In this document: positions 1 through 64,000 of the stretch, piece after piece
Layout: each line of letters opens with the position of its first letter
Numbering within the stretch: position 1 is the stretch's first letter
Assembly: GCA_028718185.1 (NCBI GenBank)
Contig: JAQUMH010000001.1
Coordinates: 281,186 to 345,185, forward strand
Source: Elusimicrobiota bacterium
GTDB taxonomy: Bacteria; Elusimicrobiota; UBA8919
Length of the DNA stretch: 64,000 nucleotides
Direction of reading: 5' to 3'
The notes under the pieces: generated by a model
Databases searched by the model: none
The model's input: only the letters and a program-made list of their open reading frames with translations
What the model was told of the DNA's origin: nothing
Made by a program: the position numbers and the translations under genes

Positions 1-315
1 TCCCGGTTCGGCGAAAAAGAACTTAAAAAAATAGATGGATTCATAGATAACATAACAGAAGAAGGCCGTAAATTTTGTTCCCGTTGTAAATATTGTTTGC
101 CATGCCCTAAAGGGATTGACATTCCTCAGATTATGAATATTATTTTTGATTACAGGTACTGGGGGTTCAAGAAACTCTCACAAAAACGTTACAAGGATAT
201 GAAAGGTTCCAAAGCAGGTGCATGTTCAAAGTGCGGAAAATGCGAAAAAGCCTGCACTCAAAAATTAAGTATTATGTCCGAGATGACGTTTGCAGCAAAT
301 AAATTTGGGGAATAA
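1..315 (+). CDS. Aldo/keto reductase C-terminal end with 4Fe-4S domain (5' partial)
   Basis: The reading frame is open from the first base of the window, so only the last 104 residues are present. The visible part has a CSRCKYCLPCP cluster and a second CSKCGKCEKAC cluster, the pattern of the ferredoxin-like tail found on a subfamily of aldo/keto reductases. The NAD(P)H-binding TIM barrel would lie upstream of the window. By family knowledge this is a cytoplasmic oxidoreductase of unknown substrate. It is the only clear plus-strand gene here and converges on the metallophosphoesterase gene, whose stop lies 25 bases away. Confidence 0.75.
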   Translation, partial: SRFGEKELKKIDGFIDNITEEGRKFCSRCKYCLPCPKGIDIPQIMNIIFDYRYWGFKKLSQKRYKDMKGSKAGACSKCGKCEKACTQKLSIMSEMTFAANKFGE

Positions 316-340
316 AAAACGCGGTCGGTTTGTAAATTTT

Positions 341-1456
341 TTAGTTTAACTTTTTATTTTTATTGTGTAATTTTATCCGAAGAATCTCGCCGGGTCGCCA
401 AAGTCTCATTCTTGGACCCCATGTTCCGGTGCCCCTGCATACAATAACCGTCATACCATTTACCTCATACCTGCCGCCAAGCAATGGATATCTTGTCTTA
501 ACTAAATATCCGAACGGCCAAATCTGTCCGTCGTGTGTATGACCGCAGAGCATTAAACCTGCACCGGCACCTGCTGCTTTCTCTGTAAACCAAGGTGTAT
601 GTGAAAGCAATATTACGGCACCTTTAGGTTTTTTGTCAAGTGCTTTTGATATGTAATCTACTTTTTCATTCAAGCGACGCCCTGCTGTAAAATCATCTAC
701 ACCAGCTAAAACAAGACCTGGCTTAATTTCCACCCATCTGTTATGGAGTACCTGTAATCCCGATTCTTTCATCCAGATATTTCCACTGTTTTCATTGCGG
801 TGGGACTCATGATTACCTAAAACCGCCCATACACCGTAAGGAGCAGATAATTTATGCAATATCGGAGTAAATACATCTTGTGACCTGCCATGCCCTTCTG
901 TAATATCACCAAGTAAAACAATCATATCAGGTTTTTCCGCTTCAACCTGTTTAATACGCTCATTTAACCAACTTTCGCCTAAAAGTGAGCCAAGGTGCAA
1001 ATCGGACATTGCAACAATTACAGTACCATCCATTTTAGCGGGAAGCCCGGCCAAAGATACTTCATAATTTTGTACAATTGGAGGACGCATACCCTGAATA
1101 AATGCTATTAAAGAAAGTGCTATTCCTGCTAAGAGTGAAAAACCACGTATTGCAGGCGCTAAACCCGGTAAAATATAACCGAATACCGTAACAACATCAA
1201 CTGCAAGAAGACACACGAATATAAGGAATATTGACGCCATCCAATCCATACCGGCGAATTCAAGAACGCGCGCAAAACTGCCACCGTTTCCGTGCCCGAT
1301 TATATTGCCAACTACAAATATCACCCAAAGTGAAACCATTGTAAAAATAAATATTTTTCTTTGCACATGGCGTTTTAAAAACGGCACTGATAAAACCCGA
1401 CAAAATACATAAATATGAATTATCGTGACTATAACAATAAGAATTGTTCCAAACAT
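341..1456 (-). CDS. Membrane-anchored metallophosphoesterase (YaeI/YkuE-like)
   Basis: A 371-residue protein. About 125 N-terminal residues form four hydrophobic helices, followed by a calcineurin-like phosphoesterase domain. The metal-binding motifs are all present in order: SDLHLG, LLGDITEG, LGNHES, LLSHTPW and GHTHDGQ. It probably hydrolyses a phosphodiester or phosphomonoester at the membrane; relatives include phosphodiesterases acting on lipid substrates such as UDP-diacylglucosamine, but the substrate cannot be read from sequence. No strong ribosome-binding site precedes the ATG. It is monocistronic, with a terminator-like hairpin separating it from the next gene upstream. Confidence 0.85.
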   Translation of the reverse strand: MFGTILIVIVTIIHIYVFCRVLSVPFLKRHVQRKIFIFTMVSLWVIFVVGNIIGHGNGGSFARVLEFAGMDWMASIFLIFVCLLAVDVVTVFGYILPGLAPAIRGFSLLAGIALSLIAFIQGMRPPIVQNYEVSLAGLPAKMDGTVIVAMSDLHLGSLLGESWLNERIKQVEAEKPDMIVLLGDITEGHGRSQDVFTPILHKLSAPYGVWAVLGNHESHRNENSGNIWMKESGLQVLHNRWVEIKPGLVLAGVDDFTAGRRLNEKVDYISKALDKKPKGAVILLSHTPWFTEKAAGAGAGLMLCGHTHDGQIWPFGYLVKTRYPLLGGRYEVNGMTVIVCRGTGTWGPRMRLWRPGEILRIKLHNKNKKLN

Positions 1457-1508
1457 AGTTTTTATTATTAGTTAACTATTCTGTCTGATTTTATAGAAGT
1501 GTATAACT

Positions 1509-1541
1509 AAAAGGCAAAGAATTTTAAATTCTTCGCCTTTT
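1509..1541 (-). terminator. Rho-independent terminator after the small lipoprotein gene
   Basis: An inverted repeat with arms AAAGGCGAAGAATT and AATTCTTTGCCTTT in minus orientation, with a very short loop. The 3' arm itself ends in TTTT. It lies 26 bases beyond the lipoprotein stop codon. Confidence 0.65.
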
Positions 1542-1566
1542 ATAATAAATCTAAAAATACAATAAC

Positions 1567-1785
1567 CTACTTGCCTGGTGTTGCCGGTGCAGGTGTTGCT
1601 GCTGGTGCCGGTGTAACTGCAGGTGTTGCTGCCGGAGCCGGTACTGCTGGTGTCGTTACAGGTGCAGGCGCAACTGCTGATTTTGCTGGTGCTGCCGGAG
1701 TTACTATCGTTTTTGATGTTTTATTTGTCGCACAAGACACAAAAATAAACGATATCGCAAACATCACTAATATCATCTTTTTCAT
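1567..1785 (-). CDS. Small Ala/Pro/Thr-rich putative lipoprotein
   Basis: A 72-residue protein. A lysine-led hydrophobic signal sequence ends in FVSC, an acceptable lipobox although phenylalanine at -3 is uncommon, so Cys18 would be the lipidated residue. The rest is a low-complexity region of PA, TPA and PAP units, which is likely extended and unstructured. I chose the ATG at 1785 because GGGGGTGAT, a near-perfect Shine-Dalgarno sequence, lies 7 bases upstream; starts at 1794 and 1797 fall inside that site. Function unknown; a periplasmic spacer or envelope-stress protein is possible. Confidence 0.6.
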   Translation of the reverse strand: MKKMILVMFAISFIFVSCATNKTSKTIVTPAAPAKSAVAPAPVTTPAVPAPAATPAVTPAPAATPAPATPGK

Positions 1786-1880
1786 ATTACTCATCACCCC
1801 CTAGTAATTTCATCAACCTTACTGAAATATTTTACATAATAATCTAAGAAAATCAATAAAATATCTTCTGTTGCAAAACA

Positions 1881-2438
1881 CTACTTTCCGTAAAGTTCCT
1901 GTAATTGCTTGACAGTCGGCATCTCAGTATAAAATTCTCCTTGTGGTCCGAGGTAACCACCATCTTGCTTTTTCAATGTAACGGCATTATAGCCTTTAGT
2001 AGAGTTAGGAATGTTTATTGTAACTATTTCTCCGGGCGATGTCAGGGTCTGTGTACTGGCATACACTGATGAATCCGTATGTCTAATCGGGGGCGGCGTT
2101 ACAACAGAATATCCGGAAGGGCAACTATTATAGTAGGTATCTTCACAATAATAATAAGGAACACCTTCATAAATTACAGTTCTATGTCCCGGAGGCAATA
2201 CAGTGACCATTGCTCCAACAGGAGGATGAACAACAGTGAACCCAAACCCTAAAAAACCGGGTCTATAAAATCTACCTTCGTGATAATGATATCTTCTACC
2301 TTCCCTTTCAACAATTTCGTGGTGCGGTGGAAGAGATTTAACCCAGCCCAAAAGCGGAACAATATCAAAAATCATAATAATTATTAAACAACTAATCATA
2401 ATCATTATAAATTTATCTGTGAAAGTTTTTTTCCTCAT
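1881..2438 (-). CDS. DUF6515-like membrane-anchored protein
   Basis: A 185-residue protein with an N-terminal transmembrane helix (about residues 8-30). It then has a histidine/tyrosine/proline-rich region with repeated GxxYxYxxGxFYxPxxxGF and VVxPPxGAxVxxLPxGH units, typical of DUF6515 and related glycine-zipper-like envelope proteins. The function of the family is unknown. The start at 2438 is set by AGGAGG five bases upstream; the open frame extends 25 codons further up but has no ribosome-binding site there. The next gene upstream is the AI-2E family protein. Confidence 0.7.
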   Translation of the reverse strand: MRKKTFTDKFIMIMISCLIIIMIFDIVPLLGWVKSLPPHHEIVEREGRRYHYHEGRFYRPGFLGFGFTVVHPPVGAMVTVLPPGHRTVIYEGVPYYYCEDTYYNSCPSGYSVVTPPPIRHTDSSVYASTQTLTSPGEIVTINIPNSTKGYNAVTLKKQDGGYLGPQGEFYTEMPTVKQLQELYGK

Positions 2439-2540
2439 TTTTCCTCCTGACAATTCTGCATTCTGTTCTGAATTCAGAATTTGATTAACCCGGTATAAAA
2501 CCGGAAATACCAAAAAACTTTATTGGGAACCATATCTTGC

Positions 2541-3581
2541 TTATATACCGGAACGAACATCGGAGATAGGCCATATCTTGACAAGAGCAATAAGAAGAGC
2601 AACCAGTACCGGTCCGATAAAAACACCCAATATACCGATTATCTTTATCCCGCCTAACACAGCAACAAGTCCAAGTAAAGGATGCATTGCTGTTCTCCCG
2701 TGAAGAATAAGAATTCGTACCATATGTTCAAGTGCACCTGTTATTAAACCTCCTATAATCATAAATATCATTTTAATCATTGAACCCTTTAGATAAAGAT
2801 ACACAATACCTATCAGCCAGACCGGCACCGCTCCCACGAAAGGAATCCAAGCGAGTATAAACGTAGTTCCCCCTGCTACAAAAACTCCGGGTACTTCCAT
2901 AATAAAAAACATTAATGAAAGTAAAACAGCATCGCTGGTGGATGATGCAAGACTTGCCCATATAGATGAAACCGCAGTATCCTTAAATGACTTGACAAGA
3001 TTATTCTGCACCTGCTTATCAAGAATACCCAGATTAAAAACAAACTTCAAAAACCGCTCACCATCAAGTAACGCGAAGAAGCAGGAAATCACAGACAGTA
3101 CAATCTGCAGAAGAAATATCGGAATATTTTTAGCAAGCTTTAAAATACTTAATTCGACATACTCTAAAGCAGCCAGAATTCCACTATTAATCTTCGTGTT
3201 AGCAGATCCTGTTTCACAAATTGCAGTCTTGACCACCTGCCATCTATTAAGTGAATTAGTTATTATTGAAGGTGAAAAGTCTCTTAGACCGGATATATTG
3301 TGCATTATGGAAACCCCTTGCCTTATTGCCATAATTGAAAAACCGACAATTGGTCCGATAAACAGCACAAGTATAGAAATAGTTACTACTGCTGAGGCAA
3401 GATGAGGCTTCCATTTTTTTAAAATCAACCACTTATAAACCGGATAGAAAAGCATTGCCAGCATTCCGCCAAAAAATATACTAAGGAGAAAAGATCCTAT
3501 CATCCATAAAACAAGTATAAGAAATATACAGAGTATCACCAAATAAGTTATGAAATGTACCCTATTAGTTTTCTCTTCCAT
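2541..3581 (-). CDS. AI-2E family transporter (PerM/DUF20 type)
   Basis: A 346-residue integral membrane protein with the AI-2E/PerM layout: two N-terminal helix pairs, a soluble middle segment (about residues 95-150), then four or more C-terminal helices. The C-terminal region keeps family features (WIPFVGAVPVW, GPVLVALL). Family members have been linked to autoinducer-2 export, Na+/H+ antiport and permease functions, so the substrate is undetermined. A second, divergent member lies at 22295-23299. Confidence 0.85.
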   Translation of the reverse strand: MEEKTNRVHFITYLVILCIFLILVLWMIGSFLLSIFFGGMLAMLFYPVYKWLILKKWKPHLASAVVTISILVLFIGPIVGFSIMAIRQGVSIMHNISGLRDFSPSIITNSLNRWQVVKTAICETGSANTKINSGILAALEYVELSILKLAKNIPIFLLQIVLSVISCFFALLDGERFLKFVFNLGILDKQVQNNLVKSFKDTAVSSIWASLASSTSDAVLLSLMFFIMEVPGVFVAGGTTFILAWIPFVGAVPVWLIGIVYLYLKGSMIKMIFMIIGGLITGALEHMVRILILHGRTAMHPLLGLVAVLGGIKIIGILGVFIGPVLVALLIALVKIWPISDVRSGI

Positions 3582-3652
3582 ATATAATAATTTCTTTAAC
3601 CAGATTTAAACAAAAAGGCATAATAAAGAATCTATTGTTCTTTAAAATACAT

Positions 3653-3949
3653 TTATTTTTTGCGGCGAAGTGAAGCCAGAAGAGCACCAGCAAGGACTCC
3701 GATACCGGTAGCTATCGCCAGAGCTCTTGCAGGATTTTCCTGAGCATAGCTGACAGCTTTTTTTTCTTCTTCTTTAACTTTTTTCTTCAGCTGGCCGATT
3801 TTCGCCATGATTTTTTTCTGATTTTTTTCGTCCTTTATCCAGCGTTCTGCTTGTACTATTTTCTTACGACCCTGTTCGATTTTCTTTTTAATCTCGCTCT
3901 TGAGTTTTGCCCCGCGTACTTTATCCTGAACCTTTTTTTTACTATTCAT
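3653..3949 (-). CDS. DUF883 (ElaB/YqjD-like) small membrane-anchored protein
   Basis: A 98-residue lysine-rich protein. Residues 1-65 are predicted to be a long amphipathic, coiled-coil-like helix. The C-terminus (YAQENPARALAIATGIGVL) matches the DUF883 tail, in which an ENP motif precedes a glycine-rich transmembrane helix ending in RRKK. E. coli YqjD and ElaB are inner-membrane proteins reported to bind stationary-phase ribosomes; whether this protein does the same is inference. Its start overlaps the 3' end of the preceding YqjE-like gene by 8 bases, so the two are co-translated. Confidence 0.75.
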   Translation of the reverse strand: MNSKKKVQDKVRGAKLKSEIKKKIEQGRKKIVQAERWIKDEKNQKKIMAKIGQLKKKVKEEEKKAVSYAQENPARALAIATGIGVLAGALLASLRRKK

Positions 3950-4295
3950 GTTTCCTCCCTTTATTTTTTCCAGATTGAATCACTAACATGGAAACCAACA
4001 AAACAAACAACCCCCCTGCAGTAAAAACAACTCCGCGGGGTATACCGGTAAAATCGACCATCATTAGAAAAATCCCAAGTATTATAAAAATTATACCGGC
4101 GAACATAGTGAAATAAATTACCATCAATACCAGCATCCGTCTCTGCATTTTTTCTACACGGTTTTCTAAAACATCAACTAAATATTCCAAGAGAGGACGG
4201 GTCCCGGTTAAGATTTTAATAATTTCTTTTAATAATGCTGCTAAAGTTGAAACAACAGTCCGTTGTTCCGCGTGCCCCGATTGAGTTTTATCCAT
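3942..4295 (-). CDS. Phage holin-family 3-6 / YqjE-like membrane protein
   Basis: A 117-residue protein. A cytoplasmic amphipathic N-terminal helix (about residues 15-55) is followed by two closely spaced transmembrane helices and a basic tail, the layout of YqjE/putative Actinobacteriota Holin-X. It pairs with the overlapping DUF883 gene, the same yqjD-yqjE partnership seen in enterobacteria. No phage genes are nearby, so a lysis role is unlikely; an envelope role is inferred. Confidence 0.7.
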   Translation of the reverse strand: MDKTQSGHAEQRTVVSTLAALLKEIIKILTGTRPLLEYLVDVLENRVEKMQRRMLVLMVIYFTMFAGIIFIILGIFLMMVDFTGIPRGVVFTAGGLFVLLVSMLVIQSGKNKGRKHE

Positions 4296-4471
4296 TTTTC
4301 AGTTCCTCCATATGAAATATTTTCTGCTATTAGTATACACACCAATAATTAAAATAACGTTAATACGAGATTAAAATATTCTAATTTTCCACCTATATAA
4401 TATTATCTAAAATAATACTATTTTCAGCTATTAAAAAATCAGGAATATTCTTTTTTCCTGTTTCGTTTTTG

Positions 4472-4876
4472 CTATATCTTACTTTTCTCAAGCATTTTTT
4501 TTAGCGGTTTCCAATAATAGTCAATCCATCCTTGCTTTATTTCGTTATATTCTTTAGACGGTATACCCTCATGAATAAAGTTAAGTTTTGTGCCTGTTTT
4601 TATTCTCGCTAATTTAAAAGTTATTTTGGAATAATACTCATCGTCATCCCAATCGCTTGCATGCCAGCTTTGTACAATCTTTTTATCCGGTACTAATTCA
4701 AGATTTACTCCGTTAATATAATCTCCGAAAGCAGTAAATCTTCCACCAACTTTCCGGCTAATCACGGCCGTATCACCAGTAAATGCCGAATGTTTCTTTG
4801 AATCCATAATTGCCTCGTAAATTTCATTAGGTGTTGCTTTGATTACTACAATCTGCTTAAGATTTTTTGTTTTCAT
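4472..4876 (-). CDS. SRPBCC / AHSA1-type domain protein
   Basis: A 134-residue single-domain protein. The N-terminal VVIKATPNEIYEAIMDS segment, the central GGRFTAFGDYINGVNLEL and the C-terminal GWIDYYWKPLKKMLE helix follow the START-like fold of the activator-of-Hsp90-ATPase homologue 1 family. Such proteins bind hydrophobic ligands or partners; no catalytic residues are recognisable. It is preceded by an SD-poor start and sits downstream of the kinase gene at 4908 with a 31-base gap, so it may be its co-transcribed last gene. Confidence 0.75.
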   Translation of the reverse strand: MKTKNLKQIVVIKATPNEIYEAIMDSKKHSAFTGDTAVISRKVGGRFTAFGDYINGVNLELVPDKKIVQSWHASDWDDDEYYSKITFKLARIKTGTKLNFIHEGIPSKEYNEIKQGWIDYYWKPLKKMLEKSKI

Positions 4877-4907
4877 ATATAATCCTTACAACTTTACCTG
4901 CCTATCA

Positions 4908-6131
4908 TCAAATACTGCCGCTGTTTTTAATTAAATGTTGTGTTCCTGTAATTTCGGACCGGTTTTGAACCGGTAAAATCACCTTTATAGTAGTACCCTT
5001 ACCTATAATACTATTAACTTCTATTTCGGCTTTGTGTATATCAGCTATTCTTTTTGCTATCGCAAGCCCGAGCCCCGTACCGTTTTCATGTTTTTTTACG
5101 GCATTATTGGACCTGAAATATTCATTAAATATTTTTGGAATATTCTGTTCCGGTATCCCAATACCCATGTCGGTGATTGCAATCGAAATCCGGTCATCTT
5201 CTCTGTCTTCTATGGCAATATCAATCGTAGTATTTTCTGAAGAATAGATTATCGCATTGTCCAATATATTTGAAAGCATTATAACAATTTGTTCCTGGTT
5301 GCATACAATAATATCATCTTTTGCGGTATTCCGGCAATTGAGAGTTATTTTTTTCTTTTCGGCCATAGCGGAGAAAAATTCAATTACCCTTCGTGCAATT
5401 TTTCCAAGTGAAATCTTATGCATTTTTACATTCTCTTCCACGTAGGAATTCAGATTCGCAAGTTCGAGCATATTTTTTATCGCCTGCGAAAGCATCTGGC
5501 AGCGGGTTTTAATTTTGATTATTATCTCGGTTGTCTGTTCCGGAAGTTTTCCCGTAAATCCCTGAAGAATCACATCAACATAACTTTGTATAGCAGCAAA
5601 AGGCGCCTTCAGCTGGTGAGTGGCTTGCAAAAGATATTTTGTCTTCATGTCATTGATTTCCTGCAATTTTTCATTGAGTTCTTCTATTTCATTTACCCGA
5701 TGCTGAAGTTCTTTGTTCGCCCATTCTATTTCTTCGGTCCTTTTGCGTATTTTTTCTTCGAGATTCATTTTATACTCTTCGAGCTCGTCTGTCACCTGTC
5801 GCTGAGTATCTATGAAATGGAATATGATTTTGCTTGATGCGGAGCTTATTATATTGACCGAAGTCAGCTTGTACATGTTAAGATACCTGAAGACTTTTTG
5901 CTGACCCGTTACTTCAAGAATCAAATCTAATTCAGGGTCGGAAAGGATAGTCATTACATCCGACCACAGACATGTTTTTATTCCATGTTCTTTAGAAAAT
6001 ATCATCCCTTCGGCATCAGGATTTGTGTCGCATACATATTTTACACTGATACCGGGTATCTTTATGAGGTCCTCTAGCAGGGCTTTGCCGCCTTTTCCCG
6101 CCCCGACAATTGCAATTCTTGCTATTGACAC
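4908..6131 (-). CDS. Soluble histidine kinase with N-terminal Rossmann (NAD-binding-like) domain
   Basis: A 407-residue protein with no transmembrane segment. Residues 1-108 form a dinucleotide-binding Rossmann-like domain with GAGKGG at 10-15 and an acidic residue at the end of the second strand (CDTNPDA), similar to the NAD-binding half of homoserine or aspartate dehydrogenases. A coiled coil (about 110-160) leads to HisKA with phosphoacceptor His172 (ATHQLKAP), then an HATPase domain with NILDNAI (N box), DMGIGIP (G1) and GTGLGLAIA (G2). Start is GTG at 6131 with GGAGG five bases upstream. It follows a stand-alone receiver gene with a 13-base gap, so the pair is a two-component system. Cytoplasmic redox or metabolite sensing is inferred. 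Confidence 0.85.
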   Translation of the reverse strand: MSIARIAIVGAGKGGKALLEDLIKIPGISVKYVCDTNPDAEGMIFSKEHGIKTCLWSDVMTILSDPELDLILEVTGQQKVFRYLNMYKLTSVNIISSASSKIIFHFIDTQRQVTDELEEYKMNLEEKIRKRTEEIEWANKELQHRVNEIEELNEKLQEINDMKTKYLLQATHQLKAPFAAIQSYVDVILQGFTGKLPEQTTEIIIKIKTRCQMLSQAIKNMLELANLNSYVEENVKMHKISLGKIARRVIEFFSAMAEKKKITLNCRNTAKDDIIVCNQEQIVIMLSNILDNAIIYSSENTTIDIAIEDREDDRISIAITDMGIGIPEQNIPKIFNEYFRSNNAVKKHENGTGLGLAIAKRIADIHKAEIEVNSIIGKGTTIKVILPVQNRSEITGTQHLIKNSGSI

Positions 6132-6144
6132 TAATCCTCCGTAA

Positions 6145-6543
6145 TTATTTATTGCTTATTATTTTGGCTACTTTTTTCAGCAGTTCTTCCGGTTGAATCG
6201 GTTTTTCTACAAACTCATCCACAGGCAGGTATGATTCATCCTTGTCCCTGTTTGAAAAGGTGAAACCATACATTCCCTTCGCGTTTATTGCAGACAGCAT
6301 TAGTATTGGAATATGTTTAGTCTGATTGTTATTTTTTAAAAGACGCGACATTTCGAAACCGGCATTATCATTTTCGGGAAATATCACATCAAGAATTATT
6401 AAATCCGGTTGAAATGATACTACATTTTCCACCAGATTTTCTTCGTCATTCTGAAATCCAACCTTATAACCTGCGCTCTTTAGAACTATAGACATGGAGT
6501 CAACAATATTCCGGTCGTCATCAACAATATAAATACTTTTCAC
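6145..6543 (-). CDS. Single-domain response regulator (CheY-like receiver)
   Basis: A 132-residue receiver with no output domain. The acidic pocket is DDD at 8-10, the phosphoacceptor is Asp52 (LIILDVIF), and the conserved lysine lies in VEKPIQPEELL. Start is GTG at 6543, preceded by GGGAGGG eight bases upstream. It is immediately upstream of the Rossmann-domain histidine kinase and is probably its partner. With no DNA-binding domain it must act through protein-protein contacts or a phosphorelay. Confidence 0.85.
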   Translation of the reverse strand: MKSIYIVDDDRNIVDSMSIVLKSAGYKVGFQNDEENLVENVVSFQPDLIILDVIFPENDNAGFEMSRLLKNNNQTKHIPILMLSAINAKGMYGFTFSNRDKDESYLPVDEFVEKPIQPEELLKKVAKIISNK

Positions 6544-6640
6544 AATTTAAACCCTCCCTGACCTGAGATTTAATGTTTAACAACATATTATAAAGTATTT
6601 TTACGGTTTTGTAAAGTATTTTTTTTAGATTGGCTTCAAT

Positions 6641-6667
6641 AAAAAAACCAACACTATATAGTCGGTT
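6641..6667 (-). terminator. Rho-independent terminator after the EFR1 gene
   Basis: In minus orientation AACCGAC pairs with GTTGGTT (one G-U pair) around an eight-base loop and is followed by a run of T. It lies 38 bases past the stop codon at 6705. Confidence 0.65.
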
Positions 6668-6704
6668 GCTAATACAAATAAATTCCTTCACCTAAAGTTA
6701 GAAT

Positions 6705-7484
6705 TTATTTCATTATTTCCTGCAATTTAATATCCGGGTGATGATATCTCGTCCTTTCAACTGTTCCTTCGCCGTACTGAATTGCTATTAAAGGGCACCA
6801 TTGAATGCACGCCATACATTGCTCACATTTATGTTTCCAAAAAGGTTTTCCATTTTCGATTGAAATGTTTTCTACAGGACACACTTTCTGACAAATACCG
6901 CATGAATTGCACGAATCCTGTACCCAGAATTTTTTGTCCATTTCATGAATATGCGGCATTGATATGGAATACACTATACCCGATAACACCAGATTGGTAA
7001 ATAAATTGTTTTTTTCTACTATCCCGCTTTCATTATTTTTTATTTTACTGATTATTTCAGCTATTTTTGTTTTTGCCTTCTCAAATAATTTAGCCTGTGC
7101 ATCCAAAGGTTTAGCACCGTAAAGCGGCACATAATTTCCGGGCATCTTAACTGAAAATGCAGCACTTAAAATTCCGCCGGCTTGTTCCACTAACTTTTTT
7201 AGCTGTACATTTGTTGCTCCCGGACTTCCACCGCAAGTAACAACTGAAAAAATATATTTTCCTTTCAGATTTTGATTCTTTTTTACAAAGTCCACAACAA
7301 TTGACGGTACACCCCACATATAAACCGGAAATACAAATCCAACCTTATCAGCATTAACGATTGTATTTTTCTTAATAGCGTCATGAATGGAAATTATTTC
7401 AGCGTCTCCAAGTCCTGAAGCAATTTCCTTTGCAACCTTAAGCGAATTTCCTGTCCCTGAAAAGTAATAAATCAATGTTTTCAT
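6705..7484 (-). CDS. EFR1 family flavodoxin-ferredoxin protein
   Basis: A 259-residue fusion. The N-terminal flavodoxin domain carries the FMN phosphate-binding loop YYFSGTGNS. The C-terminal region has two 4Fe-4S clusters, CNSCGICQKVCP and CEQCMACIQWCP. EFR1 (ethylammeline-named ferrodoxin fold) proteins are cytoplasmic electron carriers that probably couple FMN to iron-sulfur clusters; the redox partner is unknown. It is flanked by terminators and by the hairpin cluster at 7545, so it is monocistronic. Anaerobic electron transfer fits with the 4Fe-4S aldo/keto reductase and the complex I genes of the window. Confidence 0.85.
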   Translation of the reverse strand: MKTLIYYFSGTGNSLKVAKEIASGLGDAEIISIHDAIKKNTIVNADKVGFVFPVYMWGVPSIVVDFVKKNQNLKGKYIFSVVTCGGSPGATNVQLKKLVEQAGGILSAAFSVKMPGNYVPLYGAKPLDAQAKLFEKAKTKIAEIISKIKNNESGIVEKNNLFTNLVLSGIVYSISMPHIHEMDKKFWVQDSCNSCGICQKVCPVENISIENGKPFWKHKCEQCMACIQWCPLIAIQYGEGTVERTRYHHPDIKLQEIMK

Positions 7485-7544
7485 AATAACTCCTGTGATT
7501 TTTTTATCTATAAAAAATCAAGCCGTTTGTTTTATTTTACCCGC

Positions 7545-7678
7545 TTACGCAGAATGCCCCCGACGAAGTCGGGGGATGAATGCGTAAAGGGTATCCGCCA
7601 ACGCTTTGTGGCGGATGCTTCGGTGGATTTCGCCGAAGATGGAGCAGGTGCCACCGACTTTAGTCGGTGGGGCTCCAC
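7545..7678. repeat. Cluster of GC-rich nested palindromes
   Basis: Three or four consecutive hairpins in an otherwise AT-rich genome. The first is nested: an outer stem ACCC...TTACGCA with TGCGTAA..GGGT encloses CCCCCGAC-GAA-GTCGGGGG. Next is TCCGCC...GGCGGA, then a TCGG...CCGA hairpin. The last has an outer GGAGC/GCTCC stem enclosing CCACCGAC-TTTA-GTCGGTGG. Together they occupy most of the gap between the EFR1 gene and the histidine kinase stop. It looks like a REP/MITE-type element rather than a simple terminator. No open reading frame in it is convincing. Confidence 0.7.
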
Positions 7679-7696
7679 TATATTCAAATATATTTT

Positions 7697-9160
7697 TCAA
7701 CCAATAGGAAGAATAAAAACAAATTTGCTCCCTTTTCCTTCTTCAGATTCTGCCCAAATTTTCCCCTTGTGGGCTTCTACTATACTTTTTACTATTGCCA
7801 AACCGAGACCACTACCTGTGCTTTTTTTTGACACTTCATCATCGCTGCGATAAAACTTTTCAAAAACTTTTTCAAGTTCTTCTTTTTTTATCCCGGGACC
7901 GGTATCCTGAATGCTAACAATAACGGAATCGTTTTCGCTCTCTCCTCTTATTGAAATATTCCCGCCCTTTGGAGTATATCTTATGGCATTTGCCAGAATA
8001 TTTATAATCACCTGTTTAATTTTATTATCATCACCATAAATCATAGGAAAATCAGCGAAGAAATTTAACTCAATCTGTATTCCTTCCGGAACATTAGTGA
8101 TATTTATTGCTTCTTTCACCAAATTGGGAATATTAACACGACTAATTTGCAATTTGAAATTGCCGACCTCGATTTTGGAAATATCAAGAAACTCGTCAAC
8201 AAGAGTAGCAAGACGTTTGCCTTCCAAATTAATAATTTCCAAATATTGTCTTTGCTCGTCAACGTTTGACTTTAAACTCAACATCGTTTGAGCAAACCCG
8301 ATAATATTGGTCAGGGGAGTTTTCAGTTCATGGGAAACCATAGAAACAAATTCAGATTTACGTTTATCCAGTTCGATTAAGTTTTTATTAGATTCTTCAA
8401 GTTTACTTTCTATTTCCAGATTAAAAATACTAATTATTCTAATTACTGACCACAATATTATTAAGGCTAATGTTGCACGGAATAGTTGAACAGGAATGTG
8501 TATTACCAAAATAAATGAATCCACATTAAGCCAATTTGAAGGGGAGAAATTACCTTTTGGAACTACCAATCCGCCTAAAATACTGTAGATTAATAAAGAT
8601 ATTGATGCAGTAAAAACATATTTTTTAACCCCAAACGGCTCTATTATTTCTTTTTCATGTTTGTAATAAGATAGGATTCCAAAACAGCTAAGCATACCGC
8701 TGGGAAGTCCCAAAAGATATCTTGTCCAAATATTTCCAATTTTCATAAAATCACCCGGAATAAAATTAAAAACATAAATTAAAAAGATAATAATCAGCAG
8801 CGTCCACCATCTTGCAAAATCGACAATTTTTTTTCGCCAGACAAAATGTGTAATATCTGATAAACAAAAAATTCTAATACCAAATTCAAGTAAACAAAAA
8901 TATGACATGAAAAGAACAAATAATTTAATTACCTCCAAACTGCGGTTGTAGCCTTTTATTATTAACCACATATCTAAAAATTCGTTGGTTCCGTGTATTA
9001 TGCCAAATAACGCTAAAAGCCATAGTATGTTTGCAAATTTAAACTGAGTTCCCTTTTTAGGTTGAATAAATATTGCAAAACCCATCATTACAAATGCAAA
9101 TCCATAAATGAAATATATTATGTCTATATTATTTTTACAAAACTGATAAATTAAATCCAT
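7697..9160 (-). CDS. Membrane sensor histidine kinase
   Basis: A 487-residue protein. The N-terminal half has about seven to eight hydrophobic helices without an obvious extracytoplasmic domain. It continues through a short coiled coil into HisKA (VSHELKTPLTN) and HATPase with NILANAIRYT, DTGPGIKKEEL and GSGLGLAIVKS. I chose the ATG at 9160 because GGAG lies five bases upstream; the frame extends 28 codons further but without a ribosome-binding site. No response regulator adjoins it, so its partner is encoded elsewhere. The input signal is unknown; a membrane-embedded sensor of lipid or redox state is a guess. Confidence 0.85.
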   Translation of the reverse strand: MDLIYQFCKNNIDIIYFIYGFAFVMMGFAIFIQPKKGTQFKFANILWLLALFGIIHGTNEFLDMWLIIKGYNRSLEVIKLFVLFMSYFCLLEFGIRIFCLSDITHFVWRKKIVDFARWWTLLIIIFLIYVFNFIPGDFMKIGNIWTRYLLGLPSGMLSCFGILSYYKHEKEIIEPFGVKKYVFTASISLLIYSILGGLVVPKGNFSPSNWLNVDSFILVIHIPVQLFRATLALIILWSVIRIISIFNLEIESKLEESNKNLIELDKRKSEFVSMVSHELKTPLTNIIGFAQTMLSLKSNVDEQRQYLEIINLEGKRLATLVDEFLDISKIEVGNFKLQISRVNIPNLVKEAINITNVPEGIQIELNFFADFPMIYGDDNKIKQVIINILANAIRYTPKGGNISIRGESENDSVIVSIQDTGPGIKKEELEKVFEKFYRSDDEVSKKSTGSGLGLAIVKSIVEAHKGKIWAESEEGKGSKFVFILPIG

Positions 9161-9310
9161 AAATACTCCATACGCACAACGATTATAAATTCCAGTGATA
9201 CTTACAAATACCCATCCTGGGTGAAAATATACCACATTTATCATTAAAATGATGTTAAAATAAGATTAAAAAATACTAATTTTACAAACCGCAAGCATCA
9301 TAAAATAAAT

Positions 9311-9339
9311 AAAAAAACCGACATTTATTATCGGTGTTT
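9311..9339 (-). terminator. Rho-independent terminator after the 52-residue protein gene
   Basis: Minus-strand hairpin ACCGA-N9-TCGGT followed directly by seven T residues, 30 bases beyond the stop codon of the small gene. Confidence 0.75.
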
Positions 9340-9368
9340 AAGAAATTTGGTAGATGCTGTATCTATAT

Positions 9369-9527
9369 TTACTTAATTCCTCTTTTTTTTATCTCATCCA
9401 ACAATTGTTTCGTGATTGGTCTGCAAAAACAATTTTTAGAATGTTCAAGATGCCACTTTAGCCTCTGTTCAGTTTTTGGATTTTTTGGCATTTTGTTTTT
9501 CTGATGCCATTCTTTGTTAATTGTCAT
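9369..9527 (-). CDS. 52-residue conserved-looking small protein with HxxH/CxC motif
   Basis: Begins MTINKEWHQKNKMPKNP and continues with a QRLKWHLEHSKNCFCRPI segment. The His-His-Cys-Cys arrangement (WHLEHxxxCxC) suggests metal binding. Protein-like composition, a dedicated terminator 30 bases downstream, and a position immediately upstream of nothing else in its direction support a real gene. I recall similar tiny proteins in anaerobic bacteria and archaea but cannot verify this here. It lies between feoAB (which ends at 9564) and the terminator, so it may be the last gene of the feo transcript. Function unknown. Confidence 0.65.
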   Translation of the reverse strand: MTINKEWHQKNKMPKNPKTEQRLKWHLEHSKNCFCRPITKQLLDEIKKRGIK

Positions 9528-9563
9528 TTATATCACCCCGTTTAATCTCACAGTACCAGCAGG

Positions 9564-11480
9564 TTATAATATATAATTCAAAAGCAATGCAATTGAAAAA
9601 GCAGAGAAAAATGTTAAAGTAACAATTAAAATTGTAGTTCGAAAACCCATTTCTTTTTTGAGAGTAAAAAATGATGCCACACAAGGCAGATATAAAACCA
9701 AAAAAATGCTTGAAATTATAAATTGCTTTGAATCAAGATTGAATGGGGCAAGCATTGCAATAGAAACGTCTTTCCTTAAAAATCCAAGAATCATAACCGC
9801 AGCAATTTTTTCAGGAAGATTAAGGAATATCATAAGATGTTTACCTAATATTTTTGAGATAAAATCTATTATTCCGAGCAGATCAAAAATATTAATTATT
9901 ATTATACCAAGTATAATCATCGGTATGGCTTCTTTTATAAAACCCTTAATCCTGATTTGTAATTTTTTTGACAGTGTAGCCAGCATTGGTATACGGTATG
10001 GGGGAATTTCTACAAACAATTCCGGCACTTCGCCTTTTAATATTCTATTTAATATAAAACTTGTTAATACAGCTACCATTAACAAAATAGAAAAAATCAG
10101 CAACACAGTTTTTATTCCATATTTTGTTCCAAGAGAGAATATCATAGCTGTCTGAGGCATGCACGGGGCACTCATCAGAATGAGTATAATAGTTATGATT
10201 TTTTCCCTTTTTGATTCAAGTATTCGTGTTGCAAGAAGTGCAGGAACCTTACATCCCAAACCAAGAAGAATAGGAACTGATGAATATCCATGCATCCCAA
10301 GTTTATGAAAGACTGTATCAAAAAGTACGGCAACACGCGGAAGATAACCAAAATCTTCCAGAATACTTAAAACAAAGTAAAATGAAAAAATATACGGGAG
10401 AACAACAACAAATGGAATATAAATACCTGTAGTAAGAAATCCAAACGATTCCATAACAACCGGTGTTTTCCCTATAAGCAGCATCCTTATAATGTCCAAT
10501 GGTATATAACCCGCAATCTTTATTATAAGAGGATAATATATTCTGTTAAATAAAGGGTCTAATAAATAATTTATAAGCCCCTCACCGATAAACCTGACAA
10601 CCATAAATGTAAGAAAAAGTATAATTAACGCAAATGGTATGCCAGTTAACGGTTTTATAGAAATATCACTTAATGTATCAAAAATTGTATGATGTTTATG
10701 TGTAAGTGTCTGGACAGCTTTAATTATTTCTCCAATTTTTTGCCATATTTCATTAGAATCATAAGAAAATTCGCTCACTTTCGCAGCATCCAATCTATCA
10801 ACAGTGTTAGTTATACCTTCACCTGTTACCGCACATAAAGGTATAACAGGCACTCCGAGTATTTCCTCAAGTTTGTTATGGTCAATTGAAATGCCTTTGT
10901 GTTTTGTCTCATCCCAGAAATTCAATAGAATTATCATAGGGATTTTTTTCTTTAAAAGTTGGAGTGTCAGATTGAGATTTCTTTCAAGATTTGTTGAATC
11001 AATTATATTTACTATAATGTCACCACCGTCATCTAACATTTCAATAGCAACCTCTTCTGCTTTTGCTGTAGGTTCCAATGAATATGTTCCGGGAACATCA
11101 ATAATTTCATAGTGTTCATCCTTATGCCTTAAATAACCTTTTATAAATTCAACAGTTGTCCCGGGATAATTTGAGGATATTACGTCTATTCCTGTCAATC
11201 TTGAAAATACGACGCTTTTACCTACATTAGGATTACCAATAAGCAGTATTTTTTTCATTTCACATTGTACTGATATTTTTTTTGCCATACTATAACCTAT
11301 GGCAATATTCGTGCTTCCCGCTTGTACTAAAATAGGTCCTCTGAAAATCTGTGAACTTATTTTGGTAACTTCGATTCCTTTTCTTATTCCCAGTGCCTCT
11401 AATTTTCTGATTATATCCTGCCCACCTTCTACACCAACAATCCTACATTTTTCTTTTTCCTTTAATTGTGTTAAATTCAT
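9564..11480 (-). CDS. feoB: Ferrous iron transport protein FeoA-FeoB fusion
   Basis: A 638-residue protein. Residues 1-73 are a FeoA SH3-like domain, fused to FeoB. The FeoB part has a GTPase domain with GNPNVGKS (G1), a threonine pair after NYPG (G2), DVPGTYS (G3) and LNFWDE as the NxxD-type G4. It is followed by a GDI segment and the membrane core with two Gate-type repeats (about residues 275-638). It imports Fe2+ across the inner membrane. The core keeps a cysteine-containing segment (GLGCKVPALLATRIL), as expected of FeoB. Start at 11480 is set by GAGG seven bases upstream, not the open frame start at 11492. FeoA-FeoB fusions are known in several phyla. Confidence 0.92.
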   Translation of the reverse strand: MNLTQLKEKEKCRIVGVEGGQDIIRKLEALGIRKGIEVTKISSQIFRGPILVQAGSTNIAIGYSMAKKISVQCEMKKILLIGNPNVGKSVVFSRLTGIDVISSNYPGTTVEFIKGYLRHKDEHYEIIDVPGTYSLEPTAKAEEVAIEMLDDGGDIIVNIIDSTNLERNLNLTLQLLKKKIPMIILLNFWDETKHKGISIDHNKLEEILGVPVIPLCAVTGEGITNTVDRLDAAKVSEFSYDSNEIWQKIGEIIKAVQTLTHKHHTIFDTLSDISIKPLTGIPFALIILFLTFMVVRFIGEGLINYLLDPLFNRIYYPLIIKIAGYIPLDIIRMLLIGKTPVVMESFGFLTTGIYIPFVVVLPYIFSFYFVLSILEDFGYLPRVAVLFDTVFHKLGMHGYSSVPILLGLGCKVPALLATRILESKREKIITIILILMSAPCMPQTAMIFSLGTKYGIKTVLLIFSILLMVAVLTSFILNRILKGEVPELFVEIPPYRIPMLATLSKKLQIRIKGFIKEAIPMIILGIIIINIFDLLGIIDFISKILGKHLMIFLNLPEKIAAVMILGFLRKDVSIAMLAPFNLDSKQFIISSIFLVLYLPCVASFFTLKKEMGFRTTILIVTLTFFSAFSIALLLNYIL

Positions 11481-11672
11481 ATAAAACCTCATTACTTTTT
11501 CCTTAGATAAATCTTGATTTTTGACATTAAATCACATTTCTTACTTTTTTGCCAGTTAGATTTTGTCTATAAATTCCGCTATCTTTTCAATGCAACCCAA
11601 GCATATCAGCCATAACATTTTATCATTTAACTATTTTAAATTATACTCCTTTTTCATTTTTTTTCAATCATT

Positions 11673-11706
11673 AAAAAAACCACCGAAACAAATCAGCGGT
11701 TTTTTT
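11673..11706 (-). terminator. Terminator downstream of kdpD
   Basis: Minus-strand CCGCTG and CGGTGG pair (with two G-U pairs) around a seven-base loop, flanked by runs of A and T, 48 bases past the kdpD stop. The rest of the 273-base gap from 11481 to 11753 shows no gene; it should hold the feoAB promoter, which I cannot place with confidence. Confidence 0.65.
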
Positions 11707-11753
11707 AAATATTTATTTCTACTTAACTATTGAGAAATTATTATTGTAAATAA

Positions 11754-13931
11754 TTATCTACCGGAATCTATTATTTTTGGCAATTCAGTAACAAGAGAGT
11801 TTAATCGCTCTACGATTTTATTCATTTTTCCTATCAATGCTGAGCGTTTTGATTCATTGTTGATGTTTTCCGGCTTCAACAATTCCAATGCTATCTGAGA
11901 TATAGATGTTAACGGATCGACAAGTTCGGTAGAAAAAGTGGTCAAAAGTAAATTTCTTATGCGCTCGTTTTCTATTTTATTTTCTGCAACAAAAGCAGCA
12001 GCAGCAAGTTGAGCACCTTCAACCGCTAGCGATGTCTGATGAACAAACATTTCAAGCATGTGAAATTGGTCGGGGTCGGCAAACTCTTTTTCTTCAACCG
12101 GAAAAATACCCATTACCCCTACTACTTTTTCCGAACCGATAAAAGGCAAATAAATCCCTTTTGAGCCGGGTAAAGTATCCGTACTATTACCTGCAGCTTT
12201 TTTGTTTTCATAAACCCATTGTGCAACTGCAAGTTCGTTTGAATTCAATTCTATTTTTTTATCATTACCGAAACGAAGAAAAAGCTTATTATTATTATCC
12301 GCAGTAAAAATGACCACTCTGCTTTTAAAAAACTCTTCAATGTGGTTTTGAGCAATTTTAAAAAGTTCATCAGGATAGGAACTCTTAGATAAGTCACGGC
12401 TCAAGGAATATAAAGTCTGAGTTCTATCTTCCCGCATTCGCATAGTAGAAGTTTGCCTTTTGAGCCGACCGGTCAAATGGGATATGGTCAAACCCACAAT
12501 AAGCATAACTGCAAATGTAAAAATATACTCGGTATTTGCTACTGCAAACGTTAAATACGGTAAAATGAAAAAATAATCAAACAACAAAACACTGAGAAAC
12601 GATGCAATAGCCGACAGGCGACGTCCATATTTGAAGGCAATCCATGTCACGCCGAGGAGATAAATCATTATCATATTTACAACTGCCAGTCGAGATGATA
12701 AAATCCAGTTAACAAAAGTGCAAAACATTACTATACAAACAGTCCAGCCGAGATTTTTCCATGAAAAAGGTGGCAATACTGTTTGTTTAAACTTAACCGG
12801 TTGTTCCTGAACATCTCCACTCAGCAAATACAGGTCTATCTCCCTGCATTTACGGGCCAGCCTGTCAATTACAGAACCAAAAATAATTTCACGGAATTTT
12901 GATTTACCGGGTTTTCCTACAATCATTTTTGTAATATTTTTTGAACGTGCATATGAAATTAAGGTTTCTGTGATATCCTGACCGCTGATTGTTGTAACTC
13001 GTGCTCCTAATTTTTCTGCAAAATTCAACATTTCAGTTATTCTGGTTTTGTCTTCAGAAGGTAATTCCGAAAGGGTCTCAACATATACCACAATCCATTC
13101 CACCCCCAAATCCGAGGCGATGCGTTTTCCTGCTCTGATTAAATGTATCGCTGAAGGACTCGGACTGATACATACTAAAATCCGATCCCTGACATTCCAA
13201 ACTTTTGATATGGAATGTAATTTTTTATATGACATTAATTGGGAATCAACATTACGTTCTGTGTAACGCAGAGCTAACTGACGCAATGCCATAAGATTGC
13301 CGGGCTGAAAGAAATGCTGGGCAGCACGCTCGGCTTGTTCACCTAGATAAACTTTGCCTTCCTTGAGTCGCTTGAGAAGTTCTTCGGAAGGTAAATCCAC
13401 AAGTTCTATTTCATCTGCTTTTTCAACAAACGTATCGGGTACTGTTTCCCGCACAATAATACCGGTAACCTGAGCAACTATGTCATTTACACTTTCGCAG
13501 TGCTGTACATTTAATGTTGTGTAGACGTCAATGCCTTTGCCGAGCAGTTCTTCAACATCCTGCCAGCGTTTCGGGTGACGGGAGCCAGGTGCATTTGTGT
13601 GTGCTAATTCGTCGACCAATATAATACGAGGTCTTCTTTTTAGTGCAGCGTCAACATCAAACTCAAGCAGTTCAACATTTTTATAAAGGAAATTTTTGGA
13701 AGGAATGCTTTCAAGACCTTCAAGAAGTGCTTCTGTTTCGCGACGCTTATGAGTCTCCACATAGCCTATAACAACATCGATACCTTCTTTTTTCCGTGCT
13801 CTTGCTGCTTCAAGCATTGAGTAGGTTTTACCGACACCCGCTACTGCCCCGAAAAAAATCTTGAGTTTGCCGCGATGGGATTCTTCGGCTTTAACTTTCG
13901 CTAGTAATTCATCCGGATTTGGTCGTTCCAT
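11754..13931 (-). CDS. kdpD: KdpD-like potassium sensor lacking the kinase domain
   Basis: A 725-residue protein. The N-terminal KdpD domain has GAVAGVGKTYSML (Walker A) and LVDELAHTNAPGSRH (Walker B). It is followed by a universal-stress-protein-like domain (about 250-370), the four-helix DUF4118 membrane segment (about 395-490), and a GAF-like domain. Full-length KdpD is near 890 residues and continues into HisKA and HATPase. Here the region matching the H box reads FSTELVDPL, so the histidine position is Thr668, and the protein ends 57 residues later without any ATPase domain. It should still sense but cannot autophosphorylate. It is the last gene of the kdpFABC operon. The kinase half is supplied by the gene at 19913-20950. 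Confidence 0.88.
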   Translation of the reverse strand: MERPNPDELLAKVKAEESHRGKLKIFFGAVAGVGKTYSMLEAARARKKEGIDVVIGYVETHKRRETEALLEGLESIPSKNFLYKNVELLEFDVDAALKRRPRIILVDELAHTNAPGSRHPKRWQDVEELLGKGIDVYTTLNVQHCESVNDIVAQVTGIIVRETVPDTFVEKADEIELVDLPSEELLKRLKEGKVYLGEQAERAAQHFFQPGNLMALRQLALRYTERNVDSQLMSYKKLHSISKVWNVRDRILVCISPSPSAIHLIRAGKRIASDLGVEWIVVYVETLSELPSEDKTRITEMLNFAEKLGARVTTISGQDITETLISYARSKNITKMIVGKPGKSKFREIIFGSVIDRLARKCREIDLYLLSGDVQEQPVKFKQTVLPPFSWKNLGWTVCIVMFCTFVNWILSSRLAVVNMIMIYLLGVTWIAFKYGRRLSAIASFLSVLLFDYFFILPYLTFAVANTEYIFTFAVMLIVGLTISHLTGRLKRQTSTMRMREDRTQTLYSLSRDLSKSSYPDELFKIAQNHIEEFFKSRVVIFTADNNNKLFLRFGNDKKIELNSNELAVAQWVYENKKAAGNSTDTLPGSKGIYLPFIGSEKVVGVMGIFPVEEKEFADPDQFHMLEMFVHQTSLAVEGAQLAAAAFVAENKIENERIRNLLLTTFSTELVDPLTSISQIALELLKPENINNESKRSALIGKMNKIVERLNSLVTELPKIIDSGR

Positions 13932-13967
13932 AAATTTTATTATACCTCAAATTAAATTTATATGCCA

Positions 13968-14546
13968 CTATTTTTTGTATTCGTCCAACGCTAAATTCAG
14001 TTCCAGTACGTTTACAGCCGGCTCTCCTATCAATCCTAAAAATCTGCCGGAAGTATATTCGCGAACAATAGTTTTGATTGTATCCTGCGGCAATCGCCTA
14101 ACACGTGCTACTCTTGGAATCTGATAATTAACAGCAGCTATGCTGATGTGAGGATCTAAGCCGCTTGCAGATGAAGTAACAAGGTCAACCGGAATAGAAT
14201 TTATATTGTTTGGGTCGGCTGATTTCAATGCTTTTATTCGTATTTTCACCATTTCTATCAACACAGGATTTGAAGGTCCCAAATTGGAGCCGGATGAAGA
14301 TGCTGCATTGTCGGGAAAAGAAGAGGTAGCAGAAATGCGGTCCCAAAAATATTTTGGGTCATCAAATGTTTGTCCGATGAGCGATGAACCGACCGGTTTG
14401 CCATTTTTGTAAATCAAACTTCCGTTTGACTGCTTTAAAAAAAATACTTTTGCAATTCCGGTGATAAAAAGCGGATAAAGAATTCCAGTAATAATTGTCA
14501 AAATAATAAAAATCAAAATTGCCGGCTTTAACTGTTTTCGAAACAT
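13968..14546 (-). CDS. kdpC: Potassium-transporting ATPase subunit C
   Basis: A 192-residue protein with one N-terminal transmembrane helix and a periplasmic domain. It contains the family segments GQTFDDPKYFWDR, LDPHISIAAVNYQIPRVAR and LGLIGEPAVNVLELNLALD. KdpC stabilises the KdpFABC complex and helps nucleotide binding by KdpB. It lies 12 bases after kdpB and 36 bases before kdpD, within one operon. Confidence 0.95.
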   Translation of the reverse strand: MFRKQLKPAILIFIILTIITGILYPLFITGIAKVFFLKQSNGSLIYKNGKPVGSSLIGQTFDDPKYFWDRISATSSFPDNAASSSGSNLGPSNPVLIEMVKIRIKALKSADPNNINSIPVDLVTSSASGLDPHISIAAVNYQIPRVARVRRLPQDTIKTIVREYTSGRFLGLIGEPAVNVLELNLALDEYKK

Positions 14547-14558
14547 CTTATTCCTCCG

Positions 14559-16637
14559 CTATTTAACCAAACGCAGCGCAACCAAAATAATATCAATCAA
14601 TTTAATCCCGATAAATGGCGATATTATTCCTCCAACACCGTAAATAAACAGGTTATCACGCAAAAGCCGGCTTGCCGGCTTCGGTTTATAAGGAATACCT
14701 CGCAAGGCAAGTGGAATCAGGGCTATAATAATGAGAGCGTTAAAAATAACAGCCGACAAAATGGCACTTGCCGGGGTGGCGAGATGCATAATGTTTAATG
14801 CGCCAAGTGCCGGATAAATTCCTACAAATGCAGCAGGAATAATCGCAAAATATTTTGAGACATCGTTAGCGATGCTGAACGTTGTCAGTGATCCCCGTGT
14901 CATAAGCAGCTGCTTTCCGATTTCGACTATTTCTATAAGTTTCGTAGGATTAGAGTCAAGGTCAATAAGATTCCCCGCTTCTTTTGCCGCCTGAGTTCCG
15001 GTATTCATAGCAACGGCAACATCCGCCTGTGCAAGTGCGGGAGCGTCATTTGTCCCGTCACCGGTCATTGCCACAAGCCGTCCACCAGCCTGCATCTCGC
15101 GGATATATTTTAATTTTGCTTCGGGAGTTGCCTGAGCCAAAAAATCATCCATACCCGCTTCTCCGGCAATTGCCGCTGCCGTTAATGGATTGTCACCCGT
15201 AATCATTACCGTCTTGATTCCCATCCGGCGCAACTCCGCAAACCGCTCTTTGATTCCACCTTTTACTATATCTTTCAACTGAACAACCCCGAGTACACGT
15301 TTATGTTCCGCTACGACAAGCGGGGTACCCCCGGTTTTGGATATGGACTGAATACTTGATTTCAAATCCTCGGGAAAAAAACCACCGAGCTGTTTTACGT
15401 ATATTTCAATGGCATCAACAGCACCTTTTCTGATTTGTCTGCCGTCACCTAAGTCGACACCACTCATCCGTGTTTGTGCGGAAAAAGGAATAAATTTTGC
15501 GTTTAGTTCGTGGATCTGGCGTTCTCTTATTCCGTATTTTTGTTTAGCCAGCACGACAATACTCCTCCCTTCCGGTGTCTCATCGGATAAAGAAGCAAGT
15601 TGAGCCGCATCTGCTAACGATTCAACACTGATTCCGTCAGCCGGCACGAAACTAACCGCCTGCCTATTGCCAAGCGTTATTGTTCCCGTTTTATCCAGCA
15701 GTAAAACATCTACATCTCCTGCTGCTTCAACCGCACGACCTGAGGTAGCAATAACATTCGCCTGAATCATTCTGTCCATACCGGCGATACCGATAGCCGG
15801 TAATAAGCCACCAATTGTAGTAGGTATCAGGCACACAAGCAATGCGACTAAAACCGTAACCGGTATAGGTACTCCGTGACAAGATGTAGTTACGCTGTAA
15901 ATCGAAAATGGCAAAAGCGTTACGCATGCCAAAAGAAAAATAATAGTAAATACCGCCAGCAAAATGCTAAGGGCTATTTCATTTGGAGTTTTTTGTCTTT
16001 TGGCCCCCTCAACCATTGAAATCATATGGTCTAAAAACGTTTCACCGGGATTTGAACATATTTTTACAACCAACCAATCAGAAAGTACGCGGGTACCACC
16101 TGTAACAGCGCTACGGTCTCCTCCGCTTTCTCTTATAACCGGCGCACTTTCTCCTGTAATTGTGCTTTCATCAACGGATGCTACACCTTCTATAACTTCA
16201 CCATCCATCGGAATTGTATCTCCTGTTTCGACAAGCACGACATCCTCTTTTTTTAAAGTGGCAGCTGAAACCATTTCATATTTGGAACCATATTGAGAAC
16301 TTGAAAGCTTTTTTGCGAAAGTATCTTTTCTGGCTTTCCTTAAACTTGCCGCCTGCGCCTTTCCCCGTCCTTCTGCCATCGCTTCGGAAAAATTGGCAAA
16401 AAGTAAAGTGACCCAGAGCCATAATGTTATTGCCAAAATAAAATTTGACGGAGCTTCACCTTTACCGAGCACTGCCTGTATCCATAATCCGGTTATCAAT
16501 ATGCTGACGACCAGCACCACAAACATTACAGGATTTTTTATTTGATGTCTCGGGTCTAATTTTTTAAATGAATTAATTATAGCCGGCCCCACAATTGACG
16601 GTTCAAACAATGATTTTGATTTATATGATTTTTCCAT
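14559..16637 (-). CDS. kdpB: Potassium-transporting P-type ATPase subunit B
   Basis: A 692-residue P-type ATPase of normal length. The actuator motif TGES is present ([11 protein letters not shown]), the phosphorylation site is DKTGTIT, nucleotide-domain motifs are intact, and the hinge motif is [11 protein letters not shown]. It hydrolyses ATP to power K+ import through KdpA at the inner membrane. It lies 43 bases downstream of kdpA. No truncation or missing catalytic residue is visible. Confidence 0.97.
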
Positions 16638-16680
16638 GAAATTTCTCTTATCTTAGTTTTTATGCTTTTTCCAACAAAAA

Positions 16681-18420
16681 CTATTTTAGCATCAAATGTT
16701 CGACAATAGGACCCAAAGACATCGCCGGAAAAAACGTTAACGCCCCAACGATTAAAACAACCATTACTAAAAATAAAATAAAAAGTGGTGTGTGTGTCGG
16801 TAATGTCCCTTGGCTTACAGGCACAATTTTTTTATTGGAAAGTGAACCCGCTATAGCAAGCGTCGGTATTATGAGCAAGTAGCGTGCAAAAAACATTGCT
16901 AATCCCAAAGCGATATTGTAAAAAAAAGTGTTTGTGCCTATTCCGGCAAATGCGCTCCCATTATTATTACCCGCAGAAGTAAAAGCGTAAAGCACTTCAC
17001 TGAAACCATGTACCCCCGGGTTAAATATAGCTGCTTTCGCCGAGGGCAGAACAACAGATATGGCTGTCCCGATTAAAACACACATATGCGGGATTAACAG
17101 TATAAGTGCAGCCATTTTCATTTCATAGGATTCTATTTTTTTACCAAGATATTCAGGAGTTCTGCCTATCATAAGACCGGATATAAAAACGGCAACAATT
17201 ACAAATGCGAGCATGCCGTAAAGTCCGGAACCGACACCTCCGAAAATCACCTCTCCCAGTTGCATAAGCCACATCGGTATTAAGCCGCCGAGTGGCGTAT
17301 AAGAATCATGCATTGAATTTACCGAACCGTTTGAAGCGGCAGTTGTGGCCGTTGCCCATATTGCAGAATTTACTATTCCGAAACGTGCTTCTTTTCCTTC
17401 CATATTGCCGCCAGACTGAAAAGCAGTTGCTTTTTGATCGATACCTAATCCATTAAATAATGGGTTGCCTTTTTGTTCGTAATGTATGCATGTAAAAAGA
17501 CAGGGAATAAAAATAATCAGCATCGCAATTAATATCGCCCAACCCTGACGGGTGTCTTTGACCATATACCCGAAAGTGTAACAAAGCGCGGCTGATATTA
17601 AAAGTATAGACAAAACTTCTAAGAAATTTGATAGTGGTGTAGGATTTTCAAACGGATGAGAAGAATTGACATTAAAGAATCCGCCGCCATTTGTGCCCAA
17701 TTGCTTTATGGCTATCTGCGACGCTGCGGGTCCGAAGGCGAGCACCTGCTCTGAGACAACTTTTCCGTTTGCATCTTTTGTTGTTTGGAGTAATGCGACT
17801 TTCTCGCTTGGTTTAAATGTTTGAACTACCCCTTGCGAAACTAAAACCACCGCTAAAATAATTGAGAGGGGCAGTAATATATAAAGAGTTGACCTGACTA
17901 AATCAACCCAGAAATTACCGATTGTTTTGATTTGCTTCTGGATAAATCCTCTTGTGAAAGCGACAAGTACTGCCATACCGGTTGCGGCTGAGACAAAGTT
18001 TTGCACGGTGAGCCCTAACATTTGGGTAAAATAACTTAAAGTGGTTTCGCCACCGTAACTCTGCCAGTTCGTATTTGTTGCAAAACTAATCGCAGTATTA
18101 AAAGATAAATCCGCAGGTACCGCCGGCAAAGCCATCGGATTCAAAAAAAGATGCGACTGAAGACGCTGAATTAAGTAAACAACAATTATACCCAGAATAT
18201 TAAATAGCATCATTGCTACCGCATAGGTTTTCCATGTCATTCCAAATTCAGGATCAATTCCCGCAATCCTGTAAATCCATTTTTCGATTAATGCAAACCA
18301 CACATTGATGCCGATTGGTTTACCTTCATAGATACGAGCCATGTAGATACCAAGCGGTTTAACTAACAGAATCAGTGCGACTAAAAATATTATAAACTGG
18401 ATAAGATTATTCGGATTCAC
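16681..18420 (-). CDS. kdpA: Potassium-transporting ATPase subunit A
   Basis: A 579-residue channel-like subunit with about ten transmembrane helices and selectivity-filter segments such as GTNGGGFFNVNSSHP, TAASNGSVNSMHDS and TSAGNNNGSAFAG. It binds and translocates K+. Start is GTG at 18420, which overlaps the kdpF stop by one base (TAGTG), so translation is coupled. Length and motifs are normal for the family. Confidence 0.96.
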   Translation of the reverse strand: MNPNNLIQFIIFLVALILLVKPLGIYMARIYEGKPIGINVWFALIEKWIYRIAGIDPEFGMTWKTYAVAMMLFNILGIIVVYLIQRLQSHLFLNPMALPAVPADLSFNTAISFATNTNWQSYGGETTLSYFTQMLGLTVQNFVSAATGMAVLVAFTRGFIQKQIKTIGNFWVDLVRSTLYILLPLSIILAVVLVSQGVVQTFKPSEKVALLQTTKDANGKVVSEQVLAFGPAASQIAIKQLGTNGGGFFNVNSSHPFENPTPLSNFLEVLSILLISAALCYTFGYMVKDTRQGWAILIAMLIIFIPCLFTCIHYEQKGNPLFNGLGIDQKATAFQSGGNMEGKEARFGIVNSAIWATATTAASNGSVNSMHDSYTPLGGLIPMWLMQLGEVIFGGVGSGLYGMLAFVIVAVFISGLMIGRTPEYLGKKIESYEMKMAALILLIPHMCVLIGTAISVVLPSAKAAIFNPGVHGFSEVLYAFTSAGNNNGSAFAGIGTNTFFYNIALGLAMFFARYLLIIPTLAIAGSLSNKKIVPVSQGTLPTHTPLFILFLVMVVLIVGALTFFPAMSLGPIVEHLMLK

Positions 18421-18509
18421 TAAAACGCCTCCGGTTTCAGAAGTGCAATAATCAGATAAATAAATAACAGAAACGCAACTATGCCGCCAATCCAGTAAAT
18501 AGCTGTCAT
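18420..18509 (-). CDS. kdpF: KdpF small subunit
   Basis: A 29-residue single-helix protein, MTAIYWIGGIVAF at the N-terminus and ending ALLKPEAF. The KPE(x)F ending and the position directly before kdpA are diagnostic for KdpF, which stabilises the complex. The stop codon is TAG and overlaps the kdpA start by one base. Confidence 0.9.
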   Translation of the reverse strand: MTAIYWIGGIVAFLLFIYLIIALLKPEAF

Positions 18510-18524
18510 AACGCCCCCAAAAAA

Positions 18525-18605
18525 TTAAATTTTATCACAAAGAACAATAAATCCAAAAGAAACAGCTGCTAGAAAAATAATTATTCCCACAAAAAGTATA
18601 TCCAT
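18525..18605 (-). CDS. 26-residue membrane peptide at the head of the kdp operon
   Basis: Begins MDILFVGIIIFLAA and ends GFIVLCDKI. It is a single transmembrane helix followed by a short charged tail. It has a GGGGGC ribosome-binding-like site four bases upstream of ATG and ends 15 bases before the kdpF start. I recall similar small single-helix peptides ahead of kdpF in other bacteria (with an LCxxL-type ending) but cannot check it here. It may be an additional Kdp accessory subunit or leader peptide. Confidence 0.6.
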   Translation of the reverse strand: MDILFVGIIIFLAAVSFGFIVLCDKI

Positions 18606-18623
18606 TTCTTGCCCCCAAAATAA

Positions 18624-18649
18624 ACACCAGAGAACATATTCTCTGGTGT
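18624..18649 (-). promoter_or_regulatory. Perfect hairpin in the kdp leader
   Basis: ACACCAGAGAA and its reverse complement are separated by four bases and lie 11 bases upstream of the ribosome-binding site of the first kdp gene. In minus orientation it is followed by TTTATTTT, so it could be the terminator of the gene at 18710-19126, an attenuator within the kdp leader, or both. The possible -10 box at 18693-18698 lies upstream of it, which favours an attenuator or RBS-proximal structure. Confidence 0.55.
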
Positions 18650-18692
18650 GTTCTCTCAATTAAGTTTACCAAATCAGATATTTTCATTTTTT

Positions 18693-18698
18693 ATTATA
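18693..18698 (-). promoter_or_regulatory. Possible -10 box for the kdp operon
   Basis: A TATAAT hexamer in minus orientation, about 88 bases before the first kdp start codon and just after the stop of the preceding gene. The -35 region 17 bases upstream (ATACTT) is poor, which would fit a KdpE-activated promoter. This is inference from one hexamer in an AT-rich region. Confidence 0.3.
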
Positions 18699-18709
18699 CT
18701 TCCACTCGA

Positions 18710-19126
18710 CTAATCAAGTATTATAATAATTCCCAACACAATACATGCGCCGATGACTACCCAATAAGCTTTGTTTTTTATTGATATTAAAGGCAATATT
18801 TCCTCTCCCTGTTTTTGTATCAACTCATTTTTCAAATTAACCAGAAAAATAATTTCCTGTTTATTATTAGATTCAAGAACTTTGATATTTTCCGAATTCT
18901 GCTTATTCCGGGTTAATTCCTTTTTAAGATTATTTAGTAACATTATATTCTGTTTTTTGTTAGTTATAATTTTATCGATGACTTCCGTTGTATAATATTT
19001 TTCCGTATATATATTATCTTTTTCTTCTATATGCAGAGGATATGGCACAACAGCATAGATTCGGCTATGGTTTAAAAGTATATTCATTAACACCAGAAAA
19101 CCAAACAATAAATATCCAAATCTCAT
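18710..19126 (-). CDS. Hypothetical protein with signal sequence, internal repeat and C-terminal helix
   Basis: A 138-residue protein. It has an N-terminal hydrophobic segment (about 4-25, probable signal anchor), a charged middle predicted to be helical, and a C-terminal transmembrane helix (about 118-137). The middle holds two related units, NKKQNIMLLNNLKKELTRNK and NNKQEIIFLVNLKNELIQK, which look like an internal duplication. I do not recognise the family. It lies between kdpE and the kdp structural genes, 79 bases after kdpE, so it may belong to the same regulatory unit. Confidence 0.55.
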   Translation of the reverse strand: MRFGYLLFGFLVLMNILLNHSRIYAVVPYPLHIEEKDNIYTEKYYTTEVIDKIITNKKQNIMLLNNLKKELTRNKQNSENIKVLESNNKQEIIFLVNLKNELIQKQGEEILPLISIKNKAYWVVIGACIVLGIIIILD

Positions 19127-19205
19127 ATTATAAAATTGAGTATATATTTAATTACAAAAGCATACAAGTCAAAAAAGTGTCAAAAATGACAGGAAGTAAG
19201 AAAAT

Positions 19206-19916
19206 TTAAATATTTTTTAGTCTATACCCTATGGCTGGTTCTGTAATAATAAATTCCGGTCTTGATGGGTCTATCTCAATTTTACTGCGTAAGTTACTTA
19301 TTGTTACACGTAGGAGATGTTCCGTGCCTTCATATTCGTCCGGATTTTTATTCCAAACCTGTTTTATCAACTTTCGCTGTGTGATAACTTTTCCGGCATT
19401 CAGGATAAGTAGTTTAAGAATATCATATTCTGTAGGAGATAAATCAACTTCTTTACTGCCAACCTTTACGATTCTTTTAGCTAAGTCAACAACCAATTTT
19501 CCGGATTTAAAAACAGGTTCGTCTTCGATTCTTAAAGTCCTTCTAAGAACAGCTTTTAATCTGGAATATAACTCTTCAATTCCAAAAGGTTTTGTAAGAT
19601 AATCATCTGCTCCTTTATCTAATGCTTTTATTTTATCTTCCTGACTGTCTCGCACGGATAAAATTATTATCGGCACCTGGTTCTGTTTTCGTACTTCTTC
19701 TATTACTTTGATACCATCAATATCAGGTAAACCAAGGTCAAGAACTACAACATCGGGTCTGAACAAAGATATCGCTTCGATGGCTTCTCTTCCGTTTATC
19801 GCTTCTGATATCAAGTATCCGCAGGATGCCAGCGATAAAGATAAAAATTTGCGGATTGATTTTTCATCATCCACAATCAACACTCTGATTCCGTTTTCTT
19901 TTTTATTTTCTATCAT
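19206..19916 (-). CDS. kdpE: KdpE-like OmpR-family response regulator
   Basis: A 236-residue protein. The receiver has the acidic pair at 16-17, phosphoacceptor Asp60 (DVVVLDLGLPDIDG) and a conserved lysine in YLTKPFG. It is followed by a winged-helix DNA-binding domain (LSPTEYDILKLLI, LRVTISNLRSKIE, GYRLKNI). It should activate kdpFABC under K+ limitation. It overlaps the kinase gene at 19913 by four bases. The start at 19916 is in the overlap and the proteins are co-translated. Confidence 0.9.
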   Translation of the reverse strand: MIENKKENGIRVLIVDDEKSIRKFLSLSLASCGYLISEAINGREAIEAISLFRPDVVVLDLGLPDIDGIKVIEEVRKQNQVPIIILSVRDSQEDKIKALDKGADDYLTKPFGIEELYSRLKAVLRRTLRIEDEPVFKSGKLVVDLAKRIVKVGSKEVDLSPTEYDILKLLILNAGKVITQRKLIKQVWNKNPDEYEGTEHLLRVTISNLRSKIEIDPSRPEFIITEPAIGYRLKNI

Positions 19917-20950
19917 AATAAAGACAACGTTATAGTAATAACTGTACCTCCACCCTGAAAATTGTCTGCCCAGATTTTCCCTTTGTGTGCCTCAACTATA
20001 CCCTTGCAGACAGACAAACCCAGTCCGGTTCCTTCATAATTCTTTGGTCTTTTTACCCTATAAAATTTATCAAAAACATGCTTTAAATCAGATGTTGGTA
20101 TGCCTATTCCATAATCATAGATTTTTATTTCAATAAAACCTTCTTTTAATCTTACATCTATTTTAATTTCTTTGATAGATTGCGAATATTTAATCGCATT
20201 ATCCAGAATATTTCTCAATACCTTAATTATGAGCGGAAAATCTACTGAAATTTCCGGCAAATTATCAGGTATTTCAACCGTTACCTTAAAATCTTTTAAA
20301 ACTGCTTCCATCTGTTTTAATACCGTACCTATTAAATCCCTTATTTCCACAGGACTAACGCTTATTTTTAATGCACCGGCTTCAACCCTCGCCATATCCA
20401 ATAAATCACCTACAAGCTGGTTCATTCTGCTGGATTCTTCATATGCTGTTTCAATTAAGGATTGTTTGCTTTTTGTGTCCATATCTATGCTATTTAAAAT
20501 ACTGCTTAATGAACCCAAAATTGATGACAAAGGGGTTTTTAAGTCGTGAGATACAGAATTCAAAAATGCAGTATGCAGTTTCTCTGCTTCTCGTAATGCA
20601 TTTGCTTGTTGAGCTTCTTCAAAAAGTTTTTTAGCTACTTCGGCTTGTTCTTTTGACTTTAATACTAAATTACTTATTACCATACCGACAACAAATAATG
20701 TGATAAATACTATCAGATACTGCGTATCTGCAACCGTCATGGAAAAACGCGGAGACACAAAGAAAAAATCAAAAACAAGAACACACAGGATTGCAGAAAA
20801 AAAAGAAGGTCCTCGTCCCCATTTTAACGCTGTTATAACGACAACGAGAATATAAAGCATTACAAGGTTCGCTTGCACAATCGAATGTTGCAGCATACCG
20901 CCGAACAACGAAACAATAATTATCAGTAAAATACTCTTAAGGTAATTCAT
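19913..20950 (-). CDS. Short KdpD-type histidine kinase (DUF4118-HisKA-HATPase)
   Basis: A 345-residue protein equivalent to the C-terminal half of KdpD. Four helices of DUF4118 (about 1-95, including FDFFFVSPRFSMTVADTQYL) run directly into HisKA with His135 (VSHDLKTPLSS) and an HATPase domain with NILDNAIKYS, DYGIGIP and GTGLGLSV. The KdpD N-terminal sensor, Usp and GAF domains are absent. It overlaps kdpE, so it is the kinase for this system. Together with the kinase-less KdpD at 11754 it suggests that sensing and phosphorylation are divided between two proteins. Confidence 0.9.
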   Translation of the reverse strand: MNYLKSILLIIIVSLFGGMLQHSIVQANLVMLYILVVVITALKWGRGPSFFSAILCVLVFDFFFVSPRFSMTVADTQYLIVFITLFVVGMVISNLVLKSKEQAEVAKKLFEEAQQANALREAEKLHTAFLNSVSHDLKTPLSSILGSLSSILNSIDMDTKSKQSLIETAYEESSRMNQLVGDLLDMARVEAGALKISVSPVEIRDLIGTVLKQMEAVLKDFKVTVEIPDNLPEISVDFPLIIKVLRNILDNAIKYSQSIKEIKIDVRLKEGFIEIKIYDYGIGIPTSDLKHVFDKFYRVKRPKNYEGTGLGLSVCKGIVEAHKGKIWADNFQGGGTVITITLSLL

Positions 20951-20965
20951 CAGTCCACTTGCTCC

Positions 20966-21748
20966 TTATTCTACCTTTCTACTATCGCTTTTAGTCATTT
21001 TTCGCCCCAACGTGTCAAAAAATTGCCCGGCAACCTTCATCAAAGGATTCAGGTTAACACCATAGTAATATGGTGATTTCAGCCAGCCTTTTTCCCTAAA
21101 ATATTCAACATCTCTGGGAAATATATCCGAATAGCTTTTTGATGTAATCATCTACCGTCTGAACCTGAACATCATTAAATCCTTCAATGTCGGGACCGGA
21201 AATCCGGACTGCTTCCCAATCGATTCAAACCGGCTAACTGCATCGTTAATTTTCCTCCCGATTACATTCTTATCCTGTCCCATTGTTAAGCGTAATCCGG
21301 GAATTATGTTGAATCCCCAAAATCGCATTACGCTCGCCAGGTATTTCGCTACATCCTTGTCACCTCCGATGAATTGGGTCGAAAGCGACATGAACCACTT
21401 GCCGAAATAACTCGGCCGGTGCATGATATAAGAGGAACGTTCAATGAAATTTTTTACCAGTGCCGTGACCTGAAGTGAGTAGACAGGCGTAGTGACGATA
21501 GTGGCATCAGCGTCCCTAATCATAGAGTGAATCTCTTGCATCCTGTCCTTAGCAGGACACCTCTCCTCGCCATGCATGACACATATCCCGCATCCCTGAC
21601 AGAGCGCCAATCGTTCCTGAAAAAGAATGACATCCTTTACGTCTATTTCCATCCGATTTCTGAGCCTGCTTAGGAATTCTGTGGTAACATCGTAAGTCTG
21701 TCCCTTATGCGGACTACCGTGTATTGTAAGAATTTTTAACATCACCAA
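20966..21748 (-). pseudogene. Flavodoxin-like NAD(P)H-dependent FMN reductase interrupted by an in-frame TAG
   Basis: A 198-residue open frame (21152-21748) begins LKILTIHGSPHKGQTYDVT, the FMN-binding loop of NADPH-dependent FMN reductases. It also has an iron-sulfur-type CQGCGICVMHGEERCPAKD segment. It stops at TAG (21152-21154). The very next codon is ATG and the same frame continues for 61 codons with DVEYFREKGWLKSPYYYGV, which resembles the normal C-terminal end of this roughly 260-residue family. So this is one gene with an amber codon after residue 198. Options are nonsense mutation, sequencing error, readthrough, or reinitiation at the TAGATG junction. It lies 15 bases before the short KdpD-type kinase gene. 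Confidence 0.75.
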
Positions 21749-21797
21749 CTCCTGCCTTTCTTTGTGACTTCTTATCTTTATTTATTTTGGATTATTC

Positions 21798-22256
21798 CTA
21801 AAGGAATTTAAATAATACCTTCTTTTTATAGTCCTTGTATTGATTACCGAATTTTTCTTCCAGGTATTTTTCTTCTTTTTTTACAAATACTTTAAACGCA
21901 ATAAATACGGAAATAATTGTAATCATTACAAACCATGAATTAAAAAACAAAAGAAGACCCGGTACTGTAACAAGAATCTGAAATGTGTACATCGGATTAA
22001 GAAAAATAGAATATAAACCACCTGTCGCTAATTGTTCTTTCCCATAAGCGTTTAACATACTAAACGCTGCAATAAGATTTAATATAAAACCAGTAATTAT
22101 CATTGCAACTGCAACGGTAAATAGTTTGTTACTATTTTCAGTTATCCTAAACATAGGTTTAAATAAAAAACTTATCCCTGCAGTTACTGCCAGGGAAATG
22201 ATAAGAACAACAGCGATTTTTCCTCCAACACCCATTACAGACATCTTCTTATTCAT
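21798..22256 (-). CDS. Isoprenylcysteine carboxyl methyltransferase-like (PEMT/ICMT) membrane protein
   Basis: A 152-residue protein with four to five transmembrane helices. It has the C-terminal pattern of the ICMT/PEMT family, a conserved NPMYTF in the middle and EEKYLEEKFGNQYKDYKKKV at the end (SAM-binding region). Such bacterial proteins methylate small or lipid substrates; the substrate here is unknown. The gene is 38 bases downstream of the second AI-2E gene and 49 bases upstream of the flavoprotein gene. Confidence 0.75.
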   Translation of the reverse strand: MNKKMSVMGVGGKIAVVLIISLAVTAGISFLFKPMFRITENSNKLFTVAVAMIITGFILNLIAAFSMLNAYGKEQLATGGLYSIFLNPMYTFQILVTVPGLLLFFNSWFVMITIISVFIAFKVFVKKEEKYLEEKFGNQYKDYKKKVLFKFL

Positions 22257-22294
22257 ACATATGTAAATCCCCTTATTGCAATATTCCGGTTCAA

Positions 22295-23299
22295 TTAAGT
22301 AGAACTACTAAGTTCCTCAAATTCATTCTTAATGAAAAGAAACAATGGTATTGCCACTAAAATACCCCAGATTCCAAACATTACTTCAGATATTAAAAGG
22401 GCAAGAAGTGTTACAGACATGGGTAATTTGGCAATCCTACCAACAATTCTACTATTGAGAAAATACTCAAGCTTATGAATACCAATAAGAAAAATTAAAC
22501 ATATAATACATGGTACTACACCTTGTGATATCAAAGCAGTTACTGATAAAATAGTATTAGAAATCAAGTTACCAATAATCGGAAATAAACCACAAACAAA
22601 AACCAGGCACACTAAAGTTATTTTATGGGGTAGATTTAGAATCATAACAATACCCAGAGTAATAATTGTATTTATGCAGGAAATAATAACCTGCCCTCCC
22701 ATTATTTTTTTAAAAAACAAGTAAAAAATACCCACCTTCTCATTTAAAAAATTAAACAAATACGCCATTATGCTGCCTTTTTTTAAATTAAACATTTCGG
22801 ATATTTTATTTTTCTCAATAAATAATAAAAAGTTCAGAACAATTGCAAAAATAAAATACGAAATCCCTACTGATATTCCTTTAAACAAAACAACAAATTG
22901 TTTTATAGACTGAACTTCATCGGAAAATAAGCTCTGCTTGAAATCATTATATTCAAATCCAATATCATAAGCATCAGAAATTAATTTAACTGACTTTGCA
23001 ATCTCGTATTCTATAAGATTAAAATATTTTGGAAAATCACTTATAAATTTCGGTATAACCTTAAAAGATAAAATAAAAAATGCAGAAATCAACAGCAAAT
23101 AGAAAAGATAAAAAAGAAATTTCACTGAAAGCGAAGGATATTTTTTATGTATATCATTTGTAAAAATATCTGTAAGTAAATAAAGAAACATAAGAAACAC
23201 AAAAAAAATAATTAATCGACTTTTCATTATAATTACAGCAAAGGCAAAAAGAAAAATATATCCTAATAAATTATTTTTAAACTTTGAAAACATAAACAT
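22295..23299 (-). CDS. AI-2E family transporter (second, divergent copy)
   Basis: A 334-residue membrane protein with the same helix layout as the protein at 2541-3581: hydrophobic N-terminus, a soluble middle with FPKYFNLIEYEIAKSV, then a cluster of C-terminal helices containing GLFPIIGNLIS and the end segment FGIWGILVAIPLFLFIKNEF. It is strongly AT-biased with many F, L, I and K residues. The transported compound is unknown. It is separated from the DUF4143 gene by a terminator and a structured region. Confidence 0.75.
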   Translation of the reverse strand: MFMFSKFKNNLLGYIFLFAFAVIIMKSRLIIFFVFLMFLYLLTDIFTNDIHKKYPSLSVKFLFYLFYLLLISAFFILSFKVIPKFISDFPKYFNLIEYEIAKSVKLISDAYDIGFEYNDFKQSLFSDEVQSIKQFVVLFKGISVGISYFIFAIVLNFLLFIEKNKISEMFNLKKGSIMAYLFNFLNEKVGIFYLFFKKIMGGQVIISCINTIITLGIVMILNLPHKITLVCLVFVCGLFPIIGNLISNTILSVTALISQGVVPCIICLIFLIGIHKLEYFLNSRIVGRIAKLPMSVTLLALLISEVMFGIWGILVAIPLFLFIKNEFEELSSST

Positions 23300-23384
23300 C
23301 CTCCTAACCCGCCCTCATTCCCTAGTTTGTTTCAAAAATCGTTAGTTCTATTTTACTATTTTAAAAGGTATTTTTCAACCAATA

Positions 23385-23411
23385 AAAAACCACCGATTAT
23401 TTCAGTGGTTA
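23385..23411 (-). terminator. Rho-independent terminator
   Basis: Minus-strand ACCACTGA pairs with TCGGTGGT around a five-base loop, followed by TTTTTATT. It would end the DUF4143 transcript after an unusually long 245-base 3' region that contains the palindromes at 23465-23560. Confidence 0.7.
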
Positions 23412-23464
23412 ATTTATGCTAGAATGTATTATCGGAGAGATAATATTCTACGTCAAAAACTTAA

Positions 23465-23560
23465 GGTGTCCCTAACCTTCGGTTCGGGATCATTTATTTT
23501 GGTCTCCGGTAGGGGACCAAAATAAATAGACTCTAGCGATGGGACGATTTCCTAACTTTG
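23465..23560. repeat. Structured palindromic region (two stable hairpins)
   Basis: Hairpin one spans 23470-23488 (CCCTAACC, TTC, GGTTCGGG). Hairpin two spans 23492-23527: ATTTATTTTGGTC and its complement plus three inner pairs (one G-U) close a GGTA tetraloop. GTCCC before and GGGAC after these could pair to enclose both. No reading frame covers it. It occupies the 357-base gap between the AI-2E gene and the DUF4143 gene. It may be a 3' UTR structure, a small RNA, or a dispersed element. Confidence 0.6.
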
Positions 23561-23656
23561 AACTGGTTTAAGGTATTTGCCTGCCCGGAAACTGCCAAAT
23601 CTCAAATAAAAAATCTGTTAAATGGTTAGATAATTTCCCTATTTGAATTATGCTTA

Positions 23657-24802
23657 TTATATATCCTGACTAATATAATGTATAAGCCCTTTAAGTCCGG
23701 TATGTATAACAGGAATACCATTAATATTTTTTGTTTTCGGCTGTGACAAATCATTGCTGACAAAAAAAGCTTTTGCATTTGGATATTGATGTAAAAATAT
23801 TTTTAATCCTGCAAAATCAAAAGCATTACTTGACCACTTTGCTTCTATTGCAATAGGAGCTTCTCCCCTTCTTTCAATAATAAAATCAACCTCATGCCCC
23901 TGCTTATCTCTCCAATAACGGATATTTCTTGATTGCATCTGTGATTGAAGTTCATTAAGCACATAATGTTCCCACATTTGCCCAAACTCGGTTGATTTTA
24001 AATCGTGCAATCCTCGGTAATAGCAGACAAATCCTGTGTCAAACATATATACTTTTGGCGCAGCAACAATTTCAGTGCTCCTATAGGTACTAAATGGTCG
24101 CAAAACATGAACAACATACGTTTCTTCTAATACTCTTAAATAATTAGAAATAGTGGTATGACTTACTGCACACTGGTTTGAAAATCTACTGGCTTCAAAA
24201 ATTCCTCCGCTTTGAATCATCAGTAATTCAAAAAACTTTTGAAATGAATTGCGACGCTCCAACCTGAAAAGTTCTTGAATATCCTTTGCCCAATAAGCAT
24301 CAATCCATTCCTGAAAATACTTCTCAGGAAGTTTTTTACTAAGAAAAAATGGAGGTAACCCTCCGAAAAGAAACCTGTGTTTAATGTCGTACCTACCGAA
24401 ATCTTTTAAATCATCAGAAATAAGTGGCGTTAGCCATAATTCCGCCTTTCTTCCGGCTAATGTATCTTTGAATTTTGTAGAAGCACTAAGTGATGAAGAA
24501 CCGGTGGCAAGGATTTTTGTCTTGGGGTAGTGGTCTGCTGCAATTTTTAATAGTTCTGAAGGATTATCTAATCGATGAATCTCATCAAGAACAATACGTT
24601 TTCCTTTTCTTTCTTTTAAGAATTTTTCAGGATCAGCCATTAGACCGCGTATTCTCGGTAGTTCACAATCATAATAGTCAACATGCGGTAATGTTTGTGA
24701 TAAAACTGTCTTGCCAGCCCTGCGAACTCCGGAAAGCCATAAAACAGATCGCTCCCGCCACAACAACTCAATCCTTCTAAGCCAGTGCTTTCTTTTTACC
24801 AT
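23657..24802 (-). CDS. AAA ATPase with DUF4143 domain
   Basis: A 381-residue protein. The N-terminal AAA_14 domain has LSGVRRAGKTVLSQ (Walker A variant) and RIVLDEIHRL (Walker B), then an ATGSSS sensor-like motif. It ends with DUF4143, containing GGLPPF, a winged-helix-like SHTTISNYLRVLEETYVV segment, and the nuclease-fold-like WRDKQGHEVDFIIER motif. These proteins are common and sporadically distributed; the role is unknown and may be in defence or toxin-antitoxin-like regulation. I chose the start at 24802 because a canonical promoter places the transcript start within a few bases of that ATG, making the mRNA leaderless. The open frame start at 24850 lies upstream of the promoter. Confidence 0.85.
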   Translation of the reverse strand: MVKRKHWLRRIELLWRERSVLWLSGVRRAGKTVLSQTLPHVDYYDCELPRIRGLMADPEKFLKERKGKRIVLDEIHRLDNPSELLKIAADHYPKTKILATGSSSLSASTKFKDTLAGRKAELWLTPLISDDLKDFGRYDIKHRFLFGGLPPFFLSKKLPEKYFQEWIDAYWAKDIQELFRLERRNSFQKFFELLMIQSGGIFEASRFSNQCAVSHTTISNYLRVLEETYVVHVLRPFSTYRSTEIVAAPKVYMFDTGFVCYYRGLHDLKSTEFGQMWEHYVLNELQSQMQSRNIRYWRDKQGHEVDFIIERRGEAPIAIEAKWSSNAFDFAGLKIFLHQYPNAKAFFVSNDLSQPKTKNINGIPVIHTGLKGLIHYISQDI

Positions 24803-24809
24803 AAGTGAC

Positions 24810-24838
24810 ATTATACTAAATGAAATTACTATATGCAA
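24810..24838 (-). promoter_or_regulatory. Canonical sigma-70 promoter of the DUF4143 gene
   Basis: TTGCAT (24833-24838) and TATAAT (24810-24815) are separated by exactly 17 bases. The predicted transcription start, about seven bases downstream, falls on or next to the ATG at 24802. The -35 box lies inside the palindrome at 24823-24860. Confidence 0.7.
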
Positions 24839-24860
24839 GTACTTTTGCATATAGTAATTT
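24823..24860. promoter_or_regulatory. 16-bp perfect inverted repeat overlapping the promoter (probable operator)
   Basis: AAATTACTATATGCAA and its exact reverse complement flank a six-base spacer. It covers the -35 box of the promoter for the ATPase gene, so a dimeric repressor bound here would block transcription. On the plus strand it is followed by a T run and could also act as a terminator, but no plus-strand gene leads into it. The rest of the gap up to 25005 contains no supported gene. Confidence 0.65.
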
Positions 24861-25005
24861 TTTATTTGTGAAGATTATTGCATCCAAAACAAAAGAACTG
24901 AACGGTTCGAAAATGCTTGAAAATGCCGATTTGGAGATTTTGAAATTCGAACCAGACAGTTCTCGACGGAAAATAGACCTTCATAACGACTTTTGTCTTA
25001 TCGCA

Positions 25006-25077
25006 CTCAGGCGGTAGGATTCGAACCTACAACCCTCCGGTTAACAGCCGGATGCTCCACCGTTGAGCTACGCCTGA
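25006..25077 (-). tRNA. tRNA-Asn (GUU)
   Basis: 72 bases forming a full cloverleaf in minus orientation. The acceptor is TCAGGCG/CGCCTGA with discriminator G. The anticodon arm is CCGGC TGTTAAC CGG-like with anticodon GTT, and the T arm is GTAGG TTCGAAT CCTAC. CCA is not encoded. Confidence 0.93.
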
Positions 25078-25166
25078 ATTAATGAGTCAGTAATTAGTAA
25101 TTGGTAGTTAGTAATTAATTGAAATATTTTACTGCTGTTATTTGCAAAAATATTAAAAGTATTATA

Positions 25167-25751
25167 CTAAATCTCTTTTCTGCCGTCAAGGGCATTTATT
25201 AGTGTTATTTCATCTGAATATTCTATGCTGCCGCCTGACGGGATACCTTTGGCTAGTCGGGTAATGTTTACATTATATGGTTTCAGAACCTGTGAAATGT
25301 ACATTGCTGTTGCATCTCCCTCAACTGTCGGGTTTGTTGCAATCAGGACTTCTTTTATGCCATCAAGCCGTTTTGTTAAAAGTTTTATGCTTAAACTACT
25401 TTCGTAAACACCATCAAGCGGGGAAAGGACACCAAGAAGAACATGATAAAGTCCTTTGTACTTCCATGTTTTTTCTATTACCTGTAAATCCGTATAATTC
25501 TCAACCACACAAATTGTTTTCCTGTCCCTGGTATCATCTGAGCATATTTCACAAGGGCTTTTTTCACAAAGCGAACAACAAACTGAACAGGTCTTTATGC
25601 TTTTCTTTGCATTAATTAATGCTGTTGCAAGATTTTCAACCTCACTTTCCGGAGTTTTTAATATAAAAAAAGCAAACCGCTCAGCTTGCTTTTGTCCAAC
25701 ACTCGGTAGTTTCTTAAAAACATCAATTAACTGGTTAAGCGATTTTATCAT
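25167..25751 (-). CDS. recR: Recombination protein RecR
   Basis: A 194-residue protein of normal length. It has a helix-hairpin-helix N-terminus (FKKLPSVGQKQAERFAF), a zinc finger (CSVCCSLCEKSPCEIC), and a Toprim domain with CVVENYTDLQVIEKT and ATNPTVEGDATAMYI. It acts with RecF/RecO to load RecA at gaps. It lies 83 bases downstream of dnaX in the common dnaX-recR order, but the usual ybaB/ebfC gene between them is absent. Confidence 0.96.
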   Translation of the reverse strand: MIKSLNQLIDVFKKLPSVGQKQAERFAFFILKTPESEVENLATALINAKKSIKTCSVCCSLCEKSPCEICSDDTRDRKTICVVENYTDLQVIEKTWKYKGLYHVLLGVLSPLDGVYESSLSIKLLTKRLDGIKEVLIATNPTVEGDATAMYISQVLKPYNVNITRLAKGIPSGGSIEYSDEITLINALDGRKEI

Positions 25752-25834
25752 TTTTTATAATTTTTTAGAAATGCCCCCTCATCTTTAATATTCTCCCCGT
25801 TGGGGAGAAGAAAGATTTAATGAACATATAATTT

Positions 25835-27499
25835 CTATTCTTCTACTATTTCTCCTCCGAATAAATCTACTATAGTTTTTGCTATTGGCTCTTTTTCGTA
25901 AATTTCTTTGGATGTTCCTTTTTTGGTAACTGCTGGTTTAGATGGTTGAGGTGCCGAATGGTTATTCTCCGGTTCAGTCTCTATGATTTCCGCAGTATCT
26001 TCATTAGATTCCACTTCTTCTAATTCTGTGTCTTTTTTAGATTTAACTTTGGTTTCAAAATTAAATTTTCCTCCAAGTTTTTTTTCTACGAACGGCAGCC
26101 AGATATTTCTATTTGACTCAATTGTTTCCAAATTAAATGAATTATCAGATTCTAAAGTAAATACTCCGTTGGATTCTTGTGATATATCACTACCCGAAAT
26201 TGCCGCTGAAACCCTTGGTTTAATACTGCTATCCTTGGATAGTTCATTCCAGACCGATTTGACTTTTTCCAATGATACTTGGGAAGAAGCTGAACTTGCA
26301 ACTACGTTTTTCTGTGGAATAGTTTTTTTATCAGAAATTGTTATTTCCCTATCCCCCGGTTCAGGTGTATTATAAGATGAAGATTCCATTGCTTCTAACC
26401 GGCTTACTATTTCGTCAAGTCCGACATATTTTTGCGTAAGTTTTACGCAATAAGACTCAAGAATTAGTATGGGCTGCTCGGCGTTTTTCATCCCATAAAC
26501 GCATTCGGAAAGCATATCTATAAAACGTAATAATATATCAACCGAAAAGTTCTGTGAATATAATTTTAATTTTTCTTTATCCGAAACAGTAGAAACCAAA
26601 TCCGGTGAAATTTTATAAAGCATAATATTTCTTATGTACTCCTGCAAATCAGTAACTATATTTAACGGGTCGTAACCGTTTAAGACGGTTTCACCAACAG
26701 TTTGCAAGAGTTTTTTAGTATCATTAGCTGAAATATCGGCAATCATTTCGGAAAGTATATCTTCTTTAACAATCCCGAGGATTGAAATAACATCCTGTGC
26801 AGTAATATCAGAACCGCAAAATGATATAACCTGGTCAAAAATACTTAATGCATCTCTTAGCGCTCCACCTGCTGAGCGGGATATAATAGCAATTGCTTTA
26901 TCGTCAATTTTTATATTTTCCTTTCCGGCAACTTTCAATAATTGTTCGCTTATTTCCTTAATTGATAATGGTCTGAAATTGAATCTCTGGCATCTCGATA
27001 GAATTGTCGGCGGAATTTTCTGGGTGGAAGTTGTAGCAAATATAAAAATCGCATGTGCGGGAGGTTCTTCCAGCGTTTTCAGAAGTGCGTTAAAAGCCTC
27101 TGTGGTGAGCATGTGTACTTCATCAATAACATAAATTTTGTATTTTGAAGAAGAAGGAGCGTACTTAACATCCTCTCTTAGACTTCTTATCTCATCAATA
27201 CCTCTATTTGAAGCACCGTCTATTTCTAAAACATCAAGTGAGTTGTCTTTTGTTATTTCCAGACAGGAAACACATTTATTGCATGGTTCTTCACTACTGT
27301 TATCTTTACAATTTAACGCTTTGGCAAAGATTCTCGCTGTTGACGTTTTACCAACCCCGCGTTGTCCCGAAAAAATATAACCGTGTGCAATCCTTTTTTC
27401 TTTTATTGCGTTTTTCAGAACACGTGCAATATGTTCCTGACCTACTATATCCTCAAACGTTTGAGGACGATATTTTCTTGCTAAAACTATATATGCCAT
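25835..27499 (-). CDS. dnaX: DNA polymerase III subunit gamma/tau
   Basis: A 554-residue protein. The AAA+ domain has Walker A GQRGVGKTSTARIF, a four-cysteine zinc module (LNCKDN, CNKCVSC), Walker B VIDEVHML and the sensor segment TTSTQKIPPTILSRCQRFNF. Domain III follows to about residue 365. The remaining tau-like tail is acidic and low-complexity up to about 430, then a small folded region and a final acidic stretch. It is the clamp loader ATPase of the replisome. It lies upstream of recR. Confidence 0.96.
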   Translation of the reverse strand: MAYIVLARKYRPQTFEDIVGQEHIARVLKNAIKEKRIAHGYIFSGQRGVGKTSTARIFAKALNCKDNSSEEPCNKCVSCLEITKDNSLDVLEIDGASNRGIDEIRSLREDVKYAPSSSKYKIYVIDEVHMLTTEAFNALLKTLEEPPAHAIFIFATTSTQKIPPTILSRCQRFNFRPLSIKEISEQLLKVAGKENIKIDDKAIAIISRSAGGALRDALSIFDQVISFCGSDITAQDVISILGIVKEDILSEMIADISANDTKKLLQTVGETVLNGYDPLNIVTDLQEYIRNIMLYKISPDLVSTVSDKEKLKLYSQNFSVDILLRFIDMLSECVYGMKNAEQPILILESYCVKLTQKYVGLDEIVSRLEAMESSSYNTPEPGDREITISDKKTIPQKNVVASSASSQVSLEKVKSVWNELSKDSSIKPRVSAAISGSDISQESNGVFTLESDNSFNLETIESNRNIWLPFVEKKLGGKFNFETKVKSKKDTELEEVESNEDTAEIIETEPENNHSAPQPSKPAVTKKGTSKEIYEKEPIAKTIVDLFGGEIVEE

Positions 27500-27621
27500 A
27501 AAAGTTTTGATTTCTACAAAAACAATATCCTCTCCCTAACCACAAACTACGGAATACTTTCCTTTTTTGTGTGCGTGAGTACTTAGTAGTCAGGGAATTT
27601 TTTACTTTTAGTAAAACATTA

Positions 27622-27694
27622 TGGAGGTGAAGGGATTTGAACCCACGACCTCCTCGTTGCGAACGAGGCGCTCTCCCAGCTGAGCTACACCCCC
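27622..27694 (-). tRNA. tRNA-Ala (CGC)
   Basis: 73 bases, minus strand. The acceptor is GGGGGTG/CACCTCC (one G-U pair) with discriminator A. The anticodon stem CCTCG/CGAGG closes loop TTCGCAA, giving anticodon CGC. The T arm is GTGGG TTCAAAT CCC-like. No CCA is encoded. A TTTGTC/GACAAA hairpin at about 27698-27720 lies immediately upstream. Confidence 0.92.
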
Positions 27695-27774
27695 AAAAAA
27701 TTTGTCACAGACAAATTTTTAGTGAATTAGTTATTAGTGATTAGAGATTAGTAAAATAAAGTTGAACAACAAAA

Positions 27775-27927
27775 CTAACTGTTTTGTTCTACGAATTTTT
27801 TGATGTCTTCTATGTGTTCAAGCAAAAGTTTCGCTTTTGAAACACCAAAGGTAAATGGATATTTATCATCTTCAGTCCTCTTTAAAACAATAACCTTGTT
27901 CCCCTTAAATTCCGATATCTCAAACAT
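27775..27927 (-). CDS. 50-residue small conserved-looking protein
   Basis: Begins MFEISEFKGNKVIVLKR and ends DIKKFVEQNS. A very strong AGGAGGA ribosome-binding site lies three bases before the ATG, and the stop is TAG. The composition is soluble and protein-like, with a beta-strand pattern followed by a C-terminal helix (KAKLLLEHIEDIKKF). I do not recognise a named family. It lies between tRNA-Arg and tRNA-Ala on the same strand and may be transcribed with them. Confidence 0.65.
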   Translation of the reverse strand: MFEISEFKGNKVIVLKRTEDDKYPFTFGVSKAKLLLEHIEDIKKFVEQNS

Positions 27928-28022
27928 TGCTCCTCCTTTACATCTTTTAGCAGCCCTTCACAAAATTTGTTAAGGGCTGCTGATTACACAGATTTTAAAA
28001 CGATTACACAGATACTATCGTA

Positions 28023-28096
28023 AGGGTTCGAGGGGACTTGAACCCCTAACCTAATGGTTCGAAGCCATTCGCTCTATCCAATTGAGCTACGAACCC
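28023..28096 (-). tRNA. tRNA-Arg (UCG)
   Basis: 74 bases, minus strand. The acceptor is GGGTTCG/CGAACCC. The anticodon stem AATGG/CCATT closes loop CTTCGAA, giving anticodon TCG. The T arm is AGGGG TTCAAGT CCCCT. The discriminator base would be U, unusual for bacterial tRNA-Arg, where A or G is usual. CCA is not encoded. Confidence 0.92.
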
Positions 28097-28124
28097 ATAA
28101 AAATTTATTTAATAAAATAAATTT

Positions 28125-29237
28125 TTACCAACCGCTTATTACCCCACCTTTTACATCAGTATGGGTGCAATTAACAAACATTTTGCCGCTACTTGCAACA
28201 TATCCCCAGTTTCCTAAATCAGTTAAAGCATCTCCATTGTTAAAATCGTTAATATCGTTTGTGTCTCCATGCGCCTGTACACCTAACTTTACAGATGACA
28301 TCTTTGATAAATATTTTGTTTGTACGGGACCGCTTTCATTTGAAATAGCAGCAGCATTTTGTGGATATTGCATGCCTTCCATATCACCATAATAAAGTCC
28401 TATGGCACTTCTTAAATTACCCAAATCACCTTTAGTTTTTCCTTCTTTTGTTCTTCTCATCATTTCTGCAAATTTAGGTATAACTATTGAGGCAAGAATA
28501 CCAATTAATGCCACAACAATCATCAATTCAATTAAAGTAAACCCTGCAGACTTCTTCTTAATAGTCAGAATTGTCCTGCCGGGTAAAATTTCATCAGGTG
28601 GATTAATTTTTTTCACAATACCCCCATTGTCATTTTTAATATCCATTTTATTGCCAACTTGTAATATTAGAATCCCGTTCTCATTTAAAAACGGAAGACA
28701 TAATTTTTTTACTTTTTGTAATTTAGCTGTTGCTCTTGTCACTACTATATCATATTTTGCCGTTGATGATTTAATTGCATTTTCTGCCCTGTCACAAATA
28801 ATTTTTGCTTCTATATCTAATTTCTTGCAAATATGCCTTAAAAATTCTGTCTTCTTTTTTGAAGAATCTAGTAGAGTCAATGATATTTCAGGTAACGCTA
28901 TTTTAACCGGTATTCCTGGAAAACCTGCGCCACTACCAACATCTAACAAGCTATGCCGACCAAGGTCGGCAACTACATCATTCAAATTCCTATATGATAA
29001 ATTAGGATTAGATAGTTTAATACCGGAACTTGTAAAAGCGGCAATAACACTTAGTGAATCCAAAAAATGTTTTTCAATTATTTCTTTATCTGTTGCCGGA
29101 CCTATCAGGTTAATTTTTGAATTCCAATCTTTCAACTCCTGCAGATAAACTGAAAATTGCTCAATTTGCACGGGGTTAAGTTTTATATTTAATAATTCTA
29201 ACCCGTGCAAAAATATTTTTGTAATTTCGGGATTCAT
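28125..29237 (-). CDS. rsmG: RsmG 16S rRNA methyltransferase fused in frame to a type IV pilin-like protein
   Basis: A 370-residue open frame. Residues 1 to about 225 are a complete RsmG (GidB): SKINLIG, HFLDSL, the SAM-binding DVGSGAGFPGIP, LLDSSKKKTEFLR, and the usual end PGRTILTIKK. It should methylate 16S rRNA at the 530-loop guanine. With no stop codon it continues into a prepilin: KKSAGFTLIELMIVVALIG, cleavage expected between G and F, then a 135-residue pseudopilin body ending DVKGGVISGW. The pilin lacks an ATG. A CTG at 28566-28568 has AGGA six bases upstream and would give an ideal short leader, so it may be translated on its own. RsmG also contains a repeat-derived insertion (28951-29000). 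It overlaps the DUF2723 gene by four bases. Confidence 0.85.
   Translation of the reverse strand: MNPEITKIFLHGLELLNIKLNPVQIEQFSVYLQELKDWNSKINLIGPATDKEIIEKHFLDSLSVIAAFTSSGIKLSNPNLSYRNLNDVVADLGRHSLLDVGSGAGFPGIPVKIALPEISLTLLDSSKKKTEFLRHICKKLDIEAKIICDRAENAIKSSTAKYDIVVTRATAKLQKVKKLCLPFLNENGILILQVGNKMDIKNDNGGIVKKINPPDEILPGRTILTIKKKSAGFTLIELMIVVALIGILASIVIPKFAEMMRRTKEGKTKGDLGNLRSAIGLYYGDMEGMQYPQNAAAISNESGPVQTKYLSKMSSVKLGVQAHGDTNDINDFNNGDALTDLGNWGYVASSGKMFVNCTHTDVKGGVISGW
28951..29000. repeat. Palindromic element inserted in frame within rsmG
   Basis: GCCGACC-AA-GGTCGGC (28955-28970), followed by AACTACATCATT and AAATTCCTATA on the plus strand, matches the dispersed elements at 39235, 54657 and 56171. 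In the rsmG frame it encodes residues about 80-95, including YRNLN and VVADLGRHS, between HFLDSL and DVGSGAG, where other RsmG proteins are about 20 residues shorter. Confidence 0.75.
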
Positions 29238-31087
29238 TTTATTTTTTCTTCTGCTAAATTAAGATTCCTTCTGACGCCTTTATCTTCCGGTGCATATTTA
29301 AGCGACACCTTGAAATACTCGGCAGCTTTTTTGTAGTCGTTTTTAGCCCAGTATACTACCCCTAAATTATTATATGCCTGCGAAAGTGAAGGGTCGAAAA
29401 CAATTGCCTTTTCAAAGAACAGTATACTTTTATTATATATTTTTTTTTCATTAAACACAAGCCCAAGATTATTATAACCCGCAGCATAATAACTTAATAT
29501 TTGTTGAGTGAAAAATCTAACTTCTCCTGAAAACCGCGGTTCAACATAAAAATCAAACATCTGTTCTGAATTAGAAAAATCATTATTACCGTAAAGCAGC
29601 CCCTTGGGCAAAAACTTACCTTTTGCAGGAACTTTAATTATACTATCGGTGTAAAACGGAAATCTATCATAACTATATGACAGCAATACATTCTCAAGCT
29701 CAACACCGGATTTAATCTCATAATTTGGCAGAATTTCCGGGTACTTTTTCCGTAGTTGCTCATAACCCCATAAAGTTTTATAAAAAACTGCAAGCTTTAT
29801 ATCCTTTCTTTTAGCAAGGCATTCCTGCTGATATTTCAAAGTAAACGTAGTAGTGTCGTCAGGATTAAACAATATGGAATTATACGGCAAAGTTCTCATC
29901 AGATTCTTTGAATAATCATAAGCGATAAATTCATACCTTTTGTTTAACATTGAGATTTTAAAAGTTGTCAAAATGAAAATGCATGTAATAATCAGAAAAA
30001 AGACTATCTTCTCATTAACAAACTTAAATATATTAAAAAAAGCAATAAACCCGAAATTAATCCAAATAGTAAAAATAATTAAGGGTATTATCAAATATGG
30101 CTCAAATATAGGAAGTGATGTTTTATCTTTTAAAGATAAATTTGAAATTATAAAAAATACAGGACCTGAAAAAAACCAAAACAAAAATAATGCCAAAAAA
30201 CTCTTTTTCTTTATTGAAAAATATATACCTAAAATTAAAACAGGAAGAATCCAGTAGCTAAACTGCCGGACTGAAACTACCAGAAATTGAATAAGGTTTT
30301 CAAGCATAGTTGTAAGATTCTGTTCAACCGGACTTCTTTCCGGGTGAAGACGAATACTGCCATAATCGGCCCGGGTTAAGACTCTGGTAAAATTCCTGAT
30401 TGATTCTGAAGGTGTCCCCCAGTTAGTAACAGGGTTTTGAGCAGAACGAACTATTAAGAAAAGGTAAATTGATAAACCGGCAATTAAAACTATTAGTAAA
30501 CTGATAAAAGGGAACCTGTTTGTCGGCTTTTTATCATTCCACTCTTTTAGTTTTAGAATAAGCAAATACACAATTCCGGGTATTAAAAGCACAAGTGTAT
30601 GATGATTCCCAAGACCAAGACCAAAAAGGAATACAGCAAGTAACCAGTTTTGCTTGACAACCAGATAAATTATCAAAACAGCAAAAAAAGTATTTAATGA
30701 GTACATTTCAGAAACAATACTTAGCGACCACATAGACGAACAAAAACAAAAAAGGAATACGGCAAACAATGAAATACAAACCACCGGCAGATTCTTATCT
30801 TTAAAATATTCTTCGTTCAGCTTTTTAATCAATAAATATAATACTCCGCAACTTAATGCTCCAAAAAATGCGGACATTAAATTTATACGGTAGGCAATGT
30901 TCCCGAAAGGAATTATTGTGGTAAATATTTTCCCGAGAAGGACGTATAAAGGATATCCTGGCGGATGGGCAATGCCCAGCGAGGATGCTGAAACAATCAT
31001 ATCACCACTATCACGATACGGTGATATTGTCGGATACATTGAAAAAAGATAAATATAAAATATAAAATTAAAAATCAGAAAAAACAT
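29234..31087 (-). CDS. DUF2723 glycosyltransferase-like membrane protein with TPR tail
   Basis: A 617-residue protein. The N-terminal region has the DUF2723 signature: YRDSGDMIVSASSLGIAHPP followed by GYPLYVLLGK, where the RDSG acidic motif precedes the second helix. About ten transmembrane helices follow (to about residue 385), then a periplasmic segment. The C-terminal end carries two TPR units (NNLGLVFNEKKIYNKSILFF and NNLGVVYWAKNDYKKAAEYF). DUF2723 proteins resemble GT-C lipid-linked sugar transferases and probably glycosylate an envelope acceptor. It starts four bases after the mnmG stop and overlaps rsmG by four bases, so the three are one operon. Confidence 0.85.
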   Translation of the reverse strand: MFFLIFNFIFYIYLFSMYPTISPYRDSGDMIVSASSLGIAHPPGYPLYVLLGKIFTTIIPFGNIAYRINLMSAFFGALSCGVLYLLIKKLNEEYFKDKNLPVVCISLFAVFLFCFCSSMWSLSIVSEMYSLNTFFAVLIIYLVVKQNWLLAVFLFGLGLGNHHTLVLLIPGIVYLLILKLKEWNDKKPTNRFPFISLLIVLIAGLSIYLFLIVRSAQNPVTNWGTPSESIRNFTRVLTRADYGSIRLHPERSPVEQNLTTMLENLIQFLVVSVRQFSYWILPVLILGIYFSIKKKSFLALFLFWFFSGPVFFIISNLSLKDKTSLPIFEPYLIIPLIIFTIWINFGFIAFFNIFKFVNEKIVFFLIITCIFILTTFKISMLNKRYEFIAYDYSKNLMRTLPYNSILFNPDDTTTFTLKYQQECLAKRKDIKLAVFYKTLWGYEQLRKKYPEILPNYEIKSGVELENVLLSYSYDRFPFYTDSIIKVPAKGKFLPKGLLYGNNDFSNSEQMFDFYVEPRFSGEVRFFTQQILSYYAAGYNNLGLVFNEKKIYNKSILFFEKAIVFDPSLSQAYNNLGVVYWAKNDYKKAAEYFKVSLKYAPEDKGVRRNLNLAEEKIK

Positions 31088-31091
31088 ATAA

Positions 31092-32846
31092 TTACTTTGA
31101 TGCTACTTTTTCATATTTCTTTTTGTTAAGCCAAATCATTAATATACCTATATCAGCAGGTGTAATCCCTGAAATCCTGGACGCCTGACCGATAGAAAGA
31201 GGTTTAATCTGGTCCAATTTATATTTGCTTTCCGTAAGCAGCCCCGGTATCTTATGGTAATCAATTTTTTCCGGAATTTTTTTGTTTTCTATTTTTTTAA
31301 ATTTTTCAACATCCGCAATCTGTCTTTTTATGTAACCGGAATATTTCTGTTCAATCTCACTTTCATATTTTACCATTTCTGTTGTCCAAGGTAAAATATT
31401 TTCATTAAATTCAATGTTTTTCTGCTTAACAAAAGTCTTATATTTTTGAAATCTTTTAAAAATCTCTTCATCAACCAGCCCATATTCATACCCGTAATCC
31501 ATCAGCCGCAAATCTGCATTGTCGGAACGCAAAAGCAAACGGTATTCAGCTCGAGCTGTAAACATTCTATAGGGGTCCAAAATACCTTTCGTAACCAAAT
31601 CATCTATCAAAACACCGATATACGCTTCTTCTCTACCGAGAATAAGAGGTTTATTTTTCTTAATTTTTGAAACAGCATTTATCCCTGCAATTAATCCTTG
31701 TCCTGCAGCTTCCTCATACCCCGAAGTTCCATTAATTTGCCCTGCAAAAAAAAGATTATCAACAAGCTTTGTTTCTAATGTCGGTTTTAATTGTGTCGGC
31801 TGGCAAAAATCATATTCAATCGCATACCCGGGTCTTATCATCTCACAATTTTCAAGTCCTGCAATCGTTCTCAACATTTTTACCTGAACATCGTAAGGCA
31901 AACTTGTGGAAAGCCCGTTACAGTAAACCTCTTCGGTGTCATATCCTTCCGGCTCGAGAAAAACCTGATGCCTGTTTTTATCCGTGAACCTTTTTACTTT
32001 ATCTTCAATTGACGGGCAATACCGCGGACCGATACCTTTAATCTGTCCGGAAAAAAGCGGCGCCCGGTGGAAATTTTCCGCAATAATTTTATGTGTTTTT
32101 TCACTTGTATATGTAAGCCAACAGGGTAATTGCTTCTGTGTAATGTGCAATGTGTAATGTGAAAACGGAACAGGGGGCTCATCACCGGGCTGAGAAATAC
32201 ATTTTGAATAGTCAATTGTTCTCCCGTTTATCCTTGGCGGTGTCCCTGTTTTAAGCCGTCCGACCTCAAACCCAAGTTCTTTTAAAGAATCAGAAAGATG
32301 CATTGCTGCAAATTCACCGGAACGGCCGGAATTAAACGTCGTCTCACCGATATGAATCAGTCCCTTTAGAAAAGTACCTGTTGTAACAATTACAGTCTTT
32401 CCTAAAAACTTTATTGATGGTTTGGCGATAACACCGATTGCTTTATTATCATCTGTTAATATTTCCGTTACTTCAGCTTGTTTCAAAGAAAGATTTTCCT
32501 GTTTTTCAATTGTATGTTTCATTGTAAATTGATAAAGTTTTTTGTCACATTGCGCCCGTGGTGATTGGACGGCTGGACCTTTTGATTTATTTAAAATTCT
32601 ATATTGTATTCCGGAAGCATCGGTGTTTTTTGCCATCTCACCGCCAAGAGCATCTATTTCACGGACAATCTGCCCTTTTGCTACACCGCCGATAGCAGTA
32701 TTGCATGACATCTGGGCAATGGTGTCAGCATTAATAGTTAAAAGAAGTGTCTTTAACCCCATACGGGCTGAAGATAATGCCGCTTCACAACCTGCATGTC
32801 CCGCACCTACGACAATCACATCATATTTTTCCGGATATGTAAACAT
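31092..32846 (-). CDS. mnmG: tRNA uridine 5-carboxymethylaminomethyl modification enzyme MnmG
   Basis: A 584-residue protein, slightly short of the usual 620-630. It has the FAD-binding VVGAGHAGCEAALSSARMG, the substrate loop SCNTAIGGVAKGQIVREIDA, TGTFLKG, GRLKTGTPPRI, and the C-terminal TARAEYRLLLRSDNADLRL. The C-terminus keeps SIGQASRISGITPADI, which contacts MnmE. With MnmE (34445) it makes the cmnm5 modification at wobble U34. The order mnmG, DUF2723, rsmG puts it with rsmG as in many bacteria. Confidence 0.96.
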   Translation of the reverse strand: MFTYPEKYDVIVVGAGHAGCEAALSSARMGLKTLLLTINADTIAQMSCNTAIGGVAKGQIVREIDALGGEMAKNTDASGIQYRILNKSKGPAVQSPRAQCDKKLYQFTMKHTIEKQENLSLKQAEVTEILTDDNKAIGVIAKPSIKFLGKTVIVTTGTFLKGLIHIGETTFNSGRSGEFAAMHLSDSLKELGFEVGRLKTGTPPRINGRTIDYSKCISQPGDEPPVPFSHYTLHITQKQLPCWLTYTSEKTHKIIAENFHRAPLFSGQIKGIGPRYCPSIEDKVKRFTDKNRHQVFLEPEGYDTEEVYCNGLSTSLPYDVQVKMLRTIAGLENCEMIRPGYAIEYDFCQPTQLKPTLETKLVDNLFFAGQINGTSGYEEAAGQGLIAGINAVSKIKKNKPLILGREEAYIGVLIDDLVTKGILDPYRMFTARAEYRLLLRSDNADLRLMDYGYEYGLVDEEIFKRFQKYKTFVKQKNIEFNENILPWTTEMVKYESEIEQKYSGYIKRQIADVEKFKKIENKKIPEKIDYHKIPGLLTESKYKLDQIKPLSIGQASRISGITPADIGILMIWLNKKKYEKVASK

Positions 32847-32849
32847 AAT

Positions 32850-33548
32850 TTATTTATTATTCAGACTATAATATTTTTCTAAACCAGCACAAACTGCTTT
32901 TGAAACTTTTTGCAGATATTTTTTATTTTTTAATAATTTTTCATCTTCAACATTTGAAAGATAACCGTATTCAACTAAAATTGACGGTACTTTTGCAAAT
33001 TCAAACCCTACAAGGTGCTGTTTTCTTATGCAATCAATAATAACTCCTGATTTTTTAATTTCTTCAAAAACAATTTCCGCCATTTTTTTTGAATCATCTT
33101 TATACCATAAAACAGAAACACCGCGCTTTTTTTTATTCGGCGCCCAATTGCAGTGGATACGCAAAAAAACATCCGCATTCCTGGAATTGGCAAATTGGGC
33201 ACGGGACTGGTTATCGTCATCCTGACTTTTTGCAGTACGCCAGAAACTTTTTCTGTCGCGTGTAAAATAAACGGTTGCCTCTTCATTTAAAAACATATTC
33301 CCTATAACTTCCGAAATATCTATAACTACATCTATTTCTTTTGTATTATTAGAACTTTTACAGCCATAATTAACAATTTTACCTTCGGAATTCCTGGCTG
33401 CATGACCGGGGTCAACAACAATAATTTTGCCTGATAACTGGTCAGCATACAAGCAACAAGTGAACAGGCAAGTAAATAAAACAACTGTTGAAAAAATTGG
33501 GAAAAATAAATTCTTTATTCGTAACCAATTCGTGATTTTTGATTTCAT
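32850..33548 (-). CDS. N-acetylmuramoyl-L-alanine amidase (Amidase_3)
   Basis: A 232-residue protein. An N-terminal signal sequence (about residues 12-36, ending near CCLYAD) is followed by a single amidase_3 domain. The zinc ligand region is VVDPGHAARNSEG; the second metal-binding histidine is in FLRIHCNWAP, and the catalytic glutamate-containing strand is PSILVEYGYLSN. It cleaves the amide bond between MurNAc and the peptide stem in the periplasm. There is no AMIN or LysM domain. It ends three bases before the mnmG start, so the two are probably co-transcribed. Confidence 0.88.
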   Translation of the reverse strand: MKSKITNWLRIKNLFFPIFSTVVLFTCLFTCCLYADQLSGKIIVVDPGHAARNSEGKIVNYGCKSSNNTKEIDVVIDISEVIGNMFLNEEATVYFTRDRKSFWRTAKSQDDDNQSRAQFANSRNADVFLRIHCNWAPNKKKRGVSVLWYKDDSKKMAEIVFEEIKKSGVIIDCIRKQHLVGFEFAKVPSILVEYGYLSNVEDEKLLKNKKYLQKVSKAVCAGLEKYYSLNNK

Positions 33549-33564
33549 TTGTGATAATTCGCGT

Positions 33565-34395
33565 TTAAAAAGGCAATGTATTTATGATTTTTAATACGCA
33601 TCTGTATTCTGGTTCTTCTTTCATGATTTTCTCAATAACATATCTCCTGAAAAACCTTTCAAAACCATTTGTTACAATAGCAACTATAATATTTTGTTCT
33701 AATTCAGGGGTACTATTAGACCTTGTTTCCCTGCTATCTCCAATCCAAATAAATTTATTTTCTGAAGCGACAAAAACTCCTGCTTCAAGTTCAAATTTAT
33801 AAGAATAACTCATACTCTTACGGGATTCGCCAAAATCACTTCTTTCAGTTGAACTGATATTTCTATAGACGACTTCCGTTTCCTGTTTTTTTATAACAGG
33901 TATTATCAAAGCTTCAACTTCTAATATTTGGGTAAGTTTGAGTAATTTATTCAGGCTATTTACCTTATTTAGCTCATCTATTTGTTTAAAATCACCAAGA
34001 TTTATATTTTTGCTTTCCATAATATTTCTGACACTATCGGGATGAACAATACGATTTAATTTTTTTTTCTTTAGCAAAATATTGTAAAAATACTCAGCGG
34101 TAATCTGACTTATTTTTTCAGTTGTTGCTCTATCGCTAATTATTCTTTCTTCGCGGCGCCCCAGCCAGTCCCTTGACTTATCCTCTATGATAAATGGTGA
34201 ATTAACAATCGGGATAAACTGTGTTGTCTGCTCTGTATCAAATCCGATAACAACCGGAAGTATAGCAACCGTTTTTACAGGTATATTCGACTTTTGTGAA
34301 TAGATAACCTTGCACTTTTGCTGTTCACGATGAGATAAAGAGCAACCACCAAAAATAGAAATAAAAAGAAATATTGGTAAAACCAAGAAATTCAT
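33565..34395 (-). CDS. Putative lipoprotein of unknown function
   Basis: A 276-residue protein. Its signal peptide ends in IFGGC, a good lipobox, giving Cys18 as the lipidated residue. The body has a strand-helix pattern beginning VKTVAILPVV, then a helix with the sequence ATTEKISQITAEYFYNIL. That layout resembles CsgG/LpoB-like outer-membrane lipoproteins (a strand followed by an amphipathic helix), but I see no diagnostic motif. It lies between mnmE and the amidase gene, which suggests an envelope role. Confidence 0.55.
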   Translation of the reverse strand: MNFLVLPIFLFISIFGGCSLSHREQQKCKVIYSQKSNIPVKTVAILPVVIGFDTEQTTQFIPIVNSPFIIEDKSRDWLGRREERIISDRATTEKISQITAEYFYNILLKKKKLNRIVHPDSVRNIMESKNINLGDFKQIDELNKVNSLNKLLKLTQILEVEALIIPVIKKQETEVVYRNISSTERSDFGESRKSMSYSYKFELEAGVFVASENKFIWIGDSRETRSNSTPELEQNIIVAIVTNGFERFFRRYVIEKIMKEEPEYRCVLKIINTLPF

Positions 34396-34405
34396 ATGTT
34401 TTCTT

Positions 34406-34423
34406 GGGCGGGCAAGCCCGCCC
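34406..34423. repeat. GC-rich palindrome GGGCGGGC/GCCCGCCC
   Basis: A perfect 8-bp stem with an AA spacer followed by CTACG, in the 49-base gap between mnmE and the lipoprotein gene. The stem-CTAC layout matches the family at 39235, 54627 and 56171, with a different stem sequence. Confidence 0.65.
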
Positions 34424-34444
34424 CTACGCGTAAACCGATAAAGT

Positions 34445-35824
34445 TTATTTACCTACACAGAAATTAGAAAAAATATTATTCATTATTTCTTCTGTCGGGA
34501 CTTCGCCTGTTATTTCACCTAAAAAATTAAGTGCAGCCCGTAAATCCAAAGCAATAAACTCCTCAGAAACACCGGATTTGCCGGCAAGCTTCGCTTCTTC
34601 AAGTGAATTAACAGCATTTTCTATCAGTGTTTTATGTCTTGTATTAGTCAAAAAAAACTCGCTTGTATTTATATTACCGGAAATAAACAAATCATAAATA
34701 GTTTTTTTAAGATTATCCATTCCTTCATTTTCTATAGCGGAAACGGGAACGACAGTCGCTGATATTTTAAGTTCCGGGAAGTTATCGATTTTTTCAGGTA
34801 AATCGGATTTATTCAGAACACAAATAACTTTCTTAGAAACAATCAGTTCGGCAATATGAAAATCTTCCGGAGACAATTCATTTGACGAATCCAGGACAAA
34901 CAAAACCAAATCGGCATCTTTCAATATCCGGTGAGTTTTCTCAATCCCTATTTTTTCAATAATATCTTTACTATGCTTTCTAATCCCGGCCGTATCCATC
35001 AGAATCAGAGGAATTCCAAAAATATTTATTGTGTCTTCTACAACGTCTCTTGTGGTACCCGGTATTTCGGTAACTATCGCTTTATCGTGGCCGATTAAAA
35101 CATTCAAAAGCGATGATTTCCCTACATTTGGTTTTCCGATAATTGCTGTTCTTACTCCTTCTTTAAAAATCTTTCCGGTTTGATATGTTAAAATAAGTTT
35201 CTCTAATGCTGCCTTTACTTTATTTATCTTGTTAATCAAATCTGTATTACTTAAACCGGGGATTTCATCTTCCGAATAATCAATAACAACTTCTATTACA
35301 CTCAAAATGTCAATTATTTCTTCCTTTTGTTTATTTATTAAGCAAGTTAAAGAACCATTTAGCTGGCTTACTGCACAAGATAAAGCAACATCTGTTTTTG
35401 CTCTTATTATGTCGCATACCGCTTCCGCCTGAGATAAATCAATTCGTCCGTTTAAAAACGCCCGCTTTGTAAATTCTCCCGGGTCAGCGAGACGTGCGCC
35501 GTTCTTAAGGCAAAGTTCTAATGTTTTTTTAAGCGGAACTATACCGCCATGGCAGGAAATTTCAACAACATCTTCACGAGTATAAGATTTCGGCGCTTTC
35601 ATTATTGTAAGAAGCACTTCATCTACAAATTTGCCGTTGCTTATTATTTTACCAAGATTGACGGAATGAGTCGGAAGTTTTTCTAAATTTTGTTTTGATT
35701 TCGGCTGGAAGATTTTTGAGGCAATATTTACTGCATCCGGACCACTGAGACGAACAATCCCTATGCCGGCTTCTCCAATAAGAGTTGAAATAGCAACAAT
35801 TGTATCATCAGAACTTATTTTCAC
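34445..35824 (-). CDS. mnmE: tRNA modification GTPase MnmE
   Basis: A 459-residue protein of normal length. The N-terminal formyl-THF-binding domain contains SGPDAVNIA and [11 protein letters not shown]. The GTPase domain has [12 protein letters not shown] (G1), IPGTTRDVV (G2), DTAGIR (G3) and NKSD (G4). The conserved C-terminal cysteine motif is FCVGK. It partners with MnmG. Its start overlaps the khpB stop by four bases, so the two genes are translationally coupled. Confidence 0.96.
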
Positions 35825-36501
35825 ACTTTCTTTGGTCTTACAATGAGCCGACGGTTCTCTCCGTCACCTTCGGATATAGTTTCAACATACTGGCTATCAC
35901 GAAGTGTCATGTGGATTATCTTTCGCTCGCTTGCAGGAAGTTTTAGTTCTACCGGTTCACCATTCATTTTTACTTCTTCTTCTAATTCTTTTGCCCTGCT
36001 GATTATTTTGCTATTTTTTTTATCAAGGTAACCGTCTATATTAAGAGAAACGCGAATACCGCGACTTTCTTGTTTACTTAAAATCAATTTTAAAATATAC
36101 TCTAACGCCGCCATAGTTTGTCCCTGCCTGCCTATAAGAATGGCGCTATCTTCACAAGCTACATTCAAAATTAAATCAGATGCAGAAGGTGTTGCCGATA
36201 CTGTGGCTGTAAAACCGGACAGTTCTAATATTTTCGAAAGATATTCCTCTGCTTTTTTAGAAACCTCCGGATAATTTATTACGGAAGTACCTTCACCGTC
36301 TTTTTCTGATGATTCTGCTGAACCGTCCTTTTGGGACATCTTTATTCTAGCAGGGGCAGAACCCATAAGACCAAATAGTCCTGATCTCCCTTCATCTAAA
36401 ATTTTTATTTCTGCCTGAGTTTTTTCTATTTTAAGTTCTTCCAAACCTTTTGCTATTGCTTCATCCAGTGTTTTGCCGGTCACCTCAATTTCATTTTTCA
36501 T
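35821..36501 (-). CDS. khpB: RNA-binding protein KhpB/Jag (SpoIIIJ-associated)
   Basis: A 226-residue protein. It has an N-terminal Jag_N domain (GKTLDEAIAKGLEELKI, FGLMGSAPARIK), a KH domain (ILIGRQGQTMAALEYI) and an R3H domain (PASERKIIHMTLRD) near the end. It binds RNA and in other bacteria influences cell division and envelope synthesis. I chose the ATG at 36501 because AGGAG lies eight bases upstream; the frame is open eight codons further. It lies between yidC and mnmE in the classic rpmH-rnpA-yidD-yidC-jag-mnmE order. Confidence 0.92.
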   Translation of the reverse strand: MKNEIEVTGKTLDEAIAKGLEELKIEKTQAEIKILDEGRSGLFGLMGSAPARIKMSQKDGSAESSEKDGEGTSVINYPEVSKKAEEYLSKILELSGFTATVSATPSASDLILNVACEDSAILIGRQGQTMAALEYILKLILSKQESRGIRVSLNIDGYLDKKNSKIISRAKELEEEVKMNGEPVELKLPASERKIIHMTLRDSQYVETISEGDGENRRLIVRPKKV

Positions 36502-36525
36502 TAATAAGCTCCTCTTAACTTTCAC

Positions 36526-36553
36526 GTAAGCAAAGCTGTCGCTTTGCAGTTAC
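36526..36553. repeat. Palindrome with GCAAAGC stem between yidC and khpB
   Basis: GTAA-GCAAAGC-TGTC-GCTTTGC-AG-TTAC. The same GCAAAGC/GCTTTGC stem occurs at 39291-39307. It fills most of the 58-base gap upstream of the khpB ribosome-binding site. Confidence 0.6.
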
Positions 36554-36559
36554 AACTTT

Positions 36560-38101
36560 TCACACCTTTACTTTTCTGAATATAAACCATTGTTCAACAA
36601 CTGTTATAATGCTGTTTGTAAACCAATAGATAACCAGCCCGGAAGGGAAATTCAAAAACATTATCGTAAAAATAACAGGCATCATTATCATCATTTGCTT
36701 TTGTGTCGGGTCAGAGGTTGAACCTGTCATCTTCTGCTGCAAATACATTCCGCCACCCATTAAAACCGGTAAAATATAATACGGGTCTTTTGCTGATAAA
36801 TCAGTTATCCAAAATATAAAATGCGCTCCCCGAAGCTCATATGCATTTCTCAACATTGTAAAAAGTGCCCAAAAAATCGGTAATTGTACTAACATTGGCA
36901 AACATCCGCTGAAAGGATTTACACCTTTTGACTTATAAAGAGCCCACGTCTCAGTGTTCATTTTTTTGGGGTCATTTTTATATTTTGCCTGAAGAATTTT
37001 TATATCTCCCTGAATTGATTTCATTGCCTGTGCTGAAGTAAAAGATTTTTTGGAAAGTGGGAAAAATAAAATATTAAGGAAAACTGAAATTATTATAATC
37101 GCCAGACCGTAATTATTTGTAATTTTATAAAGATAATTAAGTGAGGAAAGCGCTATTTTACCTAAATCACCAAAAAATCCGAAATCAACTGCTTTTTCTA
37201 ATTCTGAATTAAGATTATTAACTTTTATTCCTTTAAGATGAGTATAACCTTTAGGACCAAGGTAAGCAGTCATTGAAAAATTCTTTTTTTCATGAGGAAG
37301 AAAAGTAATTTTATCTGTAAATACTTTTATAACCGGTGTTTTCTGTACTTCTTCAACCGAAATATTCTTAAACTCATCATTTATCTTTAAAAATACTGAA
37401 AGAAAATATCTATTGTCTATACCCACCCATTTTAAAGGGAACTCATAATTTCCGGGTTTTAGTTTTTCAACTTTTTTCTGTGAATATGAAGATACTCTCG
37501 TTAATCGTTTATTTTCTTTTAGCTCTTTAGCGTCAGTACCAAGTCCCGGACCTATTGATAATGACAAACCGTTAAAATCTTTTGCTGATGAAGATTTACT
37601 TTTTACGGCATACTCTATATCAACAAGATATGAATTTTCATTAAAATAAAATGTCTTTTCAATATCAAATCCATCGTTTATCTTAATAAACCTTGCAACA
37701 TACGGCTGATTTTTCTCTGCTAAATACTGCCAGGCGCCTGTATTTGAATCATTTAACAATTTACCATCTAAAACCAGGTCAACCGTTGTTTTACTCTTTA
37801 AAACGTCAGGCATTAGAAAACAATGTACTATAGATGCTTCATCTTCACTCAGAATATACTCTATATTTTTTGTTTTTATTTCTATTGTCTTCGCTAATCG
37901 TGAACGCGAACCTGAATTAAGTGTTGCAGTTTTTTCCGGAATAGAAGATATAGAAGATGTATCTGGATTTTTTGGAGATTCTTTAGTTGTTCCCGCTATA
38001 CTGCCCGGTTGTTTAACCGGTGGTTTCGGAGCAAAAAACCACTGCCATACAACAAGTATTGCTATTGATAATATTATTGCCAAAAAAGATCTTTTTTCCA
38101 T
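36560..38101 (-). CDS. yidC: Membrane protein insertase YidC
   Basis: A 513-residue protein. It has an N-terminal transmembrane anchor, a large periplasmic beta domain (about 55-320), and the conserved C-terminal 60KD_IMP domain with five helices (NYGLAIIIISVFLNILFFPL, GCLPMLVQLPIFWALF, NFPSGLVIYW). The long periplasmic domain is the Gram-negative type. It inserts inner-membrane proteins alone or with SecYEG. It begins 16 bases after yidD. Confidence 0.95.
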   Translation of the reverse strand: MEKRSFLAIILSIAILVVWQWFFAPKPPVKQPGSIAGTTKESPKNPDTSSISSIPEKTATLNSGSRSRLAKTIEIKTKNIEYILSEDEASIVHCFLMPDVLKSKTTVDLVLDGKLLNDSNTGAWQYLAEKNQPYVARFIKINDGFDIEKTFYFNENSYLVDIEYAVKSKSSSAKDFNGLSLSIGPGLGTDAKELKENKRLTRVSSYSQKKVEKLKPGNYEFPLKWVGIDNRYFLSVFLKINDEFKNISVEEVQKTPVIKVFTDKITFLPHEKKNFSMTAYLGPKGYTHLKGIKVNNLNSELEKAVDFGFFGDLGKIALSSLNYLYKITNNYGLAIIIISVFLNILFFPLSKKSFTSAQAMKSIQGDIKILQAKYKNDPKKMNTETWALYKSKGVNPFSGCLPMLVQLPIFWALFTMLRNAYELRGAHFIFWITDLSAKDPYYILPVLMGGGMYLQQKMTGSTSDPTQKQMMIMMPVIFTIMFLNFPSGLVIYWFTNSIITVVEQWFIFRKVKV

Positions 38102-38117
38102 AATTTATTTTCCCTCT

Positions 38118-38327
38118 TTATGGTACCGGATCATAACCTCCGGGATGCCATGGACCGCATTTTAGAAGCCGCCTGACAGTGAAATAAAATCCTTTCCAGA
38201 AACCGAATTTTTCAATTACACCTATGGAATAATTCGAGCAACTCGGATAAAACCTGCAATTTGACGGAAAGAACCTAAACACTATCTGATATAATTTAAT
38301 TAAAAATATCGCGCTTTTTTTTAACAT
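38118..38327 (-). CDS. yidD: Membrane protein insertion efficiency factor YidD
   Basis: A 69-residue protein with the family core [19 protein letters not shown] and the end [18 protein letters not shown]. It has an amphipathic N-terminal helix and assists YidC-dependent insertion. It starts five bases after rnpA ends, between rnpA and yidC. Confidence 0.95.
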
Positions 38328-38332
38328 TAAAA

Positions 38333-38680
38333 CTATATAACTTTTAACTTTTTATAAACCTTCAGAAAAAGTTCTTCAACGTAAAAATAATCCAGTTGTT
38401 TTGTATCAAGTATCTTCTTTTGAGGTATTATAAGGATATCAAAAAAGCCGCTAAAATCTTTTATATGAATACGAAATACTTCCCTGATTAATCGTTTAAC
38501 CCTGTTCCTCAAAACTGCATCTCCGAATTTACCTGAAATAATTACCGCTAAACGGGATACATTTTTATTGTTTTTATAAATATAAACAATTAATTCCGGG
38601 AAAAAATATTTTTTGCCATATTTCTTTATAGCAAAAAAATCATCATGACGGGTTAGACGATTCTCTGCAGGAAGTCCCAT
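38333..38680 (-). CDS. rnpA: Ribonuclease P protein component
   Basis: A 115-residue protein containing the RNase P signature [13 protein letters not shown] and the N-terminal [10 protein letters not shown]. It is the protein cofactor of RNase P for 5' maturation of tRNA. It starts four bases after the rpmH stop codon. Confidence 0.94.
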
Positions 38681-38684
38681 ACTT

Positions 38685-38819
38685 TTAAGGAATTAGTGTC
38701 TTGCGGCCTTTCCTTCTGCGTCGACTCAAAACATTTCTTCCACCTGATGTTTTCATTCTTGCTCTGAAGCCGAGATGTTTCTTCCGTCTTCTTACGTTCG
38801 GTTTAAATGTTGGTTTCAT
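38685..38819 (-). CDS. rpmH: 50S ribosomal protein L34
   Basis: A 44-residue highly basic protein beginning [18 protein letters not shown] and containing [14 protein letters not shown], the L34 signature. It heads the rpmH-rnpA-yidD-yidC block. In many bacteria dnaA and the origin lie just upstream; here a cupin gene follows instead and no DnaA-box cluster is evident. Confidence 0.95.
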
Positions 38820-38864
38820 AATCTTTAGATTTTACCTCATTTTTTGTCTTTTGTCAATAAATAT

Positions 38865-39215
38865 TTACATTTTCACACAAATCACAAATATTTTCAACTC
38901 ACCATTACTGTCATTAAGAAGCCCGTGTTTGCTGCCGGATTTAGTTAAAATTGCATCGCCTGATTTAACAGGGCACTTTTCGTTGTCTACCAGCATTGTG
39001 CCTTTACCTGAAACAACATAATATATTTCTTCATCACCCGAATGAGGGTGAAGTCCTATTGACGAACCTTCAGGCAACACCAGCTCCCTGATATATGATA
39101 TTTTAGTGTCAAATATCCCTGTTTCCATAAGTGTTCTTACCGAATAAGGACCTTTACCGCCATGAGATTTTTCCGCAGAAGTTTCTTTTACATTATCGTG
39201 ACCTTTAACTATCAT
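38865..39215 (-). CDS. Cupin-domain protein
   Basis: A 116-residue single-domain cupin. Motif 1 is GSSIGLHPHSGDEEIYYVVSG and motif 2 is GDAILTKSGSKHGLLN, so the metal-binding histidines and glutamate are present. Probable metal-dependent sugar-binding, isomerase or regulatory role; no specific substrate can be assigned. It is separated from the dehydrogenase gene upstream by the repeat cluster at 39235-39374. Confidence 0.8.
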   Translation of the reverse strand: MIVKGHDNVKETSAEKSHGGKGPYSVRTLMETGIFDTKISYIRELVLPEGSSIGLHPHSGDEEIYYVVSGKGTMLVDNEKCPVKSGDAILTKSGSKHGLLNDSNGELKIFVICVKM

Positions 39216-39234
39216 AGCTTACTCCTCTTTCAAG

Positions 39235-39374
39235 TTAGGCACGCCAAGGCTTGCAACTACAAACATTGAAATTCCTATACATAATGTTAAGCAAAGCTTT
39301 GCTTTGCAGCTACGGACCAATTGATATTGTAGCCGCAGAGCAATAGCTCTGCTAAATATTAAAATTCCTAAACA
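39235..39374. repeat. Composite of palindromic elements (two tail copies and a central hairpin)
   Basis: Copy A (39235-39283) is TTAGGCACGCCAAGG, an imperfect stem, then CAACTACAAACATTGAAATT and CCTATACAT. A central hairpin GCAAAGC-TTT-GCTTTGC spans 39291-39307. Copy B (39335-39374) has GCAGAGC-AATA-GCTCTGC followed by TAAATATTAAAATTCCTA and AACAT. Copy A is nearly identical to 56171-56219. Copy B directly abuts the dehydrogenase stop codon. Confidence 0.8.
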
Positions 39375-40406
39375 TTATGGTATAAATACTACTTTTATGG
39401 CGGCGCCTTCTCTGAATTTTTTAAATCCTGTTTCCCAGTCTTTCAGTGGAAGTATATCGGTAACCAGAGGTCGGACTTTTATTCTGTTTTGAGAAACAAA
39501 CTCTATCGCTTTTTCCCATGCTAAATATTTCTGGCTGAATGAACCGGTAACTTTTAACTCTTTATAAACAATCTGGTCCAAATCAACAGTGACCTTAGAA
39601 CCGAAAATACCAACCTGAGTATATTTACCTTGTTTTCGTAGAAGTTCAAGACCTAACTGTGCAGCAGCATTAGCCCCCGCACACTCTAAAAAAACGTCTA
39701 CTCCTAAACCATTTGTCAACTTGGATACCAGAGATTTTATATCTTCTTCTTCTATACAAACAACATAATCAGCTCCTAATTCTTTGGCTAATTCAAGCCG
39801 TTTTTTATCTTTTTTAGTTCCGGATAATATAACAATACCGCCGCTCTGTTTTACATACTGCAAACAAAAAAGACCCATTGGACCCGGACCGGTAATTAAT
39901 ACAATATCCCCGCCGGTAATACCGGTTAAATCTTCAACAGCATGATATGCACACGCCGAAGGGTCTGAGAGCGCCCCTGAAATAAAATCCACATTATCAG
40001 GAAGAATATGTATTCTTTCCTCAGGTACAACACAAAATGAAGTAAAAGCACCGTCAAAAGCATAACCTGTAGCCAACCTCTCAGGACACAAATTATAATT
40101 TCCGGTAAGACAATAGCGGCAATGACCGCAAACATATCTTGAATTTTCAGCAGTTACCCTTGTTCCTACTTTGAACCGGCTATTTTTAGAACCAACCTCG
40201 GTAATTACACCTGTAAATTCATGTCCGAGTACAAAAGGCGGTCTTATGGGAATCTGTATATCTCCATTGTATATATGGAGGTCCGAACCGCATATTCCAG
40301 CTGCTTCTACTTTAATCTTTACCTCACCTTCTTTTGGAAAAGGTTCAGCTACATCCCTAATTTCCATGTTACCTTTGCCTAACGCATATTTAACTAATGC
40401 TTTCAT
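39375..40406 (-). CDS. Zinc-dependent medium-chain alcohol/polyol dehydrogenase
   Basis: A 343-residue MDR protein. The catalytic zinc region is AAGICGSDLHIYNG with GHEFTG. The structural zinc loop is CGHCRYCLTGNYNLCPE. The NAD(P) loop is VLITGPGPMGLF. It oxidises a secondary alcohol of a polyol, sugar or amino acid; closest by feel to sorbitol or threonine dehydrogenases, but the substrate is uncertain. It overlaps the downstream end of the amidohydrolase gene by four bases, so both belong to the same operon in the sugar island. Confidence 0.85.
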   Translation of the reverse strand: MKALVKYALGKGNMEIRDVAEPFPKEGEVKIKVEAAGICGSDLHIYNGDIQIPIRPPFVLGHEFTGVITEVGSKNSRFKVGTRVTAENSRYVCGHCRYCLTGNYNLCPERLATGYAFDGAFTSFCVVPEERIHILPDNVDFISGALSDPSACAYHAVEDLTGITGGDIVLITGPGPMGLFCLQYVKQSGGIVILSGTKKDKKRLELAKELGADYVVCIEEEDIKSLVSKLTNGLGVDVFLECAGANAAAQLGLELLRKQGKYTQVGIFGSKVTVDLDQIVYKELKVTGSFSQKYLAWEKAIEFVSQNRIKVRPLVTDILPLKDWETGFKKFREGAAIKVVFIP

Positions 40407-42001
40407 TTGAATAACACCTCACCGAATAACCCTTTATTTTGTTTTCCATTATCTAACACGATACTGCCATTTACCAATACATATTTTATACCCACGGGAA
40501 AAGAACAGGGATTAGTGTATGTAGCTGTATCTGAAACTTTTTCAGCATCAAAAATTACCAAATCAGCATAATTATCTTTTTTTATTACACCACGGTCTTT
40601 TAACCCCATTCGTCTTGCCGGCAGAAAAGTCATTTTCCGGACTGCATCTTCCAAAGTCAGCAATTTTATTTCTCTTACATATCTCCCTAAAATACGGACA
40701 AAAGTCCCGTAACTCCTCGGATGTGTTTTGCCTTTAATACCTGCACTGTCCGAACCGATAATTGTTTCCGGGTAACGTAAAACTGTCTGTATATCCCCTT
40801 CAATCATACTGAACATTACCATTGTAACAACTGCTTCTTCTTTCACCAATATATCAAATAAAACATCAAAGCAGTCTTTATCTTCTTCTTTTGAAATAAC
40901 ATCTATCGTTTTACCTTCATATTTCTTATTTTTTTTACAATAACTAATCAAAATACTTTCCCATAAACCGTCAGCACTATGGAAAAGGTTTTCCGTATCA
41001 GATTGATTATCCGATAACATCAACAACATTTCTTTCTTAATCCGGCTCCTTATTTCTTTTCTCTTTAATTTCTTAATTAATTCTTTAACCCCTTTGCTAT
41101 GAACCCAACCGGGCAGTAAAGCACTAAGAAAAGTATAACCTGCCGTGTAAGGATACTGGTCCAGCGTTATATCCAAACCATTTTTCCTTGCTCTTTCAAT
41201 CATTTCTATCGTCTTTTCTACTTTACCCCAGTTTTCCCTTCCCGCGGCTTTATGGTGTGATATTTGTATCGGTATTTTAGTTTTTTTAGAAACATCTATC
41301 ATTTCATTAACTGCTTCTATTAATTTATTACCCTCATTACGAAGATGTACAGTACATAGTCCTCCATATTTTACCACTTCTTTACAACTTTCCAATAATT
41401 CCTGTGTTTTAGTATATATACCGGGCGGGTAAACCAATCCAAAAGATATACCGAATACTCCCTGTTCCATAGATTCATTTATAAGTTTTTTTATTTTAGT
41501 TGATTCATTAACATTCGGCTTCCTGTCTTCAAAACCCATCACAGCAACACGAATTGTACCATGTCCTACTAAAGATACAACATTAACTGCGGTACCTTTC
41601 TTTTTTATTAGCGCTAAATATTCTTTTATGTTTTTCCAGTTCCACGGGAATTCGTAACCGCTTTGGAGAGGTGCAACATATCTTTTTAGCTGGTCTATTG
41701 TATTTAAATTGACCGGTGCCGGCGACATACCGCAATTACCTACAACAACGGTAGTTACCCCCTGTTGTATCAGATTATCTGCACTTGGATGCCCGGGCAG
41801 TGAAAAATCCGCATGGGAATGCATATCAATGAATCCCGGCGATACTGTTAACCCGATTGCATCTATAACCTTCTTGGCAGGTACATTTCCGAAATTACCT
41901 ATATCAACAATTTTCCCATTTTCTATTGCAATATCTGCCTTAAATTGTTGTTTTCCTGTACCATCAACAATATTTCCGTTTTTAATCAATATATCAAACA
42001 T
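40403..42001 (-). CDS. D-aminoacylase / N-acyl-D-amino-acid deacylase-like amidohydrolase
   Basis: A 532-residue amidohydrolase. The N-terminal metal motif is GFIDMHSHADFSLPGHPSAD, followed by GVTTVVVGNCGMSPAP, typical of the D-aminoacylase family. Later metal ligands lie in VHLRNEGN and QISHHKAAG, and the catalytic aspartate region is IGSDSAGI. It hydrolyses an N-acyl bond with zinc; N-acyl-D-amino acids are the classic substrate, but relatives act on other N-acyl compounds including amino sugars. The neighbouring GH20 protein and ABC permeases suggest an amino-sugar or peptidoglycan-derived substrate. Confidence 0.82.
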   Translation of the reverse strand: MFDILIKNGNIVDGTGKQQFKADIAIENGKIVDIGNFGNVPAKKVIDAIGLTVSPGFIDMHSHADFSLPGHPSADNLIQQGVTTVVVGNCGMSPAPVNLNTIDQLKRYVAPLQSGYEFPWNWKNIKEYLALIKKKGTAVNVVSLVGHGTIRVAVMGFEDRKPNVNESTKIKKLINESMEQGVFGISFGLVYPPGIYTKTQELLESCKEVVKYGGLCTVHLRNEGNKLIEAVNEMIDVSKKTKIPIQISHHKAAGRENWGKVEKTIEMIERARKNGLDITLDQYPYTAGYTFLSALLPGWVHSKGVKELIKKLKRKEIRSRIKKEMLLMLSDNQSDTENLFHSADGLWESILISYCKKNKKYEGKTIDVISKEEDKDCFDVLFDILVKEEAVVTMVMFSMIEGDIQTVLRYPETIIGSDSAGIKGKTHPRSYGTFVRILGRYVREIKLLTLEDAVRKMTFLPARRMGLKDRGVIKKDNYADLVIFDAEKVSDTATYTNPCSFPVGIKYVLVNGSIVLDNGKQNKGLFGEVLFK

Positions 42002-42145
42002 AATTTATCCCAAAATGAAAAATTCAATAGAATTTTGTGAGGTAGCTTTAGTAGGAAGTTATATTAAATAAAAAGGATTTTGTCAAGAAAAAAAAGACGG
42101 TGAGTTAAAATAACTTGTGTTTTTCACATCTTATTTATTTTAAGT

Positions 42146-44020
42146 TTATTTTTCTATTGGTACGACAATTCCGCGCATGATTAGTTTTTGGGCGAAAACA
42201 AATATTGTAAAGGTTGGTATAGCGGCTATAATAAGAGCGGCAAATATTACCGATTGATGACTTTGCTGCTGTAGTTGATACAACCATACCATTAAAGTCC
42301 ACATCTTCTCATCCTGACATACTATAAGTGCAAACATAAAAGCTCCGTATGCCGCATTAAATGCTCCCAGTGATATTACAGCCAATATCGGTTTTGATAA
42401 ATACATTGTTATGTCCCAGAACATTACCCATTCACTTGCACCGTCTAACATCGCTGATTCATATAATTCTTTGGGTATACTATCGAAAAATCCTTTCAGT
42501 AAGAATATAGTATATCCATTTACCATACCGGGCAGGATTAACGCCCAAAATGTATTTAGTAATCCTAACTCTTTCAGCAGCAGGAAGTTAGGGATAGCTG
42601 TTACCATAGGCGGGAATGCCATTGTCGCTAATAAAAATAATAATATCTTGTATGTAGAAGCCAGATTAAATCTGCTCATTGAATATGCTGCTATGGGATT
42701 TACTATTAATGTTACCAGTATTGTCAGACCGCAGAATACAAATGTATTCCATATCCCTCGCCCGTGTAAAAGCAGATACTGGAATACATGAACGTAATTA
42801 CGCGTTGCAAATTCCCACCGCAGCTGCCTGGAATGGGTTTTCATATCATTATAATCAATATCTTTTGTCGGCATTGATACTTTTTCAAATGATGTGTAAT
42901 TTGATTCATGTGCCTGATTTAATGATTCCAGATTATTATATTTTGCTCTTAAAAAATCCTGCCACATGAATTCCGGTCCTGTTAAACTTATAAATTCCGG
43001 AGACACCTGTTTTACAAATAAATCCCAGTCAACCAGCCTGCTCCCGACATGCAGGACATCTTCCGGATATTGAATTTCTTCAAAACTTCTATAATCTGTT
43101 TTATAACTCTTATTCAGAAAAGTTATTTTTCCTTCATATTTTTTCTTTAAAAATTCTTCATATATGCCTTTTGCTTGCGGACTCACCTTTATAAATTGTA
43201 AGTTTAATTCCTCATGAACAAACTGCACCCAATCCTTTCTTTCACTTTCGTTTTTAGGAATCTTCCCGGTTAAAATAAATTCATCATAACTTATATATTT
43301 AGTTCCATGTAATTTATTATAATCCTCTATCTTCCTTCCATATTTATAATTTAAAAAATCCCTGGTATACTTGCCGTCCAGAGATATATAAAAATAATAA
43401 CGTTTGGGTTGTTCTAACTTGAATTCAAATGCTGAATCAATGGCTTTTGAGTCTGTTAATTTGAATCCACGGTTGTAAAACGGTGTTAATCTTGGATAAT
43501 TTACTGTCAGCCATGATGTATTAAAGGCATCGTATAAATTATTATATTTTTCCAGAGAATCATCGCTTTTCTTCTTTAGCCATCCCCTGTACTTTCTTCC
43601 CAACTCCGGCAACATCATATTGTTATATGACCAGACATGACCAAGTGCACTGTATGTATTAGGTAAGCTTACCTTTTCTATAAATTCTTGCCAGTCTTTT
43701 ACTCTTCCCTTATGTACCTTTTCAGGTAAAGTTAGTGCCGCAAAACCGGAAATATCATCTCTGCTGTTTATATTATAATTTGTTAATAATTCGTTATATT
43801 TCGTCTCTATAAATTTACGATATAATGCCTCATCCGAGTAAAAATATTTCGGAATTGTGTCGTAGTCATATATATCCACTCCGCTCTTTAATGACCCTGA
43901 TATCATGACAAGAAACGGGTATATCATTGTTATCCCGCCAATTATTAAAAAGGAATACATTATTATTAATATTATTTTAGTCTCTAAATCTTTTTTCCCT
44001 TTAGTTTGTAATAAACTCAT
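42146..44020 (-). CDS. Carbohydrate ABC permease (MalG-like) with a large extracytoplasmic insert
   Basis: A 624-residue protein, more than twice the usual 280. TM1 (about 15-38, ending in MISGSLKSG) matches the start of a MalG-type permease. About 345 residues then follow before TM2 near residue 400. The C-terminal part is a normal permease with the EAA loop YESAMLDGASEWVMFWDI and end MRGIVVP. The insert contains about four units with the pattern FLxxKYxxxIxxxN, TxYxSFEE and DWxxFV, resembling the small repeats attached to glycosidases. It should face the periplasm. It partners with the fusion gene at 44192. No ATP-binding subunit is in the window. Confidence 0.85.
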   Translation of the reverse strand: MSLLQTKGKKDLETKIILIIMYSFLIIGGITMIYPFLVMISGSLKSGVDIYDYDTIPKYFYSDEALYRKFIETKYNELLTNYNINSRDDISGFAALTLPEKVHKGRVKDWQEFIEKVSLPNTYSALGHVWSYNNMMLPELGRKYRGWLKKKSDDSLEKYNNLYDAFNTSWLTVNYPRLTPFYNRGFKLTDSKAIDSAFEFKLEQPKRYYFYISLDGKYTRDFLNYKYGRKIEDYNKLHGTKYISYDEFILTGKIPKNESERKDWVQFVHEELNLQFIKVSPQAKGIYEEFLKKKYEGKITFLNKSYKTDYRSFEEIQYPEDVLHVGSRLVDWDLFVKQVSPEFISLTGPEFMWQDFLRAKYNNLESLNQAHESNYTSFEKVSMPTKDIDYNDMKTHSRQLRWEFATRNYVHVFQYLLLHGRGIWNTFVFCGLTILVTLIVNPIAAYSMSRFNLASTYKILLFLLATMAFPPMVTAIPNFLLLKELGLLNTFWALILPGMVNGYTIFLLKGFFDSIPKELYESAMLDGASEWVMFWDITMYLSKPILAVISLGAFNAAYGAFMFALIVCQDEKMWTLMVWLYQLQQQSHQSVIFAALIIAAIPTFTIFVFAQKLIMRGIVVPIEK

Positions 44021-44042
44021 GTGTTCCTTGTGATGTAAGGTT

Positions 44043-44187
44043 ATAGGGTTTTAGGGTTTTAGGGTTTTAGGGTTTTAACTCTATGAACTCTATAACTCTA
44101 TAAACTCCATGAACTCTATGAACTCTATAACTCTATAAACTCCATGAACTCTATGAACTCTATAACTCTACAAACTCTATAACTCTT
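44043..44187. repeat. Tandem repeats: TTTTAGGG units and a 35-base satellite
   Basis: Between the two permease genes, four copies of TTTTAGGG (44043-44077) are followed by about three copies of a 35-base unit made of AACTCTATG, AACTCTAT, AACTCTAT and AAACTCCATG; the last copy is diverged. No spacers, so it is not a CRISPR array. It is likely a variable-number tandem repeat. Confidence 0.85.
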
Positions 44188-44191
44188 TCTT

Positions 44192-46636
44192 CTATTCTGT
44201 TGTTCTAAATTGCATTTTGGTTAATCGTTTTAACTGGTATACGGTAAAGCCTAATAAAATAAATCCTAATAACCAGCCCATCGCTGTGGCTACTCCAAAT
44301 TTCAGATATAAAAATGCATTGAAAAATATTTCTAATCCCAAAACCTGTGTTGCTCCTGCCGGTCCGCCTCCTGTCATAGCCAATATAAAATCTGCCGACT
44401 TAAAAGCTCCCACAAAAGCGCCTACAAAATTTATTATAATTAACGGTTTGATTGTCGGAATCGTCACATTCCAGAACTTATACCAGGTATTGGAACCATC
44501 TATAGATGCCGCTTCGTATAAGTCGTCGGGAATAGTTTTTAATGCAGCCAGATAAATAAGACATCCGGGACCCATTGACGCCCAGACAATAGGTATAACA
44601 ACACATAACATTGCAAAGTTTGGATTTCCCAACCATTTTTGGGGAAGAATTTTGCCTGATGAAATCATTAATAAAAACTTGTTTAACAAACCGGAAGCAG
44701 ACGGGTCATAGAAACTCCTCCATAAAAATATTATCACTAAACCACTTATTACATGAGGCAGATAAAACACTATTCTAAAAAATACCTTGCCTTTTGGAAT
44801 TTCATGTAAAAATACTGCTAAAATTATAGGTGCGATGAATCCTAATCCAAGAATAAGAGTTGCAAAATACAAGCTGTGCCACAATGCATCCCAGAAAACC
44901 TTATCAAAAAGTACATTTGCAAAATTGTCTATACCAACAAACGTGCTTCCTCCCATTATCCTGTAATCCATAAAAGCAATAATAGCCCCGCGTATTGTCG
45001 GAACATACTGCCATAATGCCATATTAAACACAGCGGGAACCAGTATTAGATATGCAATCCAGTTTTTTTTGAATCCCCAGCCGGTTTTAGCTCCTTCCGG
45101 TGTAAATACTTTCATTATGTATCTGAACGCTAAAAAGAAAGTTAATACTATAACAGCAGCTAAAAATATAGCTACTTTCCTTCTTAACGCCATTTTCTTA
45201 GGTGGTATTTTCCCGACCATTTTCTCATTTACTTCAGATACAGCAGCATCCAGAATTTCTTTTATGCGTTTTTTTGCAACTTCCGGCGGTTTATTGCCAA
45301 GGTCTTCTACAATCGCGATGTCTAATGGCCTGCTCAAATATGAGTATATCAAATCACAATTTTTACCGTATGGTTCAGGTATGCCGTTAAGTACCGAATC
45401 AGTATATGTTTTTTCCCAACCTTTAGGAATATATTTTAAATATTCCGTATAACCGTATTTTCTAATTTTAACGGGATTAAGAACGTAAGCGAAACCATTT
45501 TCGATAAGTACACGGGTACGTATTCTATTTGCTTCATCACTACCCCAAAAATATATAAATTTCCATGCTGCATCACGAACCTCCGGGTCGGTTACTCCTG
45601 CAAATATACCCATAATAGGAGCATTGAGTACCGAAATCATCAAACCTGTGGGACCTTTTGGCATCGGAGCTATACCTACCAACTCGGGATTTATATTTAA
45701 ATCAGTCATACTTAAATCGTCAAAATAAACCTGGTGCATAGCTAATTTTCCCTGTTCCCATTTCACAACTCCGGTATAAGTAAGTTCTGCGGTACCGGGA
45801 ATAGTTTTTCCATTTTTTACGAACTTTTGTTGTGCTATCCTTGCATAAAAATACACCGCTTCTACTGCTTCCGGTGTATTAAATGCAGCCAGCCATTCCC
45901 CTTTTTTATTTTGCTCAACTGCCCTTGCTCCTGCAGATAAAAGGAAAGAGTAAAAAAATTGAGATGCGCCCGTCGCCGGCTGAAGATATACCCCACAAAT
46001 ACCTTTATCAGGGTTAGTAATTTTACGTGAGTAAGCAAGCATCTCTTCCCAGTTTTCAGGAGGTCTATCCGGATCAAGTCCTGCTTCACGGAATAAATCT
46101 TTGCGGTATTGTAAAACAATAAAACTGGTACCATACGGGAACCCCCACCAGCGTTTTTTTCCGTTTGGTCCTTCGCGGTAAACGACCGGTTTAACGGAAG
46201 TTGGAATTCGTTCTGCCAGTTCTTCTTTAGGCATTTGCTCGATAAATTCATCTAATGGATATAAAAAACCCTGCTGGATATAACTGTCTGATTTGCGGAA
46301 ATTAGTATAAATAATATCAGGGGAAATTCCTCCGGCTATTGCCATAAGAGGACCTACATTCCATTGCCCCTCAACTGCTATACCTCCGGATTGTACAACT
46401 TCTATCCACGGATAATGTTTTTTAAATGCTTTTAAAACTTCCCTATCTCCTTGTGCCCGAGCACTTCCATCATCTTGCCTGGGAAGTTTGACTGAATTTG
46501 ATATTGTTATTTTTACAGTTTTATGATTGGATTCTACGGCGTGGATTTTGACATAAAAAGCACTATATGTCCAAATAGAAATTAATAGAAAACAAAACTT
46601 TACCCGCAACCAAGAATTATTTCTTTTATTTTCCAT
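44192..46636 (-). CDS. Fusion of sugar-binding protein and MalF-like ABC permease
   Basis: An 814-residue protein. An N-terminal hydrophobic segment (about 12-30) anchors a family-1 solute-binding domain (about 45-450) with typical segments PEVAKKRIKEI, GTSFIVLQYRKDLFREAGLD and PPENWEEMLAYSRKI. A helix at about 490 leads to a complete permease domain (about 520-810) with the EAA loop EAASIDGSNTWYKFWNV. Binding protein and channel are therefore one polypeptide. With the permease at 42146 it would form the membrane part of a sugar importer; the ATPase must be supplied from elsewhere. Confidence 0.88.
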   Translation of the reverse strand: MENKRNNSWLRVKFCFLLISIWTYSAFYVKIHAVESNHKTVKITISNSVKLPRQDDGSARAQGDREVLKAFKKHYPWIEVVQSGGIAVEGQWNVGPLMAIAGGISPDIIYTNFRKSDSYIQQGFLYPLDEFIEQMPKEELAERIPTSVKPVVYREGPNGKKRWWGFPYGTSFIVLQYRKDLFREAGLDPDRPPENWEEMLAYSRKITNPDKGICGVYLQPATGASQFFYSFLLSAGARAVEQNKKGEWLAAFNTPEAVEAVYFYARIAQQKFVKNGKTIPGTAELTYTGVVKWEQGKLAMHQVYFDDLSMTDLNINPELVGIAPMPKGPTGLMISVLNAPIMGIFAGVTDPEVRDAAWKFIYFWGSDEANRIRTRVLIENGFAYVLNPVKIRKYGYTEYLKYIPKGWEKTYTDSVLNGIPEPYGKNCDLIYSYLSRPLDIAIVEDLGNKPPEVAKKRIKEILDAAVSEVNEKMVGKIPPKKMALRRKVAIFLAAVIVLTFFLAFRYIMKVFTPEGAKTGWGFKKNWIAYLILVPAVFNMALWQYVPTIRGAIIAFMDYRIMGGSTFVGIDNFANVLFDKVFWDALWHSLYFATLILGLGFIAPIILAVFLHEIPKGKVFFRIVFYLPHVISGLVIIFLWRSFYDPSASGLLNKFLLMISSGKILPQKWLGNPNFAMLCVVIPIVWASMGPGCLIYLAALKTIPDDLYEAASIDGSNTWYKFWNVTIPTIKPLIIINFVGAFVGAFKSADFILAMTGGGPAGATQVLGLEIFFNAFLYLKFGVATAMGWLLGFILLGFTVYQLKRLTKMQFRTTE

Positions 46637-46684
46637 TTTATTCTTCAGTAATTCTTTTAAAATCTTGTTTTAAGTATAATGAAT

Positions 46685-46813
46685 CTCCCCGCAGCTGCGG
46701 GGTACCAAGGTGCCACCCCGCACAGTTTTGTCGTAGACAAAACTAGACGTGGGGGTTCTCCTTTTCTTTATCCCCGTCAAGTTTTACTTGTCGGGATATT
46801 TGGTGAAGGAGAA
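46685..46813. repeat. Nested palindromic element cluster
   Basis: CCCCGCAG/CTGCGGGG is a perfect 16-base palindrome (46687-46702). Then an outer CCCCGCAC/ACGTGGGG-like pair encloses AGTTTTGTC-GTA-GACAAAACT (46724-46744). An outer TTCTCCTT/AAGGAGAA pair (46756-46813) encloses a CCCG..CAAG/CTTG..CGGG hairpin. The AGTTTTGTC core and the TTCTCC arms recur at 59429-59490 and 62331-62370. It fills the 234-base gap between the binding-protein fusion gene and the nucleotidyltransferase gene. Confidence 0.75.
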
Positions 46814-46869
46814 TCAAACTAAGTTCCTATGTGCTAGGTTTATAACATTACATCTTATCTTGCTCATTT

Positions 46870-48210
46870 TTACTTATTCTCTTCTTTTTTTCCAGTTGTC
46901 CTGAATTCTAATTCCTGTTTGATAAATGCCATTGTATCCGGCGGTATATCACTATATACTACCATATTAGGTCCGGCAAAGCTATTTGGTCCGATTTTTT
47001 TCCCAGGCATAACCTTTACGCCGGGATTCAAAAAACAATTATCTCCTATAAACGGACTCAAACTAGTTAACCCGGAATCCACTAATTTACCGTCTATTTT
47101 AAGTTTCAAGGTAACATTATCATTTCTAAAACTGCACATACAACAATTAGCAGAAGCCCCGGAATTATCTCCCCAGACACCGACTATCGCACCCTGGTGC
47201 GAAAAACCGACTTTTCCTAAGGCAACACCGCCATACTGATTGTTATAACCTATTGTTGAACCGTCACCGACAATCGCTCCGACTTTACACTGAGGTCCGA
47301 TTTTACAATCTTTACCTATAAGAGCACCTTTAACATAAGAACCGGCAAAAACTTTTGTCCTTTCACCTATCCAGGAATTTTCGATAAAACAACCGGGTTC
47401 TACTATTACATCATCTTCAATTATGTATTTACCTTCAAAAGTAACCCCGGAACCGATTTTGGCTTTATTGGAAATATAGGATTTTCTTTTTTCCATAAGA
47501 TACTCAAGAGCTAAAAAGTTTGACCTGTGTATTTCCCACGGATAAGCCATATTTACAAACTCGTATTTACTGGTATGTACTTTTACATGGTCTTTAATAG
47601 AAAAAAATATTTCTTCCCACTCCAACTGTTTTTCTGTCTGGTTCGCACCGTGAGACTTAAATAAATCAAATATTTCCTTTTCTATAACAGCTATCCCTGC
47701 CACAATATTTTCAGTTTTAATTTGTTTTCCTTCAGTAATCTGAAATATTTCTTTTAACTGATTGTTTTCTCCGCTGCTTACTTTATAATGATAAAGCGGC
47801 CTTTCCATAATACCACCAGCAATAGTAGCCTTTGCTTTTAATTTTATATGCTGTTCTATCAGTTCCTTTATCATTACCGGCTGAAAAAATGAATTAGCAC
47901 AAATTAATATTGTAGTTTCATTTATAAAATCTTTAGCACTCAAGATACCGTCAAGAGGTCCGTTTAAATTTTTTTGTTCAAAATATGTCAGATTTACTCC
48001 GGGATTTCCTCCGTTATTTAATACTTTCTTAACCTCTTCTCCCCGGTATCCTGTAACCACACCTATATCTTTTATACCTAATTCAGCTAAAAATTCTACT
48101 ATATAAAGTATCAAAGGTCTATTCGCAAGAGGTAAAACAGATTTTGGTCGCAACATGGTAAATGGATGTAATCTTCTACCCTCACCCGCACTTAAAATAA
48201 CTGCTTTCAT
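46870..48210 (-). CDS. Sugar-phosphate nucleotidyltransferase with left-handed beta-helix
   Basis: A 446-residue protein. The N-terminal nucleotidyltransferase domain has LSAGEGRRLHPFTMLRPKSV and LANRPLILYIVEFLAELGI. From about residue 245 it carries hexapeptide repeats (IGSGVTFEGKYIIEDDVIVE and onward), i.e. a GlmU-like or GDP-mannose pyrophosphorylase-like layout. It makes an NDP-sugar, possibly UDP-GlcNAc-type, or may act as a bifunctional acetyltransferase. It begins the block of sugar genes with GH20 (108 bases away). Confidence 0.82.
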   Translation of the reverse strand: MKAVILSAGEGRRLHPFTMLRPKSVLPLANRPLILYIVEFLAELGIKDIGVVTGYRGEEVKKVLNNGGNPGVNLTYFEQKNLNGPLDGILSAKDFINETTILICANSFFQPVMIKELIEQHIKLKAKATIAGGIMERPLYHYKVSSGENNQLKEIFQITEGKQIKTENIVAGIAVIEKEIFDLFKSHGANQTEKQLEWEEIFFSIKDHVKVHTSKYEFVNMAYPWEIHRSNFLALEYLMEKRKSYISNKAKIGSGVTFEGKYIIEDDVIVEPGCFIENSWIGERTKVFAGSYVKGALIGKDCKIGPQCKVGAIVGDGSTIGYNNQYGGVALGKVGFSHQGAIVGVWGDNSGASANCCMCSFRNDNVTLKLKIDGKLVDSGLTSLSPFIGDNCFLNPGVKVMPGKKIGPNSFAGPNMVVYSDIPPDTMAFIKQELEFRTTGKKEENK

Positions 48211-48318
48211 AAAATTTAAACTCCTCTACCCGGTTTAATAATCCTTTTGTTCTTCTACAGTATTACTAATAATAACGCTCTACTCCTGTTTATACTTCTT
48301 TTAGATTAGAGTTAAGTT

Positions 48319-50427
48319 TTACTTTTGGGAATAAATACTATCCCGATATCGGTCGCTCTCTTTGGATGCCCGGTGAAGTTGAATTTGCCCTAAATATTGA
48401 TTTATCTTTTTTTCTACCGATAGTTCGCCCAACATTTTTTCTACATCTGCGGATTTTATGGTTTTGTTAAGTGACTCCCTAACTTTTTGTTTTATTTTTT
48501 CTGTTTTTTGTTTTAGTATTCTTAGTTCAGAGATTGCTTTTTTTAATACATCTTCTTTTATTTTTTTATCTGATACTGTAAAACCGCGCCACAAACCTAC
48601 ATTTGCAAAATATGCTCTGTCCGTATTAATATATCGTATAATTTGTGTTTCTATTTTGTTAAGTATAACTGTAGCTTCGGTAAGAAATATTTTAAAATCT
48701 GCCGCCATTATAAAATACTCTATATTAAGTTTATTTTTTGTAAATTTTTCTTTTTTCAAAATGTCCGACAGTTTTTGGCATTTTTCTTTTATCTCTGATG
48801 CATTTTTTGATGTTATTTTTGTCCAGAGGTCGTAAATATAATCAACTAAAAAATATTTTGTAGACCCGTAGAACTGATAAATATATTTTCTGTCATATTC
48901 TTTTTTAGTGTTTTTGTCCGGTGACCAGCTATATTCAGCAGAACAAAGCATATTTATCCAGTGAAGTTCAAAGACATCGAAATTACCTATTCCGGAACCA
49001 CTGGGCCAGTGAGTATTAAGTATTCCCAGTCCGTTGGTTTTAGCTATTTCTTTACAAAATGTGATAGTATTACGAACAGATCTTTTAGGTTCAAAATGGC
49101 AACAAGGACTGCCGAAAACCCGAAAACCTTTATCCTGAAAAAACTTTATATACGGATAACCGTTGTTTACTTCCGGAAAATTACCGCCATCCCAATATTT
49201 TTTATAAAGGCTTAATATTTCTTTCGGGACCCAGTCAACTATTTCTTCACCGAACAAAGCCCGTCCGCCCCAGCTTACAAAAGGTATTTTGTCACTCATC
49301 GTGCCATAGTTCCAGTAAACTATACAAATATCTTTATCCAAACTATCTATTGCTTCAGGGAAATCCCTGAGCATATCATGCCACATAACCGGTATTTTAC
49401 CTTTACTTTTAATAAATTTGCTTACTTTGTTTATATAGTCAATATAAAGTTTTGATTTACCTTCTTTTTTAACGAATTCTTTACATTGTTCACATTCGCC
49501 TAAGAAATATGCCTCATCCGCACCGATATGAAAATATTTATAAGGATGCAGTTCAATAACTTCACCAGCCATGTCTTTGAATTGTTCTAAAGATCCCGGA
49601 TGCAAGGGACAAAACTGGAAATCATTCCCGACCGGGCTCTTACTATGTACTATATTCTCTTTTCTTTCCCGTAAAAGAGCATATTCCTTATGTTTAAGAA
49701 TGTATGAGACATGTGAAATTGACTGGACTAACGGTATAATCTGAATATAATATTTCCCGGCAAATGATATTATTTCTTTTATTTCCAATTCGGTTAAAGC
49801 TAAATTATGCTTTATAACCGGATGTTTTTTATACGGAAATTTATCCTCATACTCTAAAAGTATAGTATTTATCTTATAATGACCTGCTCTTTTGATAATA
49901 TCTTTTAAGTAGTCAACTTTAGGCATCTGTGACCATAAATTCATATGAATTCCCCGGATTTTAAGTTCCGGATAATCTTCTATCTCCAAACATTTTATAA
50001 ATAATTTATTGTTCTCTTCTTCTAAAAGTTGAATTATCGTCTGTATGCCGTAAAATAAACCGGAAGTATCAATCGCCACCAACAATATCTTGTCTTTATC
50101 AATATTGAGTGTATATCCTTCTTCTTTAATAAGTTTATTGAATTCTAACATGGACAAATCAGGTTTTTTATTTAAGTTATCATTTACTATAAGAATTGCA
50201 AATTTATTAGAAAAATTTATAGTGCCCGACCGGTACTTATCCGATAGATTAGCTTTTATTCCTTTATCTTTTAGGCTATCTGCTAAAAGCTGCAGAGAAA
50301 AAACTATTCCCGGATTAGATTTGTCAAAAACCATTTCTGTTTCTTTAGTAAATTCAAACTTAGCCGGTTTGATTCTTATCTTCCTCGGCTCCGGAATAAG
50401 TTTTGGTTTATATGTTTCTTTGTTCAT
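48319..50427 (-). CDS. GH20-family beta-N-acetylhexosaminidase-like protein
   Basis: A 702-residue protein. The N-terminal region (about 1-150) matches the GH20b alpha/beta domain. The TIM barrel follows, starting near LKIRGIHMNLW. The catalytic pair is in YFHIGADEAYFLGECEQC, with the conserved Asp-Glu. No signal peptide is visible, so it may act on imported oligosaccharides in the cytoplasm. The C-terminal 200 residues are helical and lysine-rich. I chose the ATG at 50427; a TTG two codons upstream is open but weak. It would release terminal GlcNAc or GalNAc from glycans taken up by the adjacent transporter. Confidence 0.82.
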   Translation of the reverse strand: MNKETYKPKLIPEPRKIRIKPAKFEFTKETEMVFDKSNPGIVFSLQLLADSLKDKGIKANLSDKYRSGTINFSNKFAILIVNDNLNKKPDLSMLEFNKLIKEEGYTLNIDKDKILLVAIDTSGLFYGIQTIIQLLEEENNKLFIKCLEIEDYPELKIRGIHMNLWSQMPKVDYLKDIIKRAGHYKINTILLEYEDKFPYKKHPVIKHNLALTELEIKEIISFAGKYYIQIIPLVQSISHVSYILKHKEYALLRERKENIVHSKSPVGNDFQFCPLHPGSLEQFKDMAGEVIELHPYKYFHIGADEAYFLGECEQCKEFVKKEGKSKLYIDYINKVSKFIKSKGKIPVMWHDMLRDFPEAIDSLDKDICIVYWNYGTMSDKIPFVSWGGRALFGEEIVDWVPKEILSLYKKYWDGGNFPEVNNGYPYIKFFQDKGFRVFGSPCCHFEPKRSVRNTITFCKEIAKTNGLGILNTHWPSGSGIGNFDVFELHWINMLCSAEYSWSPDKNTKKEYDRKYIYQFYGSTKYFLVDYIYDLWTKITSKNASEIKEKCQKLSDILKKEKFTKNKLNIEYFIMAADFKIFLTEATVILNKIETQIIRYINTDRAYFANVGLWRGFTVSDKKIKEDVLKKAISELRILKQKTEKIKQKVRESLNKTIKSADVEKMLGELSVEKKINQYLGQIQLHRASKESDRYRDSIYSQK

Positions 50428-50601
50428 TATCAAACCCTTTTGATTTTGTAGTACCTTGACTTTAGACTTTTTAGATGATAATACTATATATTTAGGCTTA
50501 TTTCAACAACAATTTTTGACCATTAAACCCTAAATGACACTGTTGGTCAACCTTTTACGGTCTAAATCTCTAATTCTCTAATCAACTAATTAACTGGTAC
50601 T

Positions 50602-51672
50602 CTACTTCTCTATTTCCTTCTTTACTTTCTTTACTTTCTTTCCTCCGGTCGGACTATTTGTTATCACCGCTGGCGAGGTTGAGCCGTTGTTAGATGAACT
50701 CCAGATATATTTCACTTTCTCACCTGCCGTGTCGCCCGGTGTGGTATCGTTCGGCCACATTGAGGCGGGACGAGCAAGCCTGGCATGCACAAATATTCGC
50801 ACAGAATGACCGACAGAATTAGCCCATTTAATCTGGTCAAAAAATGCCTGATTCCAGCATGTAGGACTGTCCCAATCCGGATACTGGTCCTTGCAAGCTT
50901 TAACTAAAGACGACCAATTTAAATATGTACACGAAAACACTTCAAGATTTGGAAGCCTTTCCTTCCATGTCTTAATATTATCCTGATATTCCACAAGAGA
51001 AGTCCTGAGGTTTTGGATTTCAAATGCATTGAATAATTTATTGTCATTGATGTATTTAACATCCAATCCGATTCCCCAAACGTTGGATGCAGAATCACTG
51101 GCGGAATTAAACGACCACACAAATCTATCGGGCTGGTCGGTAGGTTTGTATTTGGAAACTATTTTTTTACACTTTGTGAAAAAACTATTGGTGAACGCAC
51201 GCCATTCGGCACCACCGTCAGGCGGTATGCCTTTGTGGTAATGCGCCTCTTCCATTTCTATACCATCGAGAGTGGGATATTTTTGCAATACCCATTCCAT
51301 GTCCGAAAGGAAATGCTCCTGTGCAGAAGCACTGTCTTTAAAGGCATCCCAATCACTATTGGTATACAAACCTATGCTCATAAAAAGATAAGTTTTTATA
51401 CCTTTTTTACGCGCATAAATGATTCCGTCACCAATATAATCCGGCTCACCATTTTTAACACCGGCTATGTAGGACGGAATTATTCCGGGTGAAAATGAAT
51501 CTACACCGTAGTATGCTGCCTTATCAATATCAGAGTTCAACTTAGACAAATCACCCCAATTATGTATTGCCCCCCTTTTAAAACTTAACGCTGCTGATAA
51601 CGTCTTTGCTGTTATCATGCTTGTCAATGCCAATCCTGCTAACAATAAAAACCACTTAATGGCTTTATTCAT
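50602..51672 (-). CDS. Secreted TIM-barrel-like protein of unknown activity
   Basis: A 356-residue protein with a signal peptide (about residues 1-27, cleavage near LSAA). The body reads like a glycoside-hydrolase-type barrel: AAYYGVDSFSPGIIPSY, RKKGIKTYLFMSIG, and TLDGIEMEEAHYHKGI, where the Glu residues could be catalytic. The C-terminus is lysine-rich (KKVKKVKKEIEK). I cannot assign a GH family. The start at 51672 is set by GGAGG eight bases upstream. It lies between the AraC regulator and the GH20 gene and is probably part of the same glycan-use unit. Confidence 0.6.
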   Translation of the reverse strand: MNKAIKWFLLLAGLALTSMITAKTLSAALSFKRGAIHNWGDLSKLNSDIDKAAYYGVDSFSPGIIPSYIAGVKNGEPDYIGDGIIYARKKGIKTYLFMSIGLYTNSDWDAFKDSASAQEHFLSDMEWVLQKYPTLDGIEMEEAHYHKGIPPDGGAEWRAFTNSFFTKCKKIVSKYKPTDQPDRFVWSFNSASDSASNVWGIGLDVKYINDNKLFNAFEIQNLRTSLVEYQDNIKTWKERLPNLEVFSCTYLNWSSLVKACKDQYPDWDSPTCWNQAFFDQIKWANSVGHSVRIFVHARLARPASMWPNDTTPGDTAGEKVKYIWSSSNNGSTSPAVITNSPTGGKKVKKVKKEIEK

Positions 51673-51799
51673 TCTTTTACCTCCCGTATAATTTTCGTAT
51701 TGTACCATAGATATGTGTAATGTGCTAATTATTTTAATGGATACTTATAACTTGCACGTTACTACATATATAACGTAAAACTCAAGGTAAGTCAAGTAT

Positions 51800-52675
51800 C
51801 TACTTGTGAATAGATAAAACGAACTTGCGGTATAGCGAAGGGGTTGTATCGGTAAGACGCCTAAAATTACGATTAAAAGCAACTAGATTTGAAAAACCCA
51901 CCTCGTATGCAATGGAAATTATCTTTTTACTATTGTCTGTCTCCAAAATACGTTTTGCCTCCAAAACTCTTCTATTAGCTATGGATTCCTTGAAGTTAAA
52001 CCCGGTAAATTTCTTAAACAAATGACTTATATGATAGGGAGAATATCCCACATGCTTTGATAAACCAGAAAGAGTTACTCGTTCTTTATAGTGTTTGTCT
52101 ATATAATCCAATACTTCATCGATTATATGATTATGTTCTTCAATAGAACTGATGTTTTTTTTCTTCTTAGACATAATTCTTATCAGTTGTATTAAAAATG
52201 TAGTAAGATTATTTATTATAACTTCCTGATAATGAACTTTCTTGTTTTTCCACTCTTTTTGAAGTGTATCTAAAGTTAACTCCAAACCAATTGCTTCTTT
52301 TTCGTTAAAAAATAGTTGATGCGGAAAGTTGTTATGACATGTAGTAATTTTTTTTACTATAGGTTGTATTAAAGAATATTTCTTGAATAAACTATTAGAG
52401 AAAAATAGGGTAACCTGATCTACATGTGTTTGGTTTTCCTTTCTTCTATAGGTGTGAATATCTTGCCCGTGGATAATTAATAATGATTTTTCTTTAATAC
52501 TGTATCGCCGGTCTTTAATAAAATAGTAACCGTTGCCGGAACGAATATAATGAAACTCGACAGTAAAAGGATGAACATGATATGACCCTTTTAAATCAAT
52601 AATATTATTTGTCGTTCTTATTCTAAAAGGAAAATCTTTTTCCGGAAAAGGATAGCGATATTTATCTATTTTCAT
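51800..52675 (-). CDS. AraC family transcriptional regulator
   Basis: A 291-residue protein. The N-terminal cupin-like arm (about 15-140) contains KGSYHVHPFTVEFHYIRSG, a sugar-sensing type domain. The C-terminal pair of HTH motifs includes VTLSGLSKHVGYSPYHISHL and IISIAYEVGFSNLVAFNRNF. It is likely to control the downstream secreted protein, GH20, nucleotidyltransferase and transporter genes, all on the same strand, in response to a sugar; this is inference from position. Confidence 0.85.
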   Translation of the reverse strand: MKIDKYRYPFPEKDFPFRIRTTNNIIDLKGSYHVHPFTVEFHYIRSGNGYYFIKDRRYSIKEKSLLIIHGQDIHTYRRKENQTHVDQVTLFFSNSLFKKYSLIQPIVKKITTCHNNFPHQLFFNEKEAIGLELTLDTLQKEWKNKKVHYQEVIINNLTTFLIQLIRIMSKKKKNISSIEEHNHIIDEVLDYIDKHYKERVTLSGLSKHVGYSPYHISHLFKKFTGFNFKESIANRRVLEAKRILETDNSKKIISIAYEVGFSNLVAFNRNFRRLTDTTPSLYRKFVLSIHK

Positions 52676-52746
52676 TCTGATAATATTATATTTAAAACAT
52701 AGATAAAATCAACATTATTTAGATTATATTAGTTCTATAGAGGTTT

Positions 52747-52950
52747 CTAGAATTCGATTTTTACACCGGCAGAAATGGTTCTTGGCGGCATTGGGACGAA
52801 GGGTATTTCAATATAATTTTTATCAAGCAGATTTTCTATTTTGATAAAATAATCTCCTGTGAGATTTTTCCCGGTTGTGCCCAAAGAAAACTCTCCTGAA
52901 AACTTTGCATCCAAGGAGGTTACTTTCCGATTACAGCTTACACTTGCTCC
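52747..52950 (-). pseudogene. C-terminal fragment of a TonB-dependent receptor
   Basis: The last 67 codons of a BtuB-type outer-membrane receptor: FIKIENLLDKNYIEIPFVPM, PRTISAGVKIEF, ending in the required C-terminal phenylalanine. An in-frame TGA interrupts the frame directly before residue 1 of this fragment (52951-52953). About 20 more codons of possible remnant lie upstream of it up to about 53015, before another stop. No plug domain or earlier strands exist here, so this is a 5'-truncated relic. The rest of the 486-base gap from 52676 to 53161 is AT-rich with no further gene. Confidence 0.75.
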
Positions 52951-53161
52951 TCATAATGGCAACTTTTGGAATGTGAAATTATCAGATAAAATTTCAAATT
53001 CAACTTTTACCGTAATTAACTAGCTAATGTTTTTTTACTTTTTTTTACAGGATTTACAAGAAATAAAAAAAATCACATTCTACGGTGGTTTCGTAATATA
53101 CACGAGAATTACATTGTTTCAAATCTTTATTAGTTTTAATAAATTTTATTATCTATAGTTA

Positions 53162-54604
53162 TTAACGCAAATTGAACGCTATGTTTTGGATTATGTTAAT
53201 GAATCGTTGCGGTAATATGCCTATTGTAATTGTAAAAAGGAGTGTGATTATCAGGACGGAAGTTACTATAGGCGAGGGCTTTACTATATTTTTTTGATTA
53301 CTATTTTTGAAAAACATATAGTAAACAATCCTTAAATAGTAATACAATGAAATAACGCTGTTTAAAACACCGACTACTGCCAGCCATATATAATTTGTTT
53401 TTATTGCACTTGCGAATAAGTAAAATTTTCCTATAAAACCTGAAAAAGGTGGAATGCCTGTCAAAGACAACAGAAAAACCGCTAATACCAATGATAATCC
53501 TAATGAGTGCTGTGATATTCCTGAATAATCAGATATTTCATCCGACTTGATATTATCAGAAATGGTAATTACACAAGTCCATACACCTAAATTCATAAAC
53601 AAATATGCCAGAGTATACATCATGACCGCTTCTATACCTAATTTATCTGCCACAGTAATACCGATAAACATATATCCTATCTGCGATATTGAAGAATATG
53701 CCAGAAGACGCTTGATATTCTTCTGCTGAATCGCAATCAGATTCCCTACTGTCATAGTTACTGCTGATAAAACAGCAAATATTAAACTCAGATTTATACT
53801 GCTATGCGGTATTGTGTAATTAAAAAAACGTATTATAGCAACCAGCCCGGCTATTTTAGGTGCTACAGATATAAACGCTGCAACAGGTGTTGGTGCACCC
53901 TCGAAAACATCCGGCGCCCAAGTATGAAACGGTACTAAAGAAACTTTGAAACCGAATCCTACAAGTATAAAAAATAATGCTAAAATAATAAACCTTGAAT
54001 CAAAAACGGAATTCGGATATGTAATGAACCTCAGGATTTCATTGTAATTAAGTGTTCCTGTAATACCGAAAAGAAGCGAAATTCCATACACCATTATAGC
54101 GGATGAAAATGCTCCTATCAAAAAATATTTTATAGCACCTTCACTGGATTTTAAATCTTTGCGCAAATAGCCGGTCAGAATATAAAATGGAATACTTATT
54201 AGCTCCATTGATATGTATAACATCAGCAGATTATTTGATGAAACCAGAAACATCATACCGGAAACAGCAAATAACGAGAGAGCGATATATTCCCCGAAAC
54301 CGACTGTAGATAATTTGTGCTCTTTTTCTTTCTTAAAATAATCATACGAAAGAAATATTATTAATATAGATGCAGCAAGAATTAGTATTTTAAAATATAC
54401 TGAAAAAGTATCGCTTGTAAACATATCTATCTGCTGCAAACTGGGCAATGCAAATAAATATACAATAGTACCAACCACCGATATAGAAGATATAAACAGA
54501 ATAATGTCATCTTTATTTCTTAAATTAAGCGTACTAAAGAACATTATTATCAATCCAGCTATACTTATTATCAATTCCGGTATAATTAGTTTTATAAGTT
54601 CCAT
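53162..54604 (-). CDS. nuoN: NADH-quinone oxidoreductase subunit N
   Basis: A 480-residue antiporter-like subunit with about 14 transmembrane helices. It contains the family segments YISMELISIPFYILTGYLR (conserved Glu in TM5), VPFHTWAPDVFEGAPTPVAA (conserved Lys/His region), and AFLLSLTGIPPFSGFIGKF-like core. It contributes one proton channel of complex I. The open frame extends to a GTG at 54646, but those 14 codons lie in a palindromic repeat; I chose ATG at 54604. No ribosome-binding site is visible before it, perhaps because the repeat displaced it. Confidence 0.92.
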   Translation of the reverse strand: MELIKLIIPELIISIAGLIIMFFSTLNLRNKDDIILFISSISVVGTIVYLFALPSLQQIDMFTSDTFSVYFKILILAASILIIFLSYDYFKKEKEHKLSTVGFGEYIALSLFAVSGMMFLVSSNNLLMLYISMELISIPFYILTGYLRKDLKSSEGAIKYFLIGAFSSAIMVYGISLLFGITGTLNYNEILRFITYPNSVFDSRFIILALFFILVGFGFKVSLVPFHTWAPDVFEGAPTPVAAFISVAPKIAGLVAIIRFFNYTIPHSSINLSLIFAVLSAVTMTVGNLIAIQQKNIKRLLAYSSISQIGYMFIGITVADKLGIEAVMMYTLAYLFMNLGVWTCVITISDNIKSDEISDYSGISQHSLGLSLVLAVFLLSLTGIPPFSGFIGKFYLFASAIKTNYIWLAVVGVLNSVISLYYYLRIVYYMFFKNSNQKNIVKPSPIVTSVLIITLLFTITIGILPQRFINIIQNIAFNLR

Positions 54605-54626
54605 ATTATTTGTAGTATCGGATATA

Positions 54627-54692
54627 GGCAGAGCAAGCTCTGCCACTACAATGTTGATTTAGTTGCCGACCTTGATCGGCACTAACTTGTTA
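54627..54692. repeat. Two palindromic elements between nuoM and nuoN
   Basis: GGCAGAGC-AA-GCTCTGCC (54627-54644) followed by ACTACAATGTTGATT, then AGTTGCCGACCTTGATCGGC (54661-54680) followed by ACTAACTTGT, which runs into the nuoM stop codon (54690-54692). The second unit matches the rsmG insertion with about three differences over 33 bases. Confidence 0.8.
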
Positions 54693-56147
54693 TTTTGTTA
54701 TTACATAAATTAAACTTGTTAGTGTTGTGTCCATAAGCTTCAATATCGGATTAGGATATACACCTATAACAATCATAAGTATTACTAAAGGTATAATAGC
54801 AATAAGTTCGCGAGCGGACATATCTTTCAGATTTTCCCATTTTGTATTCAACGGTCCAAGGAAAATCTTTCTTATCATTATAAGGAAAAAACCTGCAGTT
54901 ATCACTACGCCTGTCACAGCTATTACAGCAATTATCTTATTGGACATAAACATACCCAAAAAACACATAAATTCACTTACAAATCCTGCCAAACCCGGTA
55001 GACCCAATGATGCCATGCTTGTAGTTATCATTATACCGGTATAAATCGGCAACTTTACTCCCAGTCCGCCAAACCCGTCTATGTCCCTTATATGTGTCCT
55101 ATCGTACAGAACTCCTACAAGTAAAAATAAGCTACCGGTTATAATACCATGCGTTACCATCTGCAGCACAGCACCGTTAAAACCGATAATGTTAAGGGAT
55201 GCCATACCAAGCATGCAATAACCCATATGACTAATTGAAGAATAAGCAATCATTTTTTTCAAATCTTTTTGCGCCATTGAAACCAGAGCGCCATAAACAA
55301 CATTTATTACACCTATAACAGCAAACGGAATAATAAAATATTTTGCCGCATCAGGTAATATCGGGAAACTGGTACGCAATAAACCATAAATACCCATTTT
55401 AAGTAAAACACCGGCTAATATAACAGAAATAGCCGTCGGTGCTTCAACATGTGCATCAGGTAGCCATGTGTGGAAAGGAAAAGCTGGTATTTTTATGGCA
55501 AACCCTACATATAATGCAACAAAAATTATTGATTGACACTTAAAACTAAAATCCTTGTTCTGATTAATTAGTTCCATAATATTAAAAGTATGCGGAGTAG
55601 AATAAAAATATAGCCCAAGTATGGCAAGTAACATTATAACACTACCAAACAAAGTGTATAAGAAAAATTTTATGGCTGCGTATTCTTTTCTGGGTCCGCC
55701 CCATATTCCTATAAGAAAATACATAGGAACCAGCATTATTTCCCAGAAAATGTAAAACAAAAATAAATCCAATGATACAAAAACCCCTAACATTCCTGTC
55801 TCAAGAATAAGTAAAAAGAAAAAATATTCTTTTACACGGGTATTTATGTTGTAAGAATAAATGATGGAAAGCAAAGATAATAATCCCGTAAGCATAATCA
55901 ACGGTAAAGACAGACCGTCTATACCCATAAAATACTTTATATTAAATGCCGGTATCCAGCTGAATTGCTCTACAAACTGCATCTGGTTAGTTTTCGTATT
56001 GAAATTTAATAACAACCAGATGCTTAGAAAAAGAACTATCGCAGAAAACAAAGTTGCAATAACGCGAATAAATATTTCTCTTTCTTTCGGTGTAAAGAGT
56101 ATAATCATTGCGGCTAATAACGGTAAAAAAGTTATAAAACTAAGCAT
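54690..56147 (-). CDS. nuoM: NADH-quinone oxidoreductase subunit M
   Basis: A 485-residue antiporter-like subunit with about 14 helices. The conserved glutamate of TM5 is in YIFWEIMLVPMYFLIG. The segment FPFHTWLPDAHVEAPTAISV holds the second conserved charged set. It is the middle proton-pumping subunit. The stop codon abuts a repeat; a further 71-base gap with a repeat separates it from nuoL. Confidence 0.95.
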   Translation of the reverse strand: MLSFITFLPLLAAMIILFTPKEREIFIRVIATLFSAIVLFLSIWLLLNFNTKTNQMQFVEQFSWIPAFNIKYFMGIDGLSLPLIMLTGLLSLLSIIYSYNINTRVKEYFFFLLILETGMLGVFVSLDLFLFYIFWEIMLVPMYFLIGIWGGPRKEYAAIKFFLYTLFGSVIMLLAILGLYFYSTPHTFNIMELINQNKDFSFKCQSIIFVALYVGFAIKIPAFPFHTWLPDAHVEAPTAISVILAGVLLKMGIYGLLRTSFPILPDAAKYFIIPFAVIGVINVVYGALVSMAQKDLKKMIAYSSISHMGYCMLGMASLNIIGFNGAVLQMVTHGIITGSLFLLVGVLYDRTHIRDIDGFGGLGVKLPIYTGIMITTSMASLGLPGLAGFVSEFMCFLGMFMSNKIIAVIAVTGVVITAGFFLIMIRKIFLGPLNTKWENLKDMSARELIAIIPLVILMIVIGVYPNPILKLMDTTLTSLIYVITK

Positions 56148-56167
56148 ATTTGGAAATCCCCCATATC

Positions 56168-56219
56168 AATTTAGGCACGCCAAGGGCGTGCAACTACAAA
56201 CATTGAAATTCCTATACAT
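56168..56219. repeat. Palindromic element between nuoL and nuoM
   Basis: TTTAGGCACGCCAAGGGCGT, then GCAACTACAAACATTGAAAT and TCCTATACAT. The 7-bp stem GCACGCC/GGCGTGC is perfect. It is nearly identical to 39235-39283 and directly abuts the nuoL stop codon at 56219-56221. Confidence 0.85.
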
Positions 56220-58150
56220 TAAAATAATTGTATTAATAATAAAATACCCAGTCCTAACGTTATAAAAAGCAGATAATTTTGTACTAATCCTGTCTGCAAT
56301 TTACGTAATAATTTTCCGAATAAATTTACTGCGTTTGCGACAGAATTGACCAGAAAATCAATTACATATATATCAAACGTGTTTTTAATTTTACTTATTA
56401 AACGTGTCCCCGTGGCAAAACCGTTTACTGCGCCATCAATAACTTTTAAATCGAACGTTGATAGAATTTTAGTTAATGAAAACATAGGTTTAATTAACGC
56501 CAACTGATACATTTCATCAAAATAATATTTATTAATAAGTAATTTATGTATGCCTTTTAGCTCTTTTGCAAACTTCTCCACTTTGAGTATTTTTGAATAA
56601 TACATTATATATGCAAGTCCTATTCCTAAAAATGCAACAATAGATGAAATAACCGGCACTAATAAAGATTTGTTTTGTTCATTATTATCACCTGCATAAT
56701 TCAATAACCGTCCGAAAATATTATTTACAGTTAATATTTTGCCTAATATAACAGCAAATACGGATAAAACTATTAATGCAAATGACATATTAAAAGGCGA
56801 TTCATGGCAATGCTTATATTTCTCCATATTCCGGGGTACGCCTGTAAAAGTAAGAAAGTATGCTCTGAACATATAAAATGCCGTTAAAAATGCCACTAAC
56901 GTTGCAACTATATACAGACCCATATTACCGCTGTTATATATAGAAATTAGAATTTCATCTTTTGAAAAAAATCCTGCAAATGGCCATATACCTGATATGG
57001 ATAAACTTCCAATAAGAAATGTAATTGAAGTAATTTTCATTTTACCGTGCAAACTGCCCATATCATTCATATCGTTTGTATGTACCGCGTGTATTACGCT
57101 ACCGGCACATAAAAACAGAAGTGCCTTAAAAAATGCGTGTGTTATTAAATGAAACATTCCTGCAACAGGATTGCCGACACCGAGTGCCAACATCATATAT
57201 CCTAACTGGGATATTGTTGAAAATGCTAAAACACGTTTTAAATCAATCGTTACTAAAGCCATTGTACCTGCTAAAAATGCTGTTATGATACCTATAACAC
57301 AAACCACATTCAACGCTGTTGCTGATAACGAAAAAAGGAAATAACATCTGACAACCATATAAACACCTGCTGCAACCATAGTAGCTGCATGAATTAACGC
57401 TGAAACAGGTGTCGGTCCTTCCATGGCGTCAGGTAACCATACATGTAAAGGAAATTGGGCTGATTTACCTACAGCACCGCAAAAAAGAAATAGTGGTATA
57501 GCAGTCATTAAAAGGTTGGACATCGTATGGTGTTGAGACATCTGCTGAATTTGAAGAATGTTAAATGTGCCGAATGTAGCAAATAATAAAAATATTCCTA
57601 TGTAGAACCCAAAATCCCCTATTTTAGTGGTTATGAATGCTTTATTGCCGGCTAATGCAGCTGATTTTTTCTCAAACCAGAACCCTATCAACAGATAAGA
57701 ACATAACCCTACCAATTCCCAACAAATGAATAGTTGTATAAAGTTATTTGAGAGAACTAAACCTAACATTGAAGCAGTAAACAAAGAAAGATATGAAAAA
57801 AATCGCATGTATCTTAAATCATCTTCCATATATCCCATTGAATATATCTGGATAAGGAAACTTATAAATGTTACCATTGTTATCATAATTACTGATAGTC
57901 CATCAACAATAATACCTAACTCAAATTGATAATGTCCTACGGCAAACCATTTCAATGATAGTTCTTGAGTAACTGTTCCTGATGTTGTTACAATAAGAAC
58001 TATAAGTGTTTTTAATGAAATTAAAAATGATATGAATATTCCTGTTATACCAATAAATACTCCTTTTTTAGGAAAATATTTCCCGAAGAAAAACATAATT
58101 ATTGCACATACTAAAGGTATAACCGGCACAAGATATAAGTATTGTTGCAT
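56219..58150 (-). CDS. nuoL: NADH-quinone oxidoreductase subunit L
   Basis: A 643-residue subunit with the antiporter core plus the long C-terminal lateral helix. It contains LFICWELVGLCSYLLIGFWF (TM5 Glu) and FPLHVWLPDAMEGPTPVSAL. It is the distal proton pump with the HL arm. It starts seven bases before nuoK ends, within the operon. Confidence 0.95.
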   Translation of the reverse strand: MQQYLYLVPVIPLVCAIIMFFFGKYFPKKGVFIGITGIFISFLISLKTLIVLIVTTSGTVTQELSLKWFAVGHYQFELGIIVDGLSVIMITMVTFISFLIQIYSMGYMEDDLRYMRFFSYLSLFTASMLGLVLSNNFIQLFICWELVGLCSYLLIGFWFEKKSAALAGNKAFITTKIGDFGFYIGIFLLFATFGTFNILQIQQMSQHHTMSNLLMTAIPLFLFCGAVGKSAQFPLHVWLPDAMEGPTPVSALIHAATMVAAGVYMVVRCYFLFSLSATALNVVCVIGIITAFLAGTMALVTIDLKRVLAFSTISQLGYMMLALGVGNPVAGMFHLITHAFFKALLFLCAGSVIHAVHTNDMNDMGSLHGKMKITSITFLIGSLSISGIWPFAGFFSKDEILISIYNSGNMGLYIVATLVAFLTAFYMFRAYFLTFTGVPRNMEKYKHCHESPFNMSFALIVLSVFAVILGKILTVNNIFGRLLNYAGDNNEQNKSLLVPVISSIVAFLGIGLAYIMYYSKILKVEKFAKELKGIHKLLINKYYFDEMYQLALIKPMFSLTKILSTFDLKVIDGAVNGFATGTRLISKIKNTFDIYVIDFLVNSVANAVNLFGKLLRKLQTGLVQNYLLFITLGLGILLLIQLF

Positions 58151-58157
58151 AAGAACA

Positions 58158-58469
58158 CTAACCCTTCATAAGATTGATTTTTTCTATAAAAACTGTTTCA
58201 AAATTGCGATATACCGCCAACACCAATGTCAGTCCGACAGCAGCTTCTGCTACTGCCAAAGTAATAACAAATATTGCGAAAATATGACCTGTTAATTTAT
58301 ATGGTATAACATATTTGTTGAATGCAATTAAATTTATGTTTGCTGCATTGAACATAAGTTCTATAGACATAAGGATACCGATGATATTTCGGCGTGTAAG
58401 CACACCGAATATCCCTATAACAAAAAGTATCCCCGATAAAACTATATAATGTATTAATGTAATTTCCAT
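58158..58469 (-). CDS. nuoK: NADH-quinone oxidoreductase subunit K
   Basis: A 103-residue, three-helix subunit of normal length. GIFGVLTRRNIIGILMSIEL and the following MFNAANIN are conserved; the two membrane glutamates are in SIELM and VAEAAVGL. It links NuoJ to NuoN in the membrane arm. Confidence 0.95.
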   Translation of the reverse strand: MEITLIHYIVLSGILFVIGIFGVLTRRNIIGILMSIELMFNAANINLIAFNKYVIPYKLTGHIFAIFVITLAVAEAAVGLTLVLAVYRNFETVFIEKINLMKG

Positions 58470-58472
58470 ATA

Positions 58473-58982
58473 TTATTTTTTATTTTCCCTTGTGAAAACA
58501 ACCGCACCTATTAATGCTGAAATTAAAACCAGTGATATTACTTCAAATGGTAAAACATATTCACCGAACAATAATTTTCCCAAAGATATTGTCGTCGCCG
58601 GCAAAGATTGTCCTGTATTTTGAATTAATGAATTTAACTTTAATATTTTAGCGAATGGAATTGCGAAAATTATAGTACACAAAATAAATCCACATATTAC
58701 TATAGACTTGAACCATTGTTCATTAGTCTGCTTAAATTTTGTATTTGTAACTTTTTGCGTCAACATAATTGTAAATAACATCAGGACCATAATGCCGCCT
58801 ACGTATACTAAAATCTGCGCTGCCGCAAAAAAATCCGCCCTTAATATAATGTAGATACCTGCAACACCAATCAAGCATAGAATGAGGAACAAAGCACTAT
58901 GTAAAATATTACGCAATGTTACTACAAGTATTGCCGATATAATAATTATACCTGCCGTAAAATAAAAAATTATCCCTACCAT
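58473..58982 (-). CDS. nuoJ: NADH-quinone oxidoreductase subunit J
   Basis: A 169-residue subunit with five helices. Family motif VYVGGIMVLMLFTIML is present (AAQILVYVGGIMVLMLF). It overlaps nuoI by seven bases and ends three bases before nuoK, so the block is tightly packed here. Confidence 0.94.
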   Translation of the reverse strand: MVGIIFYFTAGIIIISAILVVTLRNILHSALFLILCLIGVAGIYIILRADFFAAAQILVYVGGIMVLMLFTIMLTQKVTNTKFKQTNEQWFKSIVICGFILCTIIFAIPFAKILKLNSLIQNTGQSLPATTISLGKLLFGEYVLPFEVISLVLISALIGAVVFTRENKK

Positions 58983-59380
58983 TTTGTAGTCATCTCTTCC
59001 CGATTATAAAAAACAATTTCATAATTTTTAGTATGTTTTATAGCTTTAATTTTTAGCGGACAGATTTCCACACATAAACCGCAAAAATTACATCTGCCGT
59101 TGAATACCTCATAAGATTCCACAAATCTTTTTCCGGTTATTTCATCTTTTCTCGTTTGTAAAGTTATACATTGGGACGGACAAATGCGTGCACATAAACC
59201 ACATCCGGTACATATAGATTTATCGTAACTCAGCACTCCGCGGAACCTATCCGGTAAAACCAATTTTTGTTCCGGATACCGGACAGTAACAGCATGTGTA
59301 AAAAGGTATTTTAATGTAATCCTAAATCCTTTTATTAAACTTATAAATCCGTTAAAAATAGTTAAAAGATAACTTTTCAT
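58976..59380 (-). CDS. nuoI: NADH-quinone oxidoreductase subunit I (2x[4Fe-4S])
   Basis: A 134-residue ferredoxin-like subunit with CTGCGLCARICPSQCI and CNFCGLCVEICP, providing clusters N6a and N6b. An amphipathic N-terminal helix (FNGFISLIKGFRITLKYL) docks it to the membrane. It lies after the repeat-containing gap that separates it from nuoH. Confidence 0.94.
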   Translation of the reverse strand: MKSYLLTIFNGFISLIKGFRITLKYLFTHAVTVRYPEQKLVLPDRFRGVLSYDKSICTGCGLCARICPSQCITLQTRKDEITGKRFVESYEVFNGRCNFCGLCVEICPLKIKAIKHTKNYEIVFYNREEMTTKW

Positions 59381-59428
59381 AAGAACAGATTAACATACGT
59401 GATTCATTAGCGGAATATTCAACAAGTA

Positions 59429-59490
59429 CCCCCCTAGTTTTGCTCTGCAAAACTGGCAGGGGGGTTCTCCTTTTCATATGAAAAGGAGAA
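59429..59490. repeat. Palindromic element overlapping the nuoH 3' end
   Basis: CCCCCC-T-AGTTTTG-CTCTG-CAAAACT-GGCA-GGGGGG (59429-59464), followed by a 26-base perfect palindrome (59465-59490) with arms TTCTCCTTTTCAT. The nuoH stop codon (59474-59476) lies within the palindrome. Related copies occur at 46685-46813 and 62331-62370. Confidence 0.8.
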
Positions 59491-60517
59491 CAAAACCTGC
59501 TAAAAGTATATTCGCAAAACTTAACGGGATAAGAAATTTCCAGTTAAATTCCATCATTCTATCCACTCTTAAACGGGGAAGAGTCCATCTTACCCACATA
59601 AATATAAATACAATAAAATACGTCTTTAGCAAAAACCATATTGATGAAGGTAAAATGGGTCCGTTTCCACCACCTAAAAACAATGTAGTGGCAATGCAAG
59701 ATGCTAAAAACATATATAAAAATTCTGCCAGGAAAAAAAACGCAAACTTCAATCCGGAATATTCCGTATTATACCCTGAAACAAGTTCTGATTCTGCTTC
59801 GGGTATATCAAACGGCACACGGTTTGTCTCTGCTATTGAAGAAGTTAAATAAATAAAAAAGGATATTATACCTACTACCGGATAAAAAATAAACCAGTGA
59901 TAATTATGCTGGTGTTTTACAATCCTATTCATATTCAACGATTCAGCCGACATCAGTACTGGAACTATAGATAAAATACGCGGTATTTCATATGAAATCA
60001 TCTGTGCTCCTGCCCTTAATCCTCCTATCAGACTATATTTGTTGCCGGAACTCCATCCTGCTATAATCACTCCTATTACTGTTATGCTTGAAATAGCAAA
60101 TATATACAATATTCCTAAATCTATATCTGCTACAGAAAGATTTTCACCAAAAGGTATAACAGCATAACATAGAAATGCCGGTATAAAAACTATTACAGGT
60201 GCTAATAGATGTAACCATTTATCGGCGCACTCCGGAACGATATCTTCTTTTAAAAATAATTTTATAGCATCTGCAATCGTCTGTGCCCAACCATGCCAGC
60301 CACCGGTCCGCATAGGACCCAACCTAACTTGCATATGTGCGGATATTTTTCTTTCCCACCATACAAGAAAAAGAACCGTAACTATTAGAAATACAAGAAC
60401 AATAATTACCTGAACAAATGTAATAAAAATATCATAAATAACCATAGAAATGTTATATTTAGTAGCTAAAACTTTTAATATTTCATCAATTCTGCTGAAT
60501 AATTTATATATTTCCAT
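59474..60517 (-). CDS. nuoH: NADH-quinone oxidoreductase subunit H
   Basis: A 347-residue, eight-helix subunit that carries the quinone channel. It contains QVRLGPMRTGGWHGWAQT, ADAIKLFLKEDIVP and the acidic SIAETNRVPFDIPEAESEL. The final residues VLLFI and the stop are encoded by the palindromic element at 59465-59490, so the original C-terminus may have differed. A 220-base gap with another element separates it from nuoD. Confidence 0.94.
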   Translation of the reverse strand: MEIYKLFSRIDEILKVLATKYNISMVIYDIFITFVQVIIVLVFLIVTVLFLVWWERKISAHMQVRLGPMRTGGWHGWAQTIADAIKLFLKEDIVPECADKWLHLLAPVIVFIPAFLCYAVIPFGENLSVADIDLGILYIFAISSITVIGVIIAGWSSGNKYSLIGGLRAGAQMISYEIPRILSIVPVLMSAESLNMNRIVKHQHNYHWFIFYPVVGIISFFIYLTSSIAETNRVPFDIPEAESELVSGYNTEYSGLKFAFFFLAEFLYMFLASCIATTLFLGGGNGPILPSSIWFLLKTYFIVFIFMWVRWTLPRLRVDRMMEFNWKFLIPLSFANILLAGFVLLFI

Positions 60518-60593
60518 TATACTTTTTTCAGAAAACTCTTATAAGTACAAAGTATTCCGCTTTGATTCCCCGGGTGTCATAACCCACGATTTT

Positions 60594-60706
60594 TGTCATT
60601 GCTAGAACCGATTTATTGGCTCATGGCAATCTCGCCTTTGACGAACTACGTTTTATGAGATTGCTTCGCTATCGCCTGCCTACCGCCAGGCAGGCTCGCA
60701 ATAACA
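60594..60706. repeat. Imperfect palindromic element with nested hairpins (nuoD-nuoH gap)
   Basis: Ends TGTCATTGC... and ...GCAATAACA form the outer arms; GGCAATCTC and GAGATTGCT form the next pair. Near the right end, GCCTGCCT-ACCGCC-AGGCAGGC (60674-60695) is a separate hairpin. No gene is present in 60518-60737. The arrangement resembles widespread TCATTGCGAG...-type MITE-like elements. Confidence 0.7.
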
Positions 60707-60737
60707 GTGCGACATAATCTCGTAACATATAGGGGAG

Positions 60738-61841
60738 CTATCGGTCTATCTCACCCAATACAATATCAATTGAGCCTAAAATAGCAACCATATCTGCTAT
60801 TTTCCGTCCTACTAATAACTTCTTTAATATCTGCAAATTAGAAAATGAAGGTGTTCGCACTTTCAATCTATAAGGTCTTTCTGTTCCGTCACTGACTAAA
60901 AAAATCCCTAAATCGCCTTTTGGAGATTCTACGTGTACATATGTTTCTCCCGGACGTATGGTTTTAGGAGTTTTTGTAGTATAATCGCCGTACTGGGGTA
61001 TGCTCTTTAATGCCTGTTCAATTATACGAACCGATTCCTCCATTTCCATCATACGCACATAATATCTGTCCCAGCAATCGCCATTCGTACCGGTCGGTAT
61101 ATCAAACTCAAATTTTTTATAAATAGAATAAGTATCATCTTTTCTTATATCGTACTTTACGCCTGATGCGCGCAGCATAGGACCACTCACACCAAAATCA
61201 ATAAGATCTTCTTTTGAAACTGTACCTACGTTTTTTGTCCTGTCAAGAAATATAACATTATTAGTCAATAAATCATTGTATTCTTTGAATCTTGGTTTAA
61301 TCCAATTTATGAATTTCCAGCAACTATCAATCCATCCTTCGGGTAAATCTTTTGCTACCCCGCCTATCCGTATATAATTATATGTAAGTCGGCTACCACA
61401 TACAGATTCAAATAAATCAATTATCATTTCGCGTTCACGAAAGGCATAGAAAAACGGTGAAATTGCACCTATGTCTGCCCCATAGATACCAAAAAAAATC
61501 AAATGAGATGCCATTCTCTGTAATTCTAACATTATAACCCGCATATATTCTGCTTTTTCCGGAACCTGAATACTCATAAGTTTTTCAACTGCTAAACAGA
61601 ATACCATATCATTAGTCATCGAAGATACATAGTCCAATCTATCCATCAAAACAATACATTGAAGATATGTCCTTGATTCAGCAAGTTTTTCTATACCGCG
61701 ATGTAAATAACCAATATGTGCTTTAACATCAGTTAAAACTTCACCGTCAAGCGTAACAACAAGTCTCAACACGCCATGTGTGGATGGATGCTGAGGACCG
61801 ACATTCAAAAACATTTCTTCTGTATGCAGCTTTTTAATCAT
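60738..61841 (-). CDS. nuoD: NADH-quinone oxidoreductase subunit D
   Basis: A 367-residue 49-kDa-type subunit. It has [20 protein letters not shown] (quinone-site histidine), [20 protein letters not shown] and the C-terminal [14 protein letters not shown]. It forms the quinone pocket with NuoB and NuoH. The start overlaps the nuoC stop by eight bases. Confidence 0.95.
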
Positions 61842-62304
61842 ATTTATCCTGAATGTGAATATAATCTTTACGCAACGGATATCCTTCCCAATCTTCCGGT
61901 AATAAAATCCTGGTTAAATCAGGGTGTCCATTAAATTTTATGCCAAATAAATCGTATATTTCACGTTCAAACCAATTTGCACCGGCAATAATAGGAATAA
62001 TTGAATCAACTTCAGGCTTATCTCTTTCAACTTTAACCTTAATCACAATTTTATGCCCGTATGTGAATGAAAAAAGATAAAATACAAGTTCAAAATATTC
62101 TTTATAATCTACTGCCGTAATGAAAGACAGATAATCAAATAAAATAGATTTATCTTCTTTAAAATATTTACATATTTCTAATATTTTTTCTTTAGGAATA
62201 TCAATGTGTAATATATCATCCTGATATACATTATCTTGTCTTTGAAATTCTTTTACATATTTAAACCTGACTTTTATTAAATTTAATAATTCTGATTTAT
62301 TCAT
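61834..62304 (-). CDS. nuoC: NADH-quinone oxidoreductase subunit C
   Basis: A 156-residue 30-kDa-type subunit. The signature [20 protein letters not shown] followed by [21 protein letters not shown] is intact. It is not fused to NuoD. It overlaps nuoD by eight bases and is separated from nuoB by the repeat at 62331-62370. Confidence 0.95.
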
Positions 62305-62330
62305 AATTTTTTGCAGAATGCGAAAAATGT

Positions 62331-62370
62331 ATCCCCCTGTCAGTTTTGTCTACGACAAAACTAGGGGGAT
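62331..62370. repeat. Palindromic element between nuoB and nuoC
   Basis: ATCCCCCT-GTC-AGTTTTGTC-TAC-GACAAAACT-AGGGGGAT is perfect apart from a three-base bulge. It shares the AGTTTTGTC core with 46724-46744. It lies four bases from the nuoB stop. Confidence 0.85.
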
Positions 62371-62374
62371 TGCT

Positions 62375-62878
62375 TTATAGATGCATTTTTTTAATTTTTT
62401 CCTGCAGTTTAATTACTGCATGCATTAATGCCTCAGGTCTTACCGGACAACCGGGTACATATATATCTACCGGAATTATTTTATCTACCCCTTTAACGAC
62501 AGAATACGAATTGTAAAACGGTCCGCCGGTATTAGCACAACTTCCCATAGAAATAACAAATTTTGGTTCAGGCATCTGACGATATAACCTTATAATAGCA
62601 GGTGCCATTTTTTTCACAACAGTCCCGGCAACTATCATGCAATCAGCCTGCCTTGGAGTAGGACGCATAAATACACCAAATCTATCAAAATCAAATCTAC
62701 TGGCATATGAAGACATCATTTCTATAGCACAGCATGCTAATCCAAAAGTAAGCGGCCAAACAGATGACATTCTTGACCAGTTAATAATAAATTCTGTTGA
62801 AGTAAGTAAAATTTTCCCGCCAAACGGTAACTTACGCGATATTACGGGAATTTTATCAAGAATTATACTATTTACCAT
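62375..62878 (-). CDS. nuoB: NADH-quinone oxidoreductase subunit B
   Basis: A 167-residue PSST-type subunit. It carries the N2 cluster ligands in [11 protein letters not shown], then MGSCANTGG and [12 protein letters not shown]. It is the last electron carrier before quinone. Its start overlaps the nuoA end by seven bases. Confidence 0.95.
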
Positions 62879-63225
62879 TCTAATGCTCCTTTACGCCAGG
62901 CATATATTAATCCTAAAAAAAGTATCATTATAAATATCAACATCTCCAAAAAACTTGTTATTCCGAGTTGTTTGAACGTAACTGCCCAAGGATAAAGATA
63001 TACCGCTTCTATATCAAATATTATAAATATCAATGCAAATACATAATAGCGAACATTAAACTGTATCCATGAAGAACCAAACGGTTCAATACCGCATTCA
63101 TATGTGGTATTTTTAACTTCGTCATATTTAAATACACGAAGTAAATATGCAAGTGTCAATCCGATTACGACAAATCCTATTCCAATAATAATAAAAAATA
63201 AAACAGGTAAATATCCTTTGTTCAT
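62872..63225 (-). CDS. nuoA: NADH-quinone oxidoreductase subunit A
   Basis: A 117-residue, three-helix subunit with [20 protein letters not shown] (conserved cysteine loop) and [13 protein letters not shown]. It heads the A-B-C-D-H-I-J-K-L-M-N cluster; E, F and G are not present. The upstream region contains a palindromic element. Confidence 0.95.
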
Positions 63226-63258
63226 AGTTATTTTCTGAACTCTTTAATCAGAGAATTC

Positions 63259-63366
63259 CCCGCATCTTGATGCGGGTTTGCAACAACAGTATCATTCTGA
63301 CCCGCCAACGGTTTAGTGACGGGGAAGAATCTCAAAAACGAGATGCTTCACTATCGTTCAGCATGA
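63259..63366. repeat. Hairpin plus TCATTCTGA/TCAGCATGA palindromic element
   Basis: CCCGCATC-TT-GATGCGGG (63259-63276), then an imperfect palindrome (63291-63366) with arms ATCATTCTGA and TTCAGCATGA and an inner hairpin GAAGAATCTC/GAGATGCTTC. It lies between nuoA and the CBS gene, where the nuo promoter would be expected. Confidence 0.7.
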
Positions 63367-63412
63367 CTACACTGTTTACTGAACTCTTACTAAGATGGTA
63401 CCTTTTATGCTG

Positions 63413-63787
63413 TTACATCAGTGAATGGAGTATATCTCTCCGGCTGATAATACCTACAAGTTTGTCTCCATCAATAATCGGAACCCGTCTAAAATTGCTC
63501 TTTGTAAAACATGATGATATTTTATCAATATCAGTATCCGATGTGAAACTGACGACCTTTTTTGTCATTGCTTCTTCGACTTTCATGAAACGCAAATTGC
63601 TGCTAAATGTAAATGCAAAATTCAATATATCTTTTTCTGTTATTATTCCTATAACCTTTTCACCGGTATCAACCACAGGTATCCCTGTTATTCTCTTTGA
63701 CTCCAATAATTCCATTACATCCATCAAAGTAGCATCTTTAGATATAGTAACTACTTTTTTTGTCATAACATCTTTTGCTTTTAACAT
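63413..63787 (-). CDS. CBS-pair domain protein
   Basis: A 124-residue protein made of two CBS domains: LKAKDVMTKKVVTISKDATL with GIPVVDTGEKVIGIITEKDI, and a second with VEEAMTKKVVSFTSDTDI and RRVPIIDGDKLVGIISRRDI. It has no other domain, so it probably binds an adenosyl ligand and regulates a partner protein. The start at 63787 is set by GGGGGG five bases upstream; the frame extends 18 codons further without a site. Confidence 0.85.
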   Translation of the reverse strand: MLKAKDVMTKKVVTISKDATLMDVMELLESKRITGIPVVDTGEKVIGIITEKDILNFAFTFSSNLRFMKVEEAMTKKVVSFTSDTDIDKISSCFTKSNFRRVPIIDGDKLVGIISRRDILHSLM

Positions 63788-63867
63788 AATCCCCCCGATA
63801 TAATGTTCATTATATCTGATTAAACAGATTTTTGAGAACATCCTTCTCTTTATTGAATGTCTAAATA

Positions 63868-64000
63868 TTAATCGATTTGTAAACGCATTTTCTCACGAAA
63901 TGTATTCACTGTATTGAAAAATTCAGACATTATTCGTATCCAGAGATACATACCGTACTTTGTCAGACGAAACAATCGACCTTCGTTCCGTATTCCACCC
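63868..64000 (-). CDS. C-terminal end of a probable radical-SAM HemN-like protein (5' partial)
   Basis: The frame is open from the window edge for 43 residues and ends at TAA. The visible segment is RLFRLTKYGMYLWIRIMSEF followed by FNTVNTFREKMR. An LTxxGxYLWxxMMxEFF pattern is what I recall at the end of HemN/coproporphyrinogen-oxidase-like radical SAM proteins. Only this tail is visible, so the assignment is tentative. Confidence 0.4.
   Translation of the reverse strand, partial: GGIRNEGRLFRLTKYGMYLWIRIMSEFFNTVNTFREKMRLQID

Follow-up and report, generated by a model that had tools for sequence, protein, structure and literature searches.

The window analysed here, a stretch of 64,000 nucleotides, belongs to the genome of an uncultured member of the Elusimicrobiota and probably stems from a metagenome-type assembly. 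On its minus strand it carries an uninterrupted open reading frame (ORF) of 370 aa, the first part of which is RsmG. Pfam assigned GidB (E 3.4e-43, in two stretches) and N_methyl (E 7.9e-9) to the 370-aa protein, and the TIGR00138 match of the rsmG product lay above the cut-off. The following features were recognised at the locus:

28125..29237 (-): rsmG ORF, 370 aa, running on in frame into a type IV prepilin domain (Pfam GidB, N_methyl; TIGR00138)
28947..29003 (-): in-frame insert of 57 bp, 19 codons, PNLSYRNLNDVVADLGRHS, without counterpart in any other family member
28954..28976 (-): REP core GTAGTTGCCGACCTTGGTCGGCA with GTAG tag, 1-nt spacer, 8-bp stem and TT loop (GTAG T TGCCGACC TT GGTCGGCA), read from the sequence
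28977..28994 (-): TATAGGAATTTGAATGAT, apparent remnant of the outer tail of a full inverted REP pair, from the alignment of complete pairs
28944..28950 (-): junction of the element 3' end (TAGCTTG) with the TTAGATGTTGG (LDVG) codons of the SAM motif, read from the sequence

The in-frame insert in rsmG

A preliminary description of this DNA had placed a palindromic element in frame inside rsmG, where it was said to encode about 20 extra residues just before the SAM motif. Both statements were confirmed, since the REP core leaves the 370-aa ORF unbroken and the extra residues amount to 19 stop-free codons next to those for LDVG. The codons for HFLDSL and DVGSG lie 141 nt apart in the window versus 84-87 nt in relatives of the same family; the insert size of 57 nt is thus the net gain over the 84-nt state of these relatives, and the exact left edge is deduced from length. 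The only Rfam match near rsmG was a tRNA.

The named near relatives are uncultured Elusimicrobia, and the insert was found in none of the seven family genomes (G001-G007) nor in the outgroup G008. In tblastn searches with the window RsmG, six of the seven relatives give a match that is interrupted at query residues 70-97; the match in G004 is continuous across the insert site, in a sequence that is about 20 residues shorter. Exact copies of the core 22-mer GTAGTTGCCGACCTTGGTCGGC are present in G002 and G005, and none within 3 mismatches was detected in G001 or G004; the inserted residues are absent from the rsmG of all four. Alignment with close relatives, as proposed at the outset, shows the insert in the window alone, and the Pfam GidB match to the window protein is likewise divided in two.

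The AlphaFold2 model (40 sequences) reached a mean pLDDT of 87.7, with most of the core above 90, and its best fold matches in the PDB were RsmG from B. subtilis, T. thermophilus, M. tuberculosis and E. coli. Residues 71-91 are extended and of low confidence (pLDDT below 50 for 83-90) and lie between the helix 65-70 and the strand 96-100. The columns invariant across the 40 homologues, SAM motif included, are kept in the window protein. As modelled, the insert is a disordered loop beside an intact methyltransferase core, and RsmG activity is presumably retained.

A separate observation concerns the 3' end of the gene. In all eight family genomes the rsmG reading frame, lacking a stop, runs on into the sequence of a type IV prepilin (KKKSAGFTLIELMIVV...; window 28125-28547, minus strand; loci L024-L031); RsmG of the outgroup G008 is unfused. 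An internal ATG follows GGAGA some 20-40 codons ahead of GFTLIE in six relatives, and a GTG is found in the window. Translation of the pilin may begin within rsmG, or RsmG may be released by prepilin peptidase.

GTAG hairpins and RAYT genes in the genome

The 3.03-Mb genome contains the core 22-mer GTAGTTGCCGACCTTGGTCGGC 20 times exactly and 44 times at up to 3 mismatches, against 0 matches for the reversed sequence as control, and the element was matched 3 times within the window against 0.03 expected, which rules out chance resemblance. A strict rule, applied to the stretches around search matches, yielded at least 268 distinct GTAG hairpins; raw hairpin matches numbered 273 with the true tag and 0-6 with permuted tags. 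A covariance model (GTAG plus 7-bp stem) returned at least 152 sites, with 150 of 948 candidates scored. Tag and geometry are constant while the stems differ (GCACGCC, GCAGAGC, GCAAAGC, GCCGACC, GCACCGC and others). As in GTAG REPs, the tetranucleotide stands directly 5' of the hairpin, copies are numerous and chiefly extragenic, and the genome holds RAYT genes with adjoining REPs. For the alignment of REPs with MAFFT a placeholder N was put into the 2-nt loops; stem covariation counts were dropped as evidence because the aligned REPs had been chosen for perfect stems. Matches of CCGACNNNNGTCGG at five loci (L001, L004, L005, L010, L013) were excluded as they have no GTAG tag, and those at C2:188773-189536 for their regular spacing.

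Many copies form inverted pairs in the BIME layout, GGCAGAGC-AA-GCTCTGCC-ACTACAATGTTGATGTAGT-TGCCGACC-TT-GGTCGGCA. Like BIMEs and REPINs, the family has REPs arranged as inverted pairs around a short spacer; the rsmG copy consists of one arm plus the outer tail. Outside rsmG, the window contains:

39239..39352: three REPs in a single intergenic spacer (39239-39260 minus, 39291-39313 minus, 39329-39352 plus)
54627..54681: complete inverted REP pair (GGCAGAGC arm 54627-54649 minus, GCCGACC arm 54659-54681 plus)
56175..56197 (-): intergenic REP, GCACGCC stem variant

All three were read from the sequence. The preliminary description had matched the rsmG element to intergenic elements at 39235, 54657 and 56171. 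This held fully for the arm at 54659-54681, which has the same stem variant. The REPs at 39239-39260 and 56175-56197 agree with the rsmG copy in GTAG tag, outer tail (TATAGGAATTT.AATG) and 3' end, but their stem (GCACGCC) is different, so that they are sister REP variants. By the hexamer gene calls, all the matching elements are indeed intergenic or touch a gene end. Two other repeats were noted in the window: a second REP class, a GTAGGGGCGGGCTTGCCCGCCC hairpin at about 34407-34428 (minus) that is also seen beside and inside the RAYT at L021, and a tandem array of AACTCTATG/AACTCTATA-type units at 44077-44198.

Complete pairs read GGAATTTGAAAGATG, 35 nt, TAGTTGCC, and the rsmG copy reads GGAATTTGAATGATGTAGTTGCC. 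Its TATAGGAATTTGAATGAT matches the GGAATTTGAAAGATG adjoining the inner arm of complete pairs, and the 35-nt arm is absent between GATG repeats. Judged by this alignment, the rsmG copy resembles an inverted pair without its first arm, as a deletion between the GATG repeats would leave it.

Of the 268 REPs, 239 fall between genes, 7 reach a gene end and 22 are located within genes; genes were called with a simple hexamer gene caller, by which 0.876 (about 88%) of the window is coding, and REPs located solely in an upstream ORF extension (e.g., L074, L097, L138) were excluded from the coding count. Coding sequence is strongly depleted in REPs relative to its share, as expected if most insertions into genes are lost. 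Two of the 22 (C1:688447, C9:31838) were set aside as they look like chance hairpins. The others lie in RAYTs, rsmG, a large TPR/kelch-type ORF, an ORF that we take to be AsmA-like, and near the termini of four ORFs, one presumably a CusA-like pump; these two names come from reading the sequence. Among the REPs inside genes here, none is a clearer case of insertion into a conserved enzyme domain than that of rsmG. At L098 (C1:684211-685572), six in-frame GTAG hairpins occur in one open frame of 1110 codons with TPR and kelch-like repeats.

Seven Y1_Tnp (Y1/RAYT-type) genes were found in the genome, most of them with GTAG hairpins beside or within them. An NCBIfam scan of four gave NF047646 (REP-associated tyrosine transposase) as best match in each case, above the curated cut-off for L018 and below it for the others. 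Five of the seven ORFs (L018-L022; in L020 as a tandem pair) themselves contain REP hairpins in frame, some between the HuH and Y motifs and some ahead of HuH. REPs in frame within the transposase gene, as a rule between these motifs, have been described for TnpA-REP subclass 2.4 (Quentin et al., 2018, PMC6006769), which the five ORFs resemble in holding in-frame REPs.

The GTAG tag follows the GC skew. In 163 of 223 REPs, and in 64 of the 88 unpaired ones (p about 1e-5), it lies on the strand richer in G, whose sequence is that of the lagging-strand template. Accordingly oriented are contigs C3 and C6 (positive skew, chiefly plus strand) and C1, C2, C5 and C9 (negative skew, chiefly minus strand), and orientation is mixed on C8, where the skew is near zero. 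This pattern is consistent with insertion into the template of the lagging strand. Because almost all neighbouring genes are transcribed in the direction of replication, orientation biases based on replication and on transcription are inseparable.

The RsmG linker in other lineages

The rsmG gene is near-universal and is frequently located close to parAB and the origin of replication. The linker between the HFLDSL helix and Rossmann strand 1 comprised 19-29 residues in 92 of 97 RsmGs and 42-52 in five (window, L167, L169, L032, L036). In L167 and L169, from two Chloroflexi, the long linker contains a long in-frame palindrome of a dispersed repeat, CATTGCGAG..GAAGCAATC (CATTGCGAG...GCAATC), which encodes IASEAKQS...LLA(M/I)T; its left end gave 27 and 78 pattern matches in the respective genomes, both strands counted. 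Sister Elusimicrobia carry heptamer arrays at the site, of the TCTACCG type in L025 and L026, with similar short ones in L024 and L028. TCTACCG-type heptamers are dispersed in G003 and less so in G006, G007 and G004, the counts for the latter three being soft as the low-complexity pattern also matches in controls. The (TCTACCG)n array of L025 coincides with a frame break in G003 and apparently splits rsmG. In a Lachnospiraceae MAG (L229, about 3144-3231) the linker contains TGTTTCACGTGAAACA, presumably a parS-like sequence, whose 14-mers recur in the locus.

The linker thus looks like a permissive and repeatedly occupied site, in a small sample drawn for other purposes. That it is a recurrent landing pad, entered independently by unrelated dispersed elements, we regard as an even bet.

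Origin and meaning of the insert

With high probability, the insert represents a GTAG-tagged REP/BIME (REPIN-like) element that was mobilised in trans by a RAYT and is tolerated in a disordered loop. The REPs would most likely be mobilised by the RAYTs (REP-associated Y1 transposases) of the same genome, which would recognise GTAGTTGCC hairpins and process single-stranded lagging-strand template DNA at GTAG hairpins. A copy would then have entered the linker, with a net gain of 57 nt, probably as a complete inverted pair from which one arm, lying between GATG direct repeats, was then lost, or else as a singlet. The 19 residues would form a disordered surface loop, so that the enzyme could tolerate the insert and selection would not have removed it.

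The idea that these residues belong to an RsmG loop which is ancestral or evolved slowly, and which is repeat-like by chance, draws on the variable length of the linker. It is refuted by the copy number, 22 bp being identical at 19 other places, together with the short linker in all seven family relatives and the outgroup, and we give it practically no weight. Neither finding that was to overturn the preliminary description was made: the element-free G001 and G004 lack the residues, and a whole-genome search with the element retrieved many other copies, 22 of the at least 268 hairpins being inside genes. Its view that a dispersed non-coding repeat colonised rsmG is upheld. The insertion is present in one genome, and an assembly chimera is formally conceivable; against this, the rsmG ORF and the pilin fusion agree with the relatives. 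Retention of the element for a function in rsmG beyond tolerance, as a DNA site, an RNA hairpin controlling the rsmG-pilin mRNA or a protein tag, could be argued from the transcription that the hairpin would undergo and from the other DNA elements in rsmG linkers elsewhere, including the parS-like site. We think it very unlikely, given that the insertion is confined to a single lineage, that the loop is predicted to be disordered, and that sister genomes have unrelated repeats or none at the site, one of the heptamer arrays even breaking the frame.

The preliminary description had likened the element to the Rickettsia palindromic elements (RPEs). The likeness holds for the outcome, in-frame colonisation of a conserved enzyme gene by a palindromic repeat, as RPEs also show; it fails for the structure. 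Descent from an RPE family colonising genes in this lineage is very improbable, considering the RAYT genes with adjoining GTAG hairpins and the insert size of 57 nt; RPE-1 is longer than the rsmG element. RPE-4/6 of R. conorii are tagged by CGTC and have no known dedicated transposase according to Di Nocera et al. (2013, PMC3733652), and RPE membership was rejected on this tag. The GTAG tag, the hairpin population, the RAYT genes and the strand preference that follows GC skew instead identify the element as a REP/BIME. With the Pseudomonas REPINs, as outlined by Bertels and Rainey (2011, PMC3116915), and the E. coli BIMEs it has in common two inverted REPs, a short spacer and a RAYT in the genome; the sequence families are different, and the rsmG copy is one-armed.

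The preliminary description knew of no such report for this lineage. We likewise found none for Elusimicrobia or in rsmG in the open-access literature, so that the claim may hold for the lineage; it does not extend to other bacteria, where GTAG REPs inside genes were catalogued in 2013 and frequently code for 20-30 residues when they form dimers or groups (Di Nocera et al., 2013, PMC3733652). The cases from O. terrae, Thauera, S. maltophilia and others are alike in having GTAG hairpins, single or paired, in frame in conserved genes and otherwise mostly intergenic; Elusimicrobiota and rsmG are not named in the main text of that paper. Intragenic in-frame GTAG REPs and REPs in RAYT genes are therefore already published, and the rsmG and Elusimicrobia cases are, as far as we found, apparently new.

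With this case, the in-frame colonisation of genes by REPs is extended to a member of the Elusimicrobiota and to a conserved enzyme of rRNA modification, and the sister genera provide clean empty sites. The use of the same linker by unrelated repeats in other phyla offers a natural, countable test of the places at which proteins tolerate inserted mobile DNA.
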